Positions 1 to 64,000 of a stretch of DNA of 64,000 nt are shown piece by piece. Every line of letters begins with the position of its first letter. The first letter of the stretch is position 1. Origin of the DNA: Segetibacter koreensis DSM 18137 (lineage in GTDB: Bacteria; Bacteroidota; Bacteroidia; Chitinophagales; Chitinophagaceae); the NCBI RefSeq assembly GCF_000374045.1, contig NZ_KB893317.1, positions 62,001 through 126,000 on the forward strand. Reading direction: 5' to 3'. The translations under genes were made by a program, and so were the position numbers. The notes under the pieces were generated by a model. The model had not been told where the DNA came from. It was given only the letters and a program-made list of their open reading frames with translations, and did no database searches.

Positions 1-993
1 GTTGCCAAGTCCGTTGGGAAAACGATGTGAAATGGAGTTTAAAAGAACCAGGTTAGAATTTAAAGCACCAGCATTTAAGAATATAACTTTTGCATAATAA
101 TCGATTGTTTCTTTTGTTTTAGAATCTATAACCCTTACGCCTGTTGCTTTTCCTGCTTTCTCATCATAAATAATAGAATGTACTACAGAAAATGGCCTTA
201 ACGTCATATTTCCTGTTTTTTGCGCCCACGGAATCGTAGTGGAGTTAGCGCTGAAATACCCGCCGAAAGGACAACCACGCTGACATAAGTTTCTGTTTTG
301 ACATTGTGCTCTCCCTTGCTGCAGATGTACTGGCTGAGGTTCAGTAAGATGAGCGCAACGGGCATATATAACATGCCGGTCGTTATAGTTTTTTGATATA
401 AAGTCTTTAAAGTAATTTTCTACACAAGATAATTCCAAAGGGGGCAAAAATTCTCCGTCAGGAAGATTTGGTAAACCATCTTTGTTGCCAGATATTCCTG
501 CAAACTTTTCGACATAGCTGTACCATGGCGCAATATCTTTATAACGGATGGGCCAGTCAACAGCAAAACCATCTCTTGCAGGGCCTTCAAAATCAAAGTC
601 GCTCCAGCGTTGCGTTTGCCTTGCCCAGAGCAAGGACTTGCCTCCAACCTGGTAACCTCTTATCCAGTCAAAAGGCTTTTCCTGCACATAAGGATGTTCG
701 TTGTCTTTAACGACAAAATGCATGGCATCTTCCTTAAATATATAACAGCGGGTTGCAATAGGGTTGGCCTCCTGAATGTCAACAGGAAGCTGGTTTCGAT
801 GCTCAAATTCCCATGGGTTCATATTGGTGGTAGGATAATCAACAAGATGTTTTACATCTCTGCCACGTTCTAATACAAGTGTCTTAAGACCTTTTTCTGT
901 CAGTTCTTTTGCAGCCCATCCACCGCTCATACCGGCGCCGATAACTATAGCGTCGAAGGTGCGATTCTTAATCGAGTTATTATTATTACCCAT
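1..993 (-). CDS. GMC-family oxidoreductase (gluconate 2-dehydrogenase-like large subunit), C-terminus cut by window edge
   Basis: The reading frame is open from an ATG at 993 down to base 1, giving 331 residues without a stop, so this is the N-terminal part only. Residues 14-25 form an FAD-binding Rossmann start (DAIVIGAGMSGG) followed by the expected acidic VLERG strand end. A Cys-rich stretch (CQNRNLCQRGCPFGG) lies in the middle, as in the GMC proteins annotated as gluconate dehydrogenase or glucose/choline-type oxidoreductases. The start is 4 bases downstream of the stop of the small partner gene, so the two form an operon. By family knowledge the enzyme oxidises a sugar or sugar acid in the periplasm; the exact substrate cannot be read from the sequence. 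Confidence 0.88.
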   Translation of the reverse strand, partial: MGNNNNSIKNRTFDAIVIGAGMSGGWAAKELTEKGLKTLVLERGRDVKHLVDYPTTNMNPWEFEHRNQLPVDIQEANPIATRCYIFKEDAMHFVVKDNEHPYVQEKPFDWIRGYQVGGKSLLWARQTQRWSDFDFEGPARDGFAVDWPIRYKDIAPWYSYVEKFAGISGNKDGLPNLPDGEFLPPLELSCVENYFKDFISKNYNDRHVIYARCAHLTEPQPVHLQQGRAQCQNRNLCQRGCPFGGYFSANSTTIPWAQKTGNMTLRPFSVVHSIIYDEKAGKATGVRVIDSKTKETIDYYAKVIFLNAGALNSNLVLLNSISHRFPNGLGN

Positions 994-997
994 GTAT

Positions 998-1555
998 CTA
1001 AATTGAAGCTCCTTTTTGATTTAATGAGGTTACCGGAACACAGCCATGAAACTTTCCCGGAACAAGTTTATATACCTGCACATTTGTGAGGTAATATTTG
1101 GAAGTCATATATCCCTGCACGGTAAGCTTTTTCATTATATTAAAAAAAGCTGAAACGTCTTCTGAAACTTCTTTGCTGTTTATATTATTTCTTATCAGTT
1201 CTTCTCTTTGCAATACATTACAATCGACAAAAGATTTATCAAATTTCTTTTGCGAGATCTTTTCAAATTCTTTCATCCCTTTCAAAAACTGTTGTTGCTG
1301 CTCTTTTGTATAACAGTCATCGAGCATCTTTAATACGAAAAGGTGAGTATAAGTATCTTTTGCCCCGGGAGTATCGGTTACAGGAATGATTGTTTCACTA
1401 ACCTCCGTTATCAGCTTCTCATCGCTGCCATCTATCGACAGGTGTTTGTAAACTATGGCCGGCCTGCTTTTTTCCTGCATGCACGAGGGTACAATGGCCG
1501 CGCCTACAGAAATCATTAAGCAATGTTTGATGGCATTACGTCTCGTTATGTTCAT
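998..1555 (-). CDS. Gluconate 2-dehydrogenase subunit 3-like protein
   Basis: A 185-residue protein with an N-terminal twin-arginine-like export signal (ITRRNAIKHCLM) and a hydrophobic core ending near a Cys around residue 25. The body resembles the small subunit-3 family that accompanies GMC flavoproteins. In that family the small subunit carries the Tat signal and takes the leaderless flavoprotein across the inner membrane. The adjacent GMC gene has no signal peptide, which fits this role. The assignment rests on the pairing, the size and the motif pattern (ETIIPVTDTPGAKD). Substrate unknown. Confidence 0.82.
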   Translation of the reverse strand: MNITRRNAIKHCLMISVGAAIVPSCMQEKSRPAIVYKHLSIDGSDEKLITEVSETIIPVTDTPGAKDTYTHLFVLKMLDDCYTKEQQQQFLKGMKEFEKISQKKFDKSFVDCNVLQREELIRNNINSKEVSEDVSAFFNIMKKLTVQGYMTSKYYLTNVQVYKLVPGKFHGCVPVTSLNQKGASI

Positions 1556-1659
1556 AGTATTATTGACTGGAAACTACTTGCTCCACTTCATTTTATTTTT
1601 ACAATAATAATGATAAATATTATTTAGGCTGTTTAAGTAGAAATAATATCAAAAATTAT

Positions 1660-1941
1660 TTAGAAAGTATATACTTTTTTGAAAGCTCCAAAGCCTACTG
1701 TCTTATACTCGTTTTTAAATTTATATTGAATCCTTTTTAGGAAAATCCAGTCATTTACTCTAACTGATTGACTGGTAATATCCATAAACTGGTTAAAATA
1801 CATAGGAAGTTTTTCGTCAGGGACACGATCGCCCCATACTGCTCTTACTCCGGCTATAATACAGGTTTTATCATCTGGCTTACTTGAATAAGCCGCGAAA
1901 AGACCAAAAGCAATTACTATTGCAATAATTATTTTTCTCAT
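1660..1941 (-). CDS. Small secreted or membrane-anchored hypothetical protein
   Basis: A 93-residue protein. Residues 2-20 are a Lys/Arg-started hydrophobic segment (RKIIIAIVIAFGLFAAY) that is either a signal peptide or a membrane anchor. The remaining 70 residues are soluble, with one Cys and several aromatic residues. I do not recognise the family; small DUF4359-type proteins have a similar plan, but I cannot confirm it. It stands alone, with about 50 bases to the next minus-strand gene. Confidence 0.6.
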   Translation of the reverse strand: MRKIIIAIVIAFGLFAAYSSKPDDKTCIIAGVRAVWGDRVPDEKLPMYFNQFMDITSQSVRVNDWIFLKRIQYKFKNEYKTVGFGAFKKVYTF

Positions 1942-1992
1942 TGGTATCTATAAAAACAAATATCTGATATTTATTGCTTGCTGTTGTAGTTT

Positions 1993-2466
1993 TTAATCAA
2001 CTTTTATCACACCTGGTATATTTGCTTCGCTACCCATTTTTTCCACAATAAAACTGCCGTTTACAATTTTAACTTTAAACAGTTCGTCATAACCTTCTTC
2101 GTAAGATGGGATTTGAAGCTTTTTGTAGGTACCTCCAATTCCTGCAGGCGGTACAATTTCTTTTCCAGTTCTGTTTTTATTCCTTGTGATCGCTTCTCCT
2201 ACAGTGGTTTCAAAATAAAATCCTTTTATTGTAAACTTATATTGCTTTGCTTTATTTATATAAACGAGTCTTTCCTTTTTGGTTATGTTGGTATTATCTA
2301 TTACAAAACGCTGCTGAGTTTGTAAGCATGTTTCTAAAAAAATGGCTTCTTTTCGTCTTGTGTTTAATAAATCTAAAGAAATACGTACATGAGTTTTAAA
2401 GAAATTCTCTTTGTAAAAAGTCGTTTTACCAGAAGCTTGTATGCCACAAAATATTATTGCTTCCAT
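1993..2466 (-). CDS. P-loop kinase of the polynucleotide-kinase type (AAA_33)
   Basis: A 157-residue protein opening with a Walker A motif at residues 8-15 (GIQASGKT). It continues with a zeta-toxin/PNK-like layout: RISLDLLNTRR, then the strand FVIDNTNITKKER, which matches the VIDNTN element of polynucleotide-kinase-like P-loop proteins. The family phosphorylates nucleic acid 5' ends or small substrates in the cytoplasm. No antitoxin-like partner gene is adjacent, so a toxin role is not supported. Predicted activity is ATP-dependent phosphotransfer with unknown substrate. Confidence 0.8.
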   Translation of the reverse strand: MEAIIFCGIQASGKTTFYKENFFKTHVRISLDLLNTRRKEAIFLETCLQTQQRFVIDNTNITKKERLVYINKAKQYKFTIKGFYFETTVGEAITRNKNRTGKEIVPPAGIGGTYKKLQIPSYEEGYDELFKVKIVNGSFIVEKMGSEANIPGVIKVD

Positions 2467-2541
2467 ATAATTTTCAATTGTCAGGAGAGATGCAATCGAA
2501 AAGCCAGCATAAGAATTATTGTTAGAAGTTGTAAAGCCGGA

Positions 2542-2868
2542 TTAATGTGAAACGAATTTTAAGCCCACGATAGAAGCTATAAGAGTAGTAAGGAAAAACA
2601 TTCTCCAAAAATCTGCGGGTTCATTAAATAAAATAATGCCTGCAAGCACTGTCCCAACCACACCAACGCCTGTCCATACTGCGTAGGCTGTACCAATAGG
2701 TAAAGTCTGGGTGGCTTTATACAATAAAATCATACTAATACAAAGACTGATAAAAAAGCCAATAAGCCAAAAAGTTGAAGTCTGACCAGTAGTTTCTTTG
2801 GCCTTACCCAGGCAGGTTGCAAACCCAACTTCAAAAAATCCGGCAATAATTAATATAGTCCAATTCAT
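2542..2868 (-). CDS. sugE: SMR-family exporter, SugE/Gdx (guanidinium exporter) type
   Basis: A 108-residue protein with four hydrophobic helices. Helix 1 carries the membrane-embedded Glu of the SMR family (IIAGFFEVGFA), and helix 3 the LPIGTAYAVWTGVG block typical of the SugE/Gdx branch rather than of EmrE. An upstream in-frame ATG at 2952 would add 28 residues unlike any SMR start, so I chose ATG 2868, which places MNW directly before helix 1. Gdx proteins export guanidinium in exchange for protons as dual-topology dimers; substrate here is inferred. The leader contains an unusually perfect hairpin, listed separately. Confidence 0.88.
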   Translation of the reverse strand: MNWTILIIAGFFEVGFATCLGKAKETTGQTSTFWLIGFFISLCISMILLYKATQTLPIGTAYAVWTGVGVVGTVLAGIILFNEPADFWRMFFLTTLIASIVGLKFVSH

Positions 2869-2897
2869 AGGTTTAAAAAAATGTTGTTTACAAAATA

Positions 2898-2948
2898 ACG
2901 ACGATAAAAATGCTTTTAAATTTAAACACGTAGCATTTTTATCGTCGT
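2898..2948 (-). promoter_or_regulatory. Perfect 17-bp inverted repeat in the sugE leader
   Basis: Arms 2898-2914 and 2932-2948 are exact reverse complements, separated by a 17-base AT-rich spacer. The structure lies 29 bases upstream of the sugE start. There is no clear T-run after it on the minus strand (TATTTTG follows), so it is not a canonical terminator. It could be an RNA hairpin in the leader, a protein operator, or a small mobile palindromic element. It does not show the double ACGR-tetraloop layout of the mini-ykkC guanidine riboswitch. Confidence 0.6.
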
Positions 2949-3040
2949 ACAAATTAGAAAATGAACAAACAGAGTATAGTTGTCAAGATAAATAAGAAAA
3001 TGAAAAGCCTTTTTTGCTATATCATTTTCTATGAAAGAAG

Positions 3041-4012
3041 TTATCCTTTTTTTTGTTCAACAGTCTTTATATCTGTCGCCTCCTTACTTTGTATAGATTT
3101 ATTACCCGTTTCTACTTCTACCATTTTTGTAGTAACAGCGTAGTCGTTAGGATGAATCTCAGAACCATACTTCACAGCATATGCTTTTGTAAATTCTGCC
3201 CCAAAGTACAAAATGATAGAAGAGTAATATATCCACAACAAGAGGACTACCAATGAGCCGGCAGTGCCGTAAGTGCTGCCAACATTGCTTTTGCTAATGT
3301 AAAAGGAGATTGCAAATTTGCCCAGCATAAATAATAAAGCGGTTGCAATCGCACCGGCTAATACATCTTTCCATTTAATCTTTGCATCCGGTAAAACTTT
3401 GAATATAACACCGAATATTGTTGTAATTACAGCAAGGGTAATAAATACATTAATAATGTAAAAGATAACTACAGTCACATCAGGAAAACGAGCTTTTAAA
3501 CTGTCACTAAATCCATCAATAATAGCAGTAATGCCAAGGGAAACAAGCAGCAAAAATCCAAGACTTGCTATTACAGAAAAGGAAAGAAACCTGTTCTGAA
3601 TCATCTTTAGCCATCCTCTCTTCGGTTTTGGTTTTAAGCCCCATATCATGTTAATAGAATCCTGTATTTCGGCAAAAACAGTAGTAGCACCAACAAGCAG
3701 TGTTATTGCACCAATAATGACAGCTAGTTTGCTTTTGCCCGCCAGGGAAGCATTTTTTATCATTTCTTGTAATGTGGCAGCCGTATCTGATCCCACAAAG
3801 CCTGCAAGTTGTCCATAAATTTTCCCTTCTACGGCCTCTCTTCCTAAAAATAGCCCGGTCAAAGAAATGATTACAATAAGTAATGGAGCCATTGAAAAAA
3901 CGGTATAATAGGCCAATGAGGCGCTTAATTTCGTTACTTTATCATCCCCGAACCCCCCAAATGCATTTTTCAGCACTTCAATCACACCCTTAAAAGAAAT
4001 CTTTTTACTCAT
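3041..4012 (-). CDS. YihY/BrkB family inner-membrane protein
   Basis: About 323 residues with six predicted membrane helices and the family core: SASLAYYTVFSMAPLL near the N-terminus, then MIWGLKPKPKRGW, and a C-terminal YGTAGSLVVLLLWIYYSSIILYFG block (broken here for brevity). I chose ATG 4012 (MSKKISF); ATG 4033 in frame would add seven residues. The family is sometimes called ribonuclease BN by historical error; its function is uncertain, with envelope or transport roles proposed. The soluble C-terminal tail is Lys/Glu-rich. It stands alone on the minus strand, 172 bases upstream of sugE. Confidence 0.88.
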   Translation of the reverse strand: MSKKISFKGVIEVLKNAFGGFGDDKVTKLSASLAYYTVFSMAPLLIVIISLTGLFLGREAVEGKIYGQLAGFVGSDTAATLQEMIKNASLAGKSKLAVIIGAITLLVGATTVFAEIQDSINMIWGLKPKPKRGWLKMIQNRFLSFSVIASLGFLLLVSLGITAIIDGFSDSLKARFPDVTVVIFYIINVFITLAVITTIFGVIFKVLPDAKIKWKDVLAGAIATALLFMLGKFAISFYISKSNVGSTYGTAGSLVVLLLWIYYSSIILYFGAEFTKAYAVKYGSEIHPNDYAVTTKMVEVETGNKSIQSKEATDIKTVEQKKG

Positions 4013-4126
4013 TATGTAACCTTTTTTAGGCATTTACTGCAAAAAAGCTACCATACATTAAATTTCAATAAAATATTATGTATTAGATTTAGATGAAAAA
4101 CATATGACCGCCCTAGTTCTATGCAT

Positions 4127-4160
4127 AAAAAAAGCAGGATGCATACAGCATCCTGCTTTT
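4127..4160 (-). terminator. Intrinsic terminator of trxA
   Basis: On the minus strand a 12-13 bp stem (AAAGCAGGATGC and its complement) with a 5-base loop is followed by a run of T. It lies 20 bases after the trxA stop. Confidence 0.85.
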
Positions 4161-4180
4161 ATAACAAAACCTAAAAAGTA

Positions 4181-4498
4181 TTATAAATGAGCCTGGATCT
4201 TTTTGTCTAAAACAGATTTAGGAACTGCTCCTATTTGTTTGTCTACCACCTTACCACCTTTAATAAATAGTATAGCAGGAATAGAAGTAATGCCGTAATT
4301 GACACTTAAATTAGGATTTTGGTCAACGTTTACTTTTCCTACGTTTACCTTTCCGTTATATTCTTTTGACAGTTCTTCCACTACCGGACCAATAGCGCGA
4401 CAAGGGCCACACCATTCTGCCCAAAAATCTATAAGTGAAAGTTTATCACTATCTAAAACATTAGTCTGAAAATTTGCATCGGTAAGTTCTAAAGCCAT
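4181..4498 (-). CDS. trxA: Thioredoxin
   Basis: A 105-residue cytoplasmic thioredoxin with the active site WCGPC at residues 29-33 inside FWAEWCGPCRAIGP and the cis-Pro loop ITSIPAI. It reduces protein disulfides and feeds ribonucleotide reductase and peroxiredoxins. An in-frame ATG at 4540 would add 14 residues before the conserved start, so ATG 4498 (MALELTD) is preferred; length is then normal for the family. A TAAATTTG box on the minus strand at 4565-4558 may be its -7 element. Upstream on the same strand lies a relic of a dnaE tail, which hints that an ancestral dnaE-trxA neighbourhood was disrupted. Confidence 0.96.
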   Translation of the reverse strand: MALELTDANFQTNVLDSDKLSLIDFWAEWCGPCRAIGPVVEELSKEYNGKVNVGKVNVDQNPNLSVNYGITSIPAILFIKGGKVVDKQIGAVPKSVLDKKIQAHL

Positions 4499-4705
4499 AA
4501 TGTATATTTTAAAGTTGATATAATATGATGTAGTTTTCAACTACAAATACCAGATTGCAAATTTAACTCCAATAAACGAAATCTGCTTTTTTGACTTTTG
4601 CACCGATGTGTATTTTGCAATTTATGGCAGTTTAATGACTAAAACCCTACTCTTGATGTAGAGAAAAATAGACGCAACATTTAAAAGAGGGGAATGGCGG
4701 CACCG

Positions 4706-4801
4706 TTACACTGTCACTACCTGTACTTCTACATCTTCGTTTTTTTCTAAAAAATGTACCAATTCTTCATACATTGTAATGCTTTTTTCCAAAAGGGGTA
4801 T
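4706..4801 (-). pseudogene. Fossil of a second dnaE 3' end
   Basis: On the minus strand the frame ending at a TAA (4708-4706) reads SITMYEELVHFLEKNEDV followed by EVQVVTV. This aligns without gaps to the last residues of the intact DnaE in this window (GVTMNDEIIHWLEENQDV then DVQVVVA): about 13 of 24 positions are identical and most others conservative. The frame is closed by TGA at 4804-4802 and has no start, so it cannot be a gene. It is too diverged from the intact copy to be a recent duplication. Confidence 0.75.
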
Positions 4802-4968
4802 TCAACAACTTTATCCCTGCGTTCCGGGAAAATAATTAATTAATGAGTGTAAGTATTCTTAATCATCGGGAGTTGCGGGATATACTGTAACGAGAAGGTC
4901 CAGAACGCTCTAATTAATATTGTCACAAACGACAGAAGTCGATTGCTCCGGCTTAGTTCTATGCTAGT

Positions 4969-4995
4969 CTGTGCCTGCAGCAGTTGCAGGCACAG
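4969..4995. other. 11-bp hairpin in a gene-poor gap
   Basis: Arms 4969-4979 (CTGTGCCTGCA) and 4985-4995 are perfect complements with a 5-base loop. It lies about 40 bases beyond the stop of the peroxiredoxin gene on the minus strand. There is no T-run, so it could be a U-poor terminator or a leftover structured repeat. I see no gene in 4802-5035. Confidence 0.45.
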
Positions 4996-5035
4996 CATGT
5001 GGCGCATTGCTGCAACACTCACAGTGACAAAAAAA

Positions 5036-5644
5036 CTATAGTTCCTTTACAATTGCCAATGATTTTTTTACATGCTCATCCGCTGCGATATGATCGGTTT
5101 CCGATGAAAATACAGCTACAATTTTGCGATCTTTATTAATAACGAATGTTGTTCGTGGTATGAAGCCGTGAGTAACCTCCTGGCCCCGTACATCTTTAAC
5201 TCCAGGTTGTGGAGGTTTCAACTTCAAACCATAAGTTGCTGCAATTTTGCCTTCAGGATCAGAAGCCACTGCAAATTTTCCCCCGCAGTAATCCGGATCG
5301 GACGAGAACGAATTCAATCGGGCAATATCATCTGCTGAAAGACCGATAATGGTTGCTCCTGCTGCCGTAAATTTATCCTTGAATTCGGCGAATGTATGTG
5401 CTTCTAAATCGCACCCACCTGTGTAGGCCGCAGGATAGAAGTATAATACCACCGGTCCTTTGGCAAGAGCTTTTTTTAATGAAAAATCGAATTCCTTGCC
5501 AGCCATGCTGGCTTTTGCGTTGAAAGTCGGTGCTGTCGAACCCTTTGCCAATATCATCGATTGAGCAAAACCACCGTGTGTAATGAAAAGCAAAAACCCG
5601 AAAATTAAAAGGAAGGAAAGATGATTTCTCTTTAACATGGCCAA
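5036..5644 (-). CDS. Secreted peroxiredoxin (Bcp/AhpC-TSA family)
   Basis: About 202 residues with a signal peptide (LSFLLIFGFLLFITHGGFAQ) followed by a thioredoxin-fold peroxiredoxin. The peroxidatic site reads VVLYFYPAAYTGGCDLEAH, with the Cys after TGG, and the conserved PRTTFVINKD strand supplies the catalytic Arg. A second Cys (DPDYCGGKF) could be the resolving residue. It would reduce hydroperoxides in the periplasm using a thiol partner. Starts at 5644 and 5638 (MLKRN) are both possible. It is monocistronic. Confidence 0.86.
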   Translation of the reverse strand: MAMLKRNHLSFLLIFGFLLFITHGGFAQSMILAKGSTAPTFNAKASMAGKEFDFSLKKALAKGPVVLYFYPAAYTGGCDLEAHTFAEFKDKFTAAGATIIGLSADDIARLNSFSSDPDYCGGKFAVASDPEGKIAATYGLKLKPPQPGVKDVRGQEVTHGFIPRTTFVINKDRKIVAVFSSETDHIAADEHVKKSLAIVKEL

Positions 5645-5991
5645 TCATTTTTTAATCACTATCAAACATACGAATAATTGGGGAAATGAGTGCAGCCGGT
5701 TTGCCTATTGGTGTATATGCAGTAAGATAAAACCATGGAGACAACTGCGGCTGTTTGTTGTTCTTCACAAACATCACCTTTTTCGCCTTTGTTGGCAAAA
5801 TTATCATAACCGGAAGCACGCGGAATTAATTCTAAAAGTAAAAGTGTCGGACGCAACGCATACCAATAGCGCTACTACCGCCGGTACCATAATCATCACC
5901 TACCAACCACAACGCGCCCCCTTTTATTAAGAAGCTTTTGTTGTTCGATCAGCAGATTGCTTCGTCGTTCCTCCTCGCAATGACGGGTTTC
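5645..5991. other. Intergenic region without a recognisable gene
   Basis: No convincing gene is present. A short minus-strand frame around 5850-5935 (LWLVGDDYGTGG, then AIGMRCVR) looks like the eroded tail of a secreted protein ending in a sulfatase-modifying or FISUMP-like motif, but it is too short to assign. The 3' part carries a dispersed-repeat-like palindrome. Confidence 0.5.
5952..5986. repeat. Widespread short palindromic intergenic repeat
   Basis: The stretch AGATTGCTTCGTCGTTCC, then TCCTCGCAATGACG, is an imperfect inverted repeat with ATTGC/GCAAT ends. From memory, near-identical sequences occur as intergenic repeats in many unrelated bacterial genomes. Only one copy is in this window. 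It abuts the 3' end of dnaE. Confidence 0.6.
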
Positions 5992-8900
5992 CTACGCTAC
6001 CACCACCTGCACGTCCACATCCTGGTTTTCTTCCAGCCAATGAATAATTTCATCATTCATAGTAACGCCGGTTGATAAGGTGTATAAACTCAACTTCAAA
6101 TTGTCTTTAGCCTCAATAAGATTGAACTTAATAGACGTTTTACCGGGGAAGGTCTTTACGTTCTTATCAAAGAAATCAACAAAGTCGGAGTTGATGATTC
6201 TTGTGGGTACGTCGAGGATCAATTGTTTTGTGAAGTTTTGCTTGGTCACTTCGAGCAGGTTAATACTTGTTACTTTAAACTCGTATTGCTCAGTGTTGAA
6301 ACGGCTTTTAAATTCGCCCTGCACCATGATGCTCTTGCCCTTGTCTAGGTAGTTCTGGAACTTCATGTAATCGTCGCTCCACAGCATCAGTTCCGTCTTG
6401 CCTGTAAAGTCTTCAATAGCCAGTATACCAAAGTTGCGGCCTGTTTTAGTAACACGATGTTGTGCATCTACCACCAGTCCGGCAAGTTTAAAAGGCTTAT
6501 TTTTTTTAGGAGATAATTGCGGCGCATCTTTTACTTCATTAAATTCATTTAACGGAGTAAAGTTGTAGTGCTTCAATTCAAATTTGTAATGATCGAGCGG
6601 ATGACCACTCATAAACATTCCGGTGACCTCTTTTTCATAATCCAATAATTCAGTCAAAGGCCATGGTTCCACACGAGGCAACTGGGGCGTTGGAATATCC
6701 ATAGAGATCATATCACCAAACAAACTATTACTGGAAGTTTGAGCTTGCGCCTGGTATTTGTTGCCGAAATTTATAATAATATCAAGGCCGTTGATATTCG
6801 TCTCTTTATTCAAAAAATACTGCGCACGATGATATTCTTTAAAACAATCAAAAGCCCCGCTGTAAGCGAGACTCTCCAAAGACTTTTTAGTTGCTGCGCG
6901 AAGATTAACCCTTTTAACAAGATCGAAAATACTGGTAAAAGGACCTTTTTTTGCACGTTCTTCCAAAATGCAATCAATAGCATTTTCACCTACGCCTTTC
7001 AGTCCCATCATTCCAAAACGGATCTCGCCTTTTTTATTTACGGCAAAACCACGTTGAGATTCATTAATATCAGGTCCAAGTACCATCAATCCCATTCTTT
7101 TACATTCTTCCATGAAAAATGTAATTTTCTCAATACTTCCTGCGTGATTTAAAACAGCCGCCATGTACTCAGAAGGGTAGTGGGCCTTTAAATAAGCGGT
7201 CTGGTAAGCAACAAATGCATAACAGGTAGAGTGAGATTTATTAAAGGCATATTGAGCAAATGCTTCCCAGTCTGTCCATATTTTTTCAAGCTTATCGGCA
7301 GGATGTCCTTTTTTTGTGGCACCTTCCATAAACTGCGCTTTCATTTTATTCAGCACAGCTATTTGCTTTTTACCCATTGCCTTACGCAATACGTCAGCAT
7401 CACCTTTACTAAATCCTGCAAGTTTTTGAGAAAGCAACATCACCTGCTCCTGGTACACTGTAATGCCGTACGTTTCTTCCAGGTATTCGGCCATGTCAGG
7501 CACATCATAAGTGATCTCGGCACGTCCGTGTTTTCTTTCTACATAGTCAGGAATGTACGCCATTGGACCGGGACGATACAAGGCGTTCATTGCGATCAGA
7601 TCGGCAAAAACGTCGGGCTTCAGATCGCGAAGATGCTTTTGCATACCCGCACTTTCAAACTGGAAAGTAGCGTTCGTTTCTCCTTTTTGATATAATTGAT
7701 AGGTCTTTTCATCATCCAGCGGAATTTCATCAATCTCTATTTCTACGCCATGATTTTGTCTGATTAACTCGAGCGCAGTTTTTAAGATGGATAAAGTCTT
7801 CAATCCTAAAAAGTCCATCTTGATAACACCCGCTTCCTCGATAACACTTCCCTGGATTTGAGTAACCAAAAGCTCAGAGTCTTTTGATGTAGCGACAGGA
7901 ATAATATTTTTTAAATCATCCGGAGCGATAATGATACCTGCAGCATGTAAACCTGTGTTACGTACTGAGCCTTCCAAACGTTCTGCTTCGTGTAAAACCT
8001 TTGATTGTTCCGTGTTGCTGTTATAGATCTCACGGAGCTTTTTTATGTTGTCGATATCTTCAGGTCCAAAACCTTCTTTCTCTTCGAGCGATTTTGGTCC
8101 TTCTTTAGCAGTGATTGGAGCGTGGAGGCATCTTCTTAATTCGGTACCCGGTTTGTCTGGAACCAGCTTTGCCATCATATTGCTCTCAGCTAACGGAAGG
8201 TCAAGTACACGCGCAACGTCTTTGATACTCATCTTAGCAGCCATGGTACCAAACGTTACAATTTGGGCTACCTGGTTTCTGCCATATTTCTTTACCACAT
8301 AATCGATCACCTTTTGCCGGCCATCATCATCAAAGTCCGTATCGATATCCGGCATACTCTTACGGTCGGGGTTAAGGAAACGCTCGAACAGTAAATTGTA
8401 TTTAATGGGATCGATATTGGTAATACCGACACAATAAGCCACCACCGAACCAGCGGCAGAACCACGTCCCGGACCTACAAACACTCCCAGTTCACGACCT
8501 GCTTTTATGAAGTCTGATACAATCAGGAAGTACCCCGCAAACCCCATTGTCTTAATGGTAAACAATTCGAAGTCAAGCCGCTCTCTTATTTCTTCCGTTA
8601 TTTCACTGTATCTTTTTCTTGCACCTTCGTAAGTAAGATAATGAAGGTATTCCCACTGGTTGAGGTTACTGTCACTATGTTGCTGGAACTCTTTGGGAAT
8701 AGGAAAATTTGGGAGAAGAATATCCTTTTTTAGATTTAAAAGTTCTATTTTATCGACAATTTCGTTTGTATTATCAATGGAATGAGGAATGTCGTTGAAG
8801 AGTTCCTTCATTTCAGTCGTCTTCTTAAAATAAAACTGGTCGTTAGGGAACTTAAATCTCCTTTCCTTCACCTGCACATCATCGTTTATGAAATCGTCAT

Positions 8901-9627
8901 AACCGGGCGTACTCTTCTTTTCACCTGTATTAAGACAAAGCAAAATGTCATGGGCGTTATAATCATCCTGGTCAGTATAATGACTGTCGTTGCTGGCGAT
9001 CACTTTTACATTGTGCTTCACTGCAAACTTCAATAACGAGAGATTTACCTTGTCCTGCTCTTTCATTCCATGCCTTTGCAACTCTACATAATAGTCTTCG
9101 CCAAACATATCAAGCCACCACTTAAATTCCTTTTCCGCTTCATCTTCACCATCATGCAGAATCGTCTGGGGAACATAAGCGCCAAGACAACAAGTTGTAG
9201 CAATCAGTCCTTCGTGATACTTTTCGAGCAGTTCCTTATCAATTCTCGGGTACTTGCTATACATTCCTTCGGTATATCCGAGCGAGGTTAGTTTCAGCAA
9301 ATTCTCATAGCCCTGTTTGTTTTTGGCAAGCAGCACCTGGTGATACCGTTCATCTTTTTGTTCTTTGGTAAACGATTTTCTGGTTCTGTCGGCAACCACA
9401 TAAAACTCGCAACCTACGATTGGTTTTACTTTAGGTGTTCCGTCATCATTTTTATGTTTGTAAGCTTCAGCCACAAATTCGAATGCTCCGAACATATTAC
9501 CATGGTCGGTTATGGCAAGAGCAGGCATATCATCAGCAATGGCTTTCTGATACAGGCTTTTTATAGAAGCTGCCCCGTCGAGCAAACTGAACTGGGTATG
9601 AACGTGTAGATGAGAGAATTTAGACAT
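5992..9627 (-). CDS. dnaE: DNA polymerase III alpha subunit
   Basis: A 1211-residue replicative polymerase. The PHP domain opens at residue 5 (HLHVHTQFSLLDGAASI). The catalytic palm shows the PDIDTDF motif plus the third Asp in KMDFLGL. Later come the helix-hairpin-helix region (LKGVGENAIDCILEER) and an OB fold near the C-terminus (FKLAGLVVDAQHRVTKTG then FGILAIEDF). ATG 9627 (MSKFSHLHVH) is preferred to ATG 9642 because the PHP domain normally starts within a few residues. A minus-strand TAACTTTG box lies at 9710-9703. The 3' tail has a degenerate second copy near 4.7 kb. Confidence 0.97.
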   Translation of the reverse strand: MSKFSHLHVHTQFSLLDGAASIKSLYQKAIADDMPALAITDHGNMFGAFEFVAEAYKHKNDDGTPKVKPIVGCEFYVVADRTRKSFTKEQKDERYHQVLLAKNKQGYENLLKLTSLGYTEGMYSKYPRIDKELLEKYHEGLIATTCCLGAYVPQTILHDGEDEAEKEFKWWLDMFGEDYYVELQRHGMKEQDKVNLSLLKFAVKHNVKVIASNDSHYTDQDDYNAHDILLCLNTGEKKSTPGYDDFINDDVQVKERRFKFPNDQFYFKKTTEMKELFNDIPHSIDNTNEIVDKIELLNLKKDILLPNFPIPKEFQQHSDSNLNQWEYLHYLTYEGARKRYSEITEEIRERLDFELFTIKTMGFAGYFLIVSDFIKAGRELGVFVGPGRGSAAGSVVAYCVGITNIDPIKYNLLFERFLNPDRKSMPDIDTDFDDDGRQKVIDYVVKKYGRNQVAQIVTFGTMAAKMSIKDVARVLDLPLAESNMMAKLVPDKPGTELRRCLHAPITAKEGPKSLEEKEGFGPEDIDNIKKLREIYNSNTEQSKVLHEAERLEGSVRNTGLHAAGIIIAPDDLKNIIPVATSKDSELLVTQIQGSVIEEAGVIKMDFLGLKTLSILKTALELIRQNHGVEIEIDEIPLDDEKTYQLYQKGETNATFQFESAGMQKHLRDLKPDVFADLIAMNALYRPGPMAYIPDYVERKHGRAEITYDVPDMAEYLEETYGITVYQEQVMLLSQKLAGFSKGDADVLRKAMGKKQIAVLNKMKAQFMEGATKKGHPADKLEKIWTDWEAFAQYAFNKSHSTCYAFVAYQTAYLKAHYPSEYMAAVLNHAGSIEKITFFMEECKRMGLMVLGPDINESQRGFAVNKKGEIRFGMMGLKGVGENAIDCILEERAKKGPFTSIFDLVKRVNLRAATKKSLESLAYSGAFDCFKEYHRAQYFLNKETNINGLDIIINFGNKYQAQAQTSSNSLFGDMISMDIPTPQLPRVEPWPLTELLDYEKEVTGMFMSGHPLDHYKFELKHYNFTPLNEFNEVKDAPQLSPKKNKPFKLAGLVVDAQHRVTKTGRNFGILAIEDFTGKTELMLWSDDYMKFQNYLDKGKSIMVQGEFKSRFNTEQYEFKVTSINLLEVTKQNFTKQLILDVPTRIINSDFVDFFDKNVKTFPGKTSIKFNLIEAKDNLKLSLYTLSTGVTMNDEIIHWLEENQDVDVQVVVA

Positions 9628-9702
9628 AATAGGAATGAACAATGAACGGTTAAAAGTAAAATGATTAAGTAAAAATCATTTATCGTGAAATAAGAATGTT
9701 TA

Positions 9703-9710
9703 CAAAGTTA
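9703..9710 (-). promoter_or_regulatory. Candidate -7 box for dnaE
   Basis: On the minus strand TAACTTTG matches the Bacteroidota TAnnTTTG element, about 75 bases before the chosen dnaE start. No good -33 TTTG was found at the usual distance, so support is limited. Confidence 0.4.
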
Positions 9711-9867
9711 GCAAACATCTGACACCTCACATTAGACTACAAATATCGTTATCATTTAAAAAAATACCATTGCTTCTTATCCACAGATTGGGGTTAACTC
9801 TACGTTAAAAACATTTAAAAATGCTTTGTTTTTGGCATATAAGTCATTTACTTTGCTGCACCTGAAT

Positions 9868-10626
9868 ATGAAACTAACCCAATTGATATATGGCTTATTG
9901 GCAATGGTGTTCTTTACCAGTTGCAGCCAATTTAAAGCTATAACATCGAGGGATAATTCCACGGCAAGCAGACCCTCCCGTAAGTCAAGCGCAAAAAAAG
10001 TCAAATTTCTTGATATGTCTGTAAGTCCCGGGCAGGTCGTTACGTCAAAGCATGACATGAGTCCTTCAATGCCTTCTTATAACAGGCGCAAGATGCAAAG
10101 AGAGTCCTACAATTCAAATATCCGCACTTCATTTAATGCCTTAGATATTGAAAGAGCAGACTTTTTACAGTTAAAGTATGCGATAGTGTTAGATGCAACG
10201 GTAGAGACGCTGACTAATGTTAATTTGCTAAAGTCAATAGACGATTGGTGGGGAACCAGTTACTGCATGGGTGGTAGTACCAAAGATTGTATTGATTGTT
10301 CTGCTTTCACTCAAACGGTAATGCAGAATGTGTACAACACGACTATTCCGCGTACTGCACAGGAACAATATAATTCAAGTAAACAAATAAACCTTGAGGA
10401 CCTTAACGAAGGCGACCTTGTTTTTTTCAATACAAATGGTGGCCGCGATATTACTCATGTAGGCATATACCTTCTTAATAATAAATTTGTACATGCTGCT
10501 ACCAGCAATGGTGTAATGGTTAGCGACCTTAACGATATTTACTGGAAGCCCCGGTACAGAGGAGCCGGAAGGTATATAAGTTCCACTCCTGCAACCGTCT
10601 CTTATAAGATGGAAGGGGCGAAGTAA
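9868..10626 (+). CDS. NlpC/P60 (C40) peptidase lipoprotein
   Basis: A 252-residue protein with a lipoprotein signal; the lipobox Cys is residue 19 (VFFTSCSQ). The C-terminal NlpC/P60 domain carries Cys144 in DCSAF, His197 in THVGIYL and His209 in FVHA, which form the expected catalytic set. The family cleaves peptidoglycan stem peptides. The segment 20-90 is Ser/Arg/Lys-rich and probably a flexible linker. ATG 9868 is chosen because it gives a normal lipoprotein signal; ATG 9826 would put 14 residues before it. It is likely a periplasmic or outer-membrane-anchored wall hydrolase. Confidence 0.92.
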   Translation: MKLTQLIYGLLAMVFFTSCSQFKAITSRDNSTASRPSRKSSAKKVKFLDMSVSPGQVVTSKHDMSPSMPSYNRRKMQRESYNSNIRTSFNALDIERADFLQLKYAIVLDATVETLTNVNLLKSIDDWWGTSYCMGGSTKDCIDCSAFTQTVMQNVYNTTIPRTAQEQYNSSKQINLEDLNEGDLVFFNTNGGRDITHVGIYLLNNKFVHAATSNGVMVSDLNDIYWKPRYRGAGRYISSTPATVSYKMEGAK

Positions 10627-10730
10627 ATTTATTTGCAAAAATCGTTCGTTGCCAGCGATAAATTACTTCATCTTATCTTTATGATCATCCAACTTCTTCC
10701 AGTCTTGTTACAATCTGAATAAATCGATAC

Positions 10731-11282
10731 TTATTCTGCTGTTAATGTTATTTCTTCCAGATCTCCGGTACAAACGCGTACTGTTTTATAAGTTGTATCA
10801 TGTTTAATATATACAAGATAAATAGGTTCTCTATTATTTCTATTTGTACTGATTTCCTGAACTACATTGATTGAATAATCTTCGTAGCTACTTTTTATCA
10901 ATTTGAGGACATCGGGGGGTAATTTTGTTTCGTCATACTGTAGGACAGTTTGTAACCATCTGCCTTTTTTATCATAAAAACTTCTTGTCCAACCAGAATT
11001 TGAAACAAAACTCGCGATATACCCATTATTTACTATGTCCCATTTCTCATTTGTAACGTCTGGGTAGGTATTTTTAAAGTGTTGAACAGCTTTAAAGTTA
11101 ATCGAGTATAAGCGGCTATGGTCATCTATTGTTTCTGTAATTTTCGTATTATCAGGAAAATAAGTTCTTAAATGTTTTATATGATTAAAAGGCGAGACTC
11201 CCATTGATTTTTGAGCATCTGTAAGTAAAAATGTTATAGCGAAAATTAAGGTTATTGTAAGGGCAGTAATAATTTTTTTCAT
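10731..11282 (-). CDS. Secreted PepSY-like protein
   Basis: A 183-residue protein with a signal peptide (ITALTITLIFAITFLLTDAQ). Two regions follow the PepSY-like/BLIP-like pattern of Bacteroidota: HFKNTYPDVTNEKWD then YIASFVSNSGWTRSFYDKKG, in which an extracellular strand is followed by a Phe-Tyr-Asp-x-x-Gly turn. These proteins are exported and of unknown function, often in stress or surface contexts. No co-transcribed gene is visible. Confidence 0.72.
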   Translation of the reverse strand: MKKIITALTITLIFAITFLLTDAQKSMGVSPFNHIKHLRTYFPDNTKITETIDDHSRLYSINFKAVQHFKNTYPDVTNEKWDIVNNGYIASFVSNSGWTRSFYDKKGRWLQTVLQYDETKLPPDVLKLIKSSYEDYSINVVQEISTNRNNREPIYLVYIKHDTTYKTVRVCTGDLEEITLTAE

Positions 11283-11646
11283 AGCGATGAATTTTTACTG
11301 ATGCCATAGATTATTTTGTTTTACAGACTTTTTTGAACCAAGGGTTTTGCTATGAATGATGCAGTTGGCTCAGCTTTGAAAACGATGTTACCAGCCGAAA
11401 TTTTTGTATCAAGTACGGTCCGATCTGGTTTTGTTGGGGGAGAAATTATTTTGTCAAGACACCACAAGGTACACTTGTTAATATTTGAGAGTTAACTACA
11501 TTTAGTAAGTGACAGTATTGAATGTATAAATAGCAGAAATCAGGCAGAAAAGTATTGGATTAATTGAAGAGCTTATTTTTTCAGAGCCTATAGTTTAAAC
11601 TCTTGGCTGAAAATTTGCGCCTTATCGTTTTTAATATTTGCAATAG
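11283..11646. other. Intergenic region, 364 bases
   Basis: This gap separates two divergent genes. A 46-codon frame from ATG 11352 has no recognisable features. A TTTG at about 11611 and TAATATTTG just before alkB may be a promoter of alkB, but the match to TAnnTTTG is not exact. Confidence 0.4.
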
Positions 11647-12216
11647 ATGAATACTTTATTTCCTATAGAACCCGCTTACCCCGATGGCTTTGTCTACACT
11701 GCTAATTTTCTAACGGAGGATGAAGAAGCAAGGTTGTACAGGGAGATTTTAAAGATCGAACTCAACAATTTTAATTTCCAGGGATTTAAAGCAAATAGAA
11801 AAGTAGCAAGTTTTGGGTATGATTATAGTTTTGAAAATGGAAGCCTGACAAAAGGAAATGAAATTCCTGAGGAATTTCATTTCCTCACCGAAAAAGTAAG
11901 TAAACATTTATTCATAAAACCGGATGAATTCGGAGAACTATTGGTTACAGAATATCCTGCAGGAACGGTCATCAACTGGCATCGTGATGCTCCTCCATTT
12001 GGTGTTATAGCTGGTGTTTCTCTTATGGGAGAGTGCATATTTCGTTTACGCCCGTATGATAAAGCAAAACAAAGCCGTGCATCTGTCATTTCTCTTCCTG
12101 TACAACGTCGCTCTCTCTATGTTATCATGGGCAGTGCAAGAAACGAATGGCAACATAGCATTACTCCTGTAAAAGAAACCCGTTATTCTATTACTTTACG
12201 TACATTAAAAAGTTGA
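11647..12216 (+). CDS. alkB: AlkB-type 2-oxoglutarate/Fe(II) dioxygenase
   Basis: A 189-residue protein with the full catalytic set: the iron-binding HxD at His112-Asp114 (NWHRDAP), the distal His170 (EWQHS), and the 2-oxoglutarate Arg pair in RYSITLR (Arg179 and Arg185), spaced as in E. coli AlkB. It would remove alkyl groups from N1-methyladenine and N3-methylcytosine by oxidation. It is monocistronic and not linked to ada. Confidence 0.92.
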   Translation: MNTLFPIEPAYPDGFVYTANFLTEDEEARLYREILKIELNNFNFQGFKANRKVASFGYDYSFENGSLTKGNEIPEEFHFLTEKVSKHLFIKPDEFGELLVTEYPAGTVINWHRDAPPFGVIAGVSLMGECIFRLRPYDKAKQSRASVISLPVQRRSLYVIMGSARNEWQHSITPVKETRYSITLRTLKS

Positions 12217-12480
12217 GTTAGTCTGCATCTGTTTACATTTTGTAATGCTATCATCTGCTCCCTTATTGTTTAAATCCTAAGCTTTCAGAAAAGTGGAAAG
12301 TTATCACCCTTCTTTAAAAATAGGTTTTTCTCATCCCGAAAATAAGCGGTGTTGTTTGTACCACATAAAGCGAGGTGACTAATTTTCGTTTTCATGTAAA
12401 AAAGACTAATACTATTTATTCTTGTTAATTGTTGCAAGAAGAAGTGGAGTTTTATATCTTTATTTTAAAACTAGTAACCC

Positions 12481-13311
12481 ATGAGCAAACTATTACTTGT
12501 AATGCTTTCGATACTTTTATGTGCAGCGCCGGTATTTGCACAACATAAACTTATAAAAAAATGGGAAACAGATTCAGTGCTTAAAGTACCCGAATCCGTT
12601 TTATTTGATGCAAAGGGAAAAGTCTTGTACGTTTCAAATATTGATGGAACTGATCCGTGGGGGAAAGATGGAAAAGGGTCAATTGCAAAAGTTGGCACAG
12701 ACGGAAAAATAATTTTTATAGACTGGGTTTCAGGACTTAATGCTCCCAAAGGAATGGGAATTTATAATGGAAAACTCTATGCGGCAGATATAGACCAGGT
12801 AGCGGTAATCGACATTAATAACAAAACGATTGTACAGACAATACCTGTAGACGGGGCAGAAGGTTTAAACGATATTAGCATTGATAAGAATGGGATCGTT
12901 TATGTATCTGATTCTAAGACGAAAAAAGTTCATAGGATCGAAAATGGCAAAGCAACTGTATGGTTAGAAAAACTTCAGGGGCCAAATGGAGTGTTGTGTT
13001 ATGACGGTAACTTGTACATATTGGATAACGGTGGACTGTATAAAGCAGAAAAAGATAAAAGTGTTACAAAAATTGCAGACGGAATGGATGGCGGCACTGA
13101 TGGGGTTGAGAATGTAGCCGGCAACGATTTTATTGTTTCTTGCTGGTCAGGTTCTATTTGGTATGTAAAGGCAGATGGCAGCAAAGAACACTTGCTGGAC
13201 ACAAGAGATCAAAAGATCAACTCTGCTGATATTGGTTACGATGCTGCAAACAAAATTGTTTATGTGCCTACCTTCTGGAAAAACAGTGTTGTCGCTTACC
13301 AACTACAGTAG
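12481..13311 (+). CDS. Secreted SMP-30/gluconolactonase-like beta-propeller
   Basis: A 276-residue protein with a signal peptide (LLLVMLSILLCAAPVFAQ) followed by repeated propeller blades: YVSNIDG, LYAADIDQVAVID, VYVSDSKTKKVHRI, LYILDNGGLYKA. The pattern is of the SMP-30/LRE-like family, which includes lactonases and many binding proteins. A TATCTTTA box at 12455-12462 is a plausible -7 element. A specific reaction cannot be assigned. Confidence 0.8.
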   Translation: MSKLLLVMLSILLCAAPVFAQHKLIKKWETDSVLKVPESVLFDAKGKVLYVSNIDGTDPWGKDGKGSIAKVGTDGKIIFIDWVSGLNAPKGMGIYNGKLYAADIDQVAVIDINNKTIVQTIPVDGAEGLNDISIDKNGIVYVSDSKTKKVHRIENGKATVWLEKLQGPNGVLCYDGNLYILDNGGLYKAEKDKSVTKIADGMDGGTDGVENVAGNDFIVSCWSGSIWYVKADGSKEHLLDTRDQKINSADIGYDAANKIVYVPTFWKNSVVAYQLQ

Positions 13312-13493
13312 CACTCCTTTAACAGACTAAATAAATAAAATGTTTCTTTTCCGGTTGTAATATCAGATTAAAAGTTTTCAGATTATTATTTATAGAAAAT
13401 ATTAAATGCCTGAATGGAAAGATGAATGAGCGTTTAAAGCGATAAGACAAAAATGATAGAAAAAGCCGATTTTAAACTTTCCAGGTATTTTTT

Positions 13494-13539
13494 ATTAAAA
13501 GCGAAGCTGCATTAAATTTAATGCAGCTTCGCTTTTAAT
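13494..13539. terminator. 46-bp perfect palindrome between convergent genes (bidirectional terminator)
   Basis: Bases 13494-13516 and 13517-13539 are exact reverse complements with no spacer, so a 20-bp-plus stem with a minimal loop forms on either strand. The flanks are A/T-rich. It separates the convergent beta-propeller gene and purC. A partial third copy of one arm (TAATGCAGCT) follows directly. Confidence 0.8.
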
Positions 13540-13595
13540 GCAGCTAAACACGATCGGCGGAACCCAACTAAAAAAAATTATTTGTTTATAAGTCT

Positions 13596-14534
13596 TTAGA
13601 TTGCTTTCACCTGTTTTAAAGCATGTAAAACTCTTCTTTCAGTTTCATCATCGCTTAGATCTTCCGGTACAAACTTCTCACCTATTAATTGTTCGTATAA
13701 TTCTATATATCTTTTGCTAATGGTTTGTATCCATTCATCATTCATTTCAGGAACAGTTTGGCCTTCTTTGCCCATAAAATCATTAGCAATAAGCCATTCA
13801 CGAACGAACTCTTTACTTAATTGTTTTTGCGGCTCATTCTTCTTAAGCCTGTCTTCAAAGCCGTCTGCATAAAAATATCGGGATGAATCGGGAGTATGTA
13901 TTTCATCCATTAAATAGATTGTATCACCTATTTTTCCAAATTCATATTTTGTGTCAACAAGTATCAATCCTCTTTTTGCCGCAAGCTCCTTACCTCTTTC
14001 AAACAGGGCAAGCGTATACTTTTCTAATTGTAAATATTCTTTTTCGTTTACTATGTTTTGCGCAATTATTTCTTCCCGCGATATATCCTGGTCATGGCCC
14101 GCTTCGGCTTTGGTGGTGGGTGTTATGATAGGAGAGGAAAAGTAATCATTTTCTTTAAGTCCGTCTGCAAGAGTAACTCCGCATAGGGTTCGCTTTCCTT
14201 CTCTGTACGTTCTCCATGCATGTCCTGTCAGGTTGCCTCTTACAACCATTTCCACTTTGTAGGGCACGCAACGTTTGCCCAACGCCACATTAGGTGCAGG
14301 GGTGCTGACAAGCCAGTTTGGGCAAATGTCAGTTGTTTTGTTAAGCATGTAAGCAGCAACCTGGTTTAAAACCTGTCCTTTATAAGGAATGGGTTTGGGG
14401 AGAATGACATCAAAAGCAGAAATTCTGTTACTTGCTATCATAACGAGCCAATCGCTGCCAATGGAATACACATCCCTGACCTTGCCGCTGTAAAAATTAT
14501 TTTGAGAAGGAAATTGAAATTTTATCATAGTCAA
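13596..14534 (-). CDS. purC: Phosphoribosylaminoimidazole-succinocarboxamide synthase
   Basis: A 312-residue SAICAR synthetase of the long type. Motifs include [13 protein letters not shown] (ATP-binding strand), [21 protein letters not shown], and EAGHDQDIS in the middle. It joins aspartate to CAIR in purine biosynthesis. ATG 14528 (MIKFQF) is an alternative start two codons in. It is not in a pur operon here; the flanking genes are unrelated. Confidence 0.96.
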
Positions 14535-14659
14535 AAATAATATGGCTTCAGTATAAAATATATTTTATTTGCTTTTAAAACTTAGATTTAAAATTTAAAT
14601 TAGATAACAAAAAGGTAATTATTACGTTGTTATTCCAATATTTATAAAAATCCCCCCTT

Positions 14660-17542
14660 ATGAAAAATATTCGTAGGCGTTTACTCTTCATCATAGCAGC
14701 TACGATCATTTCGGTATCTGGCAGTGCACAGGCTAATAATACAATTAGCGGAAATGTAAAAAATAGAGTTAACAATGAAATCGTACCTGCCGTTTCTATT
14801 CTTATAAAAGGTACTAGTATTGGAACGTATACTGATAACAGCGGCAATTTTAAAATTGCGGGTAACTTTAGTTTCCCGGTTACTTTAGTATTTTCTTCTG
14901 TTGGCTTTGCCCCTCGAGACATTGTAGTTGAAAATACTTCTCAAAAGGTAAATGTTGTACTTGACCCGGTTTCAGAACTTGCCCAGGAGGTAGTCGTATC
15001 TGCTTCTAGACTACCACAGCGAATATTGGAATCTCCTGTTTCTATCGAAAGAGTAAGCGCTGCTACAATACGCAATGCAGCGGCCCCCAGTTATTATGAC
15101 CTTTTGGCCAACTTAAAAGGTGTTGACATTGTAACATCGAGTTTAAATTTTAAAACACCCAGTACGAGAGGTTTTAATAGCAGTGGAAACCTGCGGCTTA
15201 ACCAATTGGTGGAGGGAATGGACAATCAATCGCCGGGGTTGAACTTTGCGGTAGGAGCTATGGCTGGTTTAACAGAGCTTGATGTTGAAAATATGGAGCT
15301 GCTCAGCGGTGCTTCTTCTGCTTTGTACGGGCCCGGAGGTATGAATGGAACTTTGCTTATAAACAGTAAAAATCCTTTTAAGTACCAGGGATTAAGCGTG
15401 CAGGTAAAGCAGGGTATAATGCATATAGCTGATGATGCGGCCAAAGCTTCTCCGTACTACGACCTTAGCTTTAGGTGGGGGCAGCAGGTGTCACAAAAAT
15501 TTGCATTTAAAATCAGTGGACAATTCATACAAGCTAAAGATTGGGTAGCAAGCGATTACTCCAATTATGATATTGGCGATAACCCGGCAACAGGAAAGGT
15601 AAAGCCGGGAAACAGGCAAATGGATCCAAATTACCAGGGAGTGAATGTGTATGGCGATGAAACATCTGTGGATATTAACGGTCCCACCTCTCGTATATTA
15701 CAGGGAGTGATAAATGCATCCCCTAATCATCAACAACTTACAGCTATACTTGATCCATATTTAAAGTCTCCGCTGCCTGTTTCGCGTACAGGTTACAGAG
15801 AGACAGATATTTTAGACCCTACTACTAAAAATTTAAAGTTTTCCGGTGGATTGTATTATAAAATAACTCCTGCAATTGAGGCTTCGCTAAGCGGTAACTG
15901 GGGGTCTGGATCAACAGTTTACACAGGAAGCGACCGGTATTCGTTCAAAGATTTCGTAATGGCACAATACAAAGCAGAGGTTAAGCATAAAAACTGGTTT
16001 GTAAGAGCATACACTACGCAGGAAAATGCAGGAAAAACATTTAATGCTACCGTAACTACGCGCTTGTTTAATGAATCATGGAAACCGAGCTACAATAATG
16101 CAAATCCTCTTGGAAGCTGGTATCCACAATATTCAATAGCATTTGCGACTGCAGCGGTAGGAGCATACCAGACCGCATTTAGTGCAGCTCGTTCTGCAGG
16201 GCAAACAGACGCACAGGCGGCGGCTACTGCCCAGACCGCAATGCTAAATAATACAACGACTTTTCATACTATTGCCCGTAATTATGCTGACCAGGGACGA
16301 CCTGAAGCAGGCTCCGCGGAGTTTAACCAAAAATTCGATTCTGTTGCCTCAAGGCCAATATCAAATGGAGGCGGGTTATTTATAGATAAGTCTAGTCTTT
16401 ACATGACAGAAGGGCAATACAATTTTACAGATCTCGTAAAAGTAGCTGAAGTACTGGTTGGAGCAAACTTTAAACAATATGTATTAAATTCTGAAGGAAC
16501 GTTATTTCCTGATAAAGACAAACGAATTAAAATTAATGAAACGGGTGCGTATGCATTAATATCAAAAGCTTTGTTCAATAATGTATTGAAATTGACTGCA
16601 TCTGGCAGATACGATAAGAATGAGAATTTTAAGGGTCGTTTTACGCCACGTTTTTCAGCCGTTATAACAGTTGCCAAAAATAACAACATCAGGCTTTCAT
16701 ACCAGACTACTTACCGTTTCCCCTCTACTCAAAACCAGTGGATTGATCTCGAAGTTCAGAACGGTGCCCGATTGATAGGAGGCCTAACGCAGTTAAGAAA
16801 AAAATATAATTTTGATACTAACCCTGTGTATACAGTTGCAAGTGTGCAGGCATTTGGTGCAAGTGCACGGGCGGGAACGCCTAACCCAGCACTATTGCAG
16901 AAAGTATCGTTTGATGATTATAAGCCTGAGTCTGCTACTTCATACGAAGTGGGATATAAATCTTTGATTGCTGGAAAGTTCTTGTTTGATGCCTATGCTT
17001 ACTATTCACAATATAAAAATTTTATCGGGCGTATTGTAGTGCTTCAATCCTCAAACGGAACACCGTCAGGCCTTTTTCCCCCTAATATATTTTCTATATC
17101 TGTAAACAGCAAAGAAAAAGTAAATACGCATGGGTGGGGAGCATCAGCAGAATATTTGCTACCGCATAACTTTTCTGTAAATGCAAATGTTTATTCTGAT
17201 GAAATAACAAATGTTCCTGCAAATTTTGTAGCTCAATTTAATACGCCTAAATATCGTGGTAATATTGGAGTCTCTAATAGTGGATTTCTTTGGAACAAAA
17301 GTTTTGGATTCACTGTTCAATATAAATACCAGGATAAAGTTTATTACCAGGGTGATTTCGCTGCTGGAACTATTCCGGCTTTTCATACGATCGACGCGCA
17401 GGTAAATTATAAGTTTACATCCATACGGTCAATGGTAAAACTTGGCGCTACTAATTTAACCAATCACTATTACAGAACCGCTTTTGGAAATCCTTATATT
17501 GGAGGGTTGTACTATGTAAGTTTTGCTTATAATGTATTTTGA
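14660..17542 (+). CDS. TonB-dependent receptor with N-terminal carboxypeptidase-regulatory-like domain
   Basis: A 960-residue outer-membrane receptor. Residues 1-26 are a signal peptide. Residues 28-110 form a beta-sandwich of the CarboxypepD_reg-like type (NTISGNVKNRVN, then ILIKGTSIGTYTD). The plug follows with VVVSASRLPQRILESPVSIE and ASSALYGPGGMNGTLL. A long beta-barrel ends in Phe, as expected for BamA-dependent insertion. No SusD-like partner or siderophore gene is adjacent, so the substrate is unknown. The gene is transcribed alone. Confidence 0.92.
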   Translation: MKNIRRRLLFIIAATIISVSGSAQANNTISGNVKNRVNNEIVPAVSILIKGTSIGTYTDNSGNFKIAGNFSFPVTLVFSSVGFAPRDIVVENTSQKVNVVLDPVSELAQEVVVSASRLPQRILESPVSIERVSAATIRNAAAPSYYDLLANLKGVDIVTSSLNFKTPSTRGFNSSGNLRLNQLVEGMDNQSPGLNFAVGAMAGLTELDVENMELLSGASSALYGPGGMNGTLLINSKNPFKYQGLSVQVKQGIMHIADDAAKASPYYDLSFRWGQQVSQKFAFKISGQFIQAKDWVASDYSNYDIGDNPATGKVKPGNRQMDPNYQGVNVYGDETSVDINGPTSRILQGVINASPNHQQLTAILDPYLKSPLPVSRTGYRETDILDPTTKNLKFSGGLYYKITPAIEASLSGNWGSGSTVYTGSDRYSFKDFVMAQYKAEVKHKNWFVRAYTTQENAGKTFNATVTTRLFNESWKPSYNNANPLGSWYPQYSIAFATAAVGAYQTAFSAARSAGQTDAQAAATAQTAMLNNTTTFHTIARNYADQGRPEAGSAEFNQKFDSVASRPISNGGGLFIDKSSLYMTEGQYNFTDLVKVAEVLVGANFKQYVLNSEGTLFPDKDKRIKINETGAYALISKALFNNVLKLTASGRYDKNENFKGRFTPRFSAVITVAKNNNIRLSYQTTYRFPSTQNQWIDLEVQNGARLIGGLTQLRKKYNFDTNPVYTVASVQAFGASARAGTPNPALLQKVSFDDYKPESATSYEVGYKSLIAGKFLFDAYAYYSQYKNFIGRIVVLQSSNGTPSGLFPPNIFSISVNSKEKVNTHGWGASAEYLLPHNFSVNANVYSDEITNVPANFVAQFNTPKYRGNIGVSNSGFLWNKSFGFTVQYKYQDKVYYQGDFAAGTIPAFHTIDAQVNYKFTSIRSMVKLGATNLTNHYYRTAFGNPYIGGLYYVSFAYNVF

Positions 17543-17623
17543 CCTTCATTTTATTTGTTACAGCTGCTATTACTAAAGATTTCTATGGATTTTTATATTT
17601 ATTCAATAATGATGATTATACAT

Positions 17624-17656
17624 TTTGGGATTGTAATTCATAATCTTATATTTTTG
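17624..17656 (+). promoter_or_regulatory. Candidate promoter of pdhB
   Basis: TTTG at 17624-17627 and TATTTTTG at 17649-17656 match the Bacteroidota -33 and -7 elements with a 21-base spacer. The start codon is 53 bases further. Confidence 0.6.
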
Positions 17657-17709
17657 CGGAGCTTTTAGTAAAGCAAAACTTTATTTATTCTAATAATTCC
17701 ACTGATAAT

Positions 17710-18693
17710 ATGCGAACAATTCTTTTTAGAGAGGCGCTAAGAGAAGCGATGAGTGAAGAAATGCGAAAAGACGAAAAGGTTTTCCTGATGGGCGAAGAAG
17801 TGGCAGAATATAATGGAGCTTATAAAGTGAGCCAGGGTATGTTGGCTGAGTTTGGTCCAAAAAGAGTAATTGATACCCCAATTGCAGAACTGGGATTTAC
17901 GGCAATTGCTGTGGGTGCTGCTCAAAACGGACTTCGACCAATAGTTGAATATATGACCTGGAACTTTGCAGTACTGGCACTAGACCAAATTTTAAATACC
18001 GCCAGCAAAATGCTAGCTATGAGCGGTGGACAGGTAGGGTGTCCTATTGTTTTTCGGGGAGCTAATGGTAGTGCAGGACAATTAGGTGCTCAACACTCTA
18101 CCGCGTTTGAGAGCCTTTATGCAAATATTCCTGGTCTGAAAGTTATTTCAGTTTCCAATCCATACGATGCAAAGGGATTATTGAAAAGTGCAATAATAGA
18201 TAATGACCCCGTTGTATTTATGGAAAGTGAGGTGATGTATGGAGAAAAAGGAGAAGTACCTGAAGAAACATATTATATACCGATTGGTAAAGCAGACATT
18301 AAAAGACCTGGAAAAGATGTGACCATCGTTTCTTTTAATAAAATGATGAAAGTAGCATTAGGTGCTGCAGCAGAGTTAGCGAAAGAAGGAATAGAGGCAG
18401 AAGTAATAGATTTAAGAACCATTCGTCCTTTAGATTGGCATACTATTCTGGAAAGTGTCAAAAAAACAAATCGGTTGGTAATTGTTGAAGAACAATGGCC
18501 GTTTGCTTCAGTAAGCTCAGAGATCACCTACCGCATTCAAAAAGAAGGTTTTGATTATCTTGATGCGCCTATCCGTCGTATTACAAGTGCAGATGCGCCT
18601 ATGCACTATGCTCCAAACCTGGTAGCTGCTTATCTTCCGGATGTTCCAAGAACAGTGAAGCTGGTAAAGGAAGTGATGTATTTGAAGAAATAA
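17710..18693 (+). CDS. pdhB: Pyruvate dehydrogenase E1 component beta subunit
   Basis: A 327-residue transketolase-like subunit: REALREAMSEEM at the start, FLMGEEVAEYNGAYK, DTPIAELGFTAIAVGAA, and the C-terminal transketolase domain with VIDLRTIRPLDW and VEEQWPFASV. It pairs with an alpha subunit to decarboxylate pyruvate with thiamine diphosphate. No alpha subunit or E2 gene is in this window; lpdA (E3) lies 29 kb away. The gene has its own promoter and terminator. Confidence 0.94.
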   Translation: MRTILFREALREAMSEEMRKDEKVFLMGEEVAEYNGAYKVSQGMLAEFGPKRVIDTPIAELGFTAIAVGAAQNGLRPIVEYMTWNFAVLALDQILNTASKMLAMSGGQVGCPIVFRGANGSAGQLGAQHSTAFESLYANIPGLKVISVSNPYDAKGLLKSAIIDNDPVVFMESEVMYGEKGEVPEETYYIPIGKADIKRPGKDVTIVSFNKMMKVALGAAAELAKEGIEAEVIDLRTIRPLDWHTILESVKKTNRLVIVEEQWPFASVSSEITYRIQKEGFDYLDAPIRRITSADAPMHYAPNLVAAYLPDVPRTVKLVKEVMYLKK

Positions 18694-18722
18694 TCAGTAG
18701 TAATTTCAGTGATCTAAATAAG

Positions 18723-18754
18723 AAATCCGGAGCTGATAAAGTTCCGGGTTTTTT
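18723..18754 (+). terminator. Terminator of pdhB
   Basis: A 9-bp stem (AAATCCGGA against TCCGGGTTT, one G-T pair) is followed by T residues, 30 bases after the stop. The remaining gap to 18987 shows no gene. Confidence 0.75.
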
Positions 18755-18987
18755 GTGTGTATTCGGTATTTAAGCTCTTTCTAAATTTAGTTGTGGGCTG
18801 GAATCTTTGTTTGTTTTGGTTCCATCAGTATAACACATTCTACATTCTAACGTCGTACCCTACGGGTGGCAAACCTATAATTAGCGCTTCAAAAAGACAA
18901 ACAAAAGTAAAACAGCACTTTCTTATAAACGTCTTAAAAAAATCAATACTTTTTTCAATTTGTGGAACGCCCTGCCGATAAATATTA

Positions 18988-19611
18988 TCACTTGCTTATA
19001 TGCAACAAATACTTTTCCTTAAAAAAATCTTCCTGAAAAATTTCGTCAATCGGTATCATTCTCGGTTTTACTGAACTTTCTGCAATTTCCTGTACAAGGT
19101 CGCCACCCTTAAGGCAAATAAGCCCGTTTGGTAATTCCTGCCTGTTACCTTTTTTAATTAGTGGATATGACCATCGCCACAAATCTTTTATGGGCGCGAC
19201 AGCACGAGACACTGCAAAGTCAAATTGCCTGTTTTTAATTTCTTCAGCGCGTATGTGTTGTGTAGTTACGTTGGTTAACCCAATTGATTTAGCAACTTCA
19301 TCAACCACTTTTAATTTTTTAGCAATGCTGTCAACAAGGTGAAATTGAACTTCAGGAAAAAATATAGCTAATGGTACGCCGGGGAAACCTCCTCCTGTAC
19401 CAATATCAATAATTTGGGTACCAGGCTGAAACTCTATAACTGCAGCAATAGCCAGCGAATGCAAAACATGTTTTAGATAAAGGCTATCAATATCTTTTCT
19501 TGAAATAACATTTATCTTATTGTTCCAATCTTTGTACAATTCATATAGATTCGCAAACTGGTGAAGCTGCTTATCACTAAAGTCACTAAAATATTTTAAG
19601 ATAATCTCCAT
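18988..19611 (-). CDS. rsmG: 16S rRNA (guanine-527-N7)-methyltransferase
   Basis: A 207-residue SAM-dependent methyltransferase of the GidB family. Motif I is IDIGTGGGFPGVPLAI, preceded by the family signature NKINVISRKDIDSLYLKHVLHSL. The later FAVSRAVAPI strand also fits. It methylates G527 of 16S rRNA; loss gives low-level streptomycin resistance in other bacteria. Length is normal. It shares the strand with the glycosyltransferase gene upstream, 76 bases apart. Confidence 0.93.
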   Translation of the reverse strand: MEIILKYFSDFSDKQLHQFANLYELYKDWNNKINVISRKDIDSLYLKHVLHSLAIAAVIEFQPGTQIIDIGTGGGFPGVPLAIFFPEVQFHLVDSIAKKLKVVDEVAKSIGLTNVTTQHIRAEEIKNRQFDFAVSRAVAPIKDLWRWSYPLIKKGNRQELPNGLICLKGGDLVQEIAESSVKPRMIPIDEIFQEDFFKEKYLLHISK

Positions 19612-19687
19612 TTAACTCTACGTTTTTAAGAAAAACGATGTGTGAATTCAATACAATATGTTTCAACTATCAATTTTAATTCTCAAC

Positions 19688-20809
19688 TCAATTCCATGTC
19701 TTTTTTTCTTTCTTAAATAATGAAGGAGCGAAAAGAAGATAATAAACACACATCCATAAGTCGAAGAAAAGAAACATAGGAAACAAATCGCTTTCATTTA
19801 GGTTTTTCATAGATTTAAAATAAATGAAAGCCTGTAAAATTAATTTTACTGCAAAAACCGCAAGAGCCATCCACCAGTTGAAAAAAACAATAGCCAATAT
19901 AGCAAATGGGTAAAATAAGAATTGTGTTGCTGAGTATAATCCTAATAAAAATTTATGTTTTCCGCGGTAGTATTTTGCTGTAGAATAATGCCGGTTTTTT
20001 TGCGCATACCATTCTTCCCAGGTTTTTTTTGCCTCACTTAACGTATGGGCATCAGCATCAATAACGATGGAAGTATTTTTTTTATTAGCCACTTTATTAA
20101 TAAACAAATCATCGTCTCCACCGGGTAAATGATTAATAGAAGCAAAACCCTTGTTGCTAAGAAAAACATTTTTTTTATAGCTAAGATTTCTTCCAACACC
20201 CATATAGGGAACACCTGCTAAGGCATAACTTAAATATTGTAGTGCAGAATGAAATGTTTCAAACCTGATTAATTTGTTTAGCAATGTGTTGTGTTTATGA
20301 TATGCTCCGTATCCTAATACAATTTCGGTTTCGGGGTTATATCCGTCCTGCATTAGTTGCATCCAGTGCTCACTGGCAGGAACGCAATCTGCATCTGTCA
20401 GTAGTAGTGTTTCGTACCTTGCGGTTCTTATTCCCATGCTTAATGGAAACTTTTTTCCCGCCATCAGCTTGGCTTCCTGGTTTAGCTGTAGTGGCGTTAA
20501 ATTTTTGAAAGTCTTACGAAGTTCCTCAAGAAGGTATTTTGTGTCATCTGAAGAGTTATCGTTCACCATAATTACCTCATGAGACGTAGGATAGCTTTGA
20601 ACAAGAACGCCCGGAAGATTTTTTACAATATTGTCTGCTTCATCGCGCGCGCAAATGATAACAGAAACTGGCCGCTGCTCGTTGTGAGGTTTGGGTGTAG
20701 GTTTGTAAAAAGCAAGACGACTAAAAAAGCCCAAATAATAAATAACCTGGATAAGTGTTACAAAACAGAAAATACCAAAAATAATTTCCCTCCAATGCGT
20801 CAATATCAT
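19688..20809 (-). CDS. Membrane glycosyltransferase family 2
   Basis: About 373 residues. An N-terminal membrane helix (IIFGIFCFVTLIQVIYYLGF) is followed by a GT-A domain with SVIICARDEADN, the metal-binding DADC (LLLTDADCVPASEHW) and GGDDDLFINKVA. Two or three helices close the protein. It should transfer a sugar from a nucleotide donor at the cytoplasmic face, to a lipid or polysaccharide. ATG 20809 is preferred to 20833 because it starts right before the conserved region. Acceptor unknown. Confidence 0.88.
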   Translation of the reverse strand: MILTHWREIIFGIFCFVTLIQVIYYLGFFSRLAFYKPTPKPHNEQRPVSVIICARDEADNIVKNLPGVLVQSYPTSHEVIMVNDNSSDDTKYLLEELRKTFKNLTPLQLNQEAKLMAGKKFPLSMGIRTARYETLLLTDADCVPASEHWMQLMQDGYNPETEIVLGYGAYHKHNTLLNKLIRFETFHSALQYLSYALAGVPYMGVGRNLSYKKNVFLSNKGFASINHLPGGDDDLFINKVANKKNTSIVIDADAHTLSEAKKTWEEWYAQKNRHYSTAKYYRGKHKFLLGLYSATQFLFYPFAILAIVFFNWWMALAVFAVKLILQAFIYFKSMKNLNESDLFPMFLFFDLWMCVYYLLFAPSLFKKEKKTWN

Positions 20810-20985
20810 AATTAGCAAAAATAGGATTTGCAAAACATGGAATATTATAAATGCATTTTATGTGGAAAATTTAAGAAATAAGGAAAATCGATAAGCCAAA
20901 AACTGCCGTGACTGTAATGAGAAGACTCTACAAAATCAAAATTTGCTGTTGTTTTTCCTCTGTCGGCGGTCTGTTGTCATTTTCA

Positions 20986-20993
20986 TACTTTTG
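20986..20993 (+). promoter_or_regulatory. Candidate -7 box immediately before tgt
   Basis: TACTTTTG matches TAnnTTTG and ends only 6 bases before the tgt ATG at 21000. If it is used, the mRNA would be leaderless or nearly so. Confidence 0.45.
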
Positions 20994-20999
20994 CCCCTT

Positions 21000-22139
21000 A
21001 TGCCCGCATTACAATTTGAACTACAACATACCGATGAGCATTCTAAAGCACGAGCAGGAAAGATAACTACAGACCATGGCATCATTGAAACGCCCATCTT
21101 CATGCCGGTGGGCACAGTTGGCAGTGTAAAAGCTGTAACACAACAACAGTTATACAATGATGTAAAGGCTCAGATCATCCTCGGAAATACATACCATTTA
21201 TATCTTCGTCCCGGGCTGGAGGTATTGGAGACTGCAGGCGGCTTGCATAAATTCAATGGTTGGCACAAACCCATCTTGACCGACAGTGGGGGATACCAGG
21301 TTTTTTCTTTGGCAGCAAGCCGCAAAATAAATGAGGAGGGTGTAATGTTCCAGTCTCATATTGATGGAAGCAGGCATTTGTTTACTCCGGAAAAAGTAAT
21401 GGACATACAAAGAACAATCGGAGCAGATATTATAATGGCTTTTGATGAATGTCCACCTTACCCCAGCGAGTATAAATATGCTAAAGACAGTATGGAACTT
21501 ACTCACCGGTGGTTAGACCGCTGCTTTACACATTTTAATGCTACGCCGGGTAAATATGGCTTTGACCAAAACCTTTTTCCTATTGTGCAAGGGGGAACTT
21601 ATAAAGATTTAAGGTCGGCATCATGTCAATATATTGCATCAAAAGATGCTGCCGGAAATGCTATCGGGGGGCTTAGTGTAGGAGAACCAATGGAAATAAT
21701 GTACGAGTTTACAGCGCTTTGTTGTGAGGAATTGCCTTATGAAAAGCCAAGGTACCTGATGGGTGTAGGAACGCCATGGAACATTCTGGAATGTATAGAT
21801 CTCGGCATAGATATGTTTGATTGCGTTATGCCAACCCGCAACGGAAGAAACGGCATGTTGTTTACCAGCCAGGGAATTATTAATATAAAAAACAAAAAAT
21901 GGGCGACTGATTTCTCCGTAATCGATGACCAGCTTCCCAATGAAGTGAGTCAATATTATAGTAAGGCTTACCTGCGCCACCTGTTTGTGGCAAACGAAAT
22001 TCTTGGACTTCAGCTCGCAAGCATTCACAACCTGGCTTTTTATTTATGGCTGGTAAAAGAAGCGCGAAAGCATATTGCTAATAATACTTTTGTTAGCTGG
22101 AAAAACGAAATGGTTCCACTTCTGCAACAGAGGTTATAG
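21000..22139 (+). CDS. tgt: tRNA-guanine transglycosylase (queuine tRNA-ribosyltransferase)
   Basis: A 379-residue TIM-barrel enzyme that exchanges G34 of tRNAs with GUN anticodons for the queuosine precursor. Motifs: TDSGGYQVFSLA, GGLSVGEP, and MPTRNGRNGMLFTSQG. The start ATG 21000 (MPALQFEL) fits the usual length; ATG 20943 would add 19 hydrophobic residues. The usual zinc ligands CxCxxC before NYSRAYLRHL are absent: the sequence is DDQLPNEVSQYYSKAYLRHL. The fourth ligand His of SIHNLAFYLWL is retained. The LptF/G gene follows on the same strand. Confidence 0.95.
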   Translation: MPALQFELQHTDEHSKARAGKITTDHGIIETPIFMPVGTVGSVKAVTQQQLYNDVKAQIILGNTYHLYLRPGLEVLETAGGLHKFNGWHKPILTDSGGYQVFSLAASRKINEEGVMFQSHIDGSRHLFTPEKVMDIQRTIGADIIMAFDECPPYPSEYKYAKDSMELTHRWLDRCFTHFNATPGKYGFDQNLFPIVQGGTYKDLRSASCQYIASKDAAGNAIGGLSVGEPMEIMYEFTALCCEELPYEKPRYLMGVGTPWNILECIDLGIDMFDCVMPTRNGRNGMLFTSQGIINIKNKKWATDFSVIDDQLPNEVSQYYSKAYLRHLFVANEILGLQLASIHNLAFYLWLVKEARKHIANNTFVSWKNEMVPLLQQRL

Positions 22140-22254
22140 AACTGGAGTTTTTTTTAGAGATTGTGAGATAAGAGCAATTTAAGTCGACAGAAAATAAAAA
22201 GCAAAAACATGATTATTCCTAAACAATACTAGAAAAGTTGCAAGAAGATGTACA

Positions 22255-22307
22255 GATGAACGGAATGCGTCGCAACAAAAGCAGATAAAAGAACAAAAGC
22301 TTGTACC
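22255..22307 (+). repeat. Dispersed intergenic repeat, copy 1
   Basis: The core GATGAACGGAATGCGTCGCA is followed 44 bases from its start by GCTTGTACC. Copy 5 at 52 kb has the same two blocks at the same distance. It lies in the tgt-lptG gap, which otherwise shows no gene. Confidence 0.55.
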
Positions 22308-22407
22308 ATAATTTTTTGCGTTCCAAGTTTTTGAATAATATATAAACTAACGAAATAAGCTTTCATTCAATTAACAAGTTCTTTCCGCTTCTGTCATCAC
22401 TTCCTTT

Positions 22408-22415
22408 TATCTTTG
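22408..22415 (+). promoter_or_regulatory. Candidate -7 box before the LptF/G gene
   Basis: TATCTTTG is an exact TAnnTTTG match, 18 bases before the ATG at 22434. A TTTC at 22382-22385 could serve as a poor -33 element. Confidence 0.5.
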
Positions 22416-22433
22416 AGTACTTTGCTATAAGGC

Positions 22434-23522
22434 ATGAAAAAAATTGACTGGTACATACTAAAGAACTTATTGATTACTTTTTTCTATTCCCTTTTTTTGT
22501 TTGCTTTTATTAGTGTTGTTATTGATATCAGCGAAAAGACAGACGATTTTGTAAGATCTGGACTAACCTTTACACAAATAGTAACCCAATATTATTTTGG
22601 GTTTGTTCCGCATATACTTGCATTGCTTTTTCCACTGTTTGTATTTTTGGCGACTATCTTTTTTACCAGTAAGATGGCAGGAAGAAGCGAAATTATCGCT
22701 ATTTTGGCAAGTGGTACCAGCTTTAATCGTTTTTTGAGGCCTTTTTTGTTAACAGGTATAATACTCGGTACTATTTTATGGCTGGGTAACCGGTATGTAA
22801 TACCGCGAGCCAATGGAATAAGAGTTGCTTTCCAGGCAAATTATATAGATAAAAATTCTTCGTACAATCCGTTGGTGGCCAACAGAAGCAATCTGTATCT
22901 TCAAATTGATCCTTCAAGCTATGCAGGTCTTAGTTATGACACTGCATCCAAAACCGGAACTGCTTTCTTTGTACAGCACGTTACCGGCAATAAGGTCGAT
23001 TACAATCTAAGGGCAGAAAGTATACGTTGGGACACAGCTCATAACAACTGGATATTAGATAACGTGATAGAGCGGCGGATAAACGGTTTGAAAGAAACGG
23101 TAAAAATGACTCCTTCAATGACGAAAACTTTTACTTTCAAACCTTTTGATCTGAAGCGTGATGAGTATGCTAAAGACAAATTAACCACTCCGGAGTTGGA
23201 CAGGTTTATACAATTTGAAGAATTACGAGGTGTAGAGGGACTAAACGCTCTAAAGGTAGAACGGAACCGGAGAGATGCTACGCCTGCATCGGTAATATTG
23301 CTCACTTTTATAGGTGCAGTGGTAGCGAGCCGTAAGGTGAGGGGAGGTAGTGGAGTTCATCTTGCAATTGGTTTTATAGCCGGAGCTACATTTATATTAA
23401 CCGACCGCTTCTCTACTATTTTTTCTACCAAAGGAAACCTGCATCCTGTGCTTGCGGCTTGGATGCCTAATATCATTTTTGCATTTGTTGCCCTCTGGTT
23501 TTACCGTCGATCTCCGAAATAA
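22434..23522 (+). CDS. LptF/LptG (YjgP/YjgQ) family permease
   Basis: A 362-residue inner-membrane protein with three N-terminal helices (residues 8-30, 55-75, 98-120), a long periplasmic beta-jellyroll-like segment, and three C-terminal helices. Family marks are TSKMAGRSEIIAILASGTSF and the N-terminal IDWYILKNLL. LptF and LptG form the membrane part of the LptB2FG ABC transporter that extracts lipopolysaccharide from the inner membrane. Only one of the pair is here; the sequence resembles the LptG branch, but I am not sure which. Confidence 0.88.
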   Translation: MKKIDWYILKNLLITFFYSLFLFAFISVVIDISEKTDDFVRSGLTFTQIVTQYYFGFVPHILALLFPLFVFLATIFFTSKMAGRSEIIAILASGTSFNRFLRPFLLTGIILGTILWLGNRYVIPRANGIRVAFQANYIDKNSSYNPLVANRSNLYLQIDPSSYAGLSYDTASKTGTAFFVQHVTGNKVDYNLRAESIRWDTAHNNWILDNVIERRINGLKETVKMTPSMTKTFTFKPFDLKRDEYAKDKLTTPELDRFIQFEELRGVEGLNALKVERNRRDATPASVILLTFIGAVVASRKVRGGSGVHLAIGFIAGATFILTDRFSTIFSTKGNLHPVLAAWMPNIIFAFVALWFYRRSPK

Positions 23523-23663
23523 GAAGGACTGATTTACACAACATTATTACAATACTTTTGTTAAAGTACACAATTGTTTTACCTTTATCCTTTAGCCGTG
23601 ATGAGTGCTTTTAAGAGGTAATGAGCTTATATTTTTTTACTTATAAAATAAAAATTCCTTGTA

Positions 23664-24983
23664 ATGGGTATAAAAGATAGGTTTAAGTTAAAAGCTGATG
23701 AAGCAAATCTGGAAATTAAAGCACTATTAAAAGAGTATGGAAACAAAAAGATAGGAGAAGTGACCCTCGCACAGGTGTACCAGGGCATGCGTGGAATTAC
23801 TGGTCTTGTTTCAGAAACCAGTTTATTAGATCCACAGGAAGGAATTCGTTTTCGCGGCTACAGCATTCCTGAACTACAGGAAAAACTTCCAAAAGCCCCC
23901 GGAGGAACTGAACCCTTGCCCGAGGGCTTATTTTATTTAATGCTGATTGGAGAGTTGCCTTCAACCGAGGATGTTGAAAATATAACAGGTATCTGGCAAC
24001 GACGTAGCCATGTACCTACTCATGTTTTTGCAACAATAGATGCTTTGCCGCTTGATACCCATCCTATGACAATGTTTGTAATAGGTATTATGGCTTTACA
24101 AACAGAAAGCATTTTTGCAAAGGAGTATGCAAAGGGTATGAATAAAAAAGATTACTGGAGTGCAACTTTTGATGACGCGATGAACCTGATAGCACGCCTT
24201 CCACGTATTGCTGCTTATATATATCGACGTAAATACAAACAAAATCAGCATATACAACCAGACGGTTTACTTGATTGGGCAGGTAATTTAGCTCATATGA
24301 TGGGTTATGATGATGAAAGCTTTCGGGAATTGATGCGTTTGTATATGACTATTCATGCTGATCATGAAGGTGGAAACGTAAGTGCTCATACTACTCACCT
24401 GGTTGGTTCTGCTTTGGCAGATGCATACCAGAGTTTAGCTGCAGGTATGAATGGCCTGGCTGGTCCTTTGCACGGCCTTGCTAACCAGGAAGTGATTAAG
24501 TGGATTTTTGAAATGAGGGAAAAATTAGGCAGTGATACACCCTCAAAAGAACAAATTGAAGAATATGTACAGGATACTTTAAAGGCAGGAAAGGTAGTCC
24601 CTGGGTATGGTCATGCAGTGCTTCGTAAAACAGATCCACGCTTTACGGCACAAATGGAATTTGGCAAAAAACATATGCCAGATGATCCTTTGGTACAAAC
24701 GGTATGGAATATTTATGAAGCTGTGCCACCAGTTCTTAAATCACTTGGCAAAATTAAAAATCCATGGCCAAATGTAGATGCTCATAGCGGTGCATTGCTA
24801 GTGCATTATGGTCTGGTAGAGTATGAGTTTTATACGGTTTTATTTGGAGTAAGCCGCGCCCTAGGTGTGCTTGCAAGTCTTATTTGGGACAGGGCACTAG
24901 GTTTTGCTATTGAAAGACCTAAGAGTGTAACAACAGAACTGGTAAAGCAGTGGGTGCAAGGAAAGGCGGAAGTTTCGGATTAA
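23664..24983 (+). CDS. gltA: Citrate synthase, eukaryotic-type
   Basis: A 439-residue citrate synthase that condenses oxaloacetate and acetyl-CoA. The catalytic residues are visible as GPLHGLANQEV (His), GYGHAVLRKTDPRF (His) and NVDAHSG (Asp). Long stretches such as HEGGNVSAHTTHLVGSAL follow the mitochondrial enzyme rather than the usual short type II bacterial one. From family knowledge, such eukaryotic-type enzymes do occur in some Bacteroidota. It has a strong terminator and stands alone. Confidence 0.94.
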   Translation: MGIKDRFKLKADEANLEIKALLKEYGNKKIGEVTLAQVYQGMRGITGLVSETSLLDPQEGIRFRGYSIPELQEKLPKAPGGTEPLPEGLFYLMLIGELPSTEDVENITGIWQRRSHVPTHVFATIDALPLDTHPMTMFVIGIMALQTESIFAKEYAKGMNKKDYWSATFDDAMNLIARLPRIAAYIYRRKYKQNQHIQPDGLLDWAGNLAHMMGYDDESFRELMRLYMTIHADHEGGNVSAHTTHLVGSALADAYQSLAAGMNGLAGPLHGLANQEVIKWIFEMREKLGSDTPSKEQIEEYVQDTLKAGKVVPGYGHAVLRKTDPRFTAQMEFGKKHMPDDPLVQTVWNIYEAVPPVLKSLGKIKNPWPNVDAHSGALLVHYGLVEYEFYTVLFGVSRALGVLASLIWDRALGFAIERPKSVTTELVKQWVQGKAEVSD

Positions 24984-25074
24984 AAGAGATGTCAACTTTC
25001 TTTCTTTATCACCGAAAACAATTTGGAAAGAAAAAAGTAAATGTGAATAATGTGAAATGAATTTAACAAAAAAT

Positions 25075-25108
25075 AAAAAGTCCTGCTGTTGAAGCAGGAC
25101 TTTTTATT
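25075..25108. terminator. Bidirectional terminator between gltA and the protease gene
   Basis: A perfect 13-bp stem (AAAAAGTCCTGCT and complement) with a 5-base loop is flanked by A and T runs on both sides. It serves the convergent genes ending at 24983 and 25140. Confidence 0.88.
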
Positions 25109-25139
25109 TTTTTTGTTATCCGGTAACTTTTTAAAACGA

Positions 25140-26249
25140 TTATTTTGTAAAGCTTTTTACCATAAATACACAGTCCTGTATTTGTTTAATCTGTTGAACC
25201 CGGTCCATCCCTTTTAACCTGGAAGTAGAAGGAACTTTAATTCTTGGGTAAGCTGTATCTGTTTTTTTCAGATCATCAATAGCATGAAAAACGTTTTTTG
25301 ATTTTATTGCGAAAACTACTCCCTGGGCTTTAATCTGTGCAGTACTTAATATACCAATAACGTCCCCATTTTTATTAAAAACAGGCCCACCGCTATTGCC
25401 AGGATTTGCACTAACAGCTATCTGGCAACTTATTGTGTCACCGTTAAACCCAGTTTTCGCACTCATATATCCTTCATTATAAACAATCTCATCCCTTGGA
25501 TACCCAAGAGTAAAAACCTGTTCGCCCAAATCAGCAGAATTTTTTCTTATGCTATACGGCAAGGAAGTGAGAGGTTTATAATCTTCATCATTGATTTTAA
25601 GAATTGCAAGGTCTTTATCATTATCGATAAGTGCAATGGATGCTTTAAATTCTTGTCCTTTATTATTTTGAACCAGAATAGTAGAAGCGTCAGCCACAAC
25701 ATGAGCATTGGTAACAAGATATCCCTTTCCATCAACCAGAAAACTTGTGCCTCCTTTTGTTGCTACCTCATTAACCGGTACTTTAGGTTGTAAAACATTA
25801 TTTAACTGGTTACCCTGCACCCTCACGTTATGCATCACCTGTTCTATCTTTCTGTTTAGCTGCACAATTTCTTTTTTATTTGAGACAGGAGTGAAGTAAG
25901 TAACCAAGCCGCTGATAAATAAGGCAGTAACACCTGCAATAGTTGCTGCAATGCTTGTTACTCGTCTGTACTTATTCCACATTTGCGCTACTTTGCCCGA
26001 GGTTGTTAATTGTCCTTCGTTCAATTCACCTGTTTCTAATAAATGATTGTGAATTTCGTGCAGTTGATGTTTGTAATCGCGGTTTTGGGCATATTCGCTA
26101 ATCTGGTGAATAAACATACTATGCTCTACCACCATTTGGTCCACGTCGGAATTTGTTTGACGAAGTTGTTCAAATGCTGCCTTTTCCCCAGCACTTAACT
26201 CCCCGTTAAGGTATCGTTCTGTAGTATCTAAAAGTAAAATATCATCCAT
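25140..26249 (-). CDS. Anti-sigma-like N-terminus fused to a periplasmic trypsin-like serine protease
   Basis: About 369 residues. Residues 1-95 are cytoplasmic and resemble Bacteroidota anti-sigma factors (ERYLNGELSAGEKAAFEQL). One membrane helix follows (SIAATIAGVTALFISGLVTY), then a short heptad-rich linker, then an S1C protease domain. Counting from the GTG start at 26252, the triad is His184 (TNAHVV), Asp214 (DNDKDLAIL) and Ser287 (GNSGGPV). No PDZ domain is seen. The sigma gene stops at 26253, so the two are translationally adjacent; ATG 26249 is more likely the true start. By inference the protein holds the ECF sigma factor and may couple release to an envelope signal. Confidence 0.85.
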   Translation of the reverse strand: MDDILLLDTTERYLNGELSAGEKAAFEQLRQTNSDVDQMVVEHSMFIHQISEYAQNRDYKHQLHEIHNHLLETGELNEGQLTTSGKVAQMWNKYRRVTSIAATIAGVTALFISGLVTYFTPVSNKKEIVQLNRKIEQVMHNVRVQGNQLNNVLQPKVPVNEVATKGGTSFLVDGKGYLVTNAHVVADASTILVQNNKGQEFKASIALIDNDKDLAILKINDEDYKPLTSLPYSIRKNSADLGEQVFTLGYPRDEIVYNEGYMSAKTGFNGDTISCQIAVSANPGNSGGPVFNKNGDVIGILSTAQIKAQGVVFAIKSKNVFHAIDDLKKTDTAYPRIKVPSTSRLKGMDRVQQIKQIQDCVFMVKSFTK

Positions 26250-26252
26250 CAC

Positions 26253-26861
26253 TTATTCTCCTATATTATATTGCGAAAAAAATAATTTTTTCAATCGTAT
26301 CAGGCACTTATATTTCTGATTTTTAGCGTTGTCAGCGTTGGTATAACCAAAAATTGATGCAATATCTGTCATGTCTTTCTTTTGAAGGTAGTATGCTTCG
26401 AGCAGGCTTTTACAAGGTTCTCCGAGGCTTCCTAAAGCTCTTTCCATAATAGCAAAATCTAAATTCCTCTTTTCCTGGTGCTCAAGGTCTTCTTCTATAG
26501 GTACAGTTTCTTCAAGACTTTCAACTTGCGTAGTAAACCTGTTTGCATATTGTAGTCTTTTTAACCATAATCTGCGGCATATAGAATATAGATAGGTTTT
26601 GATCTGGCAGGTTAAAACAAATTTTTCTGATTTAACATTTTCATATAAAACAATCATAGCCTCCTGAAAAATATCTCTTGCATCATCATAACTGCCATTA
26701 TTATTTAATACAAATGATTGAACCATATTAAAATTATTCTTATAAATGGTCTCAATTGCCTTTGCATCATTCTTTGCCAATCCTTTCAATAAAACTTGTT
26801 CGCTGAATTCGGCTTTCACTGACTTGTATTTAATACCGTTGAAATACTTAAAGTAACCCAA
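26253..26861 (-). CDS. ECF RNA polymerase sigma factor
   Basis: A 202-residue sigma-70-family protein. Region 2 covers about residues 30-95 (AIETIYKNNFNMVQSF, then YDDARDIFQEAMIVLYENV) and region 4 about 145-195 with a helix-turn-helix (MTDIASIFGYTNADNAKNQKYKC). It would direct polymerase to stress or envelope promoters under control of the membrane-bound partner encoded immediately downstream. The ancestor type is the Bacteroidota ECF group. Confidence 0.9.
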   Translation of the reverse strand: MGYFKYFNGIKYKSVKAEFSEQVLLKGLAKNDAKAIETIYKNNFNMVQSFVLNNNGSYDDARDIFQEAMIVLYENVKSEKFVLTCQIKTYLYSICRRLWLKRLQYANRFTTQVESLEETVPIEEDLEHQEKRNLDFAIMERALGSLGEPCKSLLEAYYLQKKDMTDIASIFGYTNADNAKNQKYKCLIRLKKLFFSQYNIGE

Positions 26862-27219
26862 GGTAATATCAATAATTTTGTAAAGTGTACTTCTATTCCT
26901 GCCTTTTGTTTCTTATCTCTATCAAAATAATTTAAAAGAAGTTTTATAGCAGCAAATGCTATTTGTTATTCTAATATCAACACTAATTCAAAAAGGCAAA
27001 TTTAGCTGATAATCATCTTTAAATAATTTTACTGCTGTGCAAACAAATGACTCAGGTACTTAAAAGTAATTGCATCAGGAAGAGCGTTATTTAAACATGA
27101 ATAAAATTTTTTGAACGGTTTATATTTTAAATCCGATTAAAAAAAATTATTTAGGGGGTTACCTTTCTTCTAACCCGGTATTAACCCTTAAATCAACTAT
27201 AACAATAAACAAAGAAACA
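26862..27219. other. Divergent promoter region, no gene seen
   Basis: This 358-base AT-rich gap lies between the divergent sigma factor and small lipoprotein genes. I see no clear TAnnTTTG box for either and no repeat. It should hold both promoters. Confidence 0.4.
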
Positions 27220-27435
27220 ATGAAAAAACTATTATTTGTATTTGTACTAGGCGCTTTCGCTGCCTGTGGTGGTTCAGGAGAGTCTAACGCAAACGCTGAT
27301 TCAACAACTACTGTAACTACAGATACTACATCAACAATGAGCTCAGGTTCTTCAATGGCTGATACATCTTCAAAAATGAGTGTTGACACTTCAAAAATGA
27401 GTACTGATACAGCAGCTAAGAGTACTACTCACTAA
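27220..27435 (+). CDS. Small Ser/Thr-rich lipoprotein
   Basis: A 71-residue protein with a lipoprotein signal and lipobox Cys16 (LGAFAACGGSG). The mature part is almost only Ser, Thr, Asp, Ala and Met, with repeats such as MSVDTSKMSTDT. Such proteins in Bacteroidota are outer-membrane or surface linkers of unknown function. It is divergent from the sigma/anti-sigma operon, so it could be a target of that sigma factor; this is inference. Confidence 0.75.
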   Translation: MKKLLFVFVLGAFAACGGSGESNANADSTTTVTTDTTSTMSSGSSMADTSSKMSVDTSKMSTDTAAKSTTH

Positions 27436-27529
27436 TATTATATATATAACTGCAGGTTGTAAATGCAATAAGTAGCTTGTCGCTTTTTAAGCAGTTTATA
27501 AAAATTTTCATATGGCAAGCAATCGTTAG

Positions 27530-27563
27530 AGGCCTTCCTTATTCTTAAGGAGGGCTTTTTTTT
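27530..27563 (+). terminator. Terminator after the small lipoprotein gene
   Basis: A 10-bp stem (GCCTTCCTTA against TAAGGAGGGC, one G-T pair) with a 3-base loop is followed by eight T. Between here and 27816 I see nothing recognisable. Confidence 0.8.
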
Positions 27564-27816
27564 ACACTGTCAATTGATGTTAATAACTTTATTTTGCTGC
27601 TTTTGCAGCCTCTTAAGAAAGATCTACTGCGTCAGTTAATTGAGCTGTTGTTTTCTCTTTACGCTTTTCATTTTAAAAATCTTTTGCAAACTATTTTTAA
27701 TAGTTGTGTTGGGCCGGAAGCTTTTTTTCTTTTAGGAATCTGTTTGGATAGCGGTAAAAAAAATCGTTGAAAGGTGGTGCGGTGTTGTGTTTTAGTTATG
27801 AAAAACATTTTTGAGA

Positions 27817-27845
27817 TTTGTAAAAAAGATAAAAAAATATTTTTG
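27817..27845 (+). promoter_or_regulatory. Promoter of the pheA attenuator leader
   Basis: TTTG at 27817-27820 and TATTTTTG at 27838-27845 match the Bacteroidota -33/-7 consensus with a 17-base spacer. The leader peptide begins 33 bases later. A second weaker box (TACTTTTA, 27863-27870) is also present. Confidence 0.6.
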
Positions 27846-27878
27846 GTTTAAATTGCAAATCCTACTTTTACTGCTTCG

Positions 27879-27965
27879 ATGAAACAAACAATAGAAAATA
27901 CCTGGTTTAGTTTTTATTTTTATTTCTACTTTAGAAAGTGGACCGGGAAACTTATTGAGATTTAG
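27879..27965 (+). CDS. Aromatic leader peptide of the phe/tyr attenuator
   Basis: A 28-codon frame starting ATG and ending TAG, coding MKQTIENTWFSFYFYFYFRK followed by WTGKLIEI. Ten of the thirteen residues 9-21 are aromatic: five Phe, three Tyr and two Trp. Such a density of regulatory codons just upstream of a terminator and pheA is the hallmark of ribosome-mediated attenuation. The downstream end of the frame (TGGACCGGGAAA) forms one arm of the antiterminator. Not in any frame of the downstream genes. Confidence 0.85.
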   Translation: MKQTIENTWFSFYFYFYFRKWTGKLIEI

Positions 27966-28000
27966 AAATAATAAAAAATCAAAATATAAAATCCCGGCCA
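27939..28000 (+). promoter_or_regulatory. Antiterminator pairing in the pheA leader
   Basis: Bases 27939-27948 (TGGACCGGGA) can pair with 27992-28000 (TCCCGGCCA) in nine pairs with one bulged A. The second segment is the 5' arm of the terminator, so the two structures exclude each other. A ribosome stalled on the Phe/Tyr codons at 27906-27932 would leave the first arm free and favour readthrough. Confidence 0.7.
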
Positions 28001-28019
28001 AAAAAGCCGGGATTTTTTT
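27988..28019 (+). terminator. Leader terminator (attenuator) upstream of pheA
   Basis: An 11-bp perfect stem (AAAATCCCGGC and complement) with a 7-base loop is followed by a run of seven T. It sits 10 bases before the pheA ATG, with no gene ending before it other than the leader peptide. Confidence 0.88.
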
Positions 28020-28029
28020 ATGCAAGAAT

Positions 28030-28902
28030 ATGAATGCAAGTAAAAAAGAAACAAAGGGAGGCTCGTCAAAAAATTTACGGATCGCTATCCAGGGATATGA
28101 AGGAAGTTTTCACCAGGAAGCAGCCCGGAAGTTCTTTGGTAAAAACGTTGAAGTAATTCCATGTGACACTTTTAGAGAGGTAATAAAAATTGCATCAGAT
28201 AAAACACAAAGTGACGGTGCAGTAATGGCTATAGAAAATTCTATTGCAGGAAGCATTCTTCCAAATTATAATCTCTTAAAGAAAAGTAACCTGACGATAG
28301 TAGGGGAGAAGTACCTTCACATTCGTCAACATCTTTTGGTTAATCACGGCATGCAGTTACAAGACATTAAAGAGGTGCATTCTCATCCAATGGCATTATT
28401 GCAATGCATAGATTTTTTAGAACAACATCATACCTGGAAGTTGGTCGAGACAGAAGATACCGCATTGAGCGCAAAATATATTAACCGTCATAAGAGTAAA
28501 CATACAGCTGCAATAGCAAGCAAACTTGCAGCGGAATTATACGATTTGGATATACTTGCGCCTGATATTCATACGTTAAAGAATAATTACACGCGGTTTT
28601 TAATGTTGCAAAGAAAGGAAGAAGCTGTTGCGGTGGAGAATGCAGATAAGGCCTCAGTATATTTTGAAACTGATCACAGCAAAGGTAGCCTTGCTAAAGT
28701 GCTGACTGTGATTGCAGAAAAAGGAGTAAATCTTAGCAAACTGCAAAGCATGCCTATACCTGGCAGCGATTTCTTATATGGTTTTTATGCAGATATGGAA
28801 ATAAAAGATATGGATCATTTTAATGAAGTTTTTGAGGCAACAGATAAGTTAACGGCGCATTTAAAGGTTTTCGGTGCATTTAAGAAAGGAAATTTAAAAT
28901 AA
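28030..28902 (+). CDS. pheA: Prephenate dehydratase
   Basis: A 290-residue monofunctional enzyme: the catalytic PDT domain begins at about residue 17 (RIAIQGYEGSFHQEAARKFF), with AIENSIAGSILPNYNLL and the TRFLML motif preceded by NNY; a C-terminal ACT domain follows (GSLAKVLTVIAEKGVNLSKL). It converts prephenate to phenylpyruvate and is usually feedback-inhibited by Phe through ACT; the usual ESRP is QSMP here. No chorismate mutase domain is present; that activity is on the DAHP synthase fusion 5 kb downstream. ATG 28030 is chosen; the frame opens earlier but across the terminator. Confidence 0.95.
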   Translation: MNASKKETKGGSSKNLRIAIQGYEGSFHQEAARKFFGKNVEVIPCDTFREVIKIASDKTQSDGAVMAIENSIAGSILPNYNLLKKSNLTIVGEKYLHIRQHLLVNHGMQLQDIKEVHSHPMALLQCIDFLEQHHTWKLVETEDTALSAKYINRHKSKHTAAIASKLAAELYDLDILAPDIHTLKNNYTRFLMLQRKEEAVAVENADKASVYFETDHSKGSLAKVLTVIAEKGVNLSKLQSMPIPGSDFLYGFYADMEIKDMDHFNEVFEATDKLTAHLKVFGAFKKGNLK

Positions 28903-28920
28903 TAGTAAAAATCAACAGAG

Positions 28921-30075
28921 ATGAATATTACTGTTTCAGAAAGGCTAAATGGAATTGGGGAATATTATTTTTCTACAAAGCTTCGTGAAATTGATAATCT
29001 GAATAAGGAGGGCAAAAAGATAATAAATCTGGGCATCGGAAGTCCTGACTTGCCTCCCCATCCTGATGTTGTAAAAGTACTGCAGGAAGAAGCTGCAAAA
29101 CCTACAACTCATGCTTATCAAAACTACAAGGGTAGTCCTGTTTTGCGAAATGCTATTGCAAGTTTTTATAAAACCTGGTATGGTGTTGATTTAAATGCTG
29201 ATACTGAAATTTTGCCATTAATCGGTAGCAAAGAGGGTATCATGCACATTTGCATGACTTATTTGAATAAAGGTGATGAAGTACTGATTCCCAATCCCGG
29301 TTACCCAACATATAGCAGTGCTGTAAAACTGGCTGGAGGAAAATGCGTAGAATATGATTTGAAGGAAGAAAACAACTGGGAGCCGGATTTTGACGTTTTA
29401 GAAAAAACAGATCTCAGTAAAATAAAAATAATGTGGATCAACTATCCTGAGATGCCTACTGGCAAACAGGCGTCAGTTGAGCTTTTTAAAAAAGTTATAG
29501 CATTTGGCAAAAAACACAATATTCTTATTTGTCATGATAATCCTTATAGCTTTATTTTAAACGACAAGCCGGTAAGCTTATTAAGTGTTGACGGTGCAAA
29601 AGAAGTCGCTATTGAATTAAATTCTCTAAGCAAGGCCAGCAATATGGCAGGATGGAGGGTAGGTATGATGGTTGGCGCCAAAGAGAGAATTGACGAGGTA
29701 TTACGGTTTAAAAGCAATATGGATAGCGGGATGTTTTTACCTGTACAATTAGCTGCTGCAAAAGCCCTAAGCTTAGGCAAAGATTGGTACCAACAGTTAA
29801 ATGCCGAATATGCGGAACGGAGAGAATTGGTATTTAAAATCCTTGACAGGTTAGAGTGTGAGTATGATAAAGGTCAGTCAGGAATGTTTATCTGGGCTAA
29901 AATACCATCAAAATATAAAGACGGCTATCAGCTGAGTGATGAGGTGCTATACAACAAAAATGTTTTTTTGACACCGGGAGGAATTTTCGGTAGCAATGGA
30001 AACAATTACATAAGGGTAAGCTTATGTGCGAAAAAAGATGTTCTTAAAGAAGCATTGGAAAGAATTTTAGCCTGA
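28921..30075 (+). CDS. Class I/II aminotransferase of the aromatic operon
   Basis: A 384-residue PLP enzyme. The PLP lysine lies in SLSKASNMAGWRVG; the substrate-binding part includes INLGIGSPDLPPHP and NPGYPTYSSAV, and the C-terminal Arg is in NYIRVSLCAK. It lies 18 bases after pheA and 28 before tyrA, so it most likely transaminates phenylpyruvate and 4-hydroxyphenylpyruvate to Phe and Tyr. Related sequences are also annotated as LL-diaminopimelate-type aminotransferases; the neighbourhood favours the aromatic role. Confidence 0.9.
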   Translation: MNITVSERLNGIGEYYFSTKLREIDNLNKEGKKIINLGIGSPDLPPHPDVVKVLQEEAAKPTTHAYQNYKGSPVLRNAIASFYKTWYGVDLNADTEILPLIGSKEGIMHICMTYLNKGDEVLIPNPGYPTYSSAVKLAGGKCVEYDLKEENNWEPDFDVLEKTDLSKIKIMWINYPEMPTGKQASVELFKKVIAFGKKHNILICHDNPYSFILNDKPVSLLSVDGAKEVAIELNSLSKASNMAGWRVGMMVGAKERIDEVLRFKSNMDSGMFLPVQLAAAKALSLGKDWYQQLNAEYAERRELVFKILDRLECEYDKGQSGMFIWAKIPSKYKDGYQLSDEVLYNKNVFLTPGGIFGSNGNNYIRVSLCAKKDVLKEALERILA

Positions 30076-30103
30076 CAATCCAAAAGGACTTAAAGAAGTT
30101 AAT

Positions 30104-31027
30104 ATGGAAAAAGAAAATGTTATCGCAGCAGGGGCAATACCTGTTGCAGAAGACGGTAATTTAATATCTGCCAACAAGAAATTGGGAGGCGTTGTCACAA
30201 TTATAGGAACAGGATTAATAGGGGGCTCATTTGCGTTGGTTTTAAAAGACAAAGGTCTTGCTCAAAGAGTAATAGGTGTTGATAAAAATATAGAACACCA
30301 GAAAAAGGCCCTGGAGTTAGGTATCGTTGATGAAATATTGCCAATCGAAGAGGCAATCGCAAAAAGTAAATTGATTGTTCTGGCGGTTCCGGTCGATGCT
30401 TTAGATAAAATATTGCCTGTTGTTTTAGACCAGGTACAAGACCAGGTTGTAATGGATATGGGTTCGACAAAAGAAAACGTCATTGCTTTGGTTGCAAAGC
30501 ATCCAAAAAGAAGGAGATTTGTTGCAAGCCATCCCATGTGGGGAACTGAATATAGCGGTCCTGAAGCTGCTGTAAAAAATGCATTTACAAATAAGGCGGC
30601 TGTTATCTGTGACTCTGAACATTCAGATCCGGATGCGCTGGAGTTGGTAAAAAACTTATATAAACAAACGGGCATGCATCTTATTTATATGGATGCAGCG
30701 GCACACGACCTCCATGCAGCTTACATTAGTCATATTTCTCACATCACATCTTTTGCTTTAGCAAATACGGTTTTAGAAAAGGAGAAGGAAGAAGATGCGA
30801 TATTTGAATTGGCAAGTGCTGGTTTTGAAAGCACCGTACGTCTTGCAAAAAGTAATGCTGCAATGTGGGTGCCTATTTTCAAACAAAACCGTGAAAACGT
30901 ACTGGATGTATTAAATGAACATATTTCTCAGCTCCGGAAATTTAAAAGTTGCCTTGAAAAAGAGAATTATGAATACCTGGAGGAACTGATAGAACATGCA
31001 AACGGAATACGAAAAATACTGAAGTGA
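30104..31027 (+). CDS. tyrA: Prephenate dehydrogenase
   Basis: A 307-residue NAD-dependent enzyme with the Rossmann motif IIGTGLIGGSFAL near residue 33 and the conserved ASHPMWGTEYSGPEAA segment, and DLHAAYISHISHITSFALA in the helical C-terminal domain. It oxidises prephenate to 4-hydroxyphenylpyruvate for tyrosine. It has no mutase domain. It is the third gene behind the leader attenuator; no terminator is obvious before deaD. Confidence 0.94.
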   Translation: MEKENVIAAGAIPVAEDGNLISANKKLGGVVTIIGTGLIGGSFALVLKDKGLAQRVIGVDKNIEHQKKALELGIVDEILPIEEAIAKSKLIVLAVPVDALDKILPVVLDQVQDQVVMDMGSTKENVIALVAKHPKRRRFVASHPMWGTEYSGPEAAVKNAFTNKAAVICDSEHSDPDALELVKNLYKQTGMHLIYMDAAAHDLHAAYISHISHITSFALANTVLEKEKEEDAIFELASAGFESTVRLAKSNAAMWVPIFKQNRENVLDVLNEHISQLRKFKSCLEKENYEYLEELIEHANGIRKILK

Positions 31028-31179
31028 CGAAATTGTGACGAAAAGATTAGAAGTAAACAACCTCTCCGAAGTTTTTTAAACTTTCTCATAACAGGTGGTA
31101 TTTTCTTGCATCGTTTTCTATACAAAGGGTTACAACAGTATCATAACATAAAAGCAGCAAAAGGCCTTTAAATAAATAG

Positions 31180-31187
31180 TACCTTTG
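31180..31187 (+). promoter_or_regulatory. Candidate -7 box before deaD
   Basis: TACCTTTG is an exact TAnnTTTG match, about 20 bases before the deaD start, so deaD may have its own promoter rather than depend on the phe leader. No good -33 is seen. Confidence 0.45.
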
Positions 31188-31205
31188 CGCAAATTTTAAG
31201 AATAT

Positions 31206-32870
31206 ATGATGACATTCGAAGGGTTGGGAATTGACGCGAGGTTAATTCAGGCAACCGATGAGTTGGGGTTTGTGAACCCAACGCCGATACAGGAAAAGGC
31301 AATCCCGGTGCTGCTGAGTGGCACTAAAGACTTTGTAGGATTGGCCCAAACCGGTACCGGAAAAACAGCAGCATTTGGCTTACCCTTATTGCAATTGATT
31401 AATGTAGAAAACAAGTTTCCACAGGCGTTGATTGTTTGTCCTACACGTGAGTTGTGTATGCAGATTGTAAAGGAAATTGAACTTTTTAAAAAACATATAA
31501 GAGGAGTTCATGTAGTTGCGGTGTATGGCGGCGCATCTATCAGTCTTCAGATCAGAGATTTAAAAAGGGGCGTTCAGATTGTTGTTGCAACTCCCGGTCG
31601 TCTTATCGATTTGATCGAGCGTAAGGCGATAGACCTTGAGCAAATACAATATGTAGTGCTTGATGAAGCTGATGAAATGCTAAATATGGGTTTCAGAGAT
31701 GATATTGAATTTATATTAAAGAATACCCCAAAACGTGAAGCCACGTGGTTATTTAGTGCAACGATGCCGCCTGAAGTTAGGCAGGTTAGCAAACGCTACA
31801 TGAAGGAACCGGTTGAGGTAACTGTTGGGCAGGTAAACACTGGTAATGAAAATATTGATCACCAATATTATGTAACCAGTGCTCATAACCGGTATGAGAC
31901 TTTAAAACGAATTATTGATTTTAACCCCGGTATTTACGGTATTGTATTTACGCGCACTAAATTAGATGCGCAGGATATAGCAGAAAAGCTAACCCGTGAA
32001 GGTTACGACATTGATGCTTTGCACGGAGACCTTACCCAGGCTCAACGTGATAAGGTAATGGGGCAGTTTCGGGATAAAACCCTGCAACTGCTTATTGCAA
32101 CAGACGTAGCCGCAAGAGGTATTGATGTGAAGGAAATAAGCCATGTCATTAACTATGAATTGCCTGATGATGTAGAAGTGTACACCCACCGAAGTGGTCG
32201 TACAGGCCGTGCGGGAAACCAGGGAATTTGTGTTTCAATTGTTCATGCAAGAGAAACTTTTAAGTTGCGCCAGATTGAGAAAATGATTAAACAACCTTTT
32301 CACAGGCTGGATATTCCGAGTGGAAAGGATGTTTGCCGCAAACAGTTCTTCTACTTTATGGATAAGCTTTTGCAAACCGATATCAGCCACGGCGATTACG
32401 AAACGTACGTTCCAATGTTGCAGGAGAAATTTGCAGACGTAACAAAGGAAGAAGTTTTGAAAAGAGTTGCTGCAATGGAGTTTGACCGTTTTCTTAAGTA
32501 TTATGACAATGCTGGGGATCTTAACGTTCGTGAGCCAAGAGTAAGAGAAAAAAGTTTCGAGAGAGGTGGTGCAGACCAGGGCCGTTCAAGAGATATGCGC
32601 GGTAGAGAATATTCACATGGTAATGGTGATTTTGCAAGATTATTTGTAAACCTTGGTACGAAGGATGGTTTTTATAAAGCAAGTTTTCTTCAGTTTATTT
32701 TGGATATGAGCGATCTCAAAAAAGAAGCTCTTGGCAGAATTGATATGAAAGAAATGAATAGCTGGGTAGAGGTTGATAAAAATGTTGCCGACAAAATGGT
32801 GCGATCAATAGATGGAAAAACATTTAAAGGCAGAAGGATCAGGATGAATGATGCTAACAGCAGAGGATAG
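31206..32870 (+). CDS. deaD: DEAD-box ATP-dependent RNA helicase
   Basis: A 554-residue helicase with Q motif (FVNPTPIQEKAIP), motif I AQTGTGKT, PTRELCMQ, DEAD in VLDEADEML, FSATMP and HRSGRTGRAG. A C-terminal DbpA-type RNA-binding RRM-like domain is suggested by FARLFVNLGTKDGFYKASFL at about 475-550. It would remodel ribosomal or structured RNA, as CsdA/DeaD proteins do in cold or ribosome assembly. It interrupts the aro gene array, with its own -7 box. ATG 31209 is an alternative start. Confidence 0.95.
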   Translation: MMTFEGLGIDARLIQATDELGFVNPTPIQEKAIPVLLSGTKDFVGLAQTGTGKTAAFGLPLLQLINVENKFPQALIVCPTRELCMQIVKEIELFKKHIRGVHVVAVYGGASISLQIRDLKRGVQIVVATPGRLIDLIERKAIDLEQIQYVVLDEADEMLNMGFRDDIEFILKNTPKREATWLFSATMPPEVRQVSKRYMKEPVEVTVGQVNTGNENIDHQYYVTSAHNRYETLKRIIDFNPGIYGIVFTRTKLDAQDIAEKLTREGYDIDALHGDLTQAQRDKVMGQFRDKTLQLLIATDVAARGIDVKEISHVINYELPDDVEVYTHRSGRTGRAGNQGICVSIVHARETFKLRQIEKMIKQPFHRLDIPSGKDVCRKQFFYFMDKLLQTDISHGDYETYVPMLQEKFADVTKEEVLKRVAAMEFDRFLKYYDNAGDLNVREPRVREKSFERGGADQGRSRDMRGREYSHGNGDFARLFVNLGTKDGFYKASFLQFILDMSDLKKEALGRIDMKEMNSWVEVDKNVADKMVRSIDGKTFKGRRIRMNDANSRG

Positions 32871-32920
32871 AAGTAAAATAATTTGCAATGATTATTAATA
32901 TTTGTCCAATAAAGACCTAT

Positions 32921-32950
32921 AGTACAAGTGTGCGACGCAAGGATGATGAA
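32921..32950 (+). repeat. Dispersed intergenic repeat, copy 2
   Basis: AGTACAAGTGTGCGACGCAA followed by GGATGATGAA. It shares GTACAAG and the GCGACGC core with the other copies. It lies between deaD and the UPF0045 gene. Confidence 0.55.
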
Positions 32951-32994
32951 TAACGATACAGCGATGATTACAAAAAAGAGGTAAAAGCGTAAAA

Positions 32995-33297
32995 ATGCAC
33001 AATTATATTGTAAATGCTTCAATACAGGTATTACCAATAGTACAGGATAAACATCCGTACGAATGGGTCGACGAGGCGATATTGGTTATTCAGCAATCGG
33101 GTATTAAATATAAGATCGGTCCGTTTGCAACGGTAGTAGAAGGAACTTACGGGGAGGTGATGAATGTAGTGCATGCGGTTAATGAGAAATTATTTCAACT
33201 TGGATGTAACGAGTGGATTGCCAATGTTCAGTTTAACATAAGAAGTAACAGCGACATAACTGCCAATGAAAAGGTGTCGAAGTTTATAGTAAGCTAA
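32995..33297 (+). CDS. MTH1187/YkoF-like thiamine-binding protein (UPF0045)
   Basis: A 100-residue protein with the ferredoxin-like fold of the UPF0045/MTH1187 family: NASIQVLPIV, YKIGPFATVVEGTYGEVMNVV at the centre. Some members bind thiamine. It lies 22 bases before the DAHP synthase gene and is co-oriented. A role in aromatic biosynthesis is not known; the association may be genomic only. Confidence 0.85.
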   Translation: MHNYIVNASIQVLPIVQDKHPYEWVDEAILVIQQSGIKYKIGPFATVVEGTYGEVMNVVHAVNEKLFQLGCNEWIANVQFNIRSNSDITANEKVSKFIVS

Positions 33298-33319
33298 TAA
33301 ATACGTCAATACTTTATAT

Positions 33320-34405
33320 ATGGAACAAACACTAAATACCTTGTCAAAAATTGACGAGGTACTAACTAAACGTCCGTTGATCATATCCGGACCATGCAGT
33401 GCAGAAACCGAAGAACAGGTTATAGAAACTGCCACACGCCTGAAAAATACAGGTAAAGTTGATGTTCTGCGTGCTGGTATCTGGAAGCCAAGAACCCGCC
33501 CCGGAAGTTTTGAGGGTGTAGGTACCAAGGGCCTAAACTGGTTAACACAGGCAAGAAAATTAACGGGCCTGCCAGTTGCTGTAGAAGTTGCTACCGCAAA
33601 ACAAGTGGAAGATGCATTACATTTTGACATAGACATTTTATGGATTGGTGCAAGAACCACCGTTAATCCGTTTAGTGTACAGGAAGTAGCAGATGCACTT
33701 CGCGGAGCAAATGTTCCGGTACTGATAAAAAATCCTATTAATCCTGATCTGGAATTATGGATTGGCGCAGTAGAGCGTGTAGCAAAAGCAGGGATTAAAA
33801 ACATTGGTTTAATACATCGCGGTTTTTCATCTTATGGCAATACTGAATACCGCAATGCTCCTATGTGGCACATGGCAATTGAAATGAAGCGTCGCAACCC
33901 CGGAATGATGATTATTAATGATCCAAGTCATATTTCGGGTAATCGTACTTTATTACAAAGTGTTGCTCAAAAGGCTATTGACCTCGATTTTGATGGTATA
34001 ATGATCGAAAGTCACATAGATCCTGACAAAGCGTGGAGTGATGCAAAACAACAGGTAACACCTGAAAGACTGGCCGAAATTCTTGATGCTATTATATGGA
34101 GACATGAAAGTACAGATCAAAAAGAATTTGTTGTAGCGCTTGAAAAATTAAGAGAGCAGATTAATCATGTTGATGATGAACTGATGCAACTACTTGGGCA
34201 GAGAATGAAAATTGCTGAGAAAATAGGTGAATATAAAAAGAACAACGATATCACTATTCTTCAGACAAGTCGCTGGAACGAGATACTGGAAAGAGCCACC
34301 AAAAAAGGTGAAGCGTTGGGATTGAGCAAAGAATTTATTACAAAGTATTACGATGCAGTTCACATGGAAAGTATCAATCACCAGAATAACATTATGAATA
34401 GTTAG
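33320..34405 (+). CDS. Bifunctional DAHP synthase/chorismate mutase
   Basis: A 361-residue fusion. Residues 15-260 are a DAHP synthase of the type I-beta/KDOPS-like branch (PLIISGPCSAETEEQ, KPRTRPGSFEG, GARTTVNPF). Residues 275-360 are an AroQ-type chorismate mutase (REQINHVDDELMQLLGQRMK). It catalyses both the first shikimate-pathway step and the chorismate-to-prephenate step. The fused mutase explains why pheA and tyrA in this cluster are monofunctional, and lets prephenate or aromatic products control the entry step. aroB follows after 7 bases. Confidence 0.95.
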   Translation: MEQTLNTLSKIDEVLTKRPLIISGPCSAETEEQVIETATRLKNTGKVDVLRAGIWKPRTRPGSFEGVGTKGLNWLTQARKLTGLPVAVEVATAKQVEDALHFDIDILWIGARTTVNPFSVQEVADALRGANVPVLIKNPINPDLELWIGAVERVAKAGIKNIGLIHRGFSSYGNTEYRNAPMWHMAIEMKRRNPGMMIINDPSHISGNRTLLQSVAQKAIDLDFDGIMIESHIDPDKAWSDAKQQVTPERLAEILDAIIWRHESTDQKEFVVALEKLREQINHVDDELMQLLGQRMKIAEKIGEYKKNNDITILQTSRWNEILERATKKGEALGLSKEFITKYYDAVHMESINHQNNIMNS

Positions 34406-34412
34406 CAGGCTT

Positions 34413-35432
34413 ATGATAAAAAAATCTTTTTCATTTTCTTCTGCTAATGTTACTTACTATATAAATGCAGAATTCGCTTATCTCGAAAAGCTGGTATCAA
34501 AAGAGCAGGCAGTAATTGTAACTGACGAAAATATTTTTGCAAAGCATCAGAAAAAGTTAAAGGGCTGGAAGACAATAGTAATTAAAGCCGGGGAACAATA
34601 TAAAGTTCAGGCTACTGTTGACGACATTATCCAGCAATTAATAGACTTGGGTGCAGACAGAAAGACAACATTGGTAGGAGTTGGAGGAGGTGTAATTACC
34701 GACATTACAGGGTATGTGGCAGGTGTATTTATGAGGGGCATAAAATGCGGTTTTGTTCCAACTTCTATTTTAGCAATGGTGGATGCTTCCATTGGCGGAA
34801 AAAACGGTATTGACGTAGGCGTATATAAAAATATGGTAGGGCTGATTCGTCAGCCCTCGTTTCTTTTATATGACTTCTCTCTCTTAAAATCTTTGCCAAA
34901 AGAAGAATGGATTAATGGTTTTGCGGAAGTCATAAAACATGCTTGCATAAAAGATGCTGCAATGTTTACCCAGCTCGAAAATAATAAGCTTTCATTTTTT
35001 CAAAAGGATTTTGCGGCTTTAGCTAAGTTGATTCAGCGAAATGCGCTTATAAAAACGAAGGTTGTAATTGGAGATGAATTTGAGAATGGCGAAAGAAAGC
35101 TGTTAAATTTCGGACATACCCTCGCACATGCAATAGAAAATTTATACCACATTCCACACGGTCATGCTGTTAGCATCGGAATGGGTGCGGCATGTAAAAT
35201 TTCAGAACAAATTACAGGCTTTAAAGATACAGAACGTGTCATACAGGTTCTGAAAACATACGGATTGCCTCCACAATTTGAATTTGATAAAGCCGAAACT
35301 TTTAGAATTTTAAAGAGTGATAAAAAGAAGGATAATCAATCAATAAATTATATTCTTCTGAATAAAATAGGTAAAGGAACAATAGTGCCTCTGCCATTTA
35401 CAGAAATTGAAACCTTAATAAACCAGTTATAA
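34413..35432 (+). CDS. aroB: 3-dehydroquinate synthase
   Basis: A 339-residue NAD-dependent enzyme with GVGGGVITDITGYVAGVFMRG (split by reading: GGGVITD and GYVAG), MVDASIGGKNGID and the zinc-site NFGHTLAHAIE. It converts DAHP to 3-dehydroquinate, the second shikimate step. It is 7 bases after the DAHP synthase gene and 39 before aroA. Confidence 0.96.
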   Translation: MIKKSFSFSSANVTYYINAEFAYLEKLVSKEQAVIVTDENIFAKHQKKLKGWKTIVIKAGEQYKVQATVDDIIQQLIDLGADRKTTLVGVGGGVITDITGYVAGVFMRGIKCGFVPTSILAMVDASIGGKNGIDVGVYKNMVGLIRQPSFLLYDFSLLKSLPKEEWINGFAEVIKHACIKDAAMFTQLENNKLSFFQKDFAALAKLIQRNALIKTKVVIGDEFENGERKLLNFGHTLAHAIENLYHIPHGHAVSIGMGAACKISEQITGFKDTERVIQVLKTYGLPPQFEFDKAETFRILKSDKKKDNQSINYILLNKIGKGTIVPLPFTEIETLINQL

Positions 35433-35471
35433 ATTCCTCCGGAATTTGGATAGCTTTTACAAACAGGGCAA

Positions 35472-36734
35472 ATGACAGTAAAAATTCAACCCTCGACTCT
35501 GCATGGAAATATTTTTGCCCCTGCCAGCAAAAGCAGTATGCAGCGTGCATGTGCAGCAGCGCTACTTTGCGAGGGTGCATCAGAAATAATCAATCCCGGA
35601 AAAAGTAATGATGATCTTGCAGCATTAGACGTTATTCAAAAACTAGGTGCAAGAGTTGTCAAAAATGAAGATGGTTCTTTAACTATTCATAGTCAGGGCG
35701 TAGATCCTGTAGAAGATGAAATTAATTGCGGCGAAAGTGGTTTAGGTATCAGGATGTTTACTCCAATTGCTGCACTAAGCAGCAAGCCAATAACTATAAA
35801 TGGAACAGGTAGTTTGTTGACAAGGCCGATGCATTTCTTTGATGAAATTTTTCCTTTGCTAGGAATTGAAATTAAATCAAGGGAAGGTCGGTTGCCTTTG
35901 CAAATCAAAGGCCCGTTGCATCCGGCAAATATTGAAGTGGACGGATCATTAAGTTCACAATTTCTTACCGGTCTTTTAATGGCGTTTGGCGCATCTGTTA
36001 CTGAACCTGTTACTATCAAAGTAAATGCTTTGAAAAGTAAACCTTACATAGATCTTACACTAAAGGTGATGGAAAGCTTTGGCCGAAAAGTTACTCATAC
36101 AGATTATGAGTATTTTCATTTAGAACCACAGGCTATAAATTACGAACCACAGACTTACAGAGTAGAAGGTGATTGGAGCGGCGGTTCATTTTTGCTGGTC
36201 GCAGGTGCTATTGCGGGAAAAATTTCGGTAGAAGGATTAGATATTTCCTCCACACAGGCGGACAAAGCAATTCTGCAGGCTTTAAAGGATTCAGGATGTT
36301 TTTTATCAATTCAAAAAGAAGTTATTGAAATCGGGCCCGCCGCTTTAAAGGCATTCCATTTCGATGCCACAGACTGTCCTGACCTTTTTCCACCCTTAGT
36401 CGCTTTGGCTTCTTATTGCGATGGACAAACAATCATAAAAGGTGTAAGTCGACTTGCACATAAAGAAAGTAACAGAGGACTCACTTTGCAGGAAGAATTT
36501 GCAAAGATGGGCGTAGAGATAATTTTGCGGGGTGATGAAATGCTTGTAAAAGGAAGCTCGTTAAAAGGAGCTAACGTACACTCACGTCACGATCACCGCA
36601 TTGCAATGGCTTGCGCGGTTGCTGCCCTGAGATCAAATGGAGAAGTAGCGATTGAAGAGGCTAACGCAATTAATAAATCTTATCCTGATTTTTATGCGCA
36701 TTTAAAAAAACTTGGAGCGACAGTGTTACAATAA
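35472..36734 (+). CDS. aroA: EPSP synthase (3-phosphoshikimate 1-carboxyvinyltransferase)
   Basis: A 420-residue two-domain enzyme. PASKSSMQRACAAALL is the shikimate-3-phosphate site, GESGLGIRMF replaces the more usual NxGTxxR loop, and DHRIAMACAVAAL is near the C-terminus. It joins phosphoenolpyruvate to shikimate-3-phosphate. The loop GESGLGIRM differs from the E. coli type, where glyphosate sensitivity depends on this region. It shares the strand and spacing with aroB. Confidence 0.95.
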   Translation: MTVKIQPSTLHGNIFAPASKSSMQRACAAALLCEGASEIINPGKSNDDLAALDVIQKLGARVVKNEDGSLTIHSQGVDPVEDEINCGESGLGIRMFTPIAALSSKPITINGTGSLLTRPMHFFDEIFPLLGIEIKSREGRLPLQIKGPLHPANIEVDGSLSSQFLTGLLMAFGASVTEPVTIKVNALKSKPYIDLTLKVMESFGRKVTHTDYEYFHLEPQAINYEPQTYRVEGDWSGGSFLLVAGAIAGKISVEGLDISSTQADKAILQALKDSGCFLSIQKEVIEIGPAALKAFHFDATDCPDLFPPLVALASYCDGQTIIKGVSRLAHKESNRGLTLQEEFAKMGVEIILRGDEMLVKGSSLKGANVHSRHDHRIAMACAVAALRSNGEVAIEEANAINKSYPDFYAHLKKLGATVLQ

Positions 36735-36810
36735 GTATTGATTTTTTTGGAAGAGATTCAGGTTTAAGAGTTTTATTTTTTGTTGCCCATCAATAGTAAC
36801 AAATATTGAA

Positions 36811-36837
36811 CTTTGCTTGCGTCGCACTCTTGTACTG
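36811..36837 (-). repeat. Dispersed intergenic repeat, copy 3
   Basis: On the minus strand AGTACAAGAGTGCGACGCAA is nearly identical to the first 20 bases of copy 2. It lies in the 283-base gap between aroA and aroC, which otherwise holds no recognisable gene. Confidence 0.55.
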
Positions 36838-37017
36838 TTTGTTGGTATATGGGCCAAAGAAGACTAACGGTTATAAAAAGGGGAGTTATAAGATATGTTT
36901 TTTAAGGAATAACAATAGCCAATAGTTATTGTTATGATGATAGAAATCAAAAGAAGCTTTAATTGATTTGCTTGTTAGAATATTACAACTATTTAATAAT
37001 AAAATTATTTATCTATT

Positions 37018-38007
37018 TTGAACAGTTTTGGTCGCCTTTTTCGAGTCCATATTTTTGGTGAGTCCCACGGGGAAAGTGTCGGATTAACTATCGATGGATG
37101 TCCTGCAGGATTATCATTATCCGTCGATGATTTTATAGCAGACATAGAAAGGCGTAAAGGGGGTGCGAAAGGAACTACTCCACGAAAAGAAGACGATATA
37201 CCGATTTTTAAAAGTGGTTTATTTAACAATAAAACCACCGGTGCACCTATTACTATTCTGTTTGAAAATAACAATACTCGCAGCACTGACTATGCTAAAC
37301 AGAGAGCGTTTCCAAGGCCTGGCCACGCTGACTTTGTAGCGCATGAAAAATTTGGTGGAAACGAAGATTTCAGGGGTGGTGGACACTTTAGCGGTCGGTT
37401 AACTGTCTGCTTGGTCGCCGCAGGTGTGATAGCAAAAAAATTGCTAAACCAGGTTAAAGTTGAGGCCAATATAAAAGAAATTGGGGGTGAGGCTGATATA
37501 GAAAAAGGATTGCAAAAAGCCATTGATGCAAAAGATACCATTGGTGGTATTGTAGAGTGTACTGTAAATGGATTGCCTATAGGTTTGGGTGAGCCGTTTT
37601 TCGACTCGGTAGAATCTTATATTAGCCATGCAGTTTTTGCGATTCCGGCAGTTAGAGGAATTGAGTTTGGAACCGGTTTTGCGGCTGCAAAAATGTTTGG
37701 AAGTCTTCACAACGATGCTATTGAAAATGAAGAAGGTAAAACAAGAACAAATCATGCGGGAGGCGTTGTGGGTGGAATAACGAACGGAAATGAAATGATT
37801 TTCAGAATCGCAATAAAACCGACATCATCAACACCAAAAGAACAGCAAACGCTAAACTGGGAAACTAAAGAAGTGGAAACTTTTTCAGTAAAGGGAAGGC
37901 ACGATCTATGCATTGCACTAAGAGTTCCGGTAGTATTAGAAGCTGTAACAGCATTTGTTTTAGCCGATTTAATGATGCTGGAAAATCGAGTTAACCGTAT
38001 TGTATAA
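37018..38007 (+). CDS. aroC: Chorismate synthase (TTG start)
   Basis: A 329-residue FMN-dependent enzyme with FRVHIFGESHGESVG, the RRKGGAKGTTPRKE block (Arg-rich), GPG-equivalent FPRPGHADFV and HFSGRLTV. It removes phosphate from EPSP to form chorismate, completing the shikimate steps in this cluster. The only possible start that preserves the conserved MNSFGRLF beginning is TTG at 37018; an in-frame TAA lies 18 bases upstream. No shikimate kinase or dehydrogenase gene is present. Confidence 0.95.
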   Translation: MNSFGRLFRVHIFGESHGESVGLTIDGCPAGLSLSVDDFIADIERRKGGAKGTTPRKEDDIPIFKSGLFNNKTTGAPITILFENNNTRSTDYAKQRAFPRPGHADFVAHEKFGGNEDFRGGGHFSGRLTVCLVAAGVIAKKLLNQVKVEANIKEIGGEADIEKGLQKAIDAKDTIGGIVECTVNGLPIGLGEPFFDSVESYISHAVFAIPAVRGIEFGTGFAAAKMFGSLHNDAIENEEGKTRTNHAGGVVGGITNGNEMIFRIAIKPTSSTPKEQQTLNWETKEVETFSVKGRHDLCIALRVPVVLEAVTAFVLADLMMLENRVNRIV

Positions 38008-38024
38008 TTTTAAATTTAAGAAAC

Positions 38025-38351
38025 ATGAACGCTCCGGTTATTTATCATTTTACAACAGTGCAGGAATGGGAAGATGCACAGGATAAAGGAAGTTATACAC
38101 CTCCGTCCTATGAAAGAGAAGGCTTTATTCATTGTGCTACCGAAGAGCAGGTAGAAGGTGTGTTGGAAAAGCATTTTAAACAACATGAAAATCTTATAAA
38201 ACTTGTCATTGACCCTTTAAGACTTACCTCCAGCTTGCGGTATGATAAAGACAAAGAACAAAAACAGGAGTTTCCTCATATATATGGACCTTTAAACCTT
38301 CAAGCCGTAACAGAGATTGTTTTTTTAGATCCAATTTCTTCTGAAGGGTAA
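38025..38351 (+). CDS. DUF952 domain protein
   Basis: A 108-residue protein with the DUF952 pattern: IYHFTTVQEWEDAQ, then GFIHCATEEQV, and HIYGPLNLQAV near the end. The fold is similar to ADP-ribosyltransferase-like proteins, but the function is unknown. It is 17 bases after aroC and followed by a strong terminator, so it closes this transcription unit. Confidence 0.88.
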   Translation: MNAPVIYHFTTVQEWEDAQDKGSYTPPSYEREGFIHCATEEQVEGVLEKHFKQHENLIKLVIDPLRLTSSLRYDKDKEQKQEFPHIYGPLNLQAVTEIVFLDPISSEG

Positions 38352-38376
38352 AAACTTAAAAAATTTTTTTTAATAG

Positions 38377-38406
38377 GCGATCTCTAAATGTAGAGATCGC
38401 TTTTTT
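38377..38406 (+). terminator. Terminator after the aroC-DUF952 unit
   Basis: A perfect 10-bp stem (GCGATCTCTA and complement) with loop AATG, followed by six T. It starts 25 bases after the DUF952 stop. Confidence 0.92.
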
Positions 38407-38794
38407 ATTTTAATTACGGATGTATAGGAAAGGTTCTACACGATTGCAAAAGCCATAATTAACATTGATACTCCTTTTAGTGTATGAAAAGATAATGAAT
38501 CAATAAAGAGTCATTATCTACATTTCAATAGATATGATCATTAATTTTAAAAAAGAGGTGTAGTAAGTTTTCATTCTTACACTATAAATTTTTAAAATCC
38601 ATTTCAGCAGTTTTCTTAATAAGAATTATATTAACTCGCGATATCCTCTAGATAAATAAGAAGTAGTAAATTGTTTTGAAATAATTGAAGATACGTGTGG
38701 AAATAATTCGCCATGTCTTGATATAATATATTGTTTTTCAATGGCATCAATTTTATGTACATTGAGTTAATATTAACCAGAAAAAACTTTATCT
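38407..38794. other. AT-rich intergenic region, no gene seen
   Basis: This 388-base stretch has no coding frame with features and no strong hairpin. It should hold the promoter of the following DUF892 gene. Confidence 0.4.
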
Positions 38795-39700
38795 ATGGCA
38801 AAAGCAACAGGCAAAAAAGCAGCCGCAAAAGCAGCTCCTAAAAAGGCAGCAGCAAAAAAAGCAGCTGCACCAAATGTAAAAAAAGCGGCTGCAGCATCAC
38901 CGAAAAAAGCAGCTGCACCACAGCCTAAAAAAGCAGCTGCACCACAGCCTAAAAAAGTAGCTGCACCACAGCCTAAAAAAGCAGCAGCTACTAAAGTAGC
39001 GGCAAAAAAAGTAGCGCCTAAAAAAGCAGCACCCAAAAAAGCAGCAGCCAAGAAAGTAGCAGCAAGTTCTCCTGCCGATCAAAAAAGTTTGCTCCAAAAA
39101 TTATTTATTGATGGGCTTAAAGACATATATTGGGCGGAAAAACAACTTACAAAGTCTTTGCCTAAATTAATGAGAGCGGCAACTTCTGATCAGTTGAAGC
39201 AAGCTTTTGAAGAACACAGAGTAGTAACGGAACAACAGGTTGGAAGGGTTGAGCAGGTATTTCAACTTATAGGCGTAAAAGCAATAGCAAAAAAATGCGA
39301 AGCTATGGACGGGCTAACAAGAGAAGCAGATAATATTGTAGCTGAAACGCAAAAAGGTACAATGAGTCGCGATGCAGGGCTTATTTTAGCTGCTCAAAAA
39401 GTAGAACACTATGAGATAGCTTCTTATGGCGGGCTTGCCCAGTTGGCAGAAACTTTAGGTTTGCAGGAGGCAAAAGACCTTCTCGGACAGACTTTGCAGG
39501 AGGAAAAAGATACTGATGAACGGTTAACACAAATAGCTATTAGCAGCATTAACTTAGAAGCTGAAAAAGAAGAAGGACCCGTTCCTGTCCAGGAAGAAGA
39601 GAGAAATGAAGAGAATCAAGACAACCAAGAGAATCAACAGAATCAAGAAAACCAGGACAGCCAGGAAAGTCGGGAAAATCAAGAAGGTAATACTATCTAA
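38795..39700 (+). CDS. DUF892 (YciE-like ferritin fold) protein with histone-H1-like N-terminal tail
   Basis: A 301-residue protein in three parts. Residues 1-95 are almost only Ala, Lys, Pro and Val, with three repeats of PQPKKAAA, as in bacterial histone-H1-like tails that bind DNA. Residues 97-255 are a DUF892 four-helix domain (KLFIDGLKDIYWAEKQL; metal-ligand-like Glu and His at EEHRVVTEQQ and KVEHYEIASYGG). Residues 270-301 are a Gln/Glu/Asn-rich repeat (NQENQ). DUF892 proteins are stress-induced and may bind iron. The tail suggests DNA association, by analogy with Dps; this is inference. Confidence 0.85.
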   Translation: MAKATGKKAAAKAAPKKAAAKKAAAPNVKKAAAASPKKAAAPQPKKAAAPQPKKVAAPQPKKAAATKVAAKKVAPKKAAPKKAAAKKVAASSPADQKSLLQKLFIDGLKDIYWAEKQLTKSLPKLMRAATSDQLKQAFEEHRVVTEQQVGRVEQVFQLIGVKAIAKKCEAMDGLTREADNIVAETQKGTMSRDAGLILAAQKVEHYEIASYGGLAQLAETLGLQEAKDLLGQTLQEEKDTDERLTQIAISSINLEAEKEEGPVPVQEEERNEENQDNQENQQNQENQDSQESRENQEGNTI

Positions 39701-39721
39701 AGCCCTATCTAATTAATTCTT

Positions 39722-39755
39722 TTAAGTCAGGTTATTCATATCTGACTTTTTTTTT
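39722..39755 (+). terminator. Terminator after the DUF892 gene
   Basis: A 7-bp stem (AAGTCAG with CTGACTT) with an 11-base loop is followed by eight T. The rest of the gap to 39974 shows nothing clear. Confidence 0.75.
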
Positions 39756-39974
39756 GCCCTCCTCATACTATTAATTATTGAATAAAGGCTCTTCTTCCTG
39801 TGGTATTATATTCATCAATATGAAGTTGAGTATTGACTATTATAATAGGGCAAGCGTGGTTCTAAATATCCGAAAACTTACTTTTCTTTTCCAAAAGATG
39901 CTTGGTAAGAGGTTCAGTCGATAAAGATTGAAGTATTATTTATAATCTAACTTATGGCACGGATTTTTTCTTGT

Positions 39975-40007
39975 TATAATATTATATCATTTACCAATTC
40001 AAGGAGG
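39975..40007 (+). promoter_or_regulatory. TATAAT box and perfect Shine-Dalgarno before a small gene
   Basis: TATAAT at 39975-39980 and AAGGAGG at 40001-40007, five bases before ATG 40013. A full AAGGAGG is unusual among the starts in this window, which mostly lack any Shine-Dalgarno. Confidence 0.65.
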
Positions 40008-40012
40008 CTATT

Positions 40013-40231
40013 ATGACAGAAGATAAAAATAAACAGAACACAGGCAGAAATGAAAGCAATGCCGAAAGAGACCAGGACGAAGGAAGCATGAACAATGGTA
40101 CAATTGGTGGCAATATGAGAACAATGCGTAGCAGTAATGAGAAGGATAAAGTTGAATATTCTAATGATTCAAATAATGGAAGAGGCAACGCTATAAGCGG
40201 AGATACAGAGGCAAGTGAAAGTAATGGTTGA
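40013..40231 (+). CDS. Small hydrophilic protein of unknown function
   Basis: A 72-residue protein rich in Asn, Ser, Glu, Asp and Gly, with no hydrophobic core and probably disordered. I do not recognise the family. It has the best Shine-Dalgarno in the window (AAGGAGG, spacing 5). Its neighbours are a DUF892 stress-type protein and a CinA-like amidase, so a stress role is possible but not shown. Confidence 0.65.
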   Translation: MTEDKNKQNTGRNESNAERDQDEGSMNNGTIGGNMRTMRSSNEKDKVEYSNDSNNGRGNAISGDTEASESNG

Positions 40232-40392
40232 AAGCTTAAATGCACAAGGCAAGTAAATTAGGCTAGACATTTGGTTGATAGGACGATGAAAACGGGGAAA
40301 TACATAAGTGAATTGCATTTCGTAAAATGCGGACAATTATAAGAAGGTTTCTTGTCTGCATTTTATTTTTTAATGACGGTAATACAATAAAT

Positions 40393-40893
40393 ATGATATA
40401 TAGCGAGGATATAATTAACTCAATAAAAGACATTTTAATAGATAAAGAAGAAACGATTGCAGTGGCTGAGAGCGTAACATCAGGTCATTTGCAGGCTGCT
40501 TTTTCTGTGGGAATAGAAGCTTCAAAATATTTTCAGGGAGGTATTACAACATACAATCTTGGCCAGAAAGCGAGGCATTTAAATATGGACCCAATCTTTT
40601 GTAATAAACTAAATTGCGTGGCAGACAGAATTGCGGATACAATGGCAATTGAAGTAAGTAAAATGTTTTCAAGTGATTATGGTATCGGAATAACAGGATA
40701 TGCTTCTATTGTGCCGGAATGTGAAAAAGAAGGTCTTTTTGCTTTCTTCTCCATATCTTATAAGGGCGAAGTAGTTGTAAGCAAAAGAATGACTTCGGTT
40801 AATAAGCAGCCGTATGATGTACAACTTCATTATACAAACCAGGTCGTTCAAAAATTGTATGAATACTTAAGATCTAATAATATAAAAAATTAA
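40393..40893 (+). CDS. CinA C-terminal-type nicotinamide-nucleotide amidohydrolase
   Basis: A 166-residue stand-alone PncC-like domain: AVAESVTSGHLQAAFS, YFQGGITTYNLGQKARHLN, and GIGITGYASIVP. The family deamidates NMN. The usual N-terminal CinA domain is absent, as in stand-alone YgaD/PncC forms. An in-frame ATG at 40327 would add 22 residues not fitting the family; ATG 40393 is preferred. It is followed by a terminator. Confidence 0.85.
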   Translation: MIYSEDIINSIKDILIDKEETIAVAESVTSGHLQAAFSVGIEASKYFQGGITTYNLGQKARHLNMDPIFCNKLNCVADRIADTMAIEVSKMFSSDYGIGITGYASIVPECEKEGLFAFFSISYKGEVVVSKRMTSVNKQPYDVQLHYTNQVVQKLYEYLRSNNIKN

Positions 40894-40930
40894 AGGAATA
40901 CGGTTGGAATTTAGAAGAAGGGTGCAAAAT

Positions 40931-40964
40931 TAAAGGGGCAGAGAGTATAACCGCCCCTTTTCTA
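40931..40964. terminator. Terminator between convergent cinA-like and poly-Asp genes
   Basis: An 8-bp stem (AAAGGGGC with GCCCCTTT) with a 13-base loop is followed by T. It can serve both directions. Confidence 0.7.
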
Positions 40965-40973
40965 TTAAAGTTA

Positions 40974-41240
40974 TTAAATAACATCATCGTCTTCATCCTC
41001 ATCATCGTCGTCTAAATCCAAATCAAGGTCGTCATCAAGGTCGTCCGCTTCGATTACAGGATCTTCCACATCATCATCTACTTCATCAATATCTATATCG
41101 TCCACTTCCAGGTCATCATCGTCGTCATCGTCATCATCATCGTCATCATCCAATGATAGAGAAGAAGTTATAAAACCTTGATTAAAATCATAGCCAATCA
41201 GTGTAAGGTCCTCATTAATTGGGTTTGCTGGTATTGTCAT
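40974..41240 (-). CDS. Poly-aspartate acidic protein
   Basis: An 88-residue protein (from ATG 41240). After a 30-residue ordinary N-terminus (IPANPINEDLTLIGYDFNQG) come 13 consecutive Asp, then a Asp/Glu-rich tail with DIDIDEVDDD. By my count about half of all residues are Asp or Glu. The coding strand is a GAT/GAC tract, prone to slippage. The ordered N-terminus and a proper stop argue for a real gene. Function unknown; a calcium-binding or polycation-neutralising role is speculation. Confidence 0.6.
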   Translation of the reverse strand: MTIPANPINEDLTLIGYDFNQGFITSSLSLDDDDDDDDDDDDDLEVDDIDIDEVDDDVEDPVIEADDLDDDLDLDLDDDDEDEDDDVI

Positions 41241-41246
41241 TTTCAA

Positions 41247-41591
41247 AAGTTTAAGAGTGAATTATCGAAAGAATAATAATAAAATAATCGTAAAATCGTG
41301 CCATTCATTTGAGTGCAATTATATTCAATAACGGCGAATTTATAACAATAATAATGGTTTTTTTAGAAAAAAAACTTGCAAAAAAATCAACTCTATTGAT
41401 CAGAAAAAATCCAAAAAGTCTTGTAGACTATTTTCCTCGTTTGCTTTTTTTTACTTTGTAAATTAATATGTTTCTTAACTTTATAAGAGGCATGAAACTT
41501 TCAGTAATTACTTATCAAATATTGCTGTATTGCTGACTGTAACAGAAGATATTTTTAAAATGTTTTTAAAAGCAACTAAAAAATTAAAATT
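41247..41591. other. AT-rich intergenic region before ku, no gene seen
   Basis: A 345-base gap between the divergent poly-Asp gene and ku, with several A and T runs. No box of the exact TAnnTTTG type was found close to the ku start. Confidence 0.4.
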
Positions 41592-42368
41592 ATGAGATCC
41601 ATCTGGACAGGTGCGATAGGATTTGGCCTGGTAAATATACCGGTAAAAATGTACAGTGCTACAGAAAGAAGTGAGCTCAACCTCGACATGCTGGATAAAA
41701 ATGATTTATCCAGGATTAAATACCAGCGTATAAATGAAAAATCCGGAAAGCCTGTAGAGTGGGACTCTATTGTTAAGGGGTACAAGATGGAAGACAAATA
41801 TGTAATACTTGATGAGAAAGATTTTGAAGCAGCAAATGCAAAAAAGACAAAAACAATAGAGATTTCTGATTTTGTAAAAGAGGAAGAAATAGATAGCGTA
41901 TATTTTGAAACTCCGTATTACCTGGAGCCTGACAAAAGCGGAACTCGCGCATATGCTCTGTTAAGGGCCGCTCTGTTGAAAACAAAAAAAGTAGGTATTG
42001 CCACATTTGTAATGAGAAATAAAGAAGGCCTTGCTATTCTACGTCCCAGGGATAAAGTCATTATTTTAAACCGTATTCGCTTTGCAGAAGAAGTAAGAGA
42101 TTACTCAGAATTAAATCTTCCTGAAGAACCGGTAATTAAAAAAGCAGAGTTAGACATGGCCATTTCTCTTATTGACCAGCTTACTTCTAAATTCGATATT
42201 TCGGCCTTTAAAGATACTTATACTGAAGAGTTGATGAAAGTGATACAGGCTAAAGCCAAAGGTGCTAAACCTACAGCACCAAAAATGAAAGTAGTACATA
42301 GTGCAACAGAAGATTTAATGTCTCAGCTAAAAGCAAGTTTAAACACAAGAAAAAAGAAAGCTTCTTAA
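41592..42368 (+). CDS. ku: Ku homologue (non-homologous end joining)
   Basis: A 258-residue bacterial Ku with the family start [20 protein letters not shown] and the segment [19 protein letters not shown]. Ku homodimers bind DNA double-strand ends and recruit LigD. The C-terminal tail is Lys-rich (LNTRKKKAS). It is 4 bases before a LigD-phosphoesterase gene, which overlaps the ligase-polymerase gene by one base, so the three form an NHEJ operon. Confidence 0.95.
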
Positions 42369-42371
42369 ATA

Positions 42372-42989
42372 ATGAGTTTAACTACTTATAATAAAAAAAG
42401 AGATTTCAAAAAAACGGCAGAACCTTCTGGTGATAAAAATAATCAGGCAGAAGATGAAAAATTAATTTTTGTTATTCAAAGGCATAAAGCATCTCACTTA
42501 CATTACGACTTTCGACTTGAGATGGACGGAGTTTTAAAAAGTTGGGCGGTGCCGAAAGGCCCAAGTCTCAATCCACAGGACAAACGTCTCGCCATGATGG
42601 TGGAAGACCACCCGTACGATTACAAAGATTTTGCAGGAGTGATACCCGAAGGAAATTATGGGGCCGGTATTGTAGAAATATGGGATAGCGGCACATATAC
42701 TTCTTTAGAGCAGAAAGAAAATGCTAAAGAGGATGAAAAACTGCTAAAGGCGGGGCTTGAGGCAGGAAACTTAAAGTTTGTTTTGCATGGCAAAAAGTTA
42801 AAAGGAGAGTTTGCACTTGTAAGGTTAAAAGACGATGAGTCCAAAAGTTGGCTTTTGATTAAACATAGAGATAAATTCGCGGTGGATGAAGCCTACAACA
42901 GCGAAGAGCAAACTCCTAAAAATTCCCCTATCAATAAATGGCTCTCTAAAAACAAGCCCGAAAAAGCACCCTCAAAAAAAAAGTCCTGA
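42372..42989 (+). CDS. Stand-alone LigD 3'-phosphoesterase domain
   Basis: A 205-residue protein corresponding to the LigD PE domain: QRHKASHLHYDFRLEMDG (metal-binding His/Asp), LKSWAVPKGPSLNP, PEGNYGAGIVEIWDSG and a C-terminal KSWLLIKH. It trims 3' phosphate and ribonucleotide ends. In many LigD proteins this domain is fused N-terminally to the ligase; here its TGA stop overlaps the ATG of the ligase-polymerase gene (TGATG), which suggests translational coupling. Confidence 0.92.
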   Translation: MSLTTYNKKRDFKKTAEPSGDKNNQAEDEKLIFVIQRHKASHLHYDFRLEMDGVLKSWAVPKGPSLNPQDKRLAMMVEDHPYDYKDFAGVIPEGNYGAGIVEIWDSGTYTSLEQKENAKEDEKLLKAGLEAGNLKFVLHGKKLKGEFALVRLKDDESKSWLLIKHRDKFAVDEAYNSEEQTPKNSPINKWLSKNKPEKAPSKKKS

Positions 42990-45118
42990 TGCCAGTTGAA
43001 ACGCCGGTTAAAAAATTAGAAAATTATATTCCGGCAATGCTGGCAAAAGAAACTGACAAGCCTTTTTCCAAAGAGGATTGGTTATACGAAATCAAATGGG
43101 ATGGCTACCGTGCAATTGCAGAAGTAAATAAGAAAACTGTAAAATTATATTCAAGAAATGGAAATTCTTTTGTTGCGGCTTATCCTGAAGTTGTAGAAGA
43201 ACTTTCTAAAATGAAATTGAATGCAGTCCTAGACGGGGAAATCGTAGTGCTAAATGAGCAAGGCAATCCCGATTTTCAAAAGTTGCAGGAGTACGGGATA
43301 AACAAAAGTTTTCCAATACAATACTATGTTTTTGACCTTCTTGAGTTAGACGGTAAAAAGCTGTATTCCATGCCTCTAATCGAGAGAAAAAAACTGCTTG
43401 CCGAAATTATCCCAAAAAACCCTGTTGTAAAGTATAGCGATCATGTTGAAGAGAGTGGTGAAGACTTTTTTGAGCTAATCAAAGAGAAAAACCTGGAGGG
43501 AATAATGGCTAAGAGAGCGGGCAGCGAATATTATCCCGGCAAAAGAACTGCTGACTGGCTCAAAATAAAACATCATAAATCTGAAGATGCAATTATAGCC
43601 GGTTTTACTGCTCCCCGCGGTGGAAGGAAATATTTTGGAGCTTTGGTACTGGGAACTATGGTCAATGGAAAACTTACTTATGCGGGTCACACAGGTTCGG
43701 GTTTTAATAGTGAATTATTGAAAGAAATTTTCGCTAAGCTCCAGCCACTTATTCGTGAGAAATCTCCTTTCGATGAAAAAGTGAAAACCAATATGCCAGT
43801 TACATGGGTAGAACCTTTCTATGTTTGCGAAGTGAAATTTTCCGAATGGACCTCAGATGGAAAATTAAGACACCCCATCTTTTTAAGAATGCGTGAGGAT
43901 AAACAAGTGAAAGATATAACCACTCAACTTATAAATACAGATGAAATGGAATCTGTTTATACTGGGGCAGAAAATCCTGAAGCAAACAAAAAAACCCAGA
44001 AAAAAGAAATAAAACAAAAGGTAAATTCAAAAAAAGAAATTTCTAAAGAAGACAAAGCCGGTAAAAAAGAAAGTGTTCAAAATAAAACTTCTGCCAAAAA
44101 AGTTCCGTCTGAAACCCCTGCTTCAAAGCCTAAGGCTGAAAAAGCAAAAGAGGAAAAATCTGCGGTAATTAAAAAATCAGAAACCAAAAAAGATGTTGTA
44201 GAAAATGAAAAGACTTACAAGATTGGTAAAGCAGAATTGAAAACCACTAACCGTACTAAAGTATTTTTTCCTGACGAGGGCATTACTAAAGGGGATGTAT
44301 TAGATTACTACGACAAGATGAGTGAACTCATTATTCCATATATAAAAGATCGCCCCCAATCTTTGTTTCGTACGCCTAATGGTATAAGTCAAAAAGGATT
44401 TTTTCACAAAGATGCCGGAGACGAAGCGCCATTATGGGTAAAGCACATTCCTTTATATTCAGAATCTAATAATAAAGATGTTGATTATATCTTGTGCAAT
44501 GATAAAGCTACTTTGTTGTACCTCGCTAACCTGGGTTGCATAGAAATAAATCCATGGCACTCAAGAGTAAAATCTCTTGATAATCCTGACTATATGATTA
44601 TTGACATCGACCCGAGTGATAACAATACTTTTGACCAGGTAATAGAGGCCGCAAATGTTGTCAAAGGTATATTAGACAAAGCAGGGGCATTAAGTATTTG
44701 TAAAACATCCGGCGCATCTGGTTTACATGTGTATGTGCCTCTCGGAAAGAAATATGATTACGACCATGCAAAAGATTTTGCAAATCTCGTATGTATGATG
44801 GCTAATCAACTTATTCCGGAATTTACAACTCTGGAAAGAAGTTTGACCAAAAGAAGCAAAGACAAGATATACATGGATTACCTGCAAAACCGGAAAGGAC
44901 AAACGATTGCATGTGTGTACAGCCTTCGACCTAAAAAAGGCGCTACTGTTTCAACACCGCTGGAATGGAGCGAGGTTAAACAGGGCTTATCTCCAAAAGA
45001 GTTTACCATTAACACCATACACGAACGTCTACAAAAAAAAGGCGACCTTTTTGCGCCAATTCTCGATAGTAAAAATGGCGTTGACCTTGCAAAGTGTCTT
45101 GAAAATTTGGAAGCATAG
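42989..45118 (+). CDS. ligD: LigD ligase-polymerase
   Basis: A 709-residue protein. The ATP-dependent ligase nucleotidyltransferase domain has the adenylated Lys36 in EIKWDGYRAIAE and EGIMAKRAGSEYYPG; an OB domain ends near residue 310. A Lys/Glu-rich linker covers about 325-410. The Pol domain of the AEP superfamily follows (GISQKGFFHKDAG, DYMIIDIDPSD with the catalytic Asp pair, KTSGASGLHVYVPL). It fills and seals broken ends with Ku. PE is on a separate upstream gene. Confidence 0.95.
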   Translation: MPVETPVKKLENYIPAMLAKETDKPFSKEDWLYEIKWDGYRAIAEVNKKTVKLYSRNGNSFVAAYPEVVEELSKMKLNAVLDGEIVVLNEQGNPDFQKLQEYGINKSFPIQYYVFDLLELDGKKLYSMPLIERKKLLAEIIPKNPVVKYSDHVEESGEDFFELIKEKNLEGIMAKRAGSEYYPGKRTADWLKIKHHKSEDAIIAGFTAPRGGRKYFGALVLGTMVNGKLTYAGHTGSGFNSELLKEIFAKLQPLIREKSPFDEKVKTNMPVTWVEPFYVCEVKFSEWTSDGKLRHPIFLRMREDKQVKDITTQLINTDEMESVYTGAENPEANKKTQKKEIKQKVNSKKEISKEDKAGKKESVQNKTSAKKVPSETPASKPKAEKAKEEKSAVIKKSETKKDVVENEKTYKIGKAELKTTNRTKVFFPDEGITKGDVLDYYDKMSELIIPYIKDRPQSLFRTPNGISQKGFFHKDAGDEAPLWVKHIPLYSESNNKDVDYILCNDKATLLYLANLGCIEINPWHSRVKSLDNPDYMIIDIDPSDNNTFDQVIEAANVVKGILDKAGALSICKTSGASGLHVYVPLGKKYDYDHAKDFANLVCMMANQLIPEFTTLERSLTKRSKDKIYMDYLQNRKGQTIACVYSLRPKKGATVSTPLEWSEVKQGLSPKEFTINTIHERLQKKGDLFAPILDSKNGVDLAKCLENLEA

Positions 45119-45162
45119 AAAAATGGTTTTTTAGGTTTTGAAACGGCATTTGTTTTTTATCC

Positions 45163-45200
45163 CTGCATCATCACGTTGCATTTCGTTCATCTTTTTGTTC
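45163..45200 (-). repeat. Dispersed intergenic repeat, copy 4 (divergent)
   Basis: On the minus strand AGATGAACGAAATGCAACGT is followed by GATGATGCAG. It matches the first half of copies 1 and 5 with a changed core. It lies in the gap after ligD. Confidence 0.45.
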
Positions 45201-45356
45201 TATTATCTGCATTTGGTTAATAAATTAATTTAAAATGTTAGAAGAAAATAAGATTTTCGCAAAGTGAGATAAAAACGGAATTAGCAATCGCTTAACTAAA
45301 AGCTTTTTTATAAGTTTTTATCGTATTTCTATTAATATCATTCCTTAAAAATTACT

Positions 45357-46406
45357 ATGAGCGAATCACCAATACAAACAGCTTTATGTTCTTTCGGTAT
45401 GTCCGGAAAAGTTTTTCATGCTCCTTTTATACACGTAAACAAAGGATATAATTTATATGGTGTTTGGGAAAGAAGTAAAAAAACTGCAAAAGATATTTAC
45501 CCTGAAATAAAATCGTTCGATACACTCGAAGAAATGCTTGCAGATGAAAATATAGAATTGGTAATTATAAATACACCAAATGCAACTCATTTTGAATATT
45601 CAAAAAAAGCACTGCTTGCAGGCAAACATATAATAGTCGAAAAGCCGTTTGTAATCAATAGCGAAGAAGGAACAGAATTGATAGAATTGGCAGCAAAACA
45701 GCAAAAAAAGATTTCAGTCTATCACAACCGTCGGTATGATAGCGATGCAAAGCTTTTGAAAAAAGTAGTAAATGAAAATTTATTAGGCGAGATTAATGAG
45801 GCGGAGTTGCATTATGACAGGTTTAAAAAAGAACTGAGCCCTAAAGTACATAAGGAAACACCTGGCCCCGGCGCTGGGTTATTGCTTGACTTAGGTCCTC
45901 ACTTAATTGATGAAGCTTTGCAATTGTTCGGAAAGCCTGAAGCAGTTTTCGCAGATGATATCGCCATACGTCCTATTTCTAAAGTAGATGATTATTTTGA
46001 AGTTCTTCTGTATTATCCACGTAAAAGAGTCAGACTTAAAGCAAGCAACGCGGTAAGGGAAGCAATACCCGCTTTTGTTATGCATGGGTCGATAGGTTCT
46101 TTAATTAAGTCAAGAGGTGATGTGCAGGAAAATGCTTTAATAGCCGGAAAAATGCCTGAAGGCGATAATTGGGGTATTGAGCCTGAAACTGAAAAAGGCT
46201 TTTTGCATACCGAAAGGAATAACGAGGTTGTAAAAGAATACATTGCTGCTCCTAAGGGAAATTATATGGAGTATTTTGACCAGATGTATAAAGCCATACG
46301 GTTCAATGACCCTGTACCGGTAACTGCCGAAGATGCCCTTGAAGTAATAAAAGTTATAGAAGCAGCTTTAAAAAGTAATACAGAAAAAAGAGTTATAGAT
46401 TATTAA
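45357..46406 (+). CDS. Gfo/Idh/MocA-family oxidoreductase
   Basis: A 349-residue NAD(P)-dependent enzyme. A Rossmann start (QTALCSFGMSGKVFHAPFI) is followed by the conserved EKPFVINSEEG and a C-terminal alpha/beta domain (GPGAGLLLDLGPHLIDEAL). The sequence most resembles the YdgJ-type branch. The family oxidises sugars or inositols. No sugar operon is adjacent, so the substrate is unknown. Confidence 0.92.
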   Translation: MSESPIQTALCSFGMSGKVFHAPFIHVNKGYNLYGVWERSKKTAKDIYPEIKSFDTLEEMLADENIELVIINTPNATHFEYSKKALLAGKHIIVEKPFVINSEEGTELIELAAKQQKKISVYHNRRYDSDAKLLKKVVNENLLGEINEAELHYDRFKKELSPKVHKETPGPGAGLLLDLGPHLIDEALQLFGKPEAVFADDIAIRPISKVDDYFEVLLYYPRKRVRLKASNAVREAIPAFVMHGSIGSLIKSRGDVQENALIAGKMPEGDNWGIEPETEKGFLHTERNNEVVKEYIAAPKGNYMEYFDQMYKAIRFNDPVPVTAEDALEVIKVIEAALKSNTEKRVIDY

Positions 46407-46497
46407 GAAACATTTTTTAGCCAAGGAAAAGTGTCGTGAGGCATTATAACAGAAAAATTTGTAAGATGCCTTAGGATATTACAAGTATTTCATGCTT

Positions 46498-47040
46498 TTA
46501 TTCCGTGTCTCCTTTTATACCTAGTATTCCAAATGAAAAAGTCAGCGAAACAAAAATAAGCTGGTAAATGATCAGTAATAGTATTGTTGTAAACAATAAA
46601 GGCACCGTCGAGGAGCTTTGAATAACTTTATATACATCATCACGACCCCATTGCCTTATTAGTTCTGGCCGGCTTCCAAATTTTTCGAGATAGGTTTTCA
46701 ATTCTCCTTCAGCCCACAGAGGGAAAAATAAGGAATTAGAATTTTCAACATCAACAACTAAATAACCATATAAAAAGATATAAGCGAAAAGCGATAATAA
46801 GAAGATACCGATAGAATAAACAGAAATCCTGGTAATTGTCTGAAGAGATTTTTGTTTTATCCATTCTTTATTTAGCCACATCAGCATAAGAGTTAGAACG
46901 CCTAACGCTTCGATTGTTGCTGCAAATAAAGTTTTCGAAGAATTTGGGGGAACTCCTACATTGCTAATCATAACAGTAATGCCGGGTATAACTGCAAATA
47001 CACCGGAGGCAACAGATAAAAAAGCAGAAAGTTTTTTCAA
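46498..47040 (-). CDS. Membrane protein of unknown function
   Basis: A 180-residue protein with about four hydrophobic segments (residues 5-30, 40-60, 72-95 and 145-172) and one soluble loop between the third and fourth. I do not recognise the family. It lies 4 bases after the stop of the preceding secreted-protein gene on the same strand, so the two are almost certainly co-transcribed. Confidence 0.65.
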   Translation of the reverse strand: MKKLSAFLSVASGVFAVIPGITVMISNVGVPPNSSKTLFAATIEALGVLTLMLMWLNKEWIKQKSLQTITRISVYSIGIFLLSLFAYIFLYGYLVVDVENSNSLFFPLWAEGELKTYLEKFGSRPELIRQWGRDDVYKVIQSSSTVPLLFTTILLLIIYQLIFVSLTFSFGILGIKGDTE

Positions 47041-47044
47041 GCAT

Positions 47045-47698
47045 TTAAAATTCTACCCATGCAGTTTGTTCCTGTTCCACACTCATGGGTTTTGTAAAAT
47101 GAATAATTTTTTTATACCGGTTATCCTTTTTATATAATACAACAAATACCGTTTCATCTATGTAAGCAAAAGTATTTGTGCTCGATGTGTTCACCCTGAA
47201 ATCTTCGATTTTCGAATTGTCTTTCTCCCAGTTTGTATTTTGTATTTTTTGCATCCAAATCCTGTTGGGGATGAGAAAGGCCTCCGCGCCTTCGGGAGAC
47301 GACTTTAAAAATAGTTTTATTTTGCTCAACTGTACGCCTCCATATTTCACGGGAATGGTGTCTAAACCATTAGGTGTTTCTCTTTGTACAAATGCTGTAC
47401 ACCATGCTTCCTTAGAATTTTGTAAAACAGCGGCCGGTATATTCACTTTTACAAAATAGTCGGAAGAGTCTTTTTCAACAGAAGTTATCTTTCCGGATAC
47501 CCAATTAGTATCTCCTGAAGTGCCAATATTCTTTAAAATAAAACCTGTTACTTTTTTCCATTTACTATTTGCTACTGGGGCGATGTGAATATAATTTGAA
47601 ACAGTATCATATTTATTCAGACCGGGCTGAGCATATAAATGAGCAGATAAAGAGCAAATGATTATTAGGCCTGAATAAAGAATATACTTTTTCATCAC
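47045..47698 (-). CDS. Secreted protein with PEGA-like segment, unknown function
   Basis: A 217-residue protein with a signal peptide (KYILYSGLIIICSLSAHLYAQ shortened here) and a soluble body. The segment LKSSPEGAEAFLIPNRI resembles the PEGA motif (SxPxGAxV), seen in surface proteins. It pairs with the membrane protein encoded 4 bases downstream. No homologue came to mind beyond PEGA. It may be exported together with the partner as an envelope unit. Confidence 0.62.
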   Translation of the reverse strand: MMKKYILYSGLIIICSLSAHLYAQPGLNKYDTVSNYIHIAPVANSKWKKVTGFILKNIGTSGDTNWVSGKITSVEKDSSDYFVKVNIPAAVLQNSKEAWCTAFVQRETPNGLDTIPVKYGGVQLSKIKLFLKSSPEGAEAFLIPNRIWMQKIQNTNWEKDNSKIEDFRVNTSSTNTFAYIDETVFVVLYKKDNRYKKIIHFTKPMSVEQEQTAWVEF

Positions 47699-47879
47699 CT
47701 ACAATTTTTAACATCTAATATAATCATTTTTATTGGCTTAGACATTACCGTTTGTGTTTTTAAGAAATAGGTTGTTAGAATGTTTTAAAGGGAAGTTTAT
47801 AAAAGAACGATTAAAGGTAAAATTCATGATTTTATTGCACCATACATTCAAATTAGAAGCTTGTTATGTCGTTAATTTT

Positions 47880-47905
47880 AAAGGCTGCTAAAAAAAGCAG
47901 CCTTT
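47880..47905. terminator. Hairpin after lpdA
   Basis: A perfect 10-bp stem (AAAGGCTGCT with AGCAGCCTTT) around A6, with A/T-rich flanks, 33 bases beyond the lpdA stop. It can act in both directions. Confidence 0.8.
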
Positions 47906-47937
47906 AAAAAAATATGAAGAAAAATTAAATTACATCC

Positions 47938-49344
47938 TTAAATGTCAGTAGCCTCACCATACGCTACAGCAGTAGCTTCTTTAACACCTTCACTCATTGT
48001 CGGATGCGGGTGAATGGCATTAAGAATTTCGTGAGCCGTGGTTTCCAGCCTTCTTGCCACCGAGACTTCTGCTATCAGCTCTGTTACACTGTGCCCAATC
48101 ATGTGAGCACCAAGAAATTCACCATATTTTGCGTCAAAAATTACCTTTACAAAACCTTCTGTTGCGCCTGCTGCGCTTGCTTTGCCACTTGCAGTAAATG
48201 GAAACTTACCAACTTTGATCTCATAACCTGCATCTCTTGCGGCTTTCTCTGTAAAACCTATGCTGGCAATTTCTGGAGTGCAATACGTACACCCAGGAAT
48301 ATTATTATAATCAATCCCTTCAGGAGCATGGTTATTTTTCTTCTCTACATAGGCAATGTGTTCAGAAGCGTTTATACCTTCTTTACTAGCAACGTGCGCA
48401 AGAGCCTGCCCTGGTGTACAATCGCCAATGGCATAAAAACCCGGAACATTTGTCTGTCCATATTTATCAACTACGATCTTTCCTTTTTCGGTTTTAATGC
48501 CTAATTCTTCCAAACCGATATTTTCGATATTTGCAGAAATACCTACTGCGCTTAAAACGATTTCTGCTTCAAGGCTTACTTCTCCGGTTTGGGTCTTAAC
48601 TCTTGCCTTTACTCCATTGGCTGTAGGCTCAACTGCTTCTACCGTAGCATTGGTCATAATATCAATGCCTTGTTTTTTATATTGCCTCTCCAATTCTTTT
48701 GAAATGTCTTCATCTTCTACAGGTACAATCCTCGGCATAAACTCAACTACTGTCACCTTTGTGCCCATACTATTGTAGAAGTAAGCAAATTCTACACCTA
48801 TAGCTCCGCTACCTACCACAATCATGCTTTTGGGTTGTGTTGGTAAAGACATGGCTTCACGGTAACCTATCACACTTTTGCCGTCAATAGGCAGGTTTGG
48901 TAATTGCCTTCCGCGGCTTCCTGTAGCTATGATTATGTATTTGGCTTCAATTGTTTGCTTGCTGTTATCCTGTGCGGTTACTTCTATTTGTCCTTTGGCT
49001 TTCAGTTTTCCATAACCCATTATCACATCTATTTTATTCTTCTTCATCAGAAACTGAACTCCTCTACTCATTTTATCTGCGACTCCACGGCTACGTTTTA
49101 TAACTCCACCAAAGTCTTGTTGTGCCCCGCTGATATTTATACCATAAGCAGCGCCATGCTTCGCATACTCATATACCTGTGAACTTTTAAGTAAAGCTTT
49201 TGTAGGTATACAGCCCCAATTGAGACAAACGCCCCCAAGGCTTTCTTTCTCAATAATGGCAACCTTAAAACCAAGTTGTGAGGCACGGATAGCAGCAGGA
49301 TAACCTCCAGGGCCGCTTCCTAAAACGATTACGTCGTAAGCCAT
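47938..49344 (-). CDS. lpdA: Dihydrolipoyl dehydrogenase
   Basis: A 468-residue FAD enzyme. The FAD Rossmann motif GSGPGGYPAAI is at residues 9-19; the redox-active pair Cys40/Cys45 is in GGVCLNWGCIPTKAL; the C-terminal His-Glu pair is in HPHPTMSEG. It reoxidises dihydrolipoamide in pyruvate and 2-oxoglutarate dehydrogenase complexes. It could serve the pdhB-containing complex encoded elsewhere. Start and length are normal. Confidence 0.96.
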   Translation of the reverse strand: MAYDVIVLGSGPGGYPAAIRASQLGFKVAIIEKESLGGVCLNWGCIPTKALLKSSQVYEYAKHGAAYGINISGAQQDFGGVIKRSRGVADKMSRGVQFLMKKNKIDVIMGYGKLKAKGQIEVTAQDNSKQTIEAKYIIIATGSRGRQLPNLPIDGKSVIGYREAMSLPTQPKSMIVVGSGAIGVEFAYFYNSMGTKVTVVEFMPRIVPVEDEDISKELERQYKKQGIDIMTNATVEAVEPTANGVKARVKTQTGEVSLEAEIVLSAVGISANIENIGLEELGIKTEKGKIVVDKYGQTNVPGFYAIGDCTPGQALAHVASKEGINASEHIAYVEKKNNHAPEGIDYNNIPGCTYCTPEIASIGFTEKAARDAGYEIKVGKFPFTASGKASAAGATEGFVKVIFDAKYGEFLGAHMIGHSVTELIAEVSVARRLETTAHEILNAIHPHPTMSEGVKEATAVAYGEATDI

Positions 49345-49596
49345 AATTTTTGTAATATTATTTAGTATGAATGATAATTAAGGTTGCTGGTTACTCTTGT
49401 GATTTCACCTCTTATAAAAAATGAATGTACGGGTAAACCTGCAACTTTTTTAAAAGCTGCGCAAAAATACTGCTTACCGCGTAAATGACAAATTTGTATA
49501 GTTTTTGCCTTAACCAGTTTTTAGACAGGGATTTAACTCTACTACTACGTTTACCTTATCTGCTGCCAGGACAAGTTCACATCAAACACATAAGTT

Positions 49597-51846
49597 TTAG
49601 ATAATAATTTTATCAGGAGTGATGGGCACTTCCCTTATTCTTTTTCCTGTGGCATTAAATATGGCATTTGCTATTGCAGGCGCTACCCCTATAATTGCTA
49701 TCTCACCCAGCCCCTTCGTTCCGATAGGGTCTACAATATAATCAGGTTTATTTACAAACCATACATCTATTGGTGGCACATCAGCATGTACCGGCACATG
49801 ATAATCGGCAAGGTCTTTTGTAACATATCTGCCATAGCGGTGATCCATTACAGCGTCTTCAGTAAGAGCCATACCAATACCTCCTGTAACTCCGCCAATC
49901 ATTTGATTGGCTGCTGTTTTCCAACTGATAATAGTACCCGCATCGGCGCAGGTAACTACTTTTTTGACTCGTATTTGTCCTGTTTTAGGGTGTACATGTA
50001 CTTCAGCGAAATGAATCGAGAAAGAATATTTCGAATACTTATTTGCTTCTTCTCCGGGCTTCGATTCTTCAGTAACTTCTATTTCGGGTAAATTATTTTG
50101 TTTAAATAAATCGCTTATAGCAATAGAAACAGAAGAATTATCTGTAAGTGATAATTTGCCGTCTTTAATGATAATATTGTCAGCATCCGCAGTTCCAAAT
50201 GCTGCTTCTTTTTTTGTCGCTAGATCTTTAAGCTTTTGTTTTAATGCCTTGCACGCCGCTTGTACTGCTGATCCAACAGTGTTTACTGTAGAAGAACCTC
50301 CCTGGTTGCCAGCCATGGGATAATCAGAGTTGCCAAGATCGAATGTTATCTTTTCCGGTGCCATACCTAAAGCGGTCGCTGCAACCTGTACCATAGCAGT
50401 GCCGGTGCCGGGACCAATATCTGTAACAGCACATTGCATTAGCAAGTTACCATCAGCAGACAGCTTTGCTCTTACTGCTGCAGTGCCTCTATGTGCACCA
50501 AAGGTGCCAACACCCATTCCGTAACCAACCAGCCATTCTCCTGCTTTTACAGTGCCAGGTTCCATTTTTCGTTTACTCCAGCCAATTTTTTCTGCTCCTG
50601 TTGTAAAACATTCCTTTAAAAACTTGGTTGACCACGGTAGATTCTTTTCAGGATCTGTTTCAGTATAATTCTTTAATCTAAATTCAATTGGGTCCAAATG
50701 TAAGGCGTGTGCAAGCTCATCTACAGCTGACTCTAGTGCAAATGCTCCTGTTGCTTCTCCCGGCCCCCGCATCCAGATAGGGGTGCTGACATCGAGAGGT
50801 AAAATGCGATAGCGGGTGCTAACATTAGGAGCTGCATACATCATTCTTGTCTGTTGCAAGGTGGACTCTGTAAACTCTTCGTAACTTGATGTTTGCCCTA
50901 TTGCCTCATGAGTTATACCTACTAATTTTCCATCTGGTGTCGCGCCTATACCGATTTTTTGCCAGGTGCGTGGCCGGTAGCCAACCATCGTAAACATTTG
51001 CTCCCTCGTTATTACTACTTTTACCGGGCGCTTTACCTGTTTGGCTGCTATTATGGCTGCGGATTCATGCGGCCAGTTGTGTAAACCATTACCAAAAGCG
51101 CCACCGACAAATTTTGAAATTACCTTCACGTTTTCAAGGGGTATTTTCCATTCTTTAGCAAAGGCATTTTGAGTGGGTTTTGTTCCCTGTACTTTATCGT
51201 AAATAGTAAGTTTGTCACCAGCTTCCCATAAGGCAATGATAGATTGTAATTCCATTGGATTGTGCATTTCTGCCGGTTGCACATATTCTGCCTCTATTTT
51301 TACAGCCGCGGTTTTATAAGCATCCGCCTCTCCACGATTATAATCATTCAAAGGATTGTCCGTATTTTTTTTAGCCTGCGCGGGCAACACCGCCTTTCCC
51401 GTGTTTGCTTCAAAATCAGTGGTATGTTCTTCTTTGTCGTACTGTAACTTTACAAGTGACGCTGCATAAGTTGCCCTTTCAAAACTATTAGCCACTACGA
51501 TAGCAACAGGTTGGCCATTAAAATAAACCCGGTCATTATGAAAGGCACGTAATGGTCTTCCCCCGGTTGGTGGTTCTGTTGGATGTTCGTTATCAGCAAA
51601 TCCAGGCACTTTTATAGAATTTACATGCGATATCACCGCCAACACTCCTGGTGCCCGCTCAGCCGCTTTTGTCTCTATATTTTTAATTCTGCCTTTAGTT
51701 ATGGTGCTTGTGACAAGTACGCCGTACGTTAAGCCAGGTATTTGGTATTCTGCTGAGTATTTTGCAGCCCCGGTTACTTTTAGCCTGCCGTCAACTCTAT
51801 CCAGTGCCTTGTTTTTTTCGCCCGGAGAAAATAATTGCTTTCCCAT
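49597..51846 (-). CDS. Molybdopterin-binding subunit of a xanthine-dehydrogenase-family enzyme
   Basis: A 749-residue large subunit. It has the two-domain layout: domain 1 (ALDRVDGRLKVTGAAKYSAE) and the Mo-binding part with IWMRGPGEATG, GTFGAHRGTAAV and the catalytic Glu in GLGEIAIIG. It belongs to the PaoC/YagR aldehyde oxidoreductase-like branch. The subunit lacks its own signal and would be exported with the Tat-signal FeS subunit. It lies 306 bases after the FAD subunit gene, a gap holding a dispersed repeat. Substrate is not predictable, but aromatic aldehydes fit this branch. Confidence 0.93.
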   Translation of the reverse strand: MGKQLFSPGEKNKALDRVDGRLKVTGAAKYSAEYQIPGLTYGVLVTSTITKGRIKNIETKAAERAPGVLAVISHVNSIKVPGFADNEHPTEPPTGGRPLRAFHNDRVYFNGQPVAIVVANSFERATYAASLVKLQYDKEEHTTDFEANTGKAVLPAQAKKNTDNPLNDYNRGEADAYKTAAVKIEAEYVQPAEMHNPMELQSIIALWEAGDKLTIYDKVQGTKPTQNAFAKEWKIPLENVKVISKFVGGAFGNGLHNWPHESAAIIAAKQVKRPVKVVITREQMFTMVGYRPRTWQKIGIGATPDGKLVGITHEAIGQTSSYEEFTESTLQQTRMMYAAPNVSTRYRILPLDVSTPIWMRGPGEATGAFALESAVDELAHALHLDPIEFRLKNYTETDPEKNLPWSTKFLKECFTTGAEKIGWSKRKMEPGTVKAGEWLVGYGMGVGTFGAHRGTAAVRAKLSADGNLLMQCAVTDIGPGTGTAMVQVAATALGMAPEKITFDLGNSDYPMAGNQGGSSTVNTVGSAVQAACKALKQKLKDLATKKEAAFGTADADNIIIKDGKLSLTDNSSVSIAISDLFKQNNLPEIEVTEESKPGEEANKYSKYSFSIHFAEVHVHPKTGQIRVKKVVTCADAGTIISWKTAANQMIGGVTGGIGMALTEDAVMDHRYGRYVTKDLADYHVPVHADVPPIDVWFVNKPDYIVDPIGTKGLGEIAIIGVAPAIANAIFNATGKRIREVPITPDKIII

Positions 51847-52065
51847 AAAATTATTTAAAGCTTTTGCTATAATTTTTGTTAGTTGTCATTTGAAGCTTTC
51901 TCATCCTTGTGTCACTCACTTCGACTTTTATCTCTTTGTGCATCCATTTTGATTTATGTAAATCGAAATAGCACTAACGGCTTCAAACTTTTTGTTACGT
52001 CTTTTCGTTTTTTGTCTTTGTTGTTACAAACGGGGAAATATGAGAAAGCTTAATAGCAGCATGTC

Positions 52066-52119
52066 TGATGAACGTAATGCGACGCAACGATGAATTATTA
52101 ATAATTTGATGCTTGTACC
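52066..52119 (+). repeat. Dispersed intergenic repeat, copy 5
   Basis: GATGAACGTAATGCGACGCA and then GCTTGTACC at 52111, 44 bases after the first base of GATGAAC, as in copy 1. It sits within the gap between the FAD- and Mo-subunit genes; the gap (51847-52152) holds no other recognisable feature. Confidence 0.6.
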
Positions 52120-52152
52120 CTACATTTTCTTTTTAAGATAGCCAGAGTTAGT

Positions 52153-53136
52153 TTAAGCCATTCCTGCTGCTGTTTTCAATGCCTCCACAATTGCATTTGG
52201 AGCCATCTTCAATTTAAATGAATTATACTTAAATCCTTTCGCTCCTTTCATTGCAATCTCTGCTGCGTTACGAAAACTCTCTTCAGAAACCTTTTTTCCT
52301 ATCAATGCTTTTTCAGCTTCATGCAAGCGCCAGGGTTTATGCGCGACACCGCCCATTGCTAATCTTGCATCTTTAATAGTGTTTCCTTCCTGGTTAAGAG
52401 CCGCGGCGACAGAAACGAGTGCAAAAGCATAAGAAGCCCTGTCTCGGATTTTTAAATAATGAACATTTTTAGTAAAAGAATTATCTGGAATTTCGACCCC
52501 GGTAATTAATTCGCCTCTTTCGATGTTGTTATCTTTTTGAGGAGTATCGCCTGGAAGGCGGTGAAAATCAGCAAATGCAATACGCCGGTTGCCTTTATGG
52601 CCTGTAACCAAAGCAGTGGCGTCTAACGCAACAAGCGCAACACACATATCGCTAGGATGAACAGCAATGCATGTATCACTGTGTCCAAAAATAGCGTGCA
52701 TACGATTAAAGCCTTCCAACGCACTGCATCCCGTACCGGGCTGTCGTTTGTTGCAAGGCAAAGCGGTGTCATAAAAATATGGGCAGCGTGTACGTTGCAT
52801 CATGTTGCCACCAACTGTGGCCATATTTCTTAATTGGGCTGAAGCTCCTGCATTTAACGCTTGTGCAAGCAGTGGATGTTTTTGAATAACTAATTTGTTT
52901 TCTGACACTTCGCTGTTTAGTGCAAGAGCGCCAATTCTTATTCCGCCTGCATATGCTTCTATCGCTTTTATTGGGAGGTTATTGATGTCTATAATAGTAT
53001 CTGGAGAAGTAATTCCCCTTTTCATTAAATCTATAAGATTTGTTCCGCCGGCAATAAATTGTGCGGAAGCATTTTTTGTAAGAGCGCTTATTGCTGCTTT
53101 TTGATTTGCGGCGCGAACGTATTGGAACTGTTTCAT
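52153..53136 (-). CDS. FAD-binding subunit of the molybdenum hydroxylase
   Basis: A 327-residue protein of the CO dehydrogenase flavoprotein type: FIAGGTNLIDLMKRG and ATVGGNMMQRTRCPYFYD, with KNVHYLKIRDRASYAFALV. Extra Cys residues in TRCPYFYDTALPCNK and PGTGCSALEG match the additional 4Fe-4S cluster of PaoB/YagS. It passes electrons from the FeS subunit to an acceptor. Its ATG overlaps the FeS-subunit stop by 4 bases (ATGA). Confidence 0.92.
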   Translation of the reverse strand: MKQFQYVRAANQKAAISALTKNASAQFIAGGTNLIDLMKRGITSPDTIIDINNLPIKAIEAYAGGIRIGALALNSEVSENKLVIQKHPLLAQALNAGASAQLRNMATVGGNMMQRTRCPYFYDTALPCNKRQPGTGCSALEGFNRMHAIFGHSDTCIAVHPSDMCVALVALDATALVTGHKGNRRIAFADFHRLPGDTPQKDNNIERGELITGVEIPDNSFTKNVHYLKIRDRASYAFALVSVAAALNQEGNTIKDARLAMGGVAHKPWRLHEAEKALIGKKVSEESFRNAAEIAMKGAKGFKYNSFKLKMAPNAIVEALKTAAGMA

Positions 53137-53777
53137 ACCTGTTGCCCTCCCTCTTTAACTTCCATTATTGCATCTACTATGTTTGGATAAGCTCCGCACC
53201 TGCAAATATTTCCACTCATAAATTCCCTTATTTCTGCTTCGGAATTGGCATGGCCCTCACGAATGCATGCGACGGCAGACATAATTTGTCCGGGTGTGCA
53301 GTAGCCACATTGAAATCCATCGTGTTTTATAAAAGCCTGCTGCATCGGATGCAGTTTTTCTCCATCTGCAAGACCTTCAATAGTAGTAATTTTTTTGCCC
53401 TGCTGCATAACCGCGAGGCTGAGGCACGAGAGAACCCGTTTTCCATTGACATGTACTGTGCACGCACCGCATTGTCCGTAATCGCAGCCTTTTTTTGTGC
53501 CGGTAAGCGCCAGTTGTTCGCGAAGAAGGTCGAGTAGGGTAGTTCTCGGCTCTACGCTTAGATCATGGTTTACTCCATTAATTTCAAGCTTCAACGGCAT
53601 CTTTTCAAGTGAAGAGGCAAACTCTTCATCCCATTTTTCTTCTGCCGCCTTTAATACAGCAGCGGGCGTAATAGCAAGACCTGTTAATAGCGAAGATTGT
53701 TTCAAAAAATCCCTTCGGGATTCATTAATACCGTTACATTCTTTTTCGGTTGTTATACCGGGCTTTTTATTTGCCAT
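53133..53777 (-). CDS. 2Fe-2S subunit of the molybdenum hydroxylase, Tat-exported
   Basis: A 214-residue protein with two 2Fe-2S sites: CDYGQCGACTVHV (plant type) and CGYCTPGQIMSA plus CRCGAYPNI (helical type). The N-terminus has a twin-arginine signal (ESRRDFLKQSSLLTGLAI). ATG 53777 is preferred to 53831. As in PaoABC, this subunit carries the export signal for the whole complex. It is the first gene of a three-gene unit. Confidence 0.93.
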   Translation of the reverse strand: MANKKPGITTEKECNGINESRRDFLKQSSLLTGLAITPAAVLKAAEEKWDEEFASSLEKMPLKLEINGVNHDLSVEPRTTLLDLLREQLALTGTKKGCDYGQCGACTVHVNGKRVLSCLSLAVMQQGKKITTIEGLADGEKLHPMQQAFIKHDGFQCGYCTPGQIMSAVACIREGHANSEAEIREFMSGNICRCGAYPNIVDAIMEVKEGGQQV

Positions 53778-53855
53778 AGAATTAAAGATTATTTCAAAAT
53801 TTAAATTAGGCATTTTACTATAAAATACCATATTTAAAAGGTTTTTTAAATAAAA

Positions 53856-53885
53856 AAAGGGAAATGATTTTTCTCATTTCCCTTT
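53856..53885 (-). terminator. Terminator after the small gene at 54.1 kb
   Basis: On the minus strand a perfect 12-bp stem (AAAGGGAAATGA and complement) is followed by T7. It separates the gene ending at 54088 from the molybdenum hydroxylase genes. Confidence 0.78.
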
Positions 53886-54087
53886 AATCGTTCCCACAAA
53901 TATTAATCCCCCAATCAATACCCATGAAGCAATAAAATTAGTGCTTTTAGTATATAATGCGATAGTAAAAAATCGTCAATTTTTTTTGTTTTGTTAACTG
54001 CTTCCTGCGCTGTTTAACTGTTTTTAAGAACGATAGATATATCTATTATAAATATACAATTGGCAATTTAAAAATTATTCCTATACA

Positions 54088-54318
54088 TTATAATATATCA
54101 TCTTTTTTCAGCCAAAAAGCCCGCACTGCATTTAGCTGATCAAAATCCAATGACTCTTCAATTTCGTCTTTTGGCCTGTCGTCATCCAGTAATGTGAAGT
54201 GTCGTTCTGGTCCGTCTTTTTGTTTTAAGATAAAGTGGAAGCTGTTATCTCCTGTTTTATTTACCTCAACATGAACCCCATCTTCTAAAATGAATTTAAT
54301 CGGAAAATGTTTTGACAT
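54088..54318 (-). CDS. Hypothetical 76-residue protein
   Basis: From ATG 54318 (MSKHFPIKF) the protein is 76 residues, with alternating beta-like strands (IKFILEDGVHVEVNKTG, then FHFILKQKDGPERHF) and a C-terminal helix (DFDQLNAVRAFWLKKD). It looks like a small folded cytoplasmic protein. I do not recognise it. It has its own terminator and no close neighbour. Confidence 0.65.
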   Translation of the reverse strand: MSKHFPIKFILEDGVHVEVNKTGDNSFHFILKQKDGPERHFTLLDDDRPKDEIEESLDFDQLNAVRAFWLKKDDIL

Positions 54319-54486
54319 AAGTTTAAGTTTAACCAAAGTTATAAAAGTAATAAATCATCTGCAACTGACAGTAAGTGTAGCCTTACGGTAAAAACCAGAT
54401 AATAGTATGTAATGAATAAAATTAATATTTAAAACCTTCTTAAGTACTTGTAGTATTTGAAGTGAAATTTTATTAAAGAGAAGCAC

Positions 54487-56298
54487 TCATTGTTTGATAA
54501 TTGGCTCCTTCCCTTTTGATGCGTCCTGCTCTGCCGCAAGAAGGTAAATCAATGAGGCGGTTCCATCCATCGTGGGTTCGTTAGTGCTGTAATCACCATA
54601 ATCATCGTGATATACAGCCAGGTCACTTTGAAATTCTTTATATTCATCATCTTCATGTAATTGTATACCAATAAGGTTACTATATATGCTGGTATACACA
54701 GGCCCGTCAACTAAACCACCATCGATAGGATAATTTTTAAGATGGGTAAAAGCAGAGTGTGGGTCTACAGGTGTATCTCCTGTTGAGGGTAAGCCATATA
54801 CCATGCTCGTTCCCCAAGGATTACAGCCAAAAATCCAGTCAAAAGATGCCTGTTCAAGTTGCAAATACTTTTTATCATGAGTAAGCTGCCTGTACCAATA
54901 GCACTGAATTGCGAAACTCACAGTCAGGTTATTACTGCACCATATAAACGGAACGCCTCGATAAAAAGCATTTGAGCCGGCTTTTTTCCAGACTCTGTCA
55001 ATACCTTCTTTATAGAACTGTATAATTGTATCTCTTCGCTTATCTTTTAACTGCCTTGCTAATTCATAATGCCCGACATTTATAAAAGGATACCATTGGT
55101 AGTGTTTTGCTGTATCGGTACCTAACCAGGGAGTAACAGGTTCATGCTTAGCATATTTATAAGCTTTAGTAAGAAGATCACCAGCATTTTTTTTCTGTTT
55201 GTGTAAGTTATATTGTGTTGCGTAAGCTAGTTCCATATCATCTGCCCAGTTATCTTCGGCATATATATAAGGAGAAAGTACAGAAGCAGTCTGGCAGGCT
55301 CCTGGTTTATCGAAACCCAACTGTATTGCAGTTGCTGATTTTTGTTGTAGTTGCACTGCATATTTTTTTTCAATTGTCTTGAACAACTGAAAGCCTAATC
55401 CAAATGCACTGCTAAATTTTCCTGCAGTTGAAGCAACCCCGGTTGTATTATTCATAAACTTACCACGTACCTGCGGTTTACCTGTACAAAAATAAACCGG
55501 GCGTTCTAGCCCTTTACCGTAATAATTGGTATCTTCCTTTGGTATGCGCATTCCTTTATGGTCTCTGTCATCACCTAACTGGTTAAATAGCCAGTCATCT
55601 TTCGGATGCATTTTTAGCAGCCAGTTTAAACCCCATTTCGCTTCATCCAATATATCCGGTACCTGATTTTTACCTTCTAAACCATTCGAAAGTTTTTCAT
55701 CTTTAAACATTTTTGGAAAGTCCCTGTAGGCGGCCAGTAAATGATAAGTAGCATTGGCACTTGTTGTTGAATATTGCAGGTAGTCACTTGCATCATGCCA
55801 ACCGCCTACTACATTTATATGTGTGCTGTCAGGCACGGGTGCGTAGAGTGTATAACCATCATGAGTGTGACAGGAATCTTTGAGGAATGGATTAAAGCCA
55901 CTTCGTTGCTGCCGCATATATCGCAAACAAAAGTCTGCGGCTCCGTCATACACATTTTTATTAATGGAAAATACTGGTGAAATAATGTTGTCGACTTTTA
56001 AAAAATATTTGCCTGGTTTATTAAAACGAGAAAAATCGAGCCTGTAAGTACTGGCAAAAGGACCATATTTTCCAAACGCCTTGTCTACTTTCCCCTTATA
56101 AGCAGTCTTATTTATAGATGCACTAACAAGTTCAAAATCACTAATCAATACAGGCACTTTGCTACCAAAAACTCCAACCTTTACGCCGCCTGGCAAATAA
56201 CCTAACTGGTTAATTCTTATCCAGCCATTGATTGATTGAGAATAAGAAACATTATTAAACAATATTAGAAATAGTACGAACAGAAGTGTATTTTTCAT
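54487..56298 (-). CDS. Glycoside hydrolase family 9 (cellulase-type)
   Basis: A 603-residue secreted enzyme. A signal peptide precedes a cellulase N-terminal Ig-like domain (WIRINQLGYLPGGVKVGVF). The GH9 catalytic domain has the conserved GGWHDASDY (nucleophile-activating Asp pair) and near the end DYSTNEPTMDGTASLIYLLA, with the catalytic acid Glu. GH9 enzymes cleave beta-1,4-glucan by inversion. ATG 56298 starts right before the signal. It is divergent from the SusC stub and the shared upstream region holds the AraC box. Confidence 0.92.
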   Translation of the reverse strand: MKNTLLFVLFLILFNNVSYSQSINGWIRINQLGYLPGGVKVGVFGSKVPVLISDFELVSASINKTAYKGKVDKAFGKYGPFASTYRLDFSRFNKPGKYFLKVDNIISPVFSINKNVYDGAADFCLRYMRQQRSGFNPFLKDSCHTHDGYTLYAPVPDSTHINVVGGWHDASDYLQYSTTSANATYHLLAAYRDFPKMFKDEKLSNGLEGKNQVPDILDEAKWGLNWLLKMHPKDDWLFNQLGDDRDHKGMRIPKEDTNYYGKGLERPVYFCTGKPQVRGKFMNNTTGVASTAGKFSSAFGLGFQLFKTIEKKYAVQLQQKSATAIQLGFDKPGACQTASVLSPYIYAEDNWADDMELAYATQYNLHKQKKNAGDLLTKAYKYAKHEPVTPWLGTDTAKHYQWYPFINVGHYELARQLKDKRRDTIIQFYKEGIDRVWKKAGSNAFYRGVPFIWCSNNLTVSFAIQCYWYRQLTHDKKYLQLEQASFDWIFGCNPWGTSMVYGLPSTGDTPVDPHSAFTHLKNYPIDGGLVDGPVYTSIYSNLIGIQLHEDDEYKEFQSDLAVYHDDYGDYSTNEPTMDGTASLIYLLAAEQDASKGKEPIIKQ

Positions 56299-56490
56299 AT
56301 AAGGTGGGAATGTACAAAAAAAATGTTTCATGTGCCCCAGCTAAAGAAACATACAACCATATGTAGCAGGTAAGAGTTAAGAACTAAAATGTATAGAAAG
56401 GGGAAACTTAAAATAATCGGGTATTTCACTTATACTTCACCTCCGACCAATGCAGGAGCCGGCGTAGGAAATGGAAATAATAATCGTTAA

Positions 56491-56530
56491 ATAATCCATC
56501 ATAAACAAAAGTTACTCCATTAATTCAAAT
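56491..56530. promoter_or_regulatory. Candidate AraC-type operator, site A
   Basis: A 40-base block beginning ATAATCCATC and containing GTTACTCCATTAATT matches site B at 34 of 40 positions. Two TCCAT half-sites start 21 bases apart (56495 and 56516), two helical turns. It lies between the divergent GH9 gene and the SusC stub, 27 bases (from the second half-site) before a TATCTTTG box. Confidence 0.7.
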
Positions 56531-56542
56531 TGACTGTGTTTT

Positions 56543-56550
56543 TATCTTTG
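56543..56550 (+). promoter_or_regulatory. -7 box downstream of operator A
   Basis: TATCTTTG is an exact TAnnTTTG match. There is no TTTG at the -33 position; the operator's second half-site overlaps that position, as expected for an activator-dependent promoter. Confidence 0.55.
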
Positions 56551-56645
56551 GAGTGATTTTTATGACAGCTTGTATTGGTAGCACCACAGTGCTTTTCATA
56601 AAAATGGCTCTCAGTATTCTAACGTCTCATTTAAACAAAATCGCC

Positions 56646-56849
56646 ATGAAAAATGACTTTTCAAAAAAGGAGAGCATTGTCACACAACAGGAATATTTGA
56701 ATCATCTTTTAAAAAATTCCCGTTTTCTTTTTTTTATTTTCTCTACATTTTTTTCTACTGTTCTTTTTGCGCAGCAAACGATTACAGAAAAGGTAACTTC
56801 CGGAGATACGGAGATTATAATAGACTGTTTTTTTTCTTACAATAATTAA
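56646..56849 (+). pseudogene. N-terminal stub of a SusC/RagA-like TonB receptor
   Basis: A 67-codon frame. It reads like the start of a SusC-type protein: a signal peptide (FLFFIFSTFFSTVLFAQ) followed by QQTITEKVTSGDTE, which matches the conserved beginning of the SusC N-terminal domain (typically TITGKVTSGDTALSG). The match ends there and the frame stops after EIIIDCFFSYNN. A terminator follows at 56899. A normal SusC is about 1000 residues, so this is a truncated remnant or a leftover peptide. Confidence 0.65.
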
Positions 56850-56898
56850 GTGTCAAATTTTCTGAAAAACAAAAAATTGTTTTTGTATAAATAATTCT

Positions 56899-56939
56899 AA
56901 AAGCTCCCTGCGAACCGTTGCTTGGCGGGAAGCTTTTTT
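56899..56939 (+). terminator. Terminator between the SusC stub and the GH2 gene
   Basis: An imperfect 12-bp stem (AAAGCTCCCTGC with GCGGGAAGCTTT) is followed by T6. A regulated readthrough is possible, since GH2 lies only 68 bases beyond. Confidence 0.7.
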
Positions 56940-57006
56940 ATAGATTAATAATCCTATTCTCCGCTTTTAAGCAGTTGTTTTAAGAATCAATAATCAAAAC
57001 GTTATT

Positions 57007-59877
57007 ATGAAAAAATTTGTACAATACAGTCTAATGCTTTCCATGTCATTTGTTCTTGGGAATATATCACTGGTGGCACAAGTAAAAAAAGACCCGCAAA
57101 TAAAAAATGAATACAAAATTGATCTTTCAGGTGGTTGGCTTTTCCAGGTTGATTCGTTGGATGAAGGCGTACAACAGCAATGGTTCAATAAAAATTTAAA
57201 AGATAAAATTCATTTGCCTGGTTCAATGACAACAAATGGTAAAGGAAACGATGTTGATGTTAATACTCCCTGGACGGGAGGTATTGTAGATTCTTCATGG
57301 TTTTTTAAACCTCAGTATGCCCAATACCGTAAAAAAGGGAATATTAAAGTGCCTTTTTGGCTGCAGCCTATAAAGTACTATAAAGGTGCTGCATGGTATC
57401 AAAAAACTGTCAACATTCCCTCATCATGGAAACAGAAACATCTTGAACTTTTCATAGAAAGGAGTCACTGGGAAACTACTGTCTGGATTGACAACAAGGA
57501 AATAGGAATGCAGAACAGCCTAGGTACTTCACATGTCTTTGATCTTACAAAAGCATTAACTCCCGGGTCTCATAAAATATCCGTCAGGGTTGACAACAGG
57601 GTTAAAGAGTTTAATGTAGGCGAAAATTCACACAGCATATCCGATCACACCCAAAGCAACTGGAACGGCATGGTAGGAAAGCTCTTTATTGCTGCCCGTC
57701 CATCTGTTTATATTGATGACATTCAATTATTGCCAAATTTAAAGAATAAGGAAGTAGCGGTCCATATCATTATTAAAAACAGTTCTGGTGCACCTGTTAA
57801 ATCAACTCTTGAGCTTTTGGCAGTATCAGATAATTCTAAAGCCGAAAAGCTGAAGGGGCGGAAATTGGAAATTGAGGTAAAAGCTGATAGTGCGGTTGTA
57901 GATGCGGTATATCCTATGGGTAATAACCCTTTATTGTGGGATGAATTTCATCCTAACCTATATTCTTTTAAAGTACGGCTGACATCTGGAAGAGAAAATG
58001 CTGAAGAAAGGAACGAAACCTTTGGTATGCGTGAATTTTTGGCAAAGGGAACTCAGTTTACGATCAATGGCAATCTTACTTTTCTTCGCGGCACTTTAGA
58101 ATGTGCCATTTTTCCTAAAACAGGTTTTCCTCCAACTGATACCGCATCCTGGATGCATGTTTTTAAAGTATGCCGGTCTTACGGTCTCAACCATATGCGT
58201 TTTCATTCCTGGTGCCCGCCGGAGGCGGCTTTTGAAGCTGCAGACAGGTCAGGTTTTTACATACAGGTTGAATGCTCTTCATGGGCAAACCAGGACGCTA
58301 CTATTGGTGATGGTAAGCCATTGGATGAATACATTTATGACGAAAGTCGCCGTATGGCAAAAGCTTATGGAAATCATCCATCTTTTGTAATGATGCTGTA
58401 TGGTAATGAACCTGCCGGCAAAAACCATGTAAAATATCTTACTGATTTTGTAAACTACTGGAAGCAAAGAGATTCCCGCAGACTTTACACCACGGGAGCA
58501 GGCTGGCCAATAATTGCTGAAAGCAATTATAACAGTACACCGGACCCTCGCATACAGGCATGGGGAGCAGGCTTGAAAAGTATCATTAACAGTCAGCCGC
58601 CCAAAAGTGATTATGACTGGTCAAATATTATTTCAAAATGGCAACATCCTACAGTAAGTCATGAAATTGGTCAGTGGTGTGTATATCCTGATTTTAAAGA
58701 AATAGCAAAATATACAGGTGTATTAAAAGCTAAAAATTTTGAAATCTTCCGAGACAAGCTTGTTAGTAACGGACTTGGTAACCTTGCCGATTCTTTTCTT
58801 TTGTCATCGGGAAAGCTGCAGGCATTATGTTATAAAGCTGATATAGAAGCCGCCTTGCGTACTCCAGGCTTTGGTGGTTTTCAACTGCTAGACCTTCATG
58901 ATTTTCCCGGGCAGGGCACAGCTTTAGTTGGTGTTTTAAATCCTTTCTGGGAAGATAAGGGATATATTACATCAAAAGAATACAGCCAGTTTTGTAATTC
59001 AACAGTTCCCCTGGCAAGGCTTCCAAAAATGATTTATACAAACAACGAGGAACTATTGGTTCCCATAGAAATTGCTCATTTTGGCGAAGCTCCTATAAAT
59101 AACATTACGCCAGAATGGACCATTAAAGATGCTTCAGGTAAAACATTGTTTAATGGAACACTGGCAAAAACAACTATTCCTGTAGGAAATGGTTTTAAAC
59201 TTGGAAATATTCAGCAAGCATTATCTTCCTTGAAAACGGCAACTCAACTGGTTCTAACAGTTTCTATTGGCAATCACCAAAATTCATGGGATATTTTTGT
59301 GTATCCTGCGTCTTATCCTGCAGAGAATAATGATGTTGTGGTAACACAGGACGTTGATAAGGCAATGCAGGTTCTTAACAGTGGCGGAAAAGTTCTGCTT
59401 ACAATAAAAAAAGGATCATTGAAACCTGAGAAAGGTGGAGATGTAGCAATAGGCTTCTCAAGTATATTCTGGAACACAGCGTGGACACATGGACAACCAC
59501 CCACTACCTTAGGTATTTTATGTAATCCAAAACATCCTGCATTAAAGAATTTCCCTACAAAATTTTACAGCAATTGGCAGTGGTGGGATGGAATGAGTCA
59601 TTCGCAGCCCATTCTTCTTGACTCGGTGTCAAAAGGCTTGCAGCCAATAGTAAGGGTGATTGACGATTGGGTTACCGCACGCTCTCTTGGGCTGATTTTC
59701 GAATGCCAGGTAGGAAAAGGAAAATTAATTGTTTCAGGTATAGATCTAGTTTCTGATGCCGGTAAACGACCGGAAGCACGACAGCTTTTGCACAGTTTAA
59801 AAACATATATGGCTCAAGAGCAGTTTAAGCCCGTAGTAAAGGTTGCAGCCTCAAGCATAGAAGGCTTGACAAAGTAA
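57007..59877 (+). CDS. Glycoside hydrolase family 2 protein
   Basis: A 956-residue secreted enzyme. A signal peptide is followed by a GH2 sugar-binding jellyroll (GGWLFQVDSLDEG, AAWYQKTVNIPSSW), an Ig-like domain, and a TIM barrel. The catalytic acid is in MLYGNEPAGKNH, and the nucleophile Glu is probably that of SHEIGQWCVYPD. The C-terminal 350 residues form extra beta domains (VVTQDVDKAMQVLNSGGKVLL). GH2 enzymes cleave beta-galactosides, glucuronides or mannosides; which one is not decided. It sits behind operator A and the SusC stub. Confidence 0.9.
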   Translation: MKKFVQYSLMLSMSFVLGNISLVAQVKKDPQIKNEYKIDLSGGWLFQVDSLDEGVQQQWFNKNLKDKIHLPGSMTTNGKGNDVDVNTPWTGGIVDSSWFFKPQYAQYRKKGNIKVPFWLQPIKYYKGAAWYQKTVNIPSSWKQKHLELFIERSHWETTVWIDNKEIGMQNSLGTSHVFDLTKALTPGSHKISVRVDNRVKEFNVGENSHSISDHTQSNWNGMVGKLFIAARPSVYIDDIQLLPNLKNKEVAVHIIIKNSSGAPVKSTLELLAVSDNSKAEKLKGRKLEIEVKADSAVVDAVYPMGNNPLLWDEFHPNLYSFKVRLTSGRENAEERNETFGMREFLAKGTQFTINGNLTFLRGTLECAIFPKTGFPPTDTASWMHVFKVCRSYGLNHMRFHSWCPPEAAFEAADRSGFYIQVECSSWANQDATIGDGKPLDEYIYDESRRMAKAYGNHPSFVMMLYGNEPAGKNHVKYLTDFVNYWKQRDSRRLYTTGAGWPIIAESNYNSTPDPRIQAWGAGLKSIINSQPPKSDYDWSNIISKWQHPTVSHEIGQWCVYPDFKEIAKYTGVLKAKNFEIFRDKLVSNGLGNLADSFLLSSGKLQALCYKADIEAALRTPGFGGFQLLDLHDFPGQGTALVGVLNPFWEDKGYITSKEYSQFCNSTVPLARLPKMIYTNNEELLVPIEIAHFGEAPINNITPEWTIKDASGKTLFNGTLAKTTIPVGNGFKLGNIQQALSSLKTATQLVLTVSIGNHQNSWDIFVYPASYPAENNDVVVTQDVDKAMQVLNSGGKVLLTIKKGSLKPEKGGDVAIGFSSIFWNTAWTHGQPPTTLGILCNPKHPALKNFPTKFYSNWQWWDGMSHSQPILLDSVSKGLQPIVRVIDDWVTARSLGLIFECQVGKGKLIVSGIDLVSDAGKRPEARQLLHSLKTYMAQEQFKPVVKVAASSIEGLTK

Positions 59878-59996
59878 GGGGTAAAAGTAAAGGCACAACA
59901 ATGAGAAGATTTTATACTGCTTTGAAAATAAAAATGATTTAAAGAGATAAATAGCAAAGGAAGATTTTTAGTAATTTTTCTATTAATATCAATAAG

Positions 59997-60890
59997 CTAA
60001 TGAATTCTTTTTTCGCGATAGTCTATGGGGGAAATTCCCATTACTTTGCTAAAAAGACGTGAGAAGTAATACTGGTCTTCAATTCCTAATTCCAGTGAAA
60101 TTTCTTTGATTCTCATACTTGTAAAAAGTAAATATTGGCAGGCTTGCTGTACTTTTAAGTGGTTAAAATATTCAATAGGAGTGAAGCCAGTCTTCTTTTT
60201 AAAAATGGATGAAAAATGTGAAGGCGATAAATTTACGGAAGCTGATATCTGTTGCAGTGTAAGCAGTTGGTTTACATTTTTTCTAAGAAAGTCAATAGCA
60301 AGGTCGATCGAATCTTTAAAGTGTGAATTACTGTCTGCATTGTAATTACTATTGTAAATAAAGCCGGCAATAAAGTGCCACAAACACATGTTTGAATATA
60401 CCAGATGATCGCTGCTATAACCTCTTTCTAATTGACTATAAATTTCATTGAAGAGGGCTATACAATTTTTATTATCGAGGTTAAAACCTTTGTATCCATT
60501 ATATTTTTGAACCATCGACGTAACAATGGAATTAGCTATAGAGCCTTTGAAATGTATCCAATAAATTGTCCAGGGATTGTTTTCATCAGCTTGATATTTG
60601 TGAGGGATTCCTATAGGCACTATAAAAAAATCTCCGGCTTCGATTGTATAAGTGGCATTGTTAATAAAAGCTTGCCCTTTGCCTTCAAGGCAGTAAATTA
60701 AAATGTGTTGTTCAGCACCTTCATACCGTTCGCGATAATGAAATTGTGCTTTAGGATAATAGCCAATATCAGTTATATAGAGTGTGCTAACAACATTATT
60801 CCCAGCAACGAGATCTGATAAAATTTTCCTTGGTATCACTATAGCTTTCTGACCCTGGAAACCTTCTTTTTTTCTCAAGTCCTGATCCAT
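59997..60890 (-). CDS. AraC-family transcriptional regulator
   Basis: A 297-residue regulator. The N-terminal cupin-like sensor includes EGKGQAFINNATYTIEAGDF and IPIGIPHKYQ-type segments. The C-terminal AraC helix-turn-helix pair has LLTLQQISASVNLSPSHFSS and IKEISLELGIEDQYYFSRLF. It probably senses a sugar and activates the neighbouring GH and DUF5107 genes. The 40-base box repeated on both sides of it is the likely binding site. It is divergent from the DUF5107 gene. Confidence 0.93.
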   Translation of the reverse strand: MDQDLRKKEGFQGQKAIVIPRKILSDLVAGNNVVSTLYITDIGYYPKAQFHYRERYEGAEQHILIYCLEGKGQAFINNATYTIEAGDFFIVPIGIPHKYQADENNPWTIYWIHFKGSIANSIVTSMVQKYNGYKGFNLDNKNCIALFNEIYSQLERGYSSDHLVYSNMCLWHFIAGFIYNSNYNADSNSHFKDSIDLAIDFLRKNVNQLLTLQQISASVNLSPSHFSSIFKKKTGFTPIEYFNHLKVQQACQYLLFTSMRIKEISLELGIEDQYYFSRLFSKVMGISPIDYREKRIH

Positions 60891-60946
60891 AAGATTTATG
60901 TGTGAATAACAGTTTACACGACCTTAAAAATAGAACTGATAGTTGA

Positions 60947-60986
60947 ATAATCCATCAAATGCAAAAGTTTCTCCATTAATTAAAAA
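60947..60986. promoter_or_regulatory. Candidate AraC-type operator, site B
   Basis: The same 40-base block as site A: TCCAT half-sites start at 60951 and 60972 (21 bases apart). It lies 57 bases upstream of the AraC gene and ahead of the divergent DUF5107 gene, so it could control both. Confidence 0.7.
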
Positions 60987-60998
60987 TGTAAGTGGATT

Positions 60999-61006
60999 TA
61001 CTTTTA
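60999..61006 (+). promoter_or_regulatory. -7 box downstream of operator B
   Basis: TACTTTTA agrees with TAnnTTTG except for the last base. It begins 27 bases after the second TCCAT of site B, the same distance as at site A. Confidence 0.5.
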
Positions 61007-61036
61007 CTTAATAATAAAAATTTCAGAATCCGCGAT

Positions 61037-64000
61037 ATGAAAGAACAGGTAAAAGCATGGGTAGAAAATGTTGTAATCCCTACTTATCCCGCCGGTCAGC
61101 CTGAAAAAAATCCTATGTTCCTCGAAAAGAGGGTTTACCAGGGCAGCAGTGGAGTTGTCTATCCACATGCAGTTATTGAAAAAATTTCAGATGAAAGAGT
61201 TGATAAAGTTTACAAAGGTGTATTCCTTGAAAATGAATACATTAAAATAATGGTTTTACCTGAATTAGGCGGCAGAATTCAAATGGCTTACGATAAAGTA
61301 AAACAAAGACATTTCGTTTATTATAACCAGGTTATTAAGCCGGCTTTGGTGGGTTTGACAGGCCCATGGATCTCAGGCGGAATAGAGTTTAACTGGCCTC
61401 AACATCACCGTCCAAGTACATTCGAACCTGTTGATTTTACCATTGAGGAAAATAAGGATGGTAGTAAAACAATTTGGGTAAATGAAGTTGAAAGAATGTT
61501 CAGAACAAAAGGAATGGCAGGCTTTACATTGTACCCTCAGAAGGCTTTTATCGAAATAAAGGGAAAACTGTATAATCGGACACCGTTTCCACAAACGTTT
61601 TTATGGTGGGCGAATCCTGCTGTTAAGGTAAATGATAATTATCAATCTATATTTCCTCCCGATGTATATGCTGTATTTGACCACGGTAAGCGTGATGTGT
61701 CTTCTTTTCCGATAGCAAAAGGAGTGTATTATAAGGTGGATTATGCCCCAGGTACTGATATTTCGAGATATAGAAATATTCCTGTTCCTACTTCGTACAT
61801 GGCGATAAACTCGAAGTATGATTTTATAGGCGGATATGAGCATGATACACAGGCAGGACTGCTTCACGTAGCAGACCACCACATATCACCTGGTAAAAAG
61901 CAATGGACTTGGGGACATGGTGAATTTGGCCAGGCATGGGATAGAAATCTTACAGATGAGGATGGTCCTTACATTGAATTGATGACGGGTGTTTATACTG
62001 ATAACCAACCGGACTTTTCATGGATGCAGCCGTATGAAGAAAAAACTTTCAAGCAGTATTTCATGCCTTATGCAGAAGTTGGCGTCGTGAAAAATGCTAC
62101 AAAAGAAGCAGTCTTGGGTGTAGAATTTGAAGGCATTCATGTCGAAATCAGGCTTTATGTTACCTCTCCTTATGAAAAAGTAAAAGTTGCATTGTTGCGA
62201 AACAAGCAGGAATTAATTAGTGAAATAATCACTATCTCTCCCGAAAATCCTTACCTGAAAAGACTAACGCTGTCTAAAGTTGAAGCTCCCGAAGAAATTC
62301 AGACCATAATAACGGATATTAAAACCGGTAAAATCCTGGTAAGTTATATACAGGAAAAAGCGGTGAAACAGGATATGCCATCTCCAGCACAGGCAGCAAA
62401 AAGACCGGCGGATGTAAAGAACAACGAACAACTTTACCTCACCGGCCTTCACCTGGAGCAATATAGGCACGCGACTTATATTGCAAGCGATTATTATGAA
62501 GAAGCCTTAAGAAGAGACGAAAAGGATGTAAGAAATAATAATGCGTTAGGTTTATGGTATCTTAGAAGAGGCAAATTTAAAAAGGCCGAACCTTATTTTA
62601 GAAAAGCTATTGCTACGCTATCTGAAAGAAATCCAAATCCGTACGACGGTGAGCCATATTATAATTTAGGTTGGTCACTTAAAATGCAGGGTAGAAATGA
62701 CGAGGCTTTTGATGCATTTTATAAAAGCGTGTGGAATGATGCATGGCAACACGCGGGGTATTTACAACTTGCAAGAATATCTGCCGGTAGTGGCGAATTT
62801 GAAGAGGCTTTAGAATTAATTGATAAATCACTAGTAAAAAACTATCATAGTCACTCTGCAAGACATCTTAAAACTGCTATTTTAAGAAAACTGGGCATGA
62901 ATGAAGAAGCATTAACTATGGTTGCTGAGTCTATGGCAATTGACCCTTTTAATTTCGGTTGTTTGTTTGAGAAATACCTGGTTCTAAAGATGCAAGACAA
63001 GCATGATGAAGTAAATGCAGCGTTGCAAAATCTCATTGAACTATCACATAAATGGATTCACAATTTTCTTGAATATGCTATAGATTTTGCCCATGCTGGT
63101 TTATATGACGAGGCAATTGAACTATTGCAATTATATCTTTCTAGTGGTGAAGAGGCAGACCCTATGATTTACTGTTACCTGGGTTGGTTTAGCTATCAAT
63201 TAAATAAAATTGAAAAAGCTCTTGAATTTATTAATAAAGCGGCAACAGCAAATCCTGATTTTTGTTTCCCGAATCGTATTGAAGATGTAGTGGTTTTGCA
63301 AAAGGCTATAGAACTTAATCCTGCGGATGCCAAAGCGCCCTATTACCTCGGTAATTTGTGGTATGATAAACGACAATATCAGGACGCGATACAATGTTGG
63401 GAAAAATCAGTTGAAATTGATGATACTTTTCCTACTGCTCACCGTAACCTTTCCCTTGCATACTACAACAAATTAAATGAACCCGAGAAAGCACTTGCAT
63501 CATTAGAAAAAGCATTCTTTTTAGATACCAAAGATGCACGTGTTTTAATGGAACTGGACCAGCTTTATAAGAGATTAAACAGACACCCTCAACAACGTCT
63601 CTCATTCCTTGAAACTTATTTGCCTTTAATTACTTCCCGTGAAGATCTATACCTCGAGCGTATTACATTGTACAACCAGTTGGGAGAGTATCAGAAAGCT
63701 AAACAGTTAATGACATCGTATAAATTTCATCCATGGGAGGGGGGCGAAGGTAAAGTTGTGGGGCAATACCTGGTGAGCCACCTCGCACTGGCAAAAACTG
63801 CTATAGAACTTGGCAAGGGTAAAGAAGCAATTCAACTTTTAGAGCAGGCAGAAACATATCCTGCTAATCTTGGAGAGGGTAAGTTGTATGGGGCCCAGGA
63901 AAATGATATATTGTATCTAAAAGGTCTGGCGTATGAACAGCAGGGAAATAAAGAATTAGCTGAAACATATTTCAAAAAAGCTACAATGGGTATTGATGAA
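61037..64000 (+). CDS. DUF5107 domain protein with TPR repeats, runs off window
   Basis: The frame from ATG 61037 is open to base 64000 (988 codons). The first 400 residues form a galactose-mutarotase-like DUF5107 domain: NEYIKIMVLPELGGRIQMAY, GPWISGGIEFNWPQHHRPS, KQWTWGHGEFGQAWDRNL. From about residue 470 TPR repeats follow (ARRDEKDVRNNNALGLWYLR-like). In Bacteroidota such proteins occur near glycoside hydrolase clusters and may bind oligosaccharides. It has no signal peptide, which argues for a cytoplasmic place. It is preceded by operator B. Confidence 0.88.
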   Translation, partial: MKEQVKAWVENVVIPTYPAGQPEKNPMFLEKRVYQGSSGVVYPHAVIEKISDERVDKVYKGVFLENEYIKIMVLPELGGRIQMAYDKVKQRHFVYYNQVIKPALVGLTGPWISGGIEFNWPQHHRPSTFEPVDFTIEENKDGSKTIWVNEVERMFRTKGMAGFTLYPQKAFIEIKGKLYNRTPFPQTFLWWANPAVKVNDNYQSIFPPDVYAVFDHGKRDVSSFPIAKGVYYKVDYAPGTDISRYRNIPVPTSYMAINSKYDFIGGYEHDTQAGLLHVADHHISPGKKQWTWGHGEFGQAWDRNLTDEDGPYIELMTGVYTDNQPDFSWMQPYEEKTFKQYFMPYAEVGVVKNATKEAVLGVEFEGIHVEIRLYVTSPYEKVKVALLRNKQELISEIITISPENPYLKRLTLSKVEAPEEIQTIITDIKTGKILVSYIQEKAVKQDMPSPAQAAKRPADVKNNEQLYLTGLHLEQYRHATYIASDYYEEALRRDEKDVRNNNALGLWYLRRGKFKKAEPYFRKAIATLSERNPNPYDGEPYYNLGWSLKMQGRNDEAFDAFYKSVWNDAWQHAGYLQLARISAGSGEFEEALELIDKSLVKNYHSHSARHLKTAILRKLGMNEEALTMVAESMAIDPFNFGCLFEKYLVLKMQDKHDEVNAALQNLIELSHKWIHNFLEYAIDFAHAGLYDEAIELLQLYLSSGEEADPMIYCYLGWFSYQLNKIEKALEFINKAATANPDFCFPNRIEDVVVLQKAIELNPADAKAPYYLGNLWYDKRQYQDAIQCWEKSVEIDDTFPTAHRNLSLAYYNKLNEPEKALASLEKAFFLDTKDARVLMELDQLYKRLNRHPQQRLSFLETYLPLITSREDLYLERITLYNQLGEYQKAKQLMTSYKFHPWEGGEGKVVGQYLVSHLALAKTAIELGKGKEAIQLLEQAETYPANLGEGKLYGAQENDILYLKGLAYEQQGNKELAETYFKKATMGIDE

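Follow-up and report, generated by a model that had tools for sequence, protein, structure and literature searches.

Upstream of pheA, the prephenate dehydratase gene of Segetibacter koreensis, lies a leader which is in all probability a ribosome-mediated transcription attenuator sensing charged tRNA-Phe and tRNA-Tyr. Its short frame is rich in Phe and Tyr codons that are kept by selection, its position upstream of pheA is conserved among relatives, and its alternately pairing RNA arms co-vary. The window is the whole stretch of 64,000 nucleotides analysed from this organism's own genome (G000:C4:62001-126000), and all positions are given in window numbering (Table 1).

The leader frame encodes the peptide MKQTIENTWFSFYFYFYFRKWTGKLIEI, in which a stretch of 13 codons holds five Phe, three Tyr and two Trp. 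The predicted terminator has a stem of 11 pairs (27988-27998 with 28006-28016), a loop of 7 nt and seven T at 28013-28019, and a gap of 10 nt separates the T run from the pheA ATG. Arms 2 and 3 form a competing helix of nine pairs (27939-27948 with 27992-28000) with one bulged A at 27942. Frame, terminator and competing helix had all been described in a first-pass annotation of this DNA and are confirmed here base for base. The MFE fold contains the terminator together with a pairing of arm 1 (27901-27909 and 27911-27916) to arm 2 (27939-27947) and to the bases on its 5' side (27932-27937). The fold has a z-score of -3.34, with 3 of 200 shuffles being equally stable.

The aminotransferase gene begins 18 nt behind pheA, and tyrA follows 28 nt further on. 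Behind tyrA, the gene order is a DEAD-box-helicase-like gene (31206-32870, assigned by its sequence), DAHP synthase-chorismate mutase, aroB and aroA, all on the same strand. Compared with its congeners, the window carries an extra A at about 27948-27949, right behind the CCGGG of arm 2. This base shifts the leader frame to an earlier stop, so that the C-terminus of the peptide is altered while the RNA arms are retained.

Table 1. Features of the pheA leader and the genes behind it (window numbering)
Feature	Position	Strand	Basis and remarks
Alternative upstream promoter, presumably that of the first-pass annotation	27817..27845	+	Sequence; TTTG 27817-27820, TATTTTTG 27838-27845
Candidate -33 element TTTG of the conserved promoter	27842..27845	+	Putative, from sequence; TTTG or TTG similarly placed in most aligned relatives; overlaps the 27838-27845 box
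Conserved -7 box TACTTTTA (consensus TAnnTTTG)	27863..27870	+	Position conserved in congeners; last base A, not G
Leader peptide frame, 28 codons and TAG	27879..27965	+	Sequence and comparison; ATG 27879-27881, TAG 27963-27965, Phe/Tyr run 27906-27932
Arm 1, partner of arm 2; predicted to lie under a ribosome that stalls near the start of the Phe/Tyr run	27901..27916	+	MFE fold and 1:2 swap test, 56 loci
Arm 2, antiterminator 5' arm; alternative partner of arm 1	27939..27948	+	Swap tests
Arm 3, antiterminator 3' arm; overlaps the terminator 5' arm	27992..28000	+	Swap tests
Intrinsic terminator (predicted)	27988..28019	+	Sequence; hairpin survey of 142 leaders
pheA, prephenate dehydratase	28030..28902	+	NCBIfam NF008865, 207.5 bits, under the cut-off of 219; start chosen, ATG 28030
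Aminotransferase	28921..30075	+	
tyrA, prephenate dehydrogenase	30104..31027	+	NF006307, 375.5 bits, above the cut-off

Spread of the leader and its codon content

The close-relative set was obtained by a search of genome contigs and comprises the best 80 of 103 relatives, mostly Chitinophagaceae. A leader stands upstream of pheA in 79 of these 80 homologous loci: a short frame, no more than about 450 nt from the gene, in which a stretch of 12 codons includes 6-10 aromatic ones. The single locus lacking the leader peptide (L047) ends at a contig edge and has only about 180 nt of upstream sequence. A terminator was detected by a simple rule in 75 of the 79 leader loci, mostly on CCCGG and 13-41 nt past the leader stop; by this rule, none was found at L010, L022, L023 and L031.

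The phylum was surveyed by searching 392 genomes, 337 of which had a pheA relative; the upstream regions were read in 126 of the 337 (a first batch of 109 and a second of 17). At least seven aromatic codons in 12 were present upstream of pheA in 61 of 109 genomes; scanned on the reverse strand, the same regions yielded 3 of 109. Within the same class, the leader was found in 55 of 70 genomes (55/59 in the first batch, 0/11 in the second), and outside the class in 6 of 50 genomes of the first batch and 6 of 56 overall. By family, the same-class counts were 12/12 in f1, 5/5 in f2, 7/7 in f3, 20/20 in f5 (probably Flavobacteriaceae), 3/7 in f8, 3/3 in f9, 4/4 in f11 and 1/1 in f12. The 17 genomes of the second batch showed no leader: seven from f4, which may be read as Bacteroidales, three from f10, one further f8 and six from outside the class. 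The ten f4 and f10 genomes (L201, L203-L211) belong to the same class, perhaps to Bacteroidales, and their lack of an aromatic pheA leader may reflect loss or another mode of control. The two collections of genomes have members in common, as L273-L276 match L001-L004 over the aligned stretch, and the loci are therefore not independent species.

Attenuators of the trp/pheA type are characterized by a short frame rich in codons for the product, located just upstream of the biosynthetic gene; the sequence provides such a frame here, its translation being predicted. They also have an intrinsic terminator between leader and gene, and a predicted one, defined as a hairpin more stable than -8 kcal/mol that is followed by a T-rich tail, occurs in 128 of 142 leaders. 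The codon and stall counts given below leave out L047, L202 (odd length) and the spurious frames of L181, L183 and L188.

Among the 142 leaders, 85 different aromatic cores can be told apart, and these contain 416 Phe, 302 Tyr and 17 Trp codons. The remaining 133 core codons include one Val and not a single Leu, Ile, His or Asp. Every one of the 142 leaders, and likewise every one of the 85 distinct cores, has two or more Phe and two or more Tyr codons, while their order varies among cores. Because aromatic density was the criterion by which frames were picked, it is in part built into the result. This does not apply to the share of Tyr, nor to the scarcity of Leu, Ile and Val, whose codons can differ from those of Phe in a single base. 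The joint sensing of Phe and Tyr that the first-pass annotation had suggested is upheld by the presence of both codons in all leaders, and we consider it probable from the codon content.

The most serious competitor is the same attenuator sensing Phe alone, with Tyr codons as neutral filler one base from Phe codons. This is unlikely, even though pheA is the first gene and UUU differs from UAU in a single base. The constancy of Tyr in the leaders argues against filler, and so do the proportions: Tyr accounts for 302 of the 718 Phe and Tyr codons in the 85 cores, whereas Leu, Ile and Val, which can likewise be reached from Phe by one base change, together account for a single codon. Furthermore, in 29 of 33 genomes a co-directional tyrA is found no more than about 2.6 kb behind pheA. 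The exceptions are the four f3 genomes; that their leaders retain Tyr codons despite the distant tyrA counts against the simplest operon logic and is in line with Phe being sensed alone. Sensing of Trp was rejected: a Trp codon occurs in 73 of the 142 leaders and is thus not conserved, and the Trp codon within the antiterminator arm, pointed out in the first-pass annotation, is replaced by Arg in L001.

The variety of the cores also bears on whether the leader acts through its peptide, as an arrest peptide or a free one, instead of sensing tRNA charging. Some genera do hold one peptide nearly constant (the MKAN... leaders), but the 85 distinct cores with their variable order, together with a window peptide whose C-terminus departs from that of its congeners through one extra base beside arm 2 with the pairing arms intact, make such a role very improbable.

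Pairing of the arms and proposed course of the switch

Co-variation of the arms was assessed by a swap test on 56 non-redundant loci, with duplicates and loci lacking a terminator below -8 kcal/mol left out. The set includes L188, with its spurious frame, and the doubtful L143; of the 79 close-relative leader loci, seven entered and six were used. The 3' part of the leader paired with its own terminator arm (2:3) at a mean of -15.6 kcal/mol, compared to -10.2 kcal/mol for swapped arms, a difference reached in 0 of 20000 permutations. Swaps confined within families gave -12.7 kcal/mol, again with 0 of 20000. Two families tested singly, f1 (19 loci) and f5 (15 loci), each yielded 0 of 5000; in small families the 2:3 co-variation was not significant, with p of 0.098 in f3 (7 loci), 0.16 in f2 (3 loci) and 1.0 in f8 (3 loci). 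In only 15 of 56 loci did no foreign arm 3 pair better than the own one, since arms of related loci resemble each other. The 56 loci contain 43 distinct arm-3 cores, among them cores with CCTCCGG (L083, L088), AATCCTGAT (L099-L101) and GTCTCGA (L126), each of these examples being matched by its own arm 2. Pairing 1:2 behaves in the same way (own -11.9 and swapped -9.1 kcal/mol, 0 of 20000 permutations, 56 loci). The mutually exclusive 1:2, 2:3 and 3:4 pairing typical of trp/pheA attenuators is thus maintained by co-variation, and with the conserved position of the leader this bears out the pheL-type attenuation proposed in the first-pass annotation. Between the last aromatic codon and the 2:3 helix lie 10 nt in the median (from -2 to 30), close to the stretch of about 12 nt which a ribosome is stated to cover downstream (PMC4833913).

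The proposed course of events is as follows. RNA polymerase would start about 4 nt upstream of the leader AUG, and a ribosome would enter the leader nearly at the 5' end of the transcript. When Phe or Tyr is short, the ribosome would stall within the Phe/Tyr run and cover arm 1. Arm 2, beginning about 10 nt past the last aromatic codon in a typical leader, would then be free to pair with arm 3 as it emerges, so that terminator pairing 3:4 would come too late and pheA, the aminotransferase gene and tyrA would be transcribed. With ample Phe and Tyr, the ribosome would reach the stop codon, 1:2 would re-form behind it and 3:4 would terminate transcription at about 28019.

Fold calculations on 128 leaders agree in part with this order of events. 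When the RNA ended with arm 3 and the ribosome occupied the first, second or third Phe/Tyr codon, 127 of 128 leaders were predicted to form 2:3 (mean above 0.5). With the ribosome at the stop codon, 3:4 exceeded 0.9 in 125 of 128, as it did in 120 of 128 naked RNAs. In the finished RNA at equilibrium, the terminator was still favoured under an early stall (mean P34 of 0.84 over the 128 leaders, 0.99 in the window); relative to naked finished RNA, and counting changes above 0.05, early stalling lowered P34 in 43 of 128 leaders and raised it in 1 of 128. The decision of the switch must therefore be kinetic. The stand-alone energies in the window are near each other, at -17.7 for 2:3 with its inner extension and about -16 for the terminator hairpin.

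The stall run on the window assumed a longer 5' end, with the transcript starting at 27853 and the leader at 27880, one base downstream of its true start; the run on 128 leaders took the frame from the sequence itself. In the window, 2:3 reached 0.65, 0.71 and 0.49 with stalls at F10, F12 and F14, and 0.00 with stalls at F16 and F18. Late stalls are thus not predicted to antiterminate, and the outcome depends on the start site.

A terminator with an antiterminator is by itself compatible with other attenuators, so that a translation-independent device of the protein-binding or riboswitch type with a fortuitous frame has to be weighed, and the equilibrium folds favouring termination would suit it. 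Against this speak the wealth of Phe and Tyr codons, the distance between the last aromatic codon and arm 2, and the absence of any Rfam match at the gathering score in the window; such a device is likewise very improbable. The Phe/Tyr run alone is unremarkable, since a 7-codon Phe/Tyr pattern has 20 matches genome-wide and its reversed control 19. Only one of the 20, the pheA leader, has both a short ATG frame and, no more than 160 nt away, a strong terminator; the other 19 have no strong terminator in that distance, and no second Phe/Tyr leader was found in the genome by this pattern. Chance AT-rich sequence, suggested by the nearly equal numbers of runs and control matches, has a negligible probability given this single combination and a conserved leader with co-varying arms. 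The comparison with homologous pheA regions proposed in the first-pass annotation, with the Phe/Tyr leader nearly universal in the close-relative set and its paired stems co-varying, likewise rules out coincidence.

Promoter and predicted transcript start

The first-pass annotation had placed the promoter at what is presumably the upstream pair in Table 1. In part this stands: the upstream box TATTTTTG matches the consensus better than TACTTTTA. However, no TAnnTTTG is present at the place of the upstream box in L001, L003 and L004, L002 having one 35 nt upstream of its ATG, and the conserved box is the downstream one; the TTTG of the upstream box is well placed as a -33 element for TACTTTTA. 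The -7 box is probably that at 27863-27870, with a predicted start at about 27875, about 4 nt upstream of the leader AUG. Transcripts from either predicted start contain the whole leader.

In Flavobacterium psychrophilum, the TAnnTTTG box is reported to span -12 to -5 (PMC9723704). A TAnnTTT[GA] box starting 11-19 nt before the in-frame leader ATG occurs in 80 of 92 leaders of f1, the family to which this genome belongs (72 with strict G), the commonest distance being 15 nt. The same spacing was found in 3 of 5 f2 leaders, compared to 3 of 43 long ATG frames of the window used as controls, and in 0 of the 45 other leaders tested (0/20 in f5). The box lies farther upstream elsewhere, at 25-30 nt in f3 and 35-41 nt in f11. 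A box at -12 to -5, combined with its spacing from the ATG, leads to predicted 5' ends of about 0-7 nt in f1. For the Segetibacter koreensis genome itself, a near-leaderless start is at best slightly more likely than not. Short 5' ends are rare in the phylum: leaderless transcripts are given as 5.5% in F. psychrophilum (PMC9723704), and 5' ends under 10 nt as about 3.7% in Bacteroides thetaiotaomicron (PMC7366714).

A wider proposal, which we hold to be evenly balanced, is that amino-acid attenuators of Chitinophagaceae use leaderless or near-leaderless transcripts. The -7 box would lie mostly 12-16 nt before the AUG, and the ribosome would load on the bare 5' end right behind RNA polymerase without a Shine-Dalgarno sequence, with a joint signal for pheA-tyrA given by either Phe or Tyr being scarce. 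If true, tight coupling of transcription and translation at transcript starts would be ancestral in much of the class.

Related leaders and known systems

Leader-like frames also precede other biosynthetic genes of this genome. Upstream of hisG (L222, G000:C13 at about 118.2 kb) lies the frame MKIDLHNHHHHFLL. A short ATG frame with at least four His in 12 codons was present, by raw count, in 16 of 16 relatives (L213-L228). In 15 of the 16 there is a hairpin at least as stable as -12.6 kcal/mol that is followed by a T-rich tail, and in 8 of 16 the -7 box ends 4 nt before the in-frame ATG, so that a leaderless transcript is predicted. Upstream of trpE (L290, G000:C3 at about 32.0 kb) lies MKTINLNNNWWHSISLPG. 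Frames with two or three adjacent Trp codons were found in 9 of 12 trpE loci (L281-L292), and not in L283, L286 and L288; in one locus the reverse strand, serving as control, had as many as 3 Trp within 10 codons. Taken together with the pheA leader, the hisG and trpE frames make it probable that this genome uses attenuation as a general mode of control. No consistent pattern of leaders emerged before ilvD (13 loci scanned) or before aspartokinase-homoserine dehydrogenase-like genes (15 loci). Short Thr/Ile-rich frames upstream of the latter in L306 (MSATTTITITTP), L310 and L315 could be thr leaders.

Attenuation by leader peptides is textbook knowledge for Proteobacteria. To the knowledge of the authors of a 2010 survey, none had been shown outside Proteobacteria and Actinobacteria before that survey added Firmicutes (PMC2965389). 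A conserved Phe/Tyr attenuator in much of the class, not reliant on Shine-Dalgarno starts, would offer a genetically simple test of ribosome-polymerase coupling in Bacteroidota, and would bear on how ribosomes start on near-leaderless messages there. It would also allow the control of aromatic operons to be annotated in many genomes, and it constitutes a candidate RNA family.

The closest known system is the pheA leader of Escherichia coli (pheL; Rfam RF01859, Phe_leader), which likewise has a leader with Phe codons, alternating arms and a terminator before pheA. RF01859 matches the segment with 38.4 bits (E 3.5e-5) over model positions 1-125 of 125, the top among the 37 matches listed, but this is below the gathering score of 55. 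The leader would thus work like pheL without being a member of that family as Rfam draws it. The E. coli leader is not known to contain Tyr and has a Shine-Dalgarno start, whereas here each leader has at least two Tyr codons (mean of 3.6 per distinct core), and the promoter before the window's leader is of the TAnnTTTG type with a predicted near-leaderless start. Among nine pheA loci tested, no leader matched an Rfam family at the gathering score; the one match, Flavo-1 in L099, was elsewhere in the locus.

Within the phylum, a conserved and unexplained 5' element upstream of pheA was reported for F. psychrophilum, shared with other Flavobacteriaceae and with no Rfam hit, along with strong clues for leader-peptide attenuation before amino-acid operons (PMC9723704). 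It concerns the same gene in the same phylum, and f5 has the Phe/Tyr leader in all 20 of its surveyed genomes; the passages on it differ from the present account in giving no peptide, arms, Tyr signal or spread past Flavobacteriaceae. RF01692 (Bacteroid-trp) is entered in Rfam as 'Bacteroidete tryptophan peptide leader RNA', and the motif appears in a table of PMC2864571. It too is a leader-peptide RNA of an aromatic amino acid operon in Bacteroidota, but for Trp and another gene. Of 99 genomes, 8 contain RF01692 (6 of these above the cut-off), and all 8 belong to f5; the model had no match in the window at its gathering score of 49 bits and none in the S. koreensis genome at E 0.001 under stricter filters. 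In Sinorhizobium meliloti, trpL is described as a leaderless attenuator with a transcript beginning at the leader ATG (PMC7298713). It differs from the pheA leader in responding to Trp instead of Phe and Tyr, and in having a reported 5' end where that of the pheA leader is predicted.

Among the matches listed in the open-licence literature, no description of a Phe/Tyr leader or of a leaderless attenuator in Bacteroidota was found. A comparative paper of 2004 by Vitreschak and colleagues is said to mention Bacteroidetes/Chlorobi in its abstract, so that the idea of attenuation in the phylum may be older than PMC9723704 and RF01692. The first-pass annotation knew of no such attenuator in this phylum. 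This holds only in part, in view of RF01692 and of the leader-peptide clues and pheA element in those passages on F. psychrophilum. At present, the pheA/trp-type mechanism, the Flavobacterium pheA 5' element with its leader-peptide clues and the trp leader of Bacteroidota in Rfam are already known. What the comparison of sequences appears to add is the class-wide spread, the dual Phe/Tyr coding, the co-varying arms and the predicted near-leaderless start.
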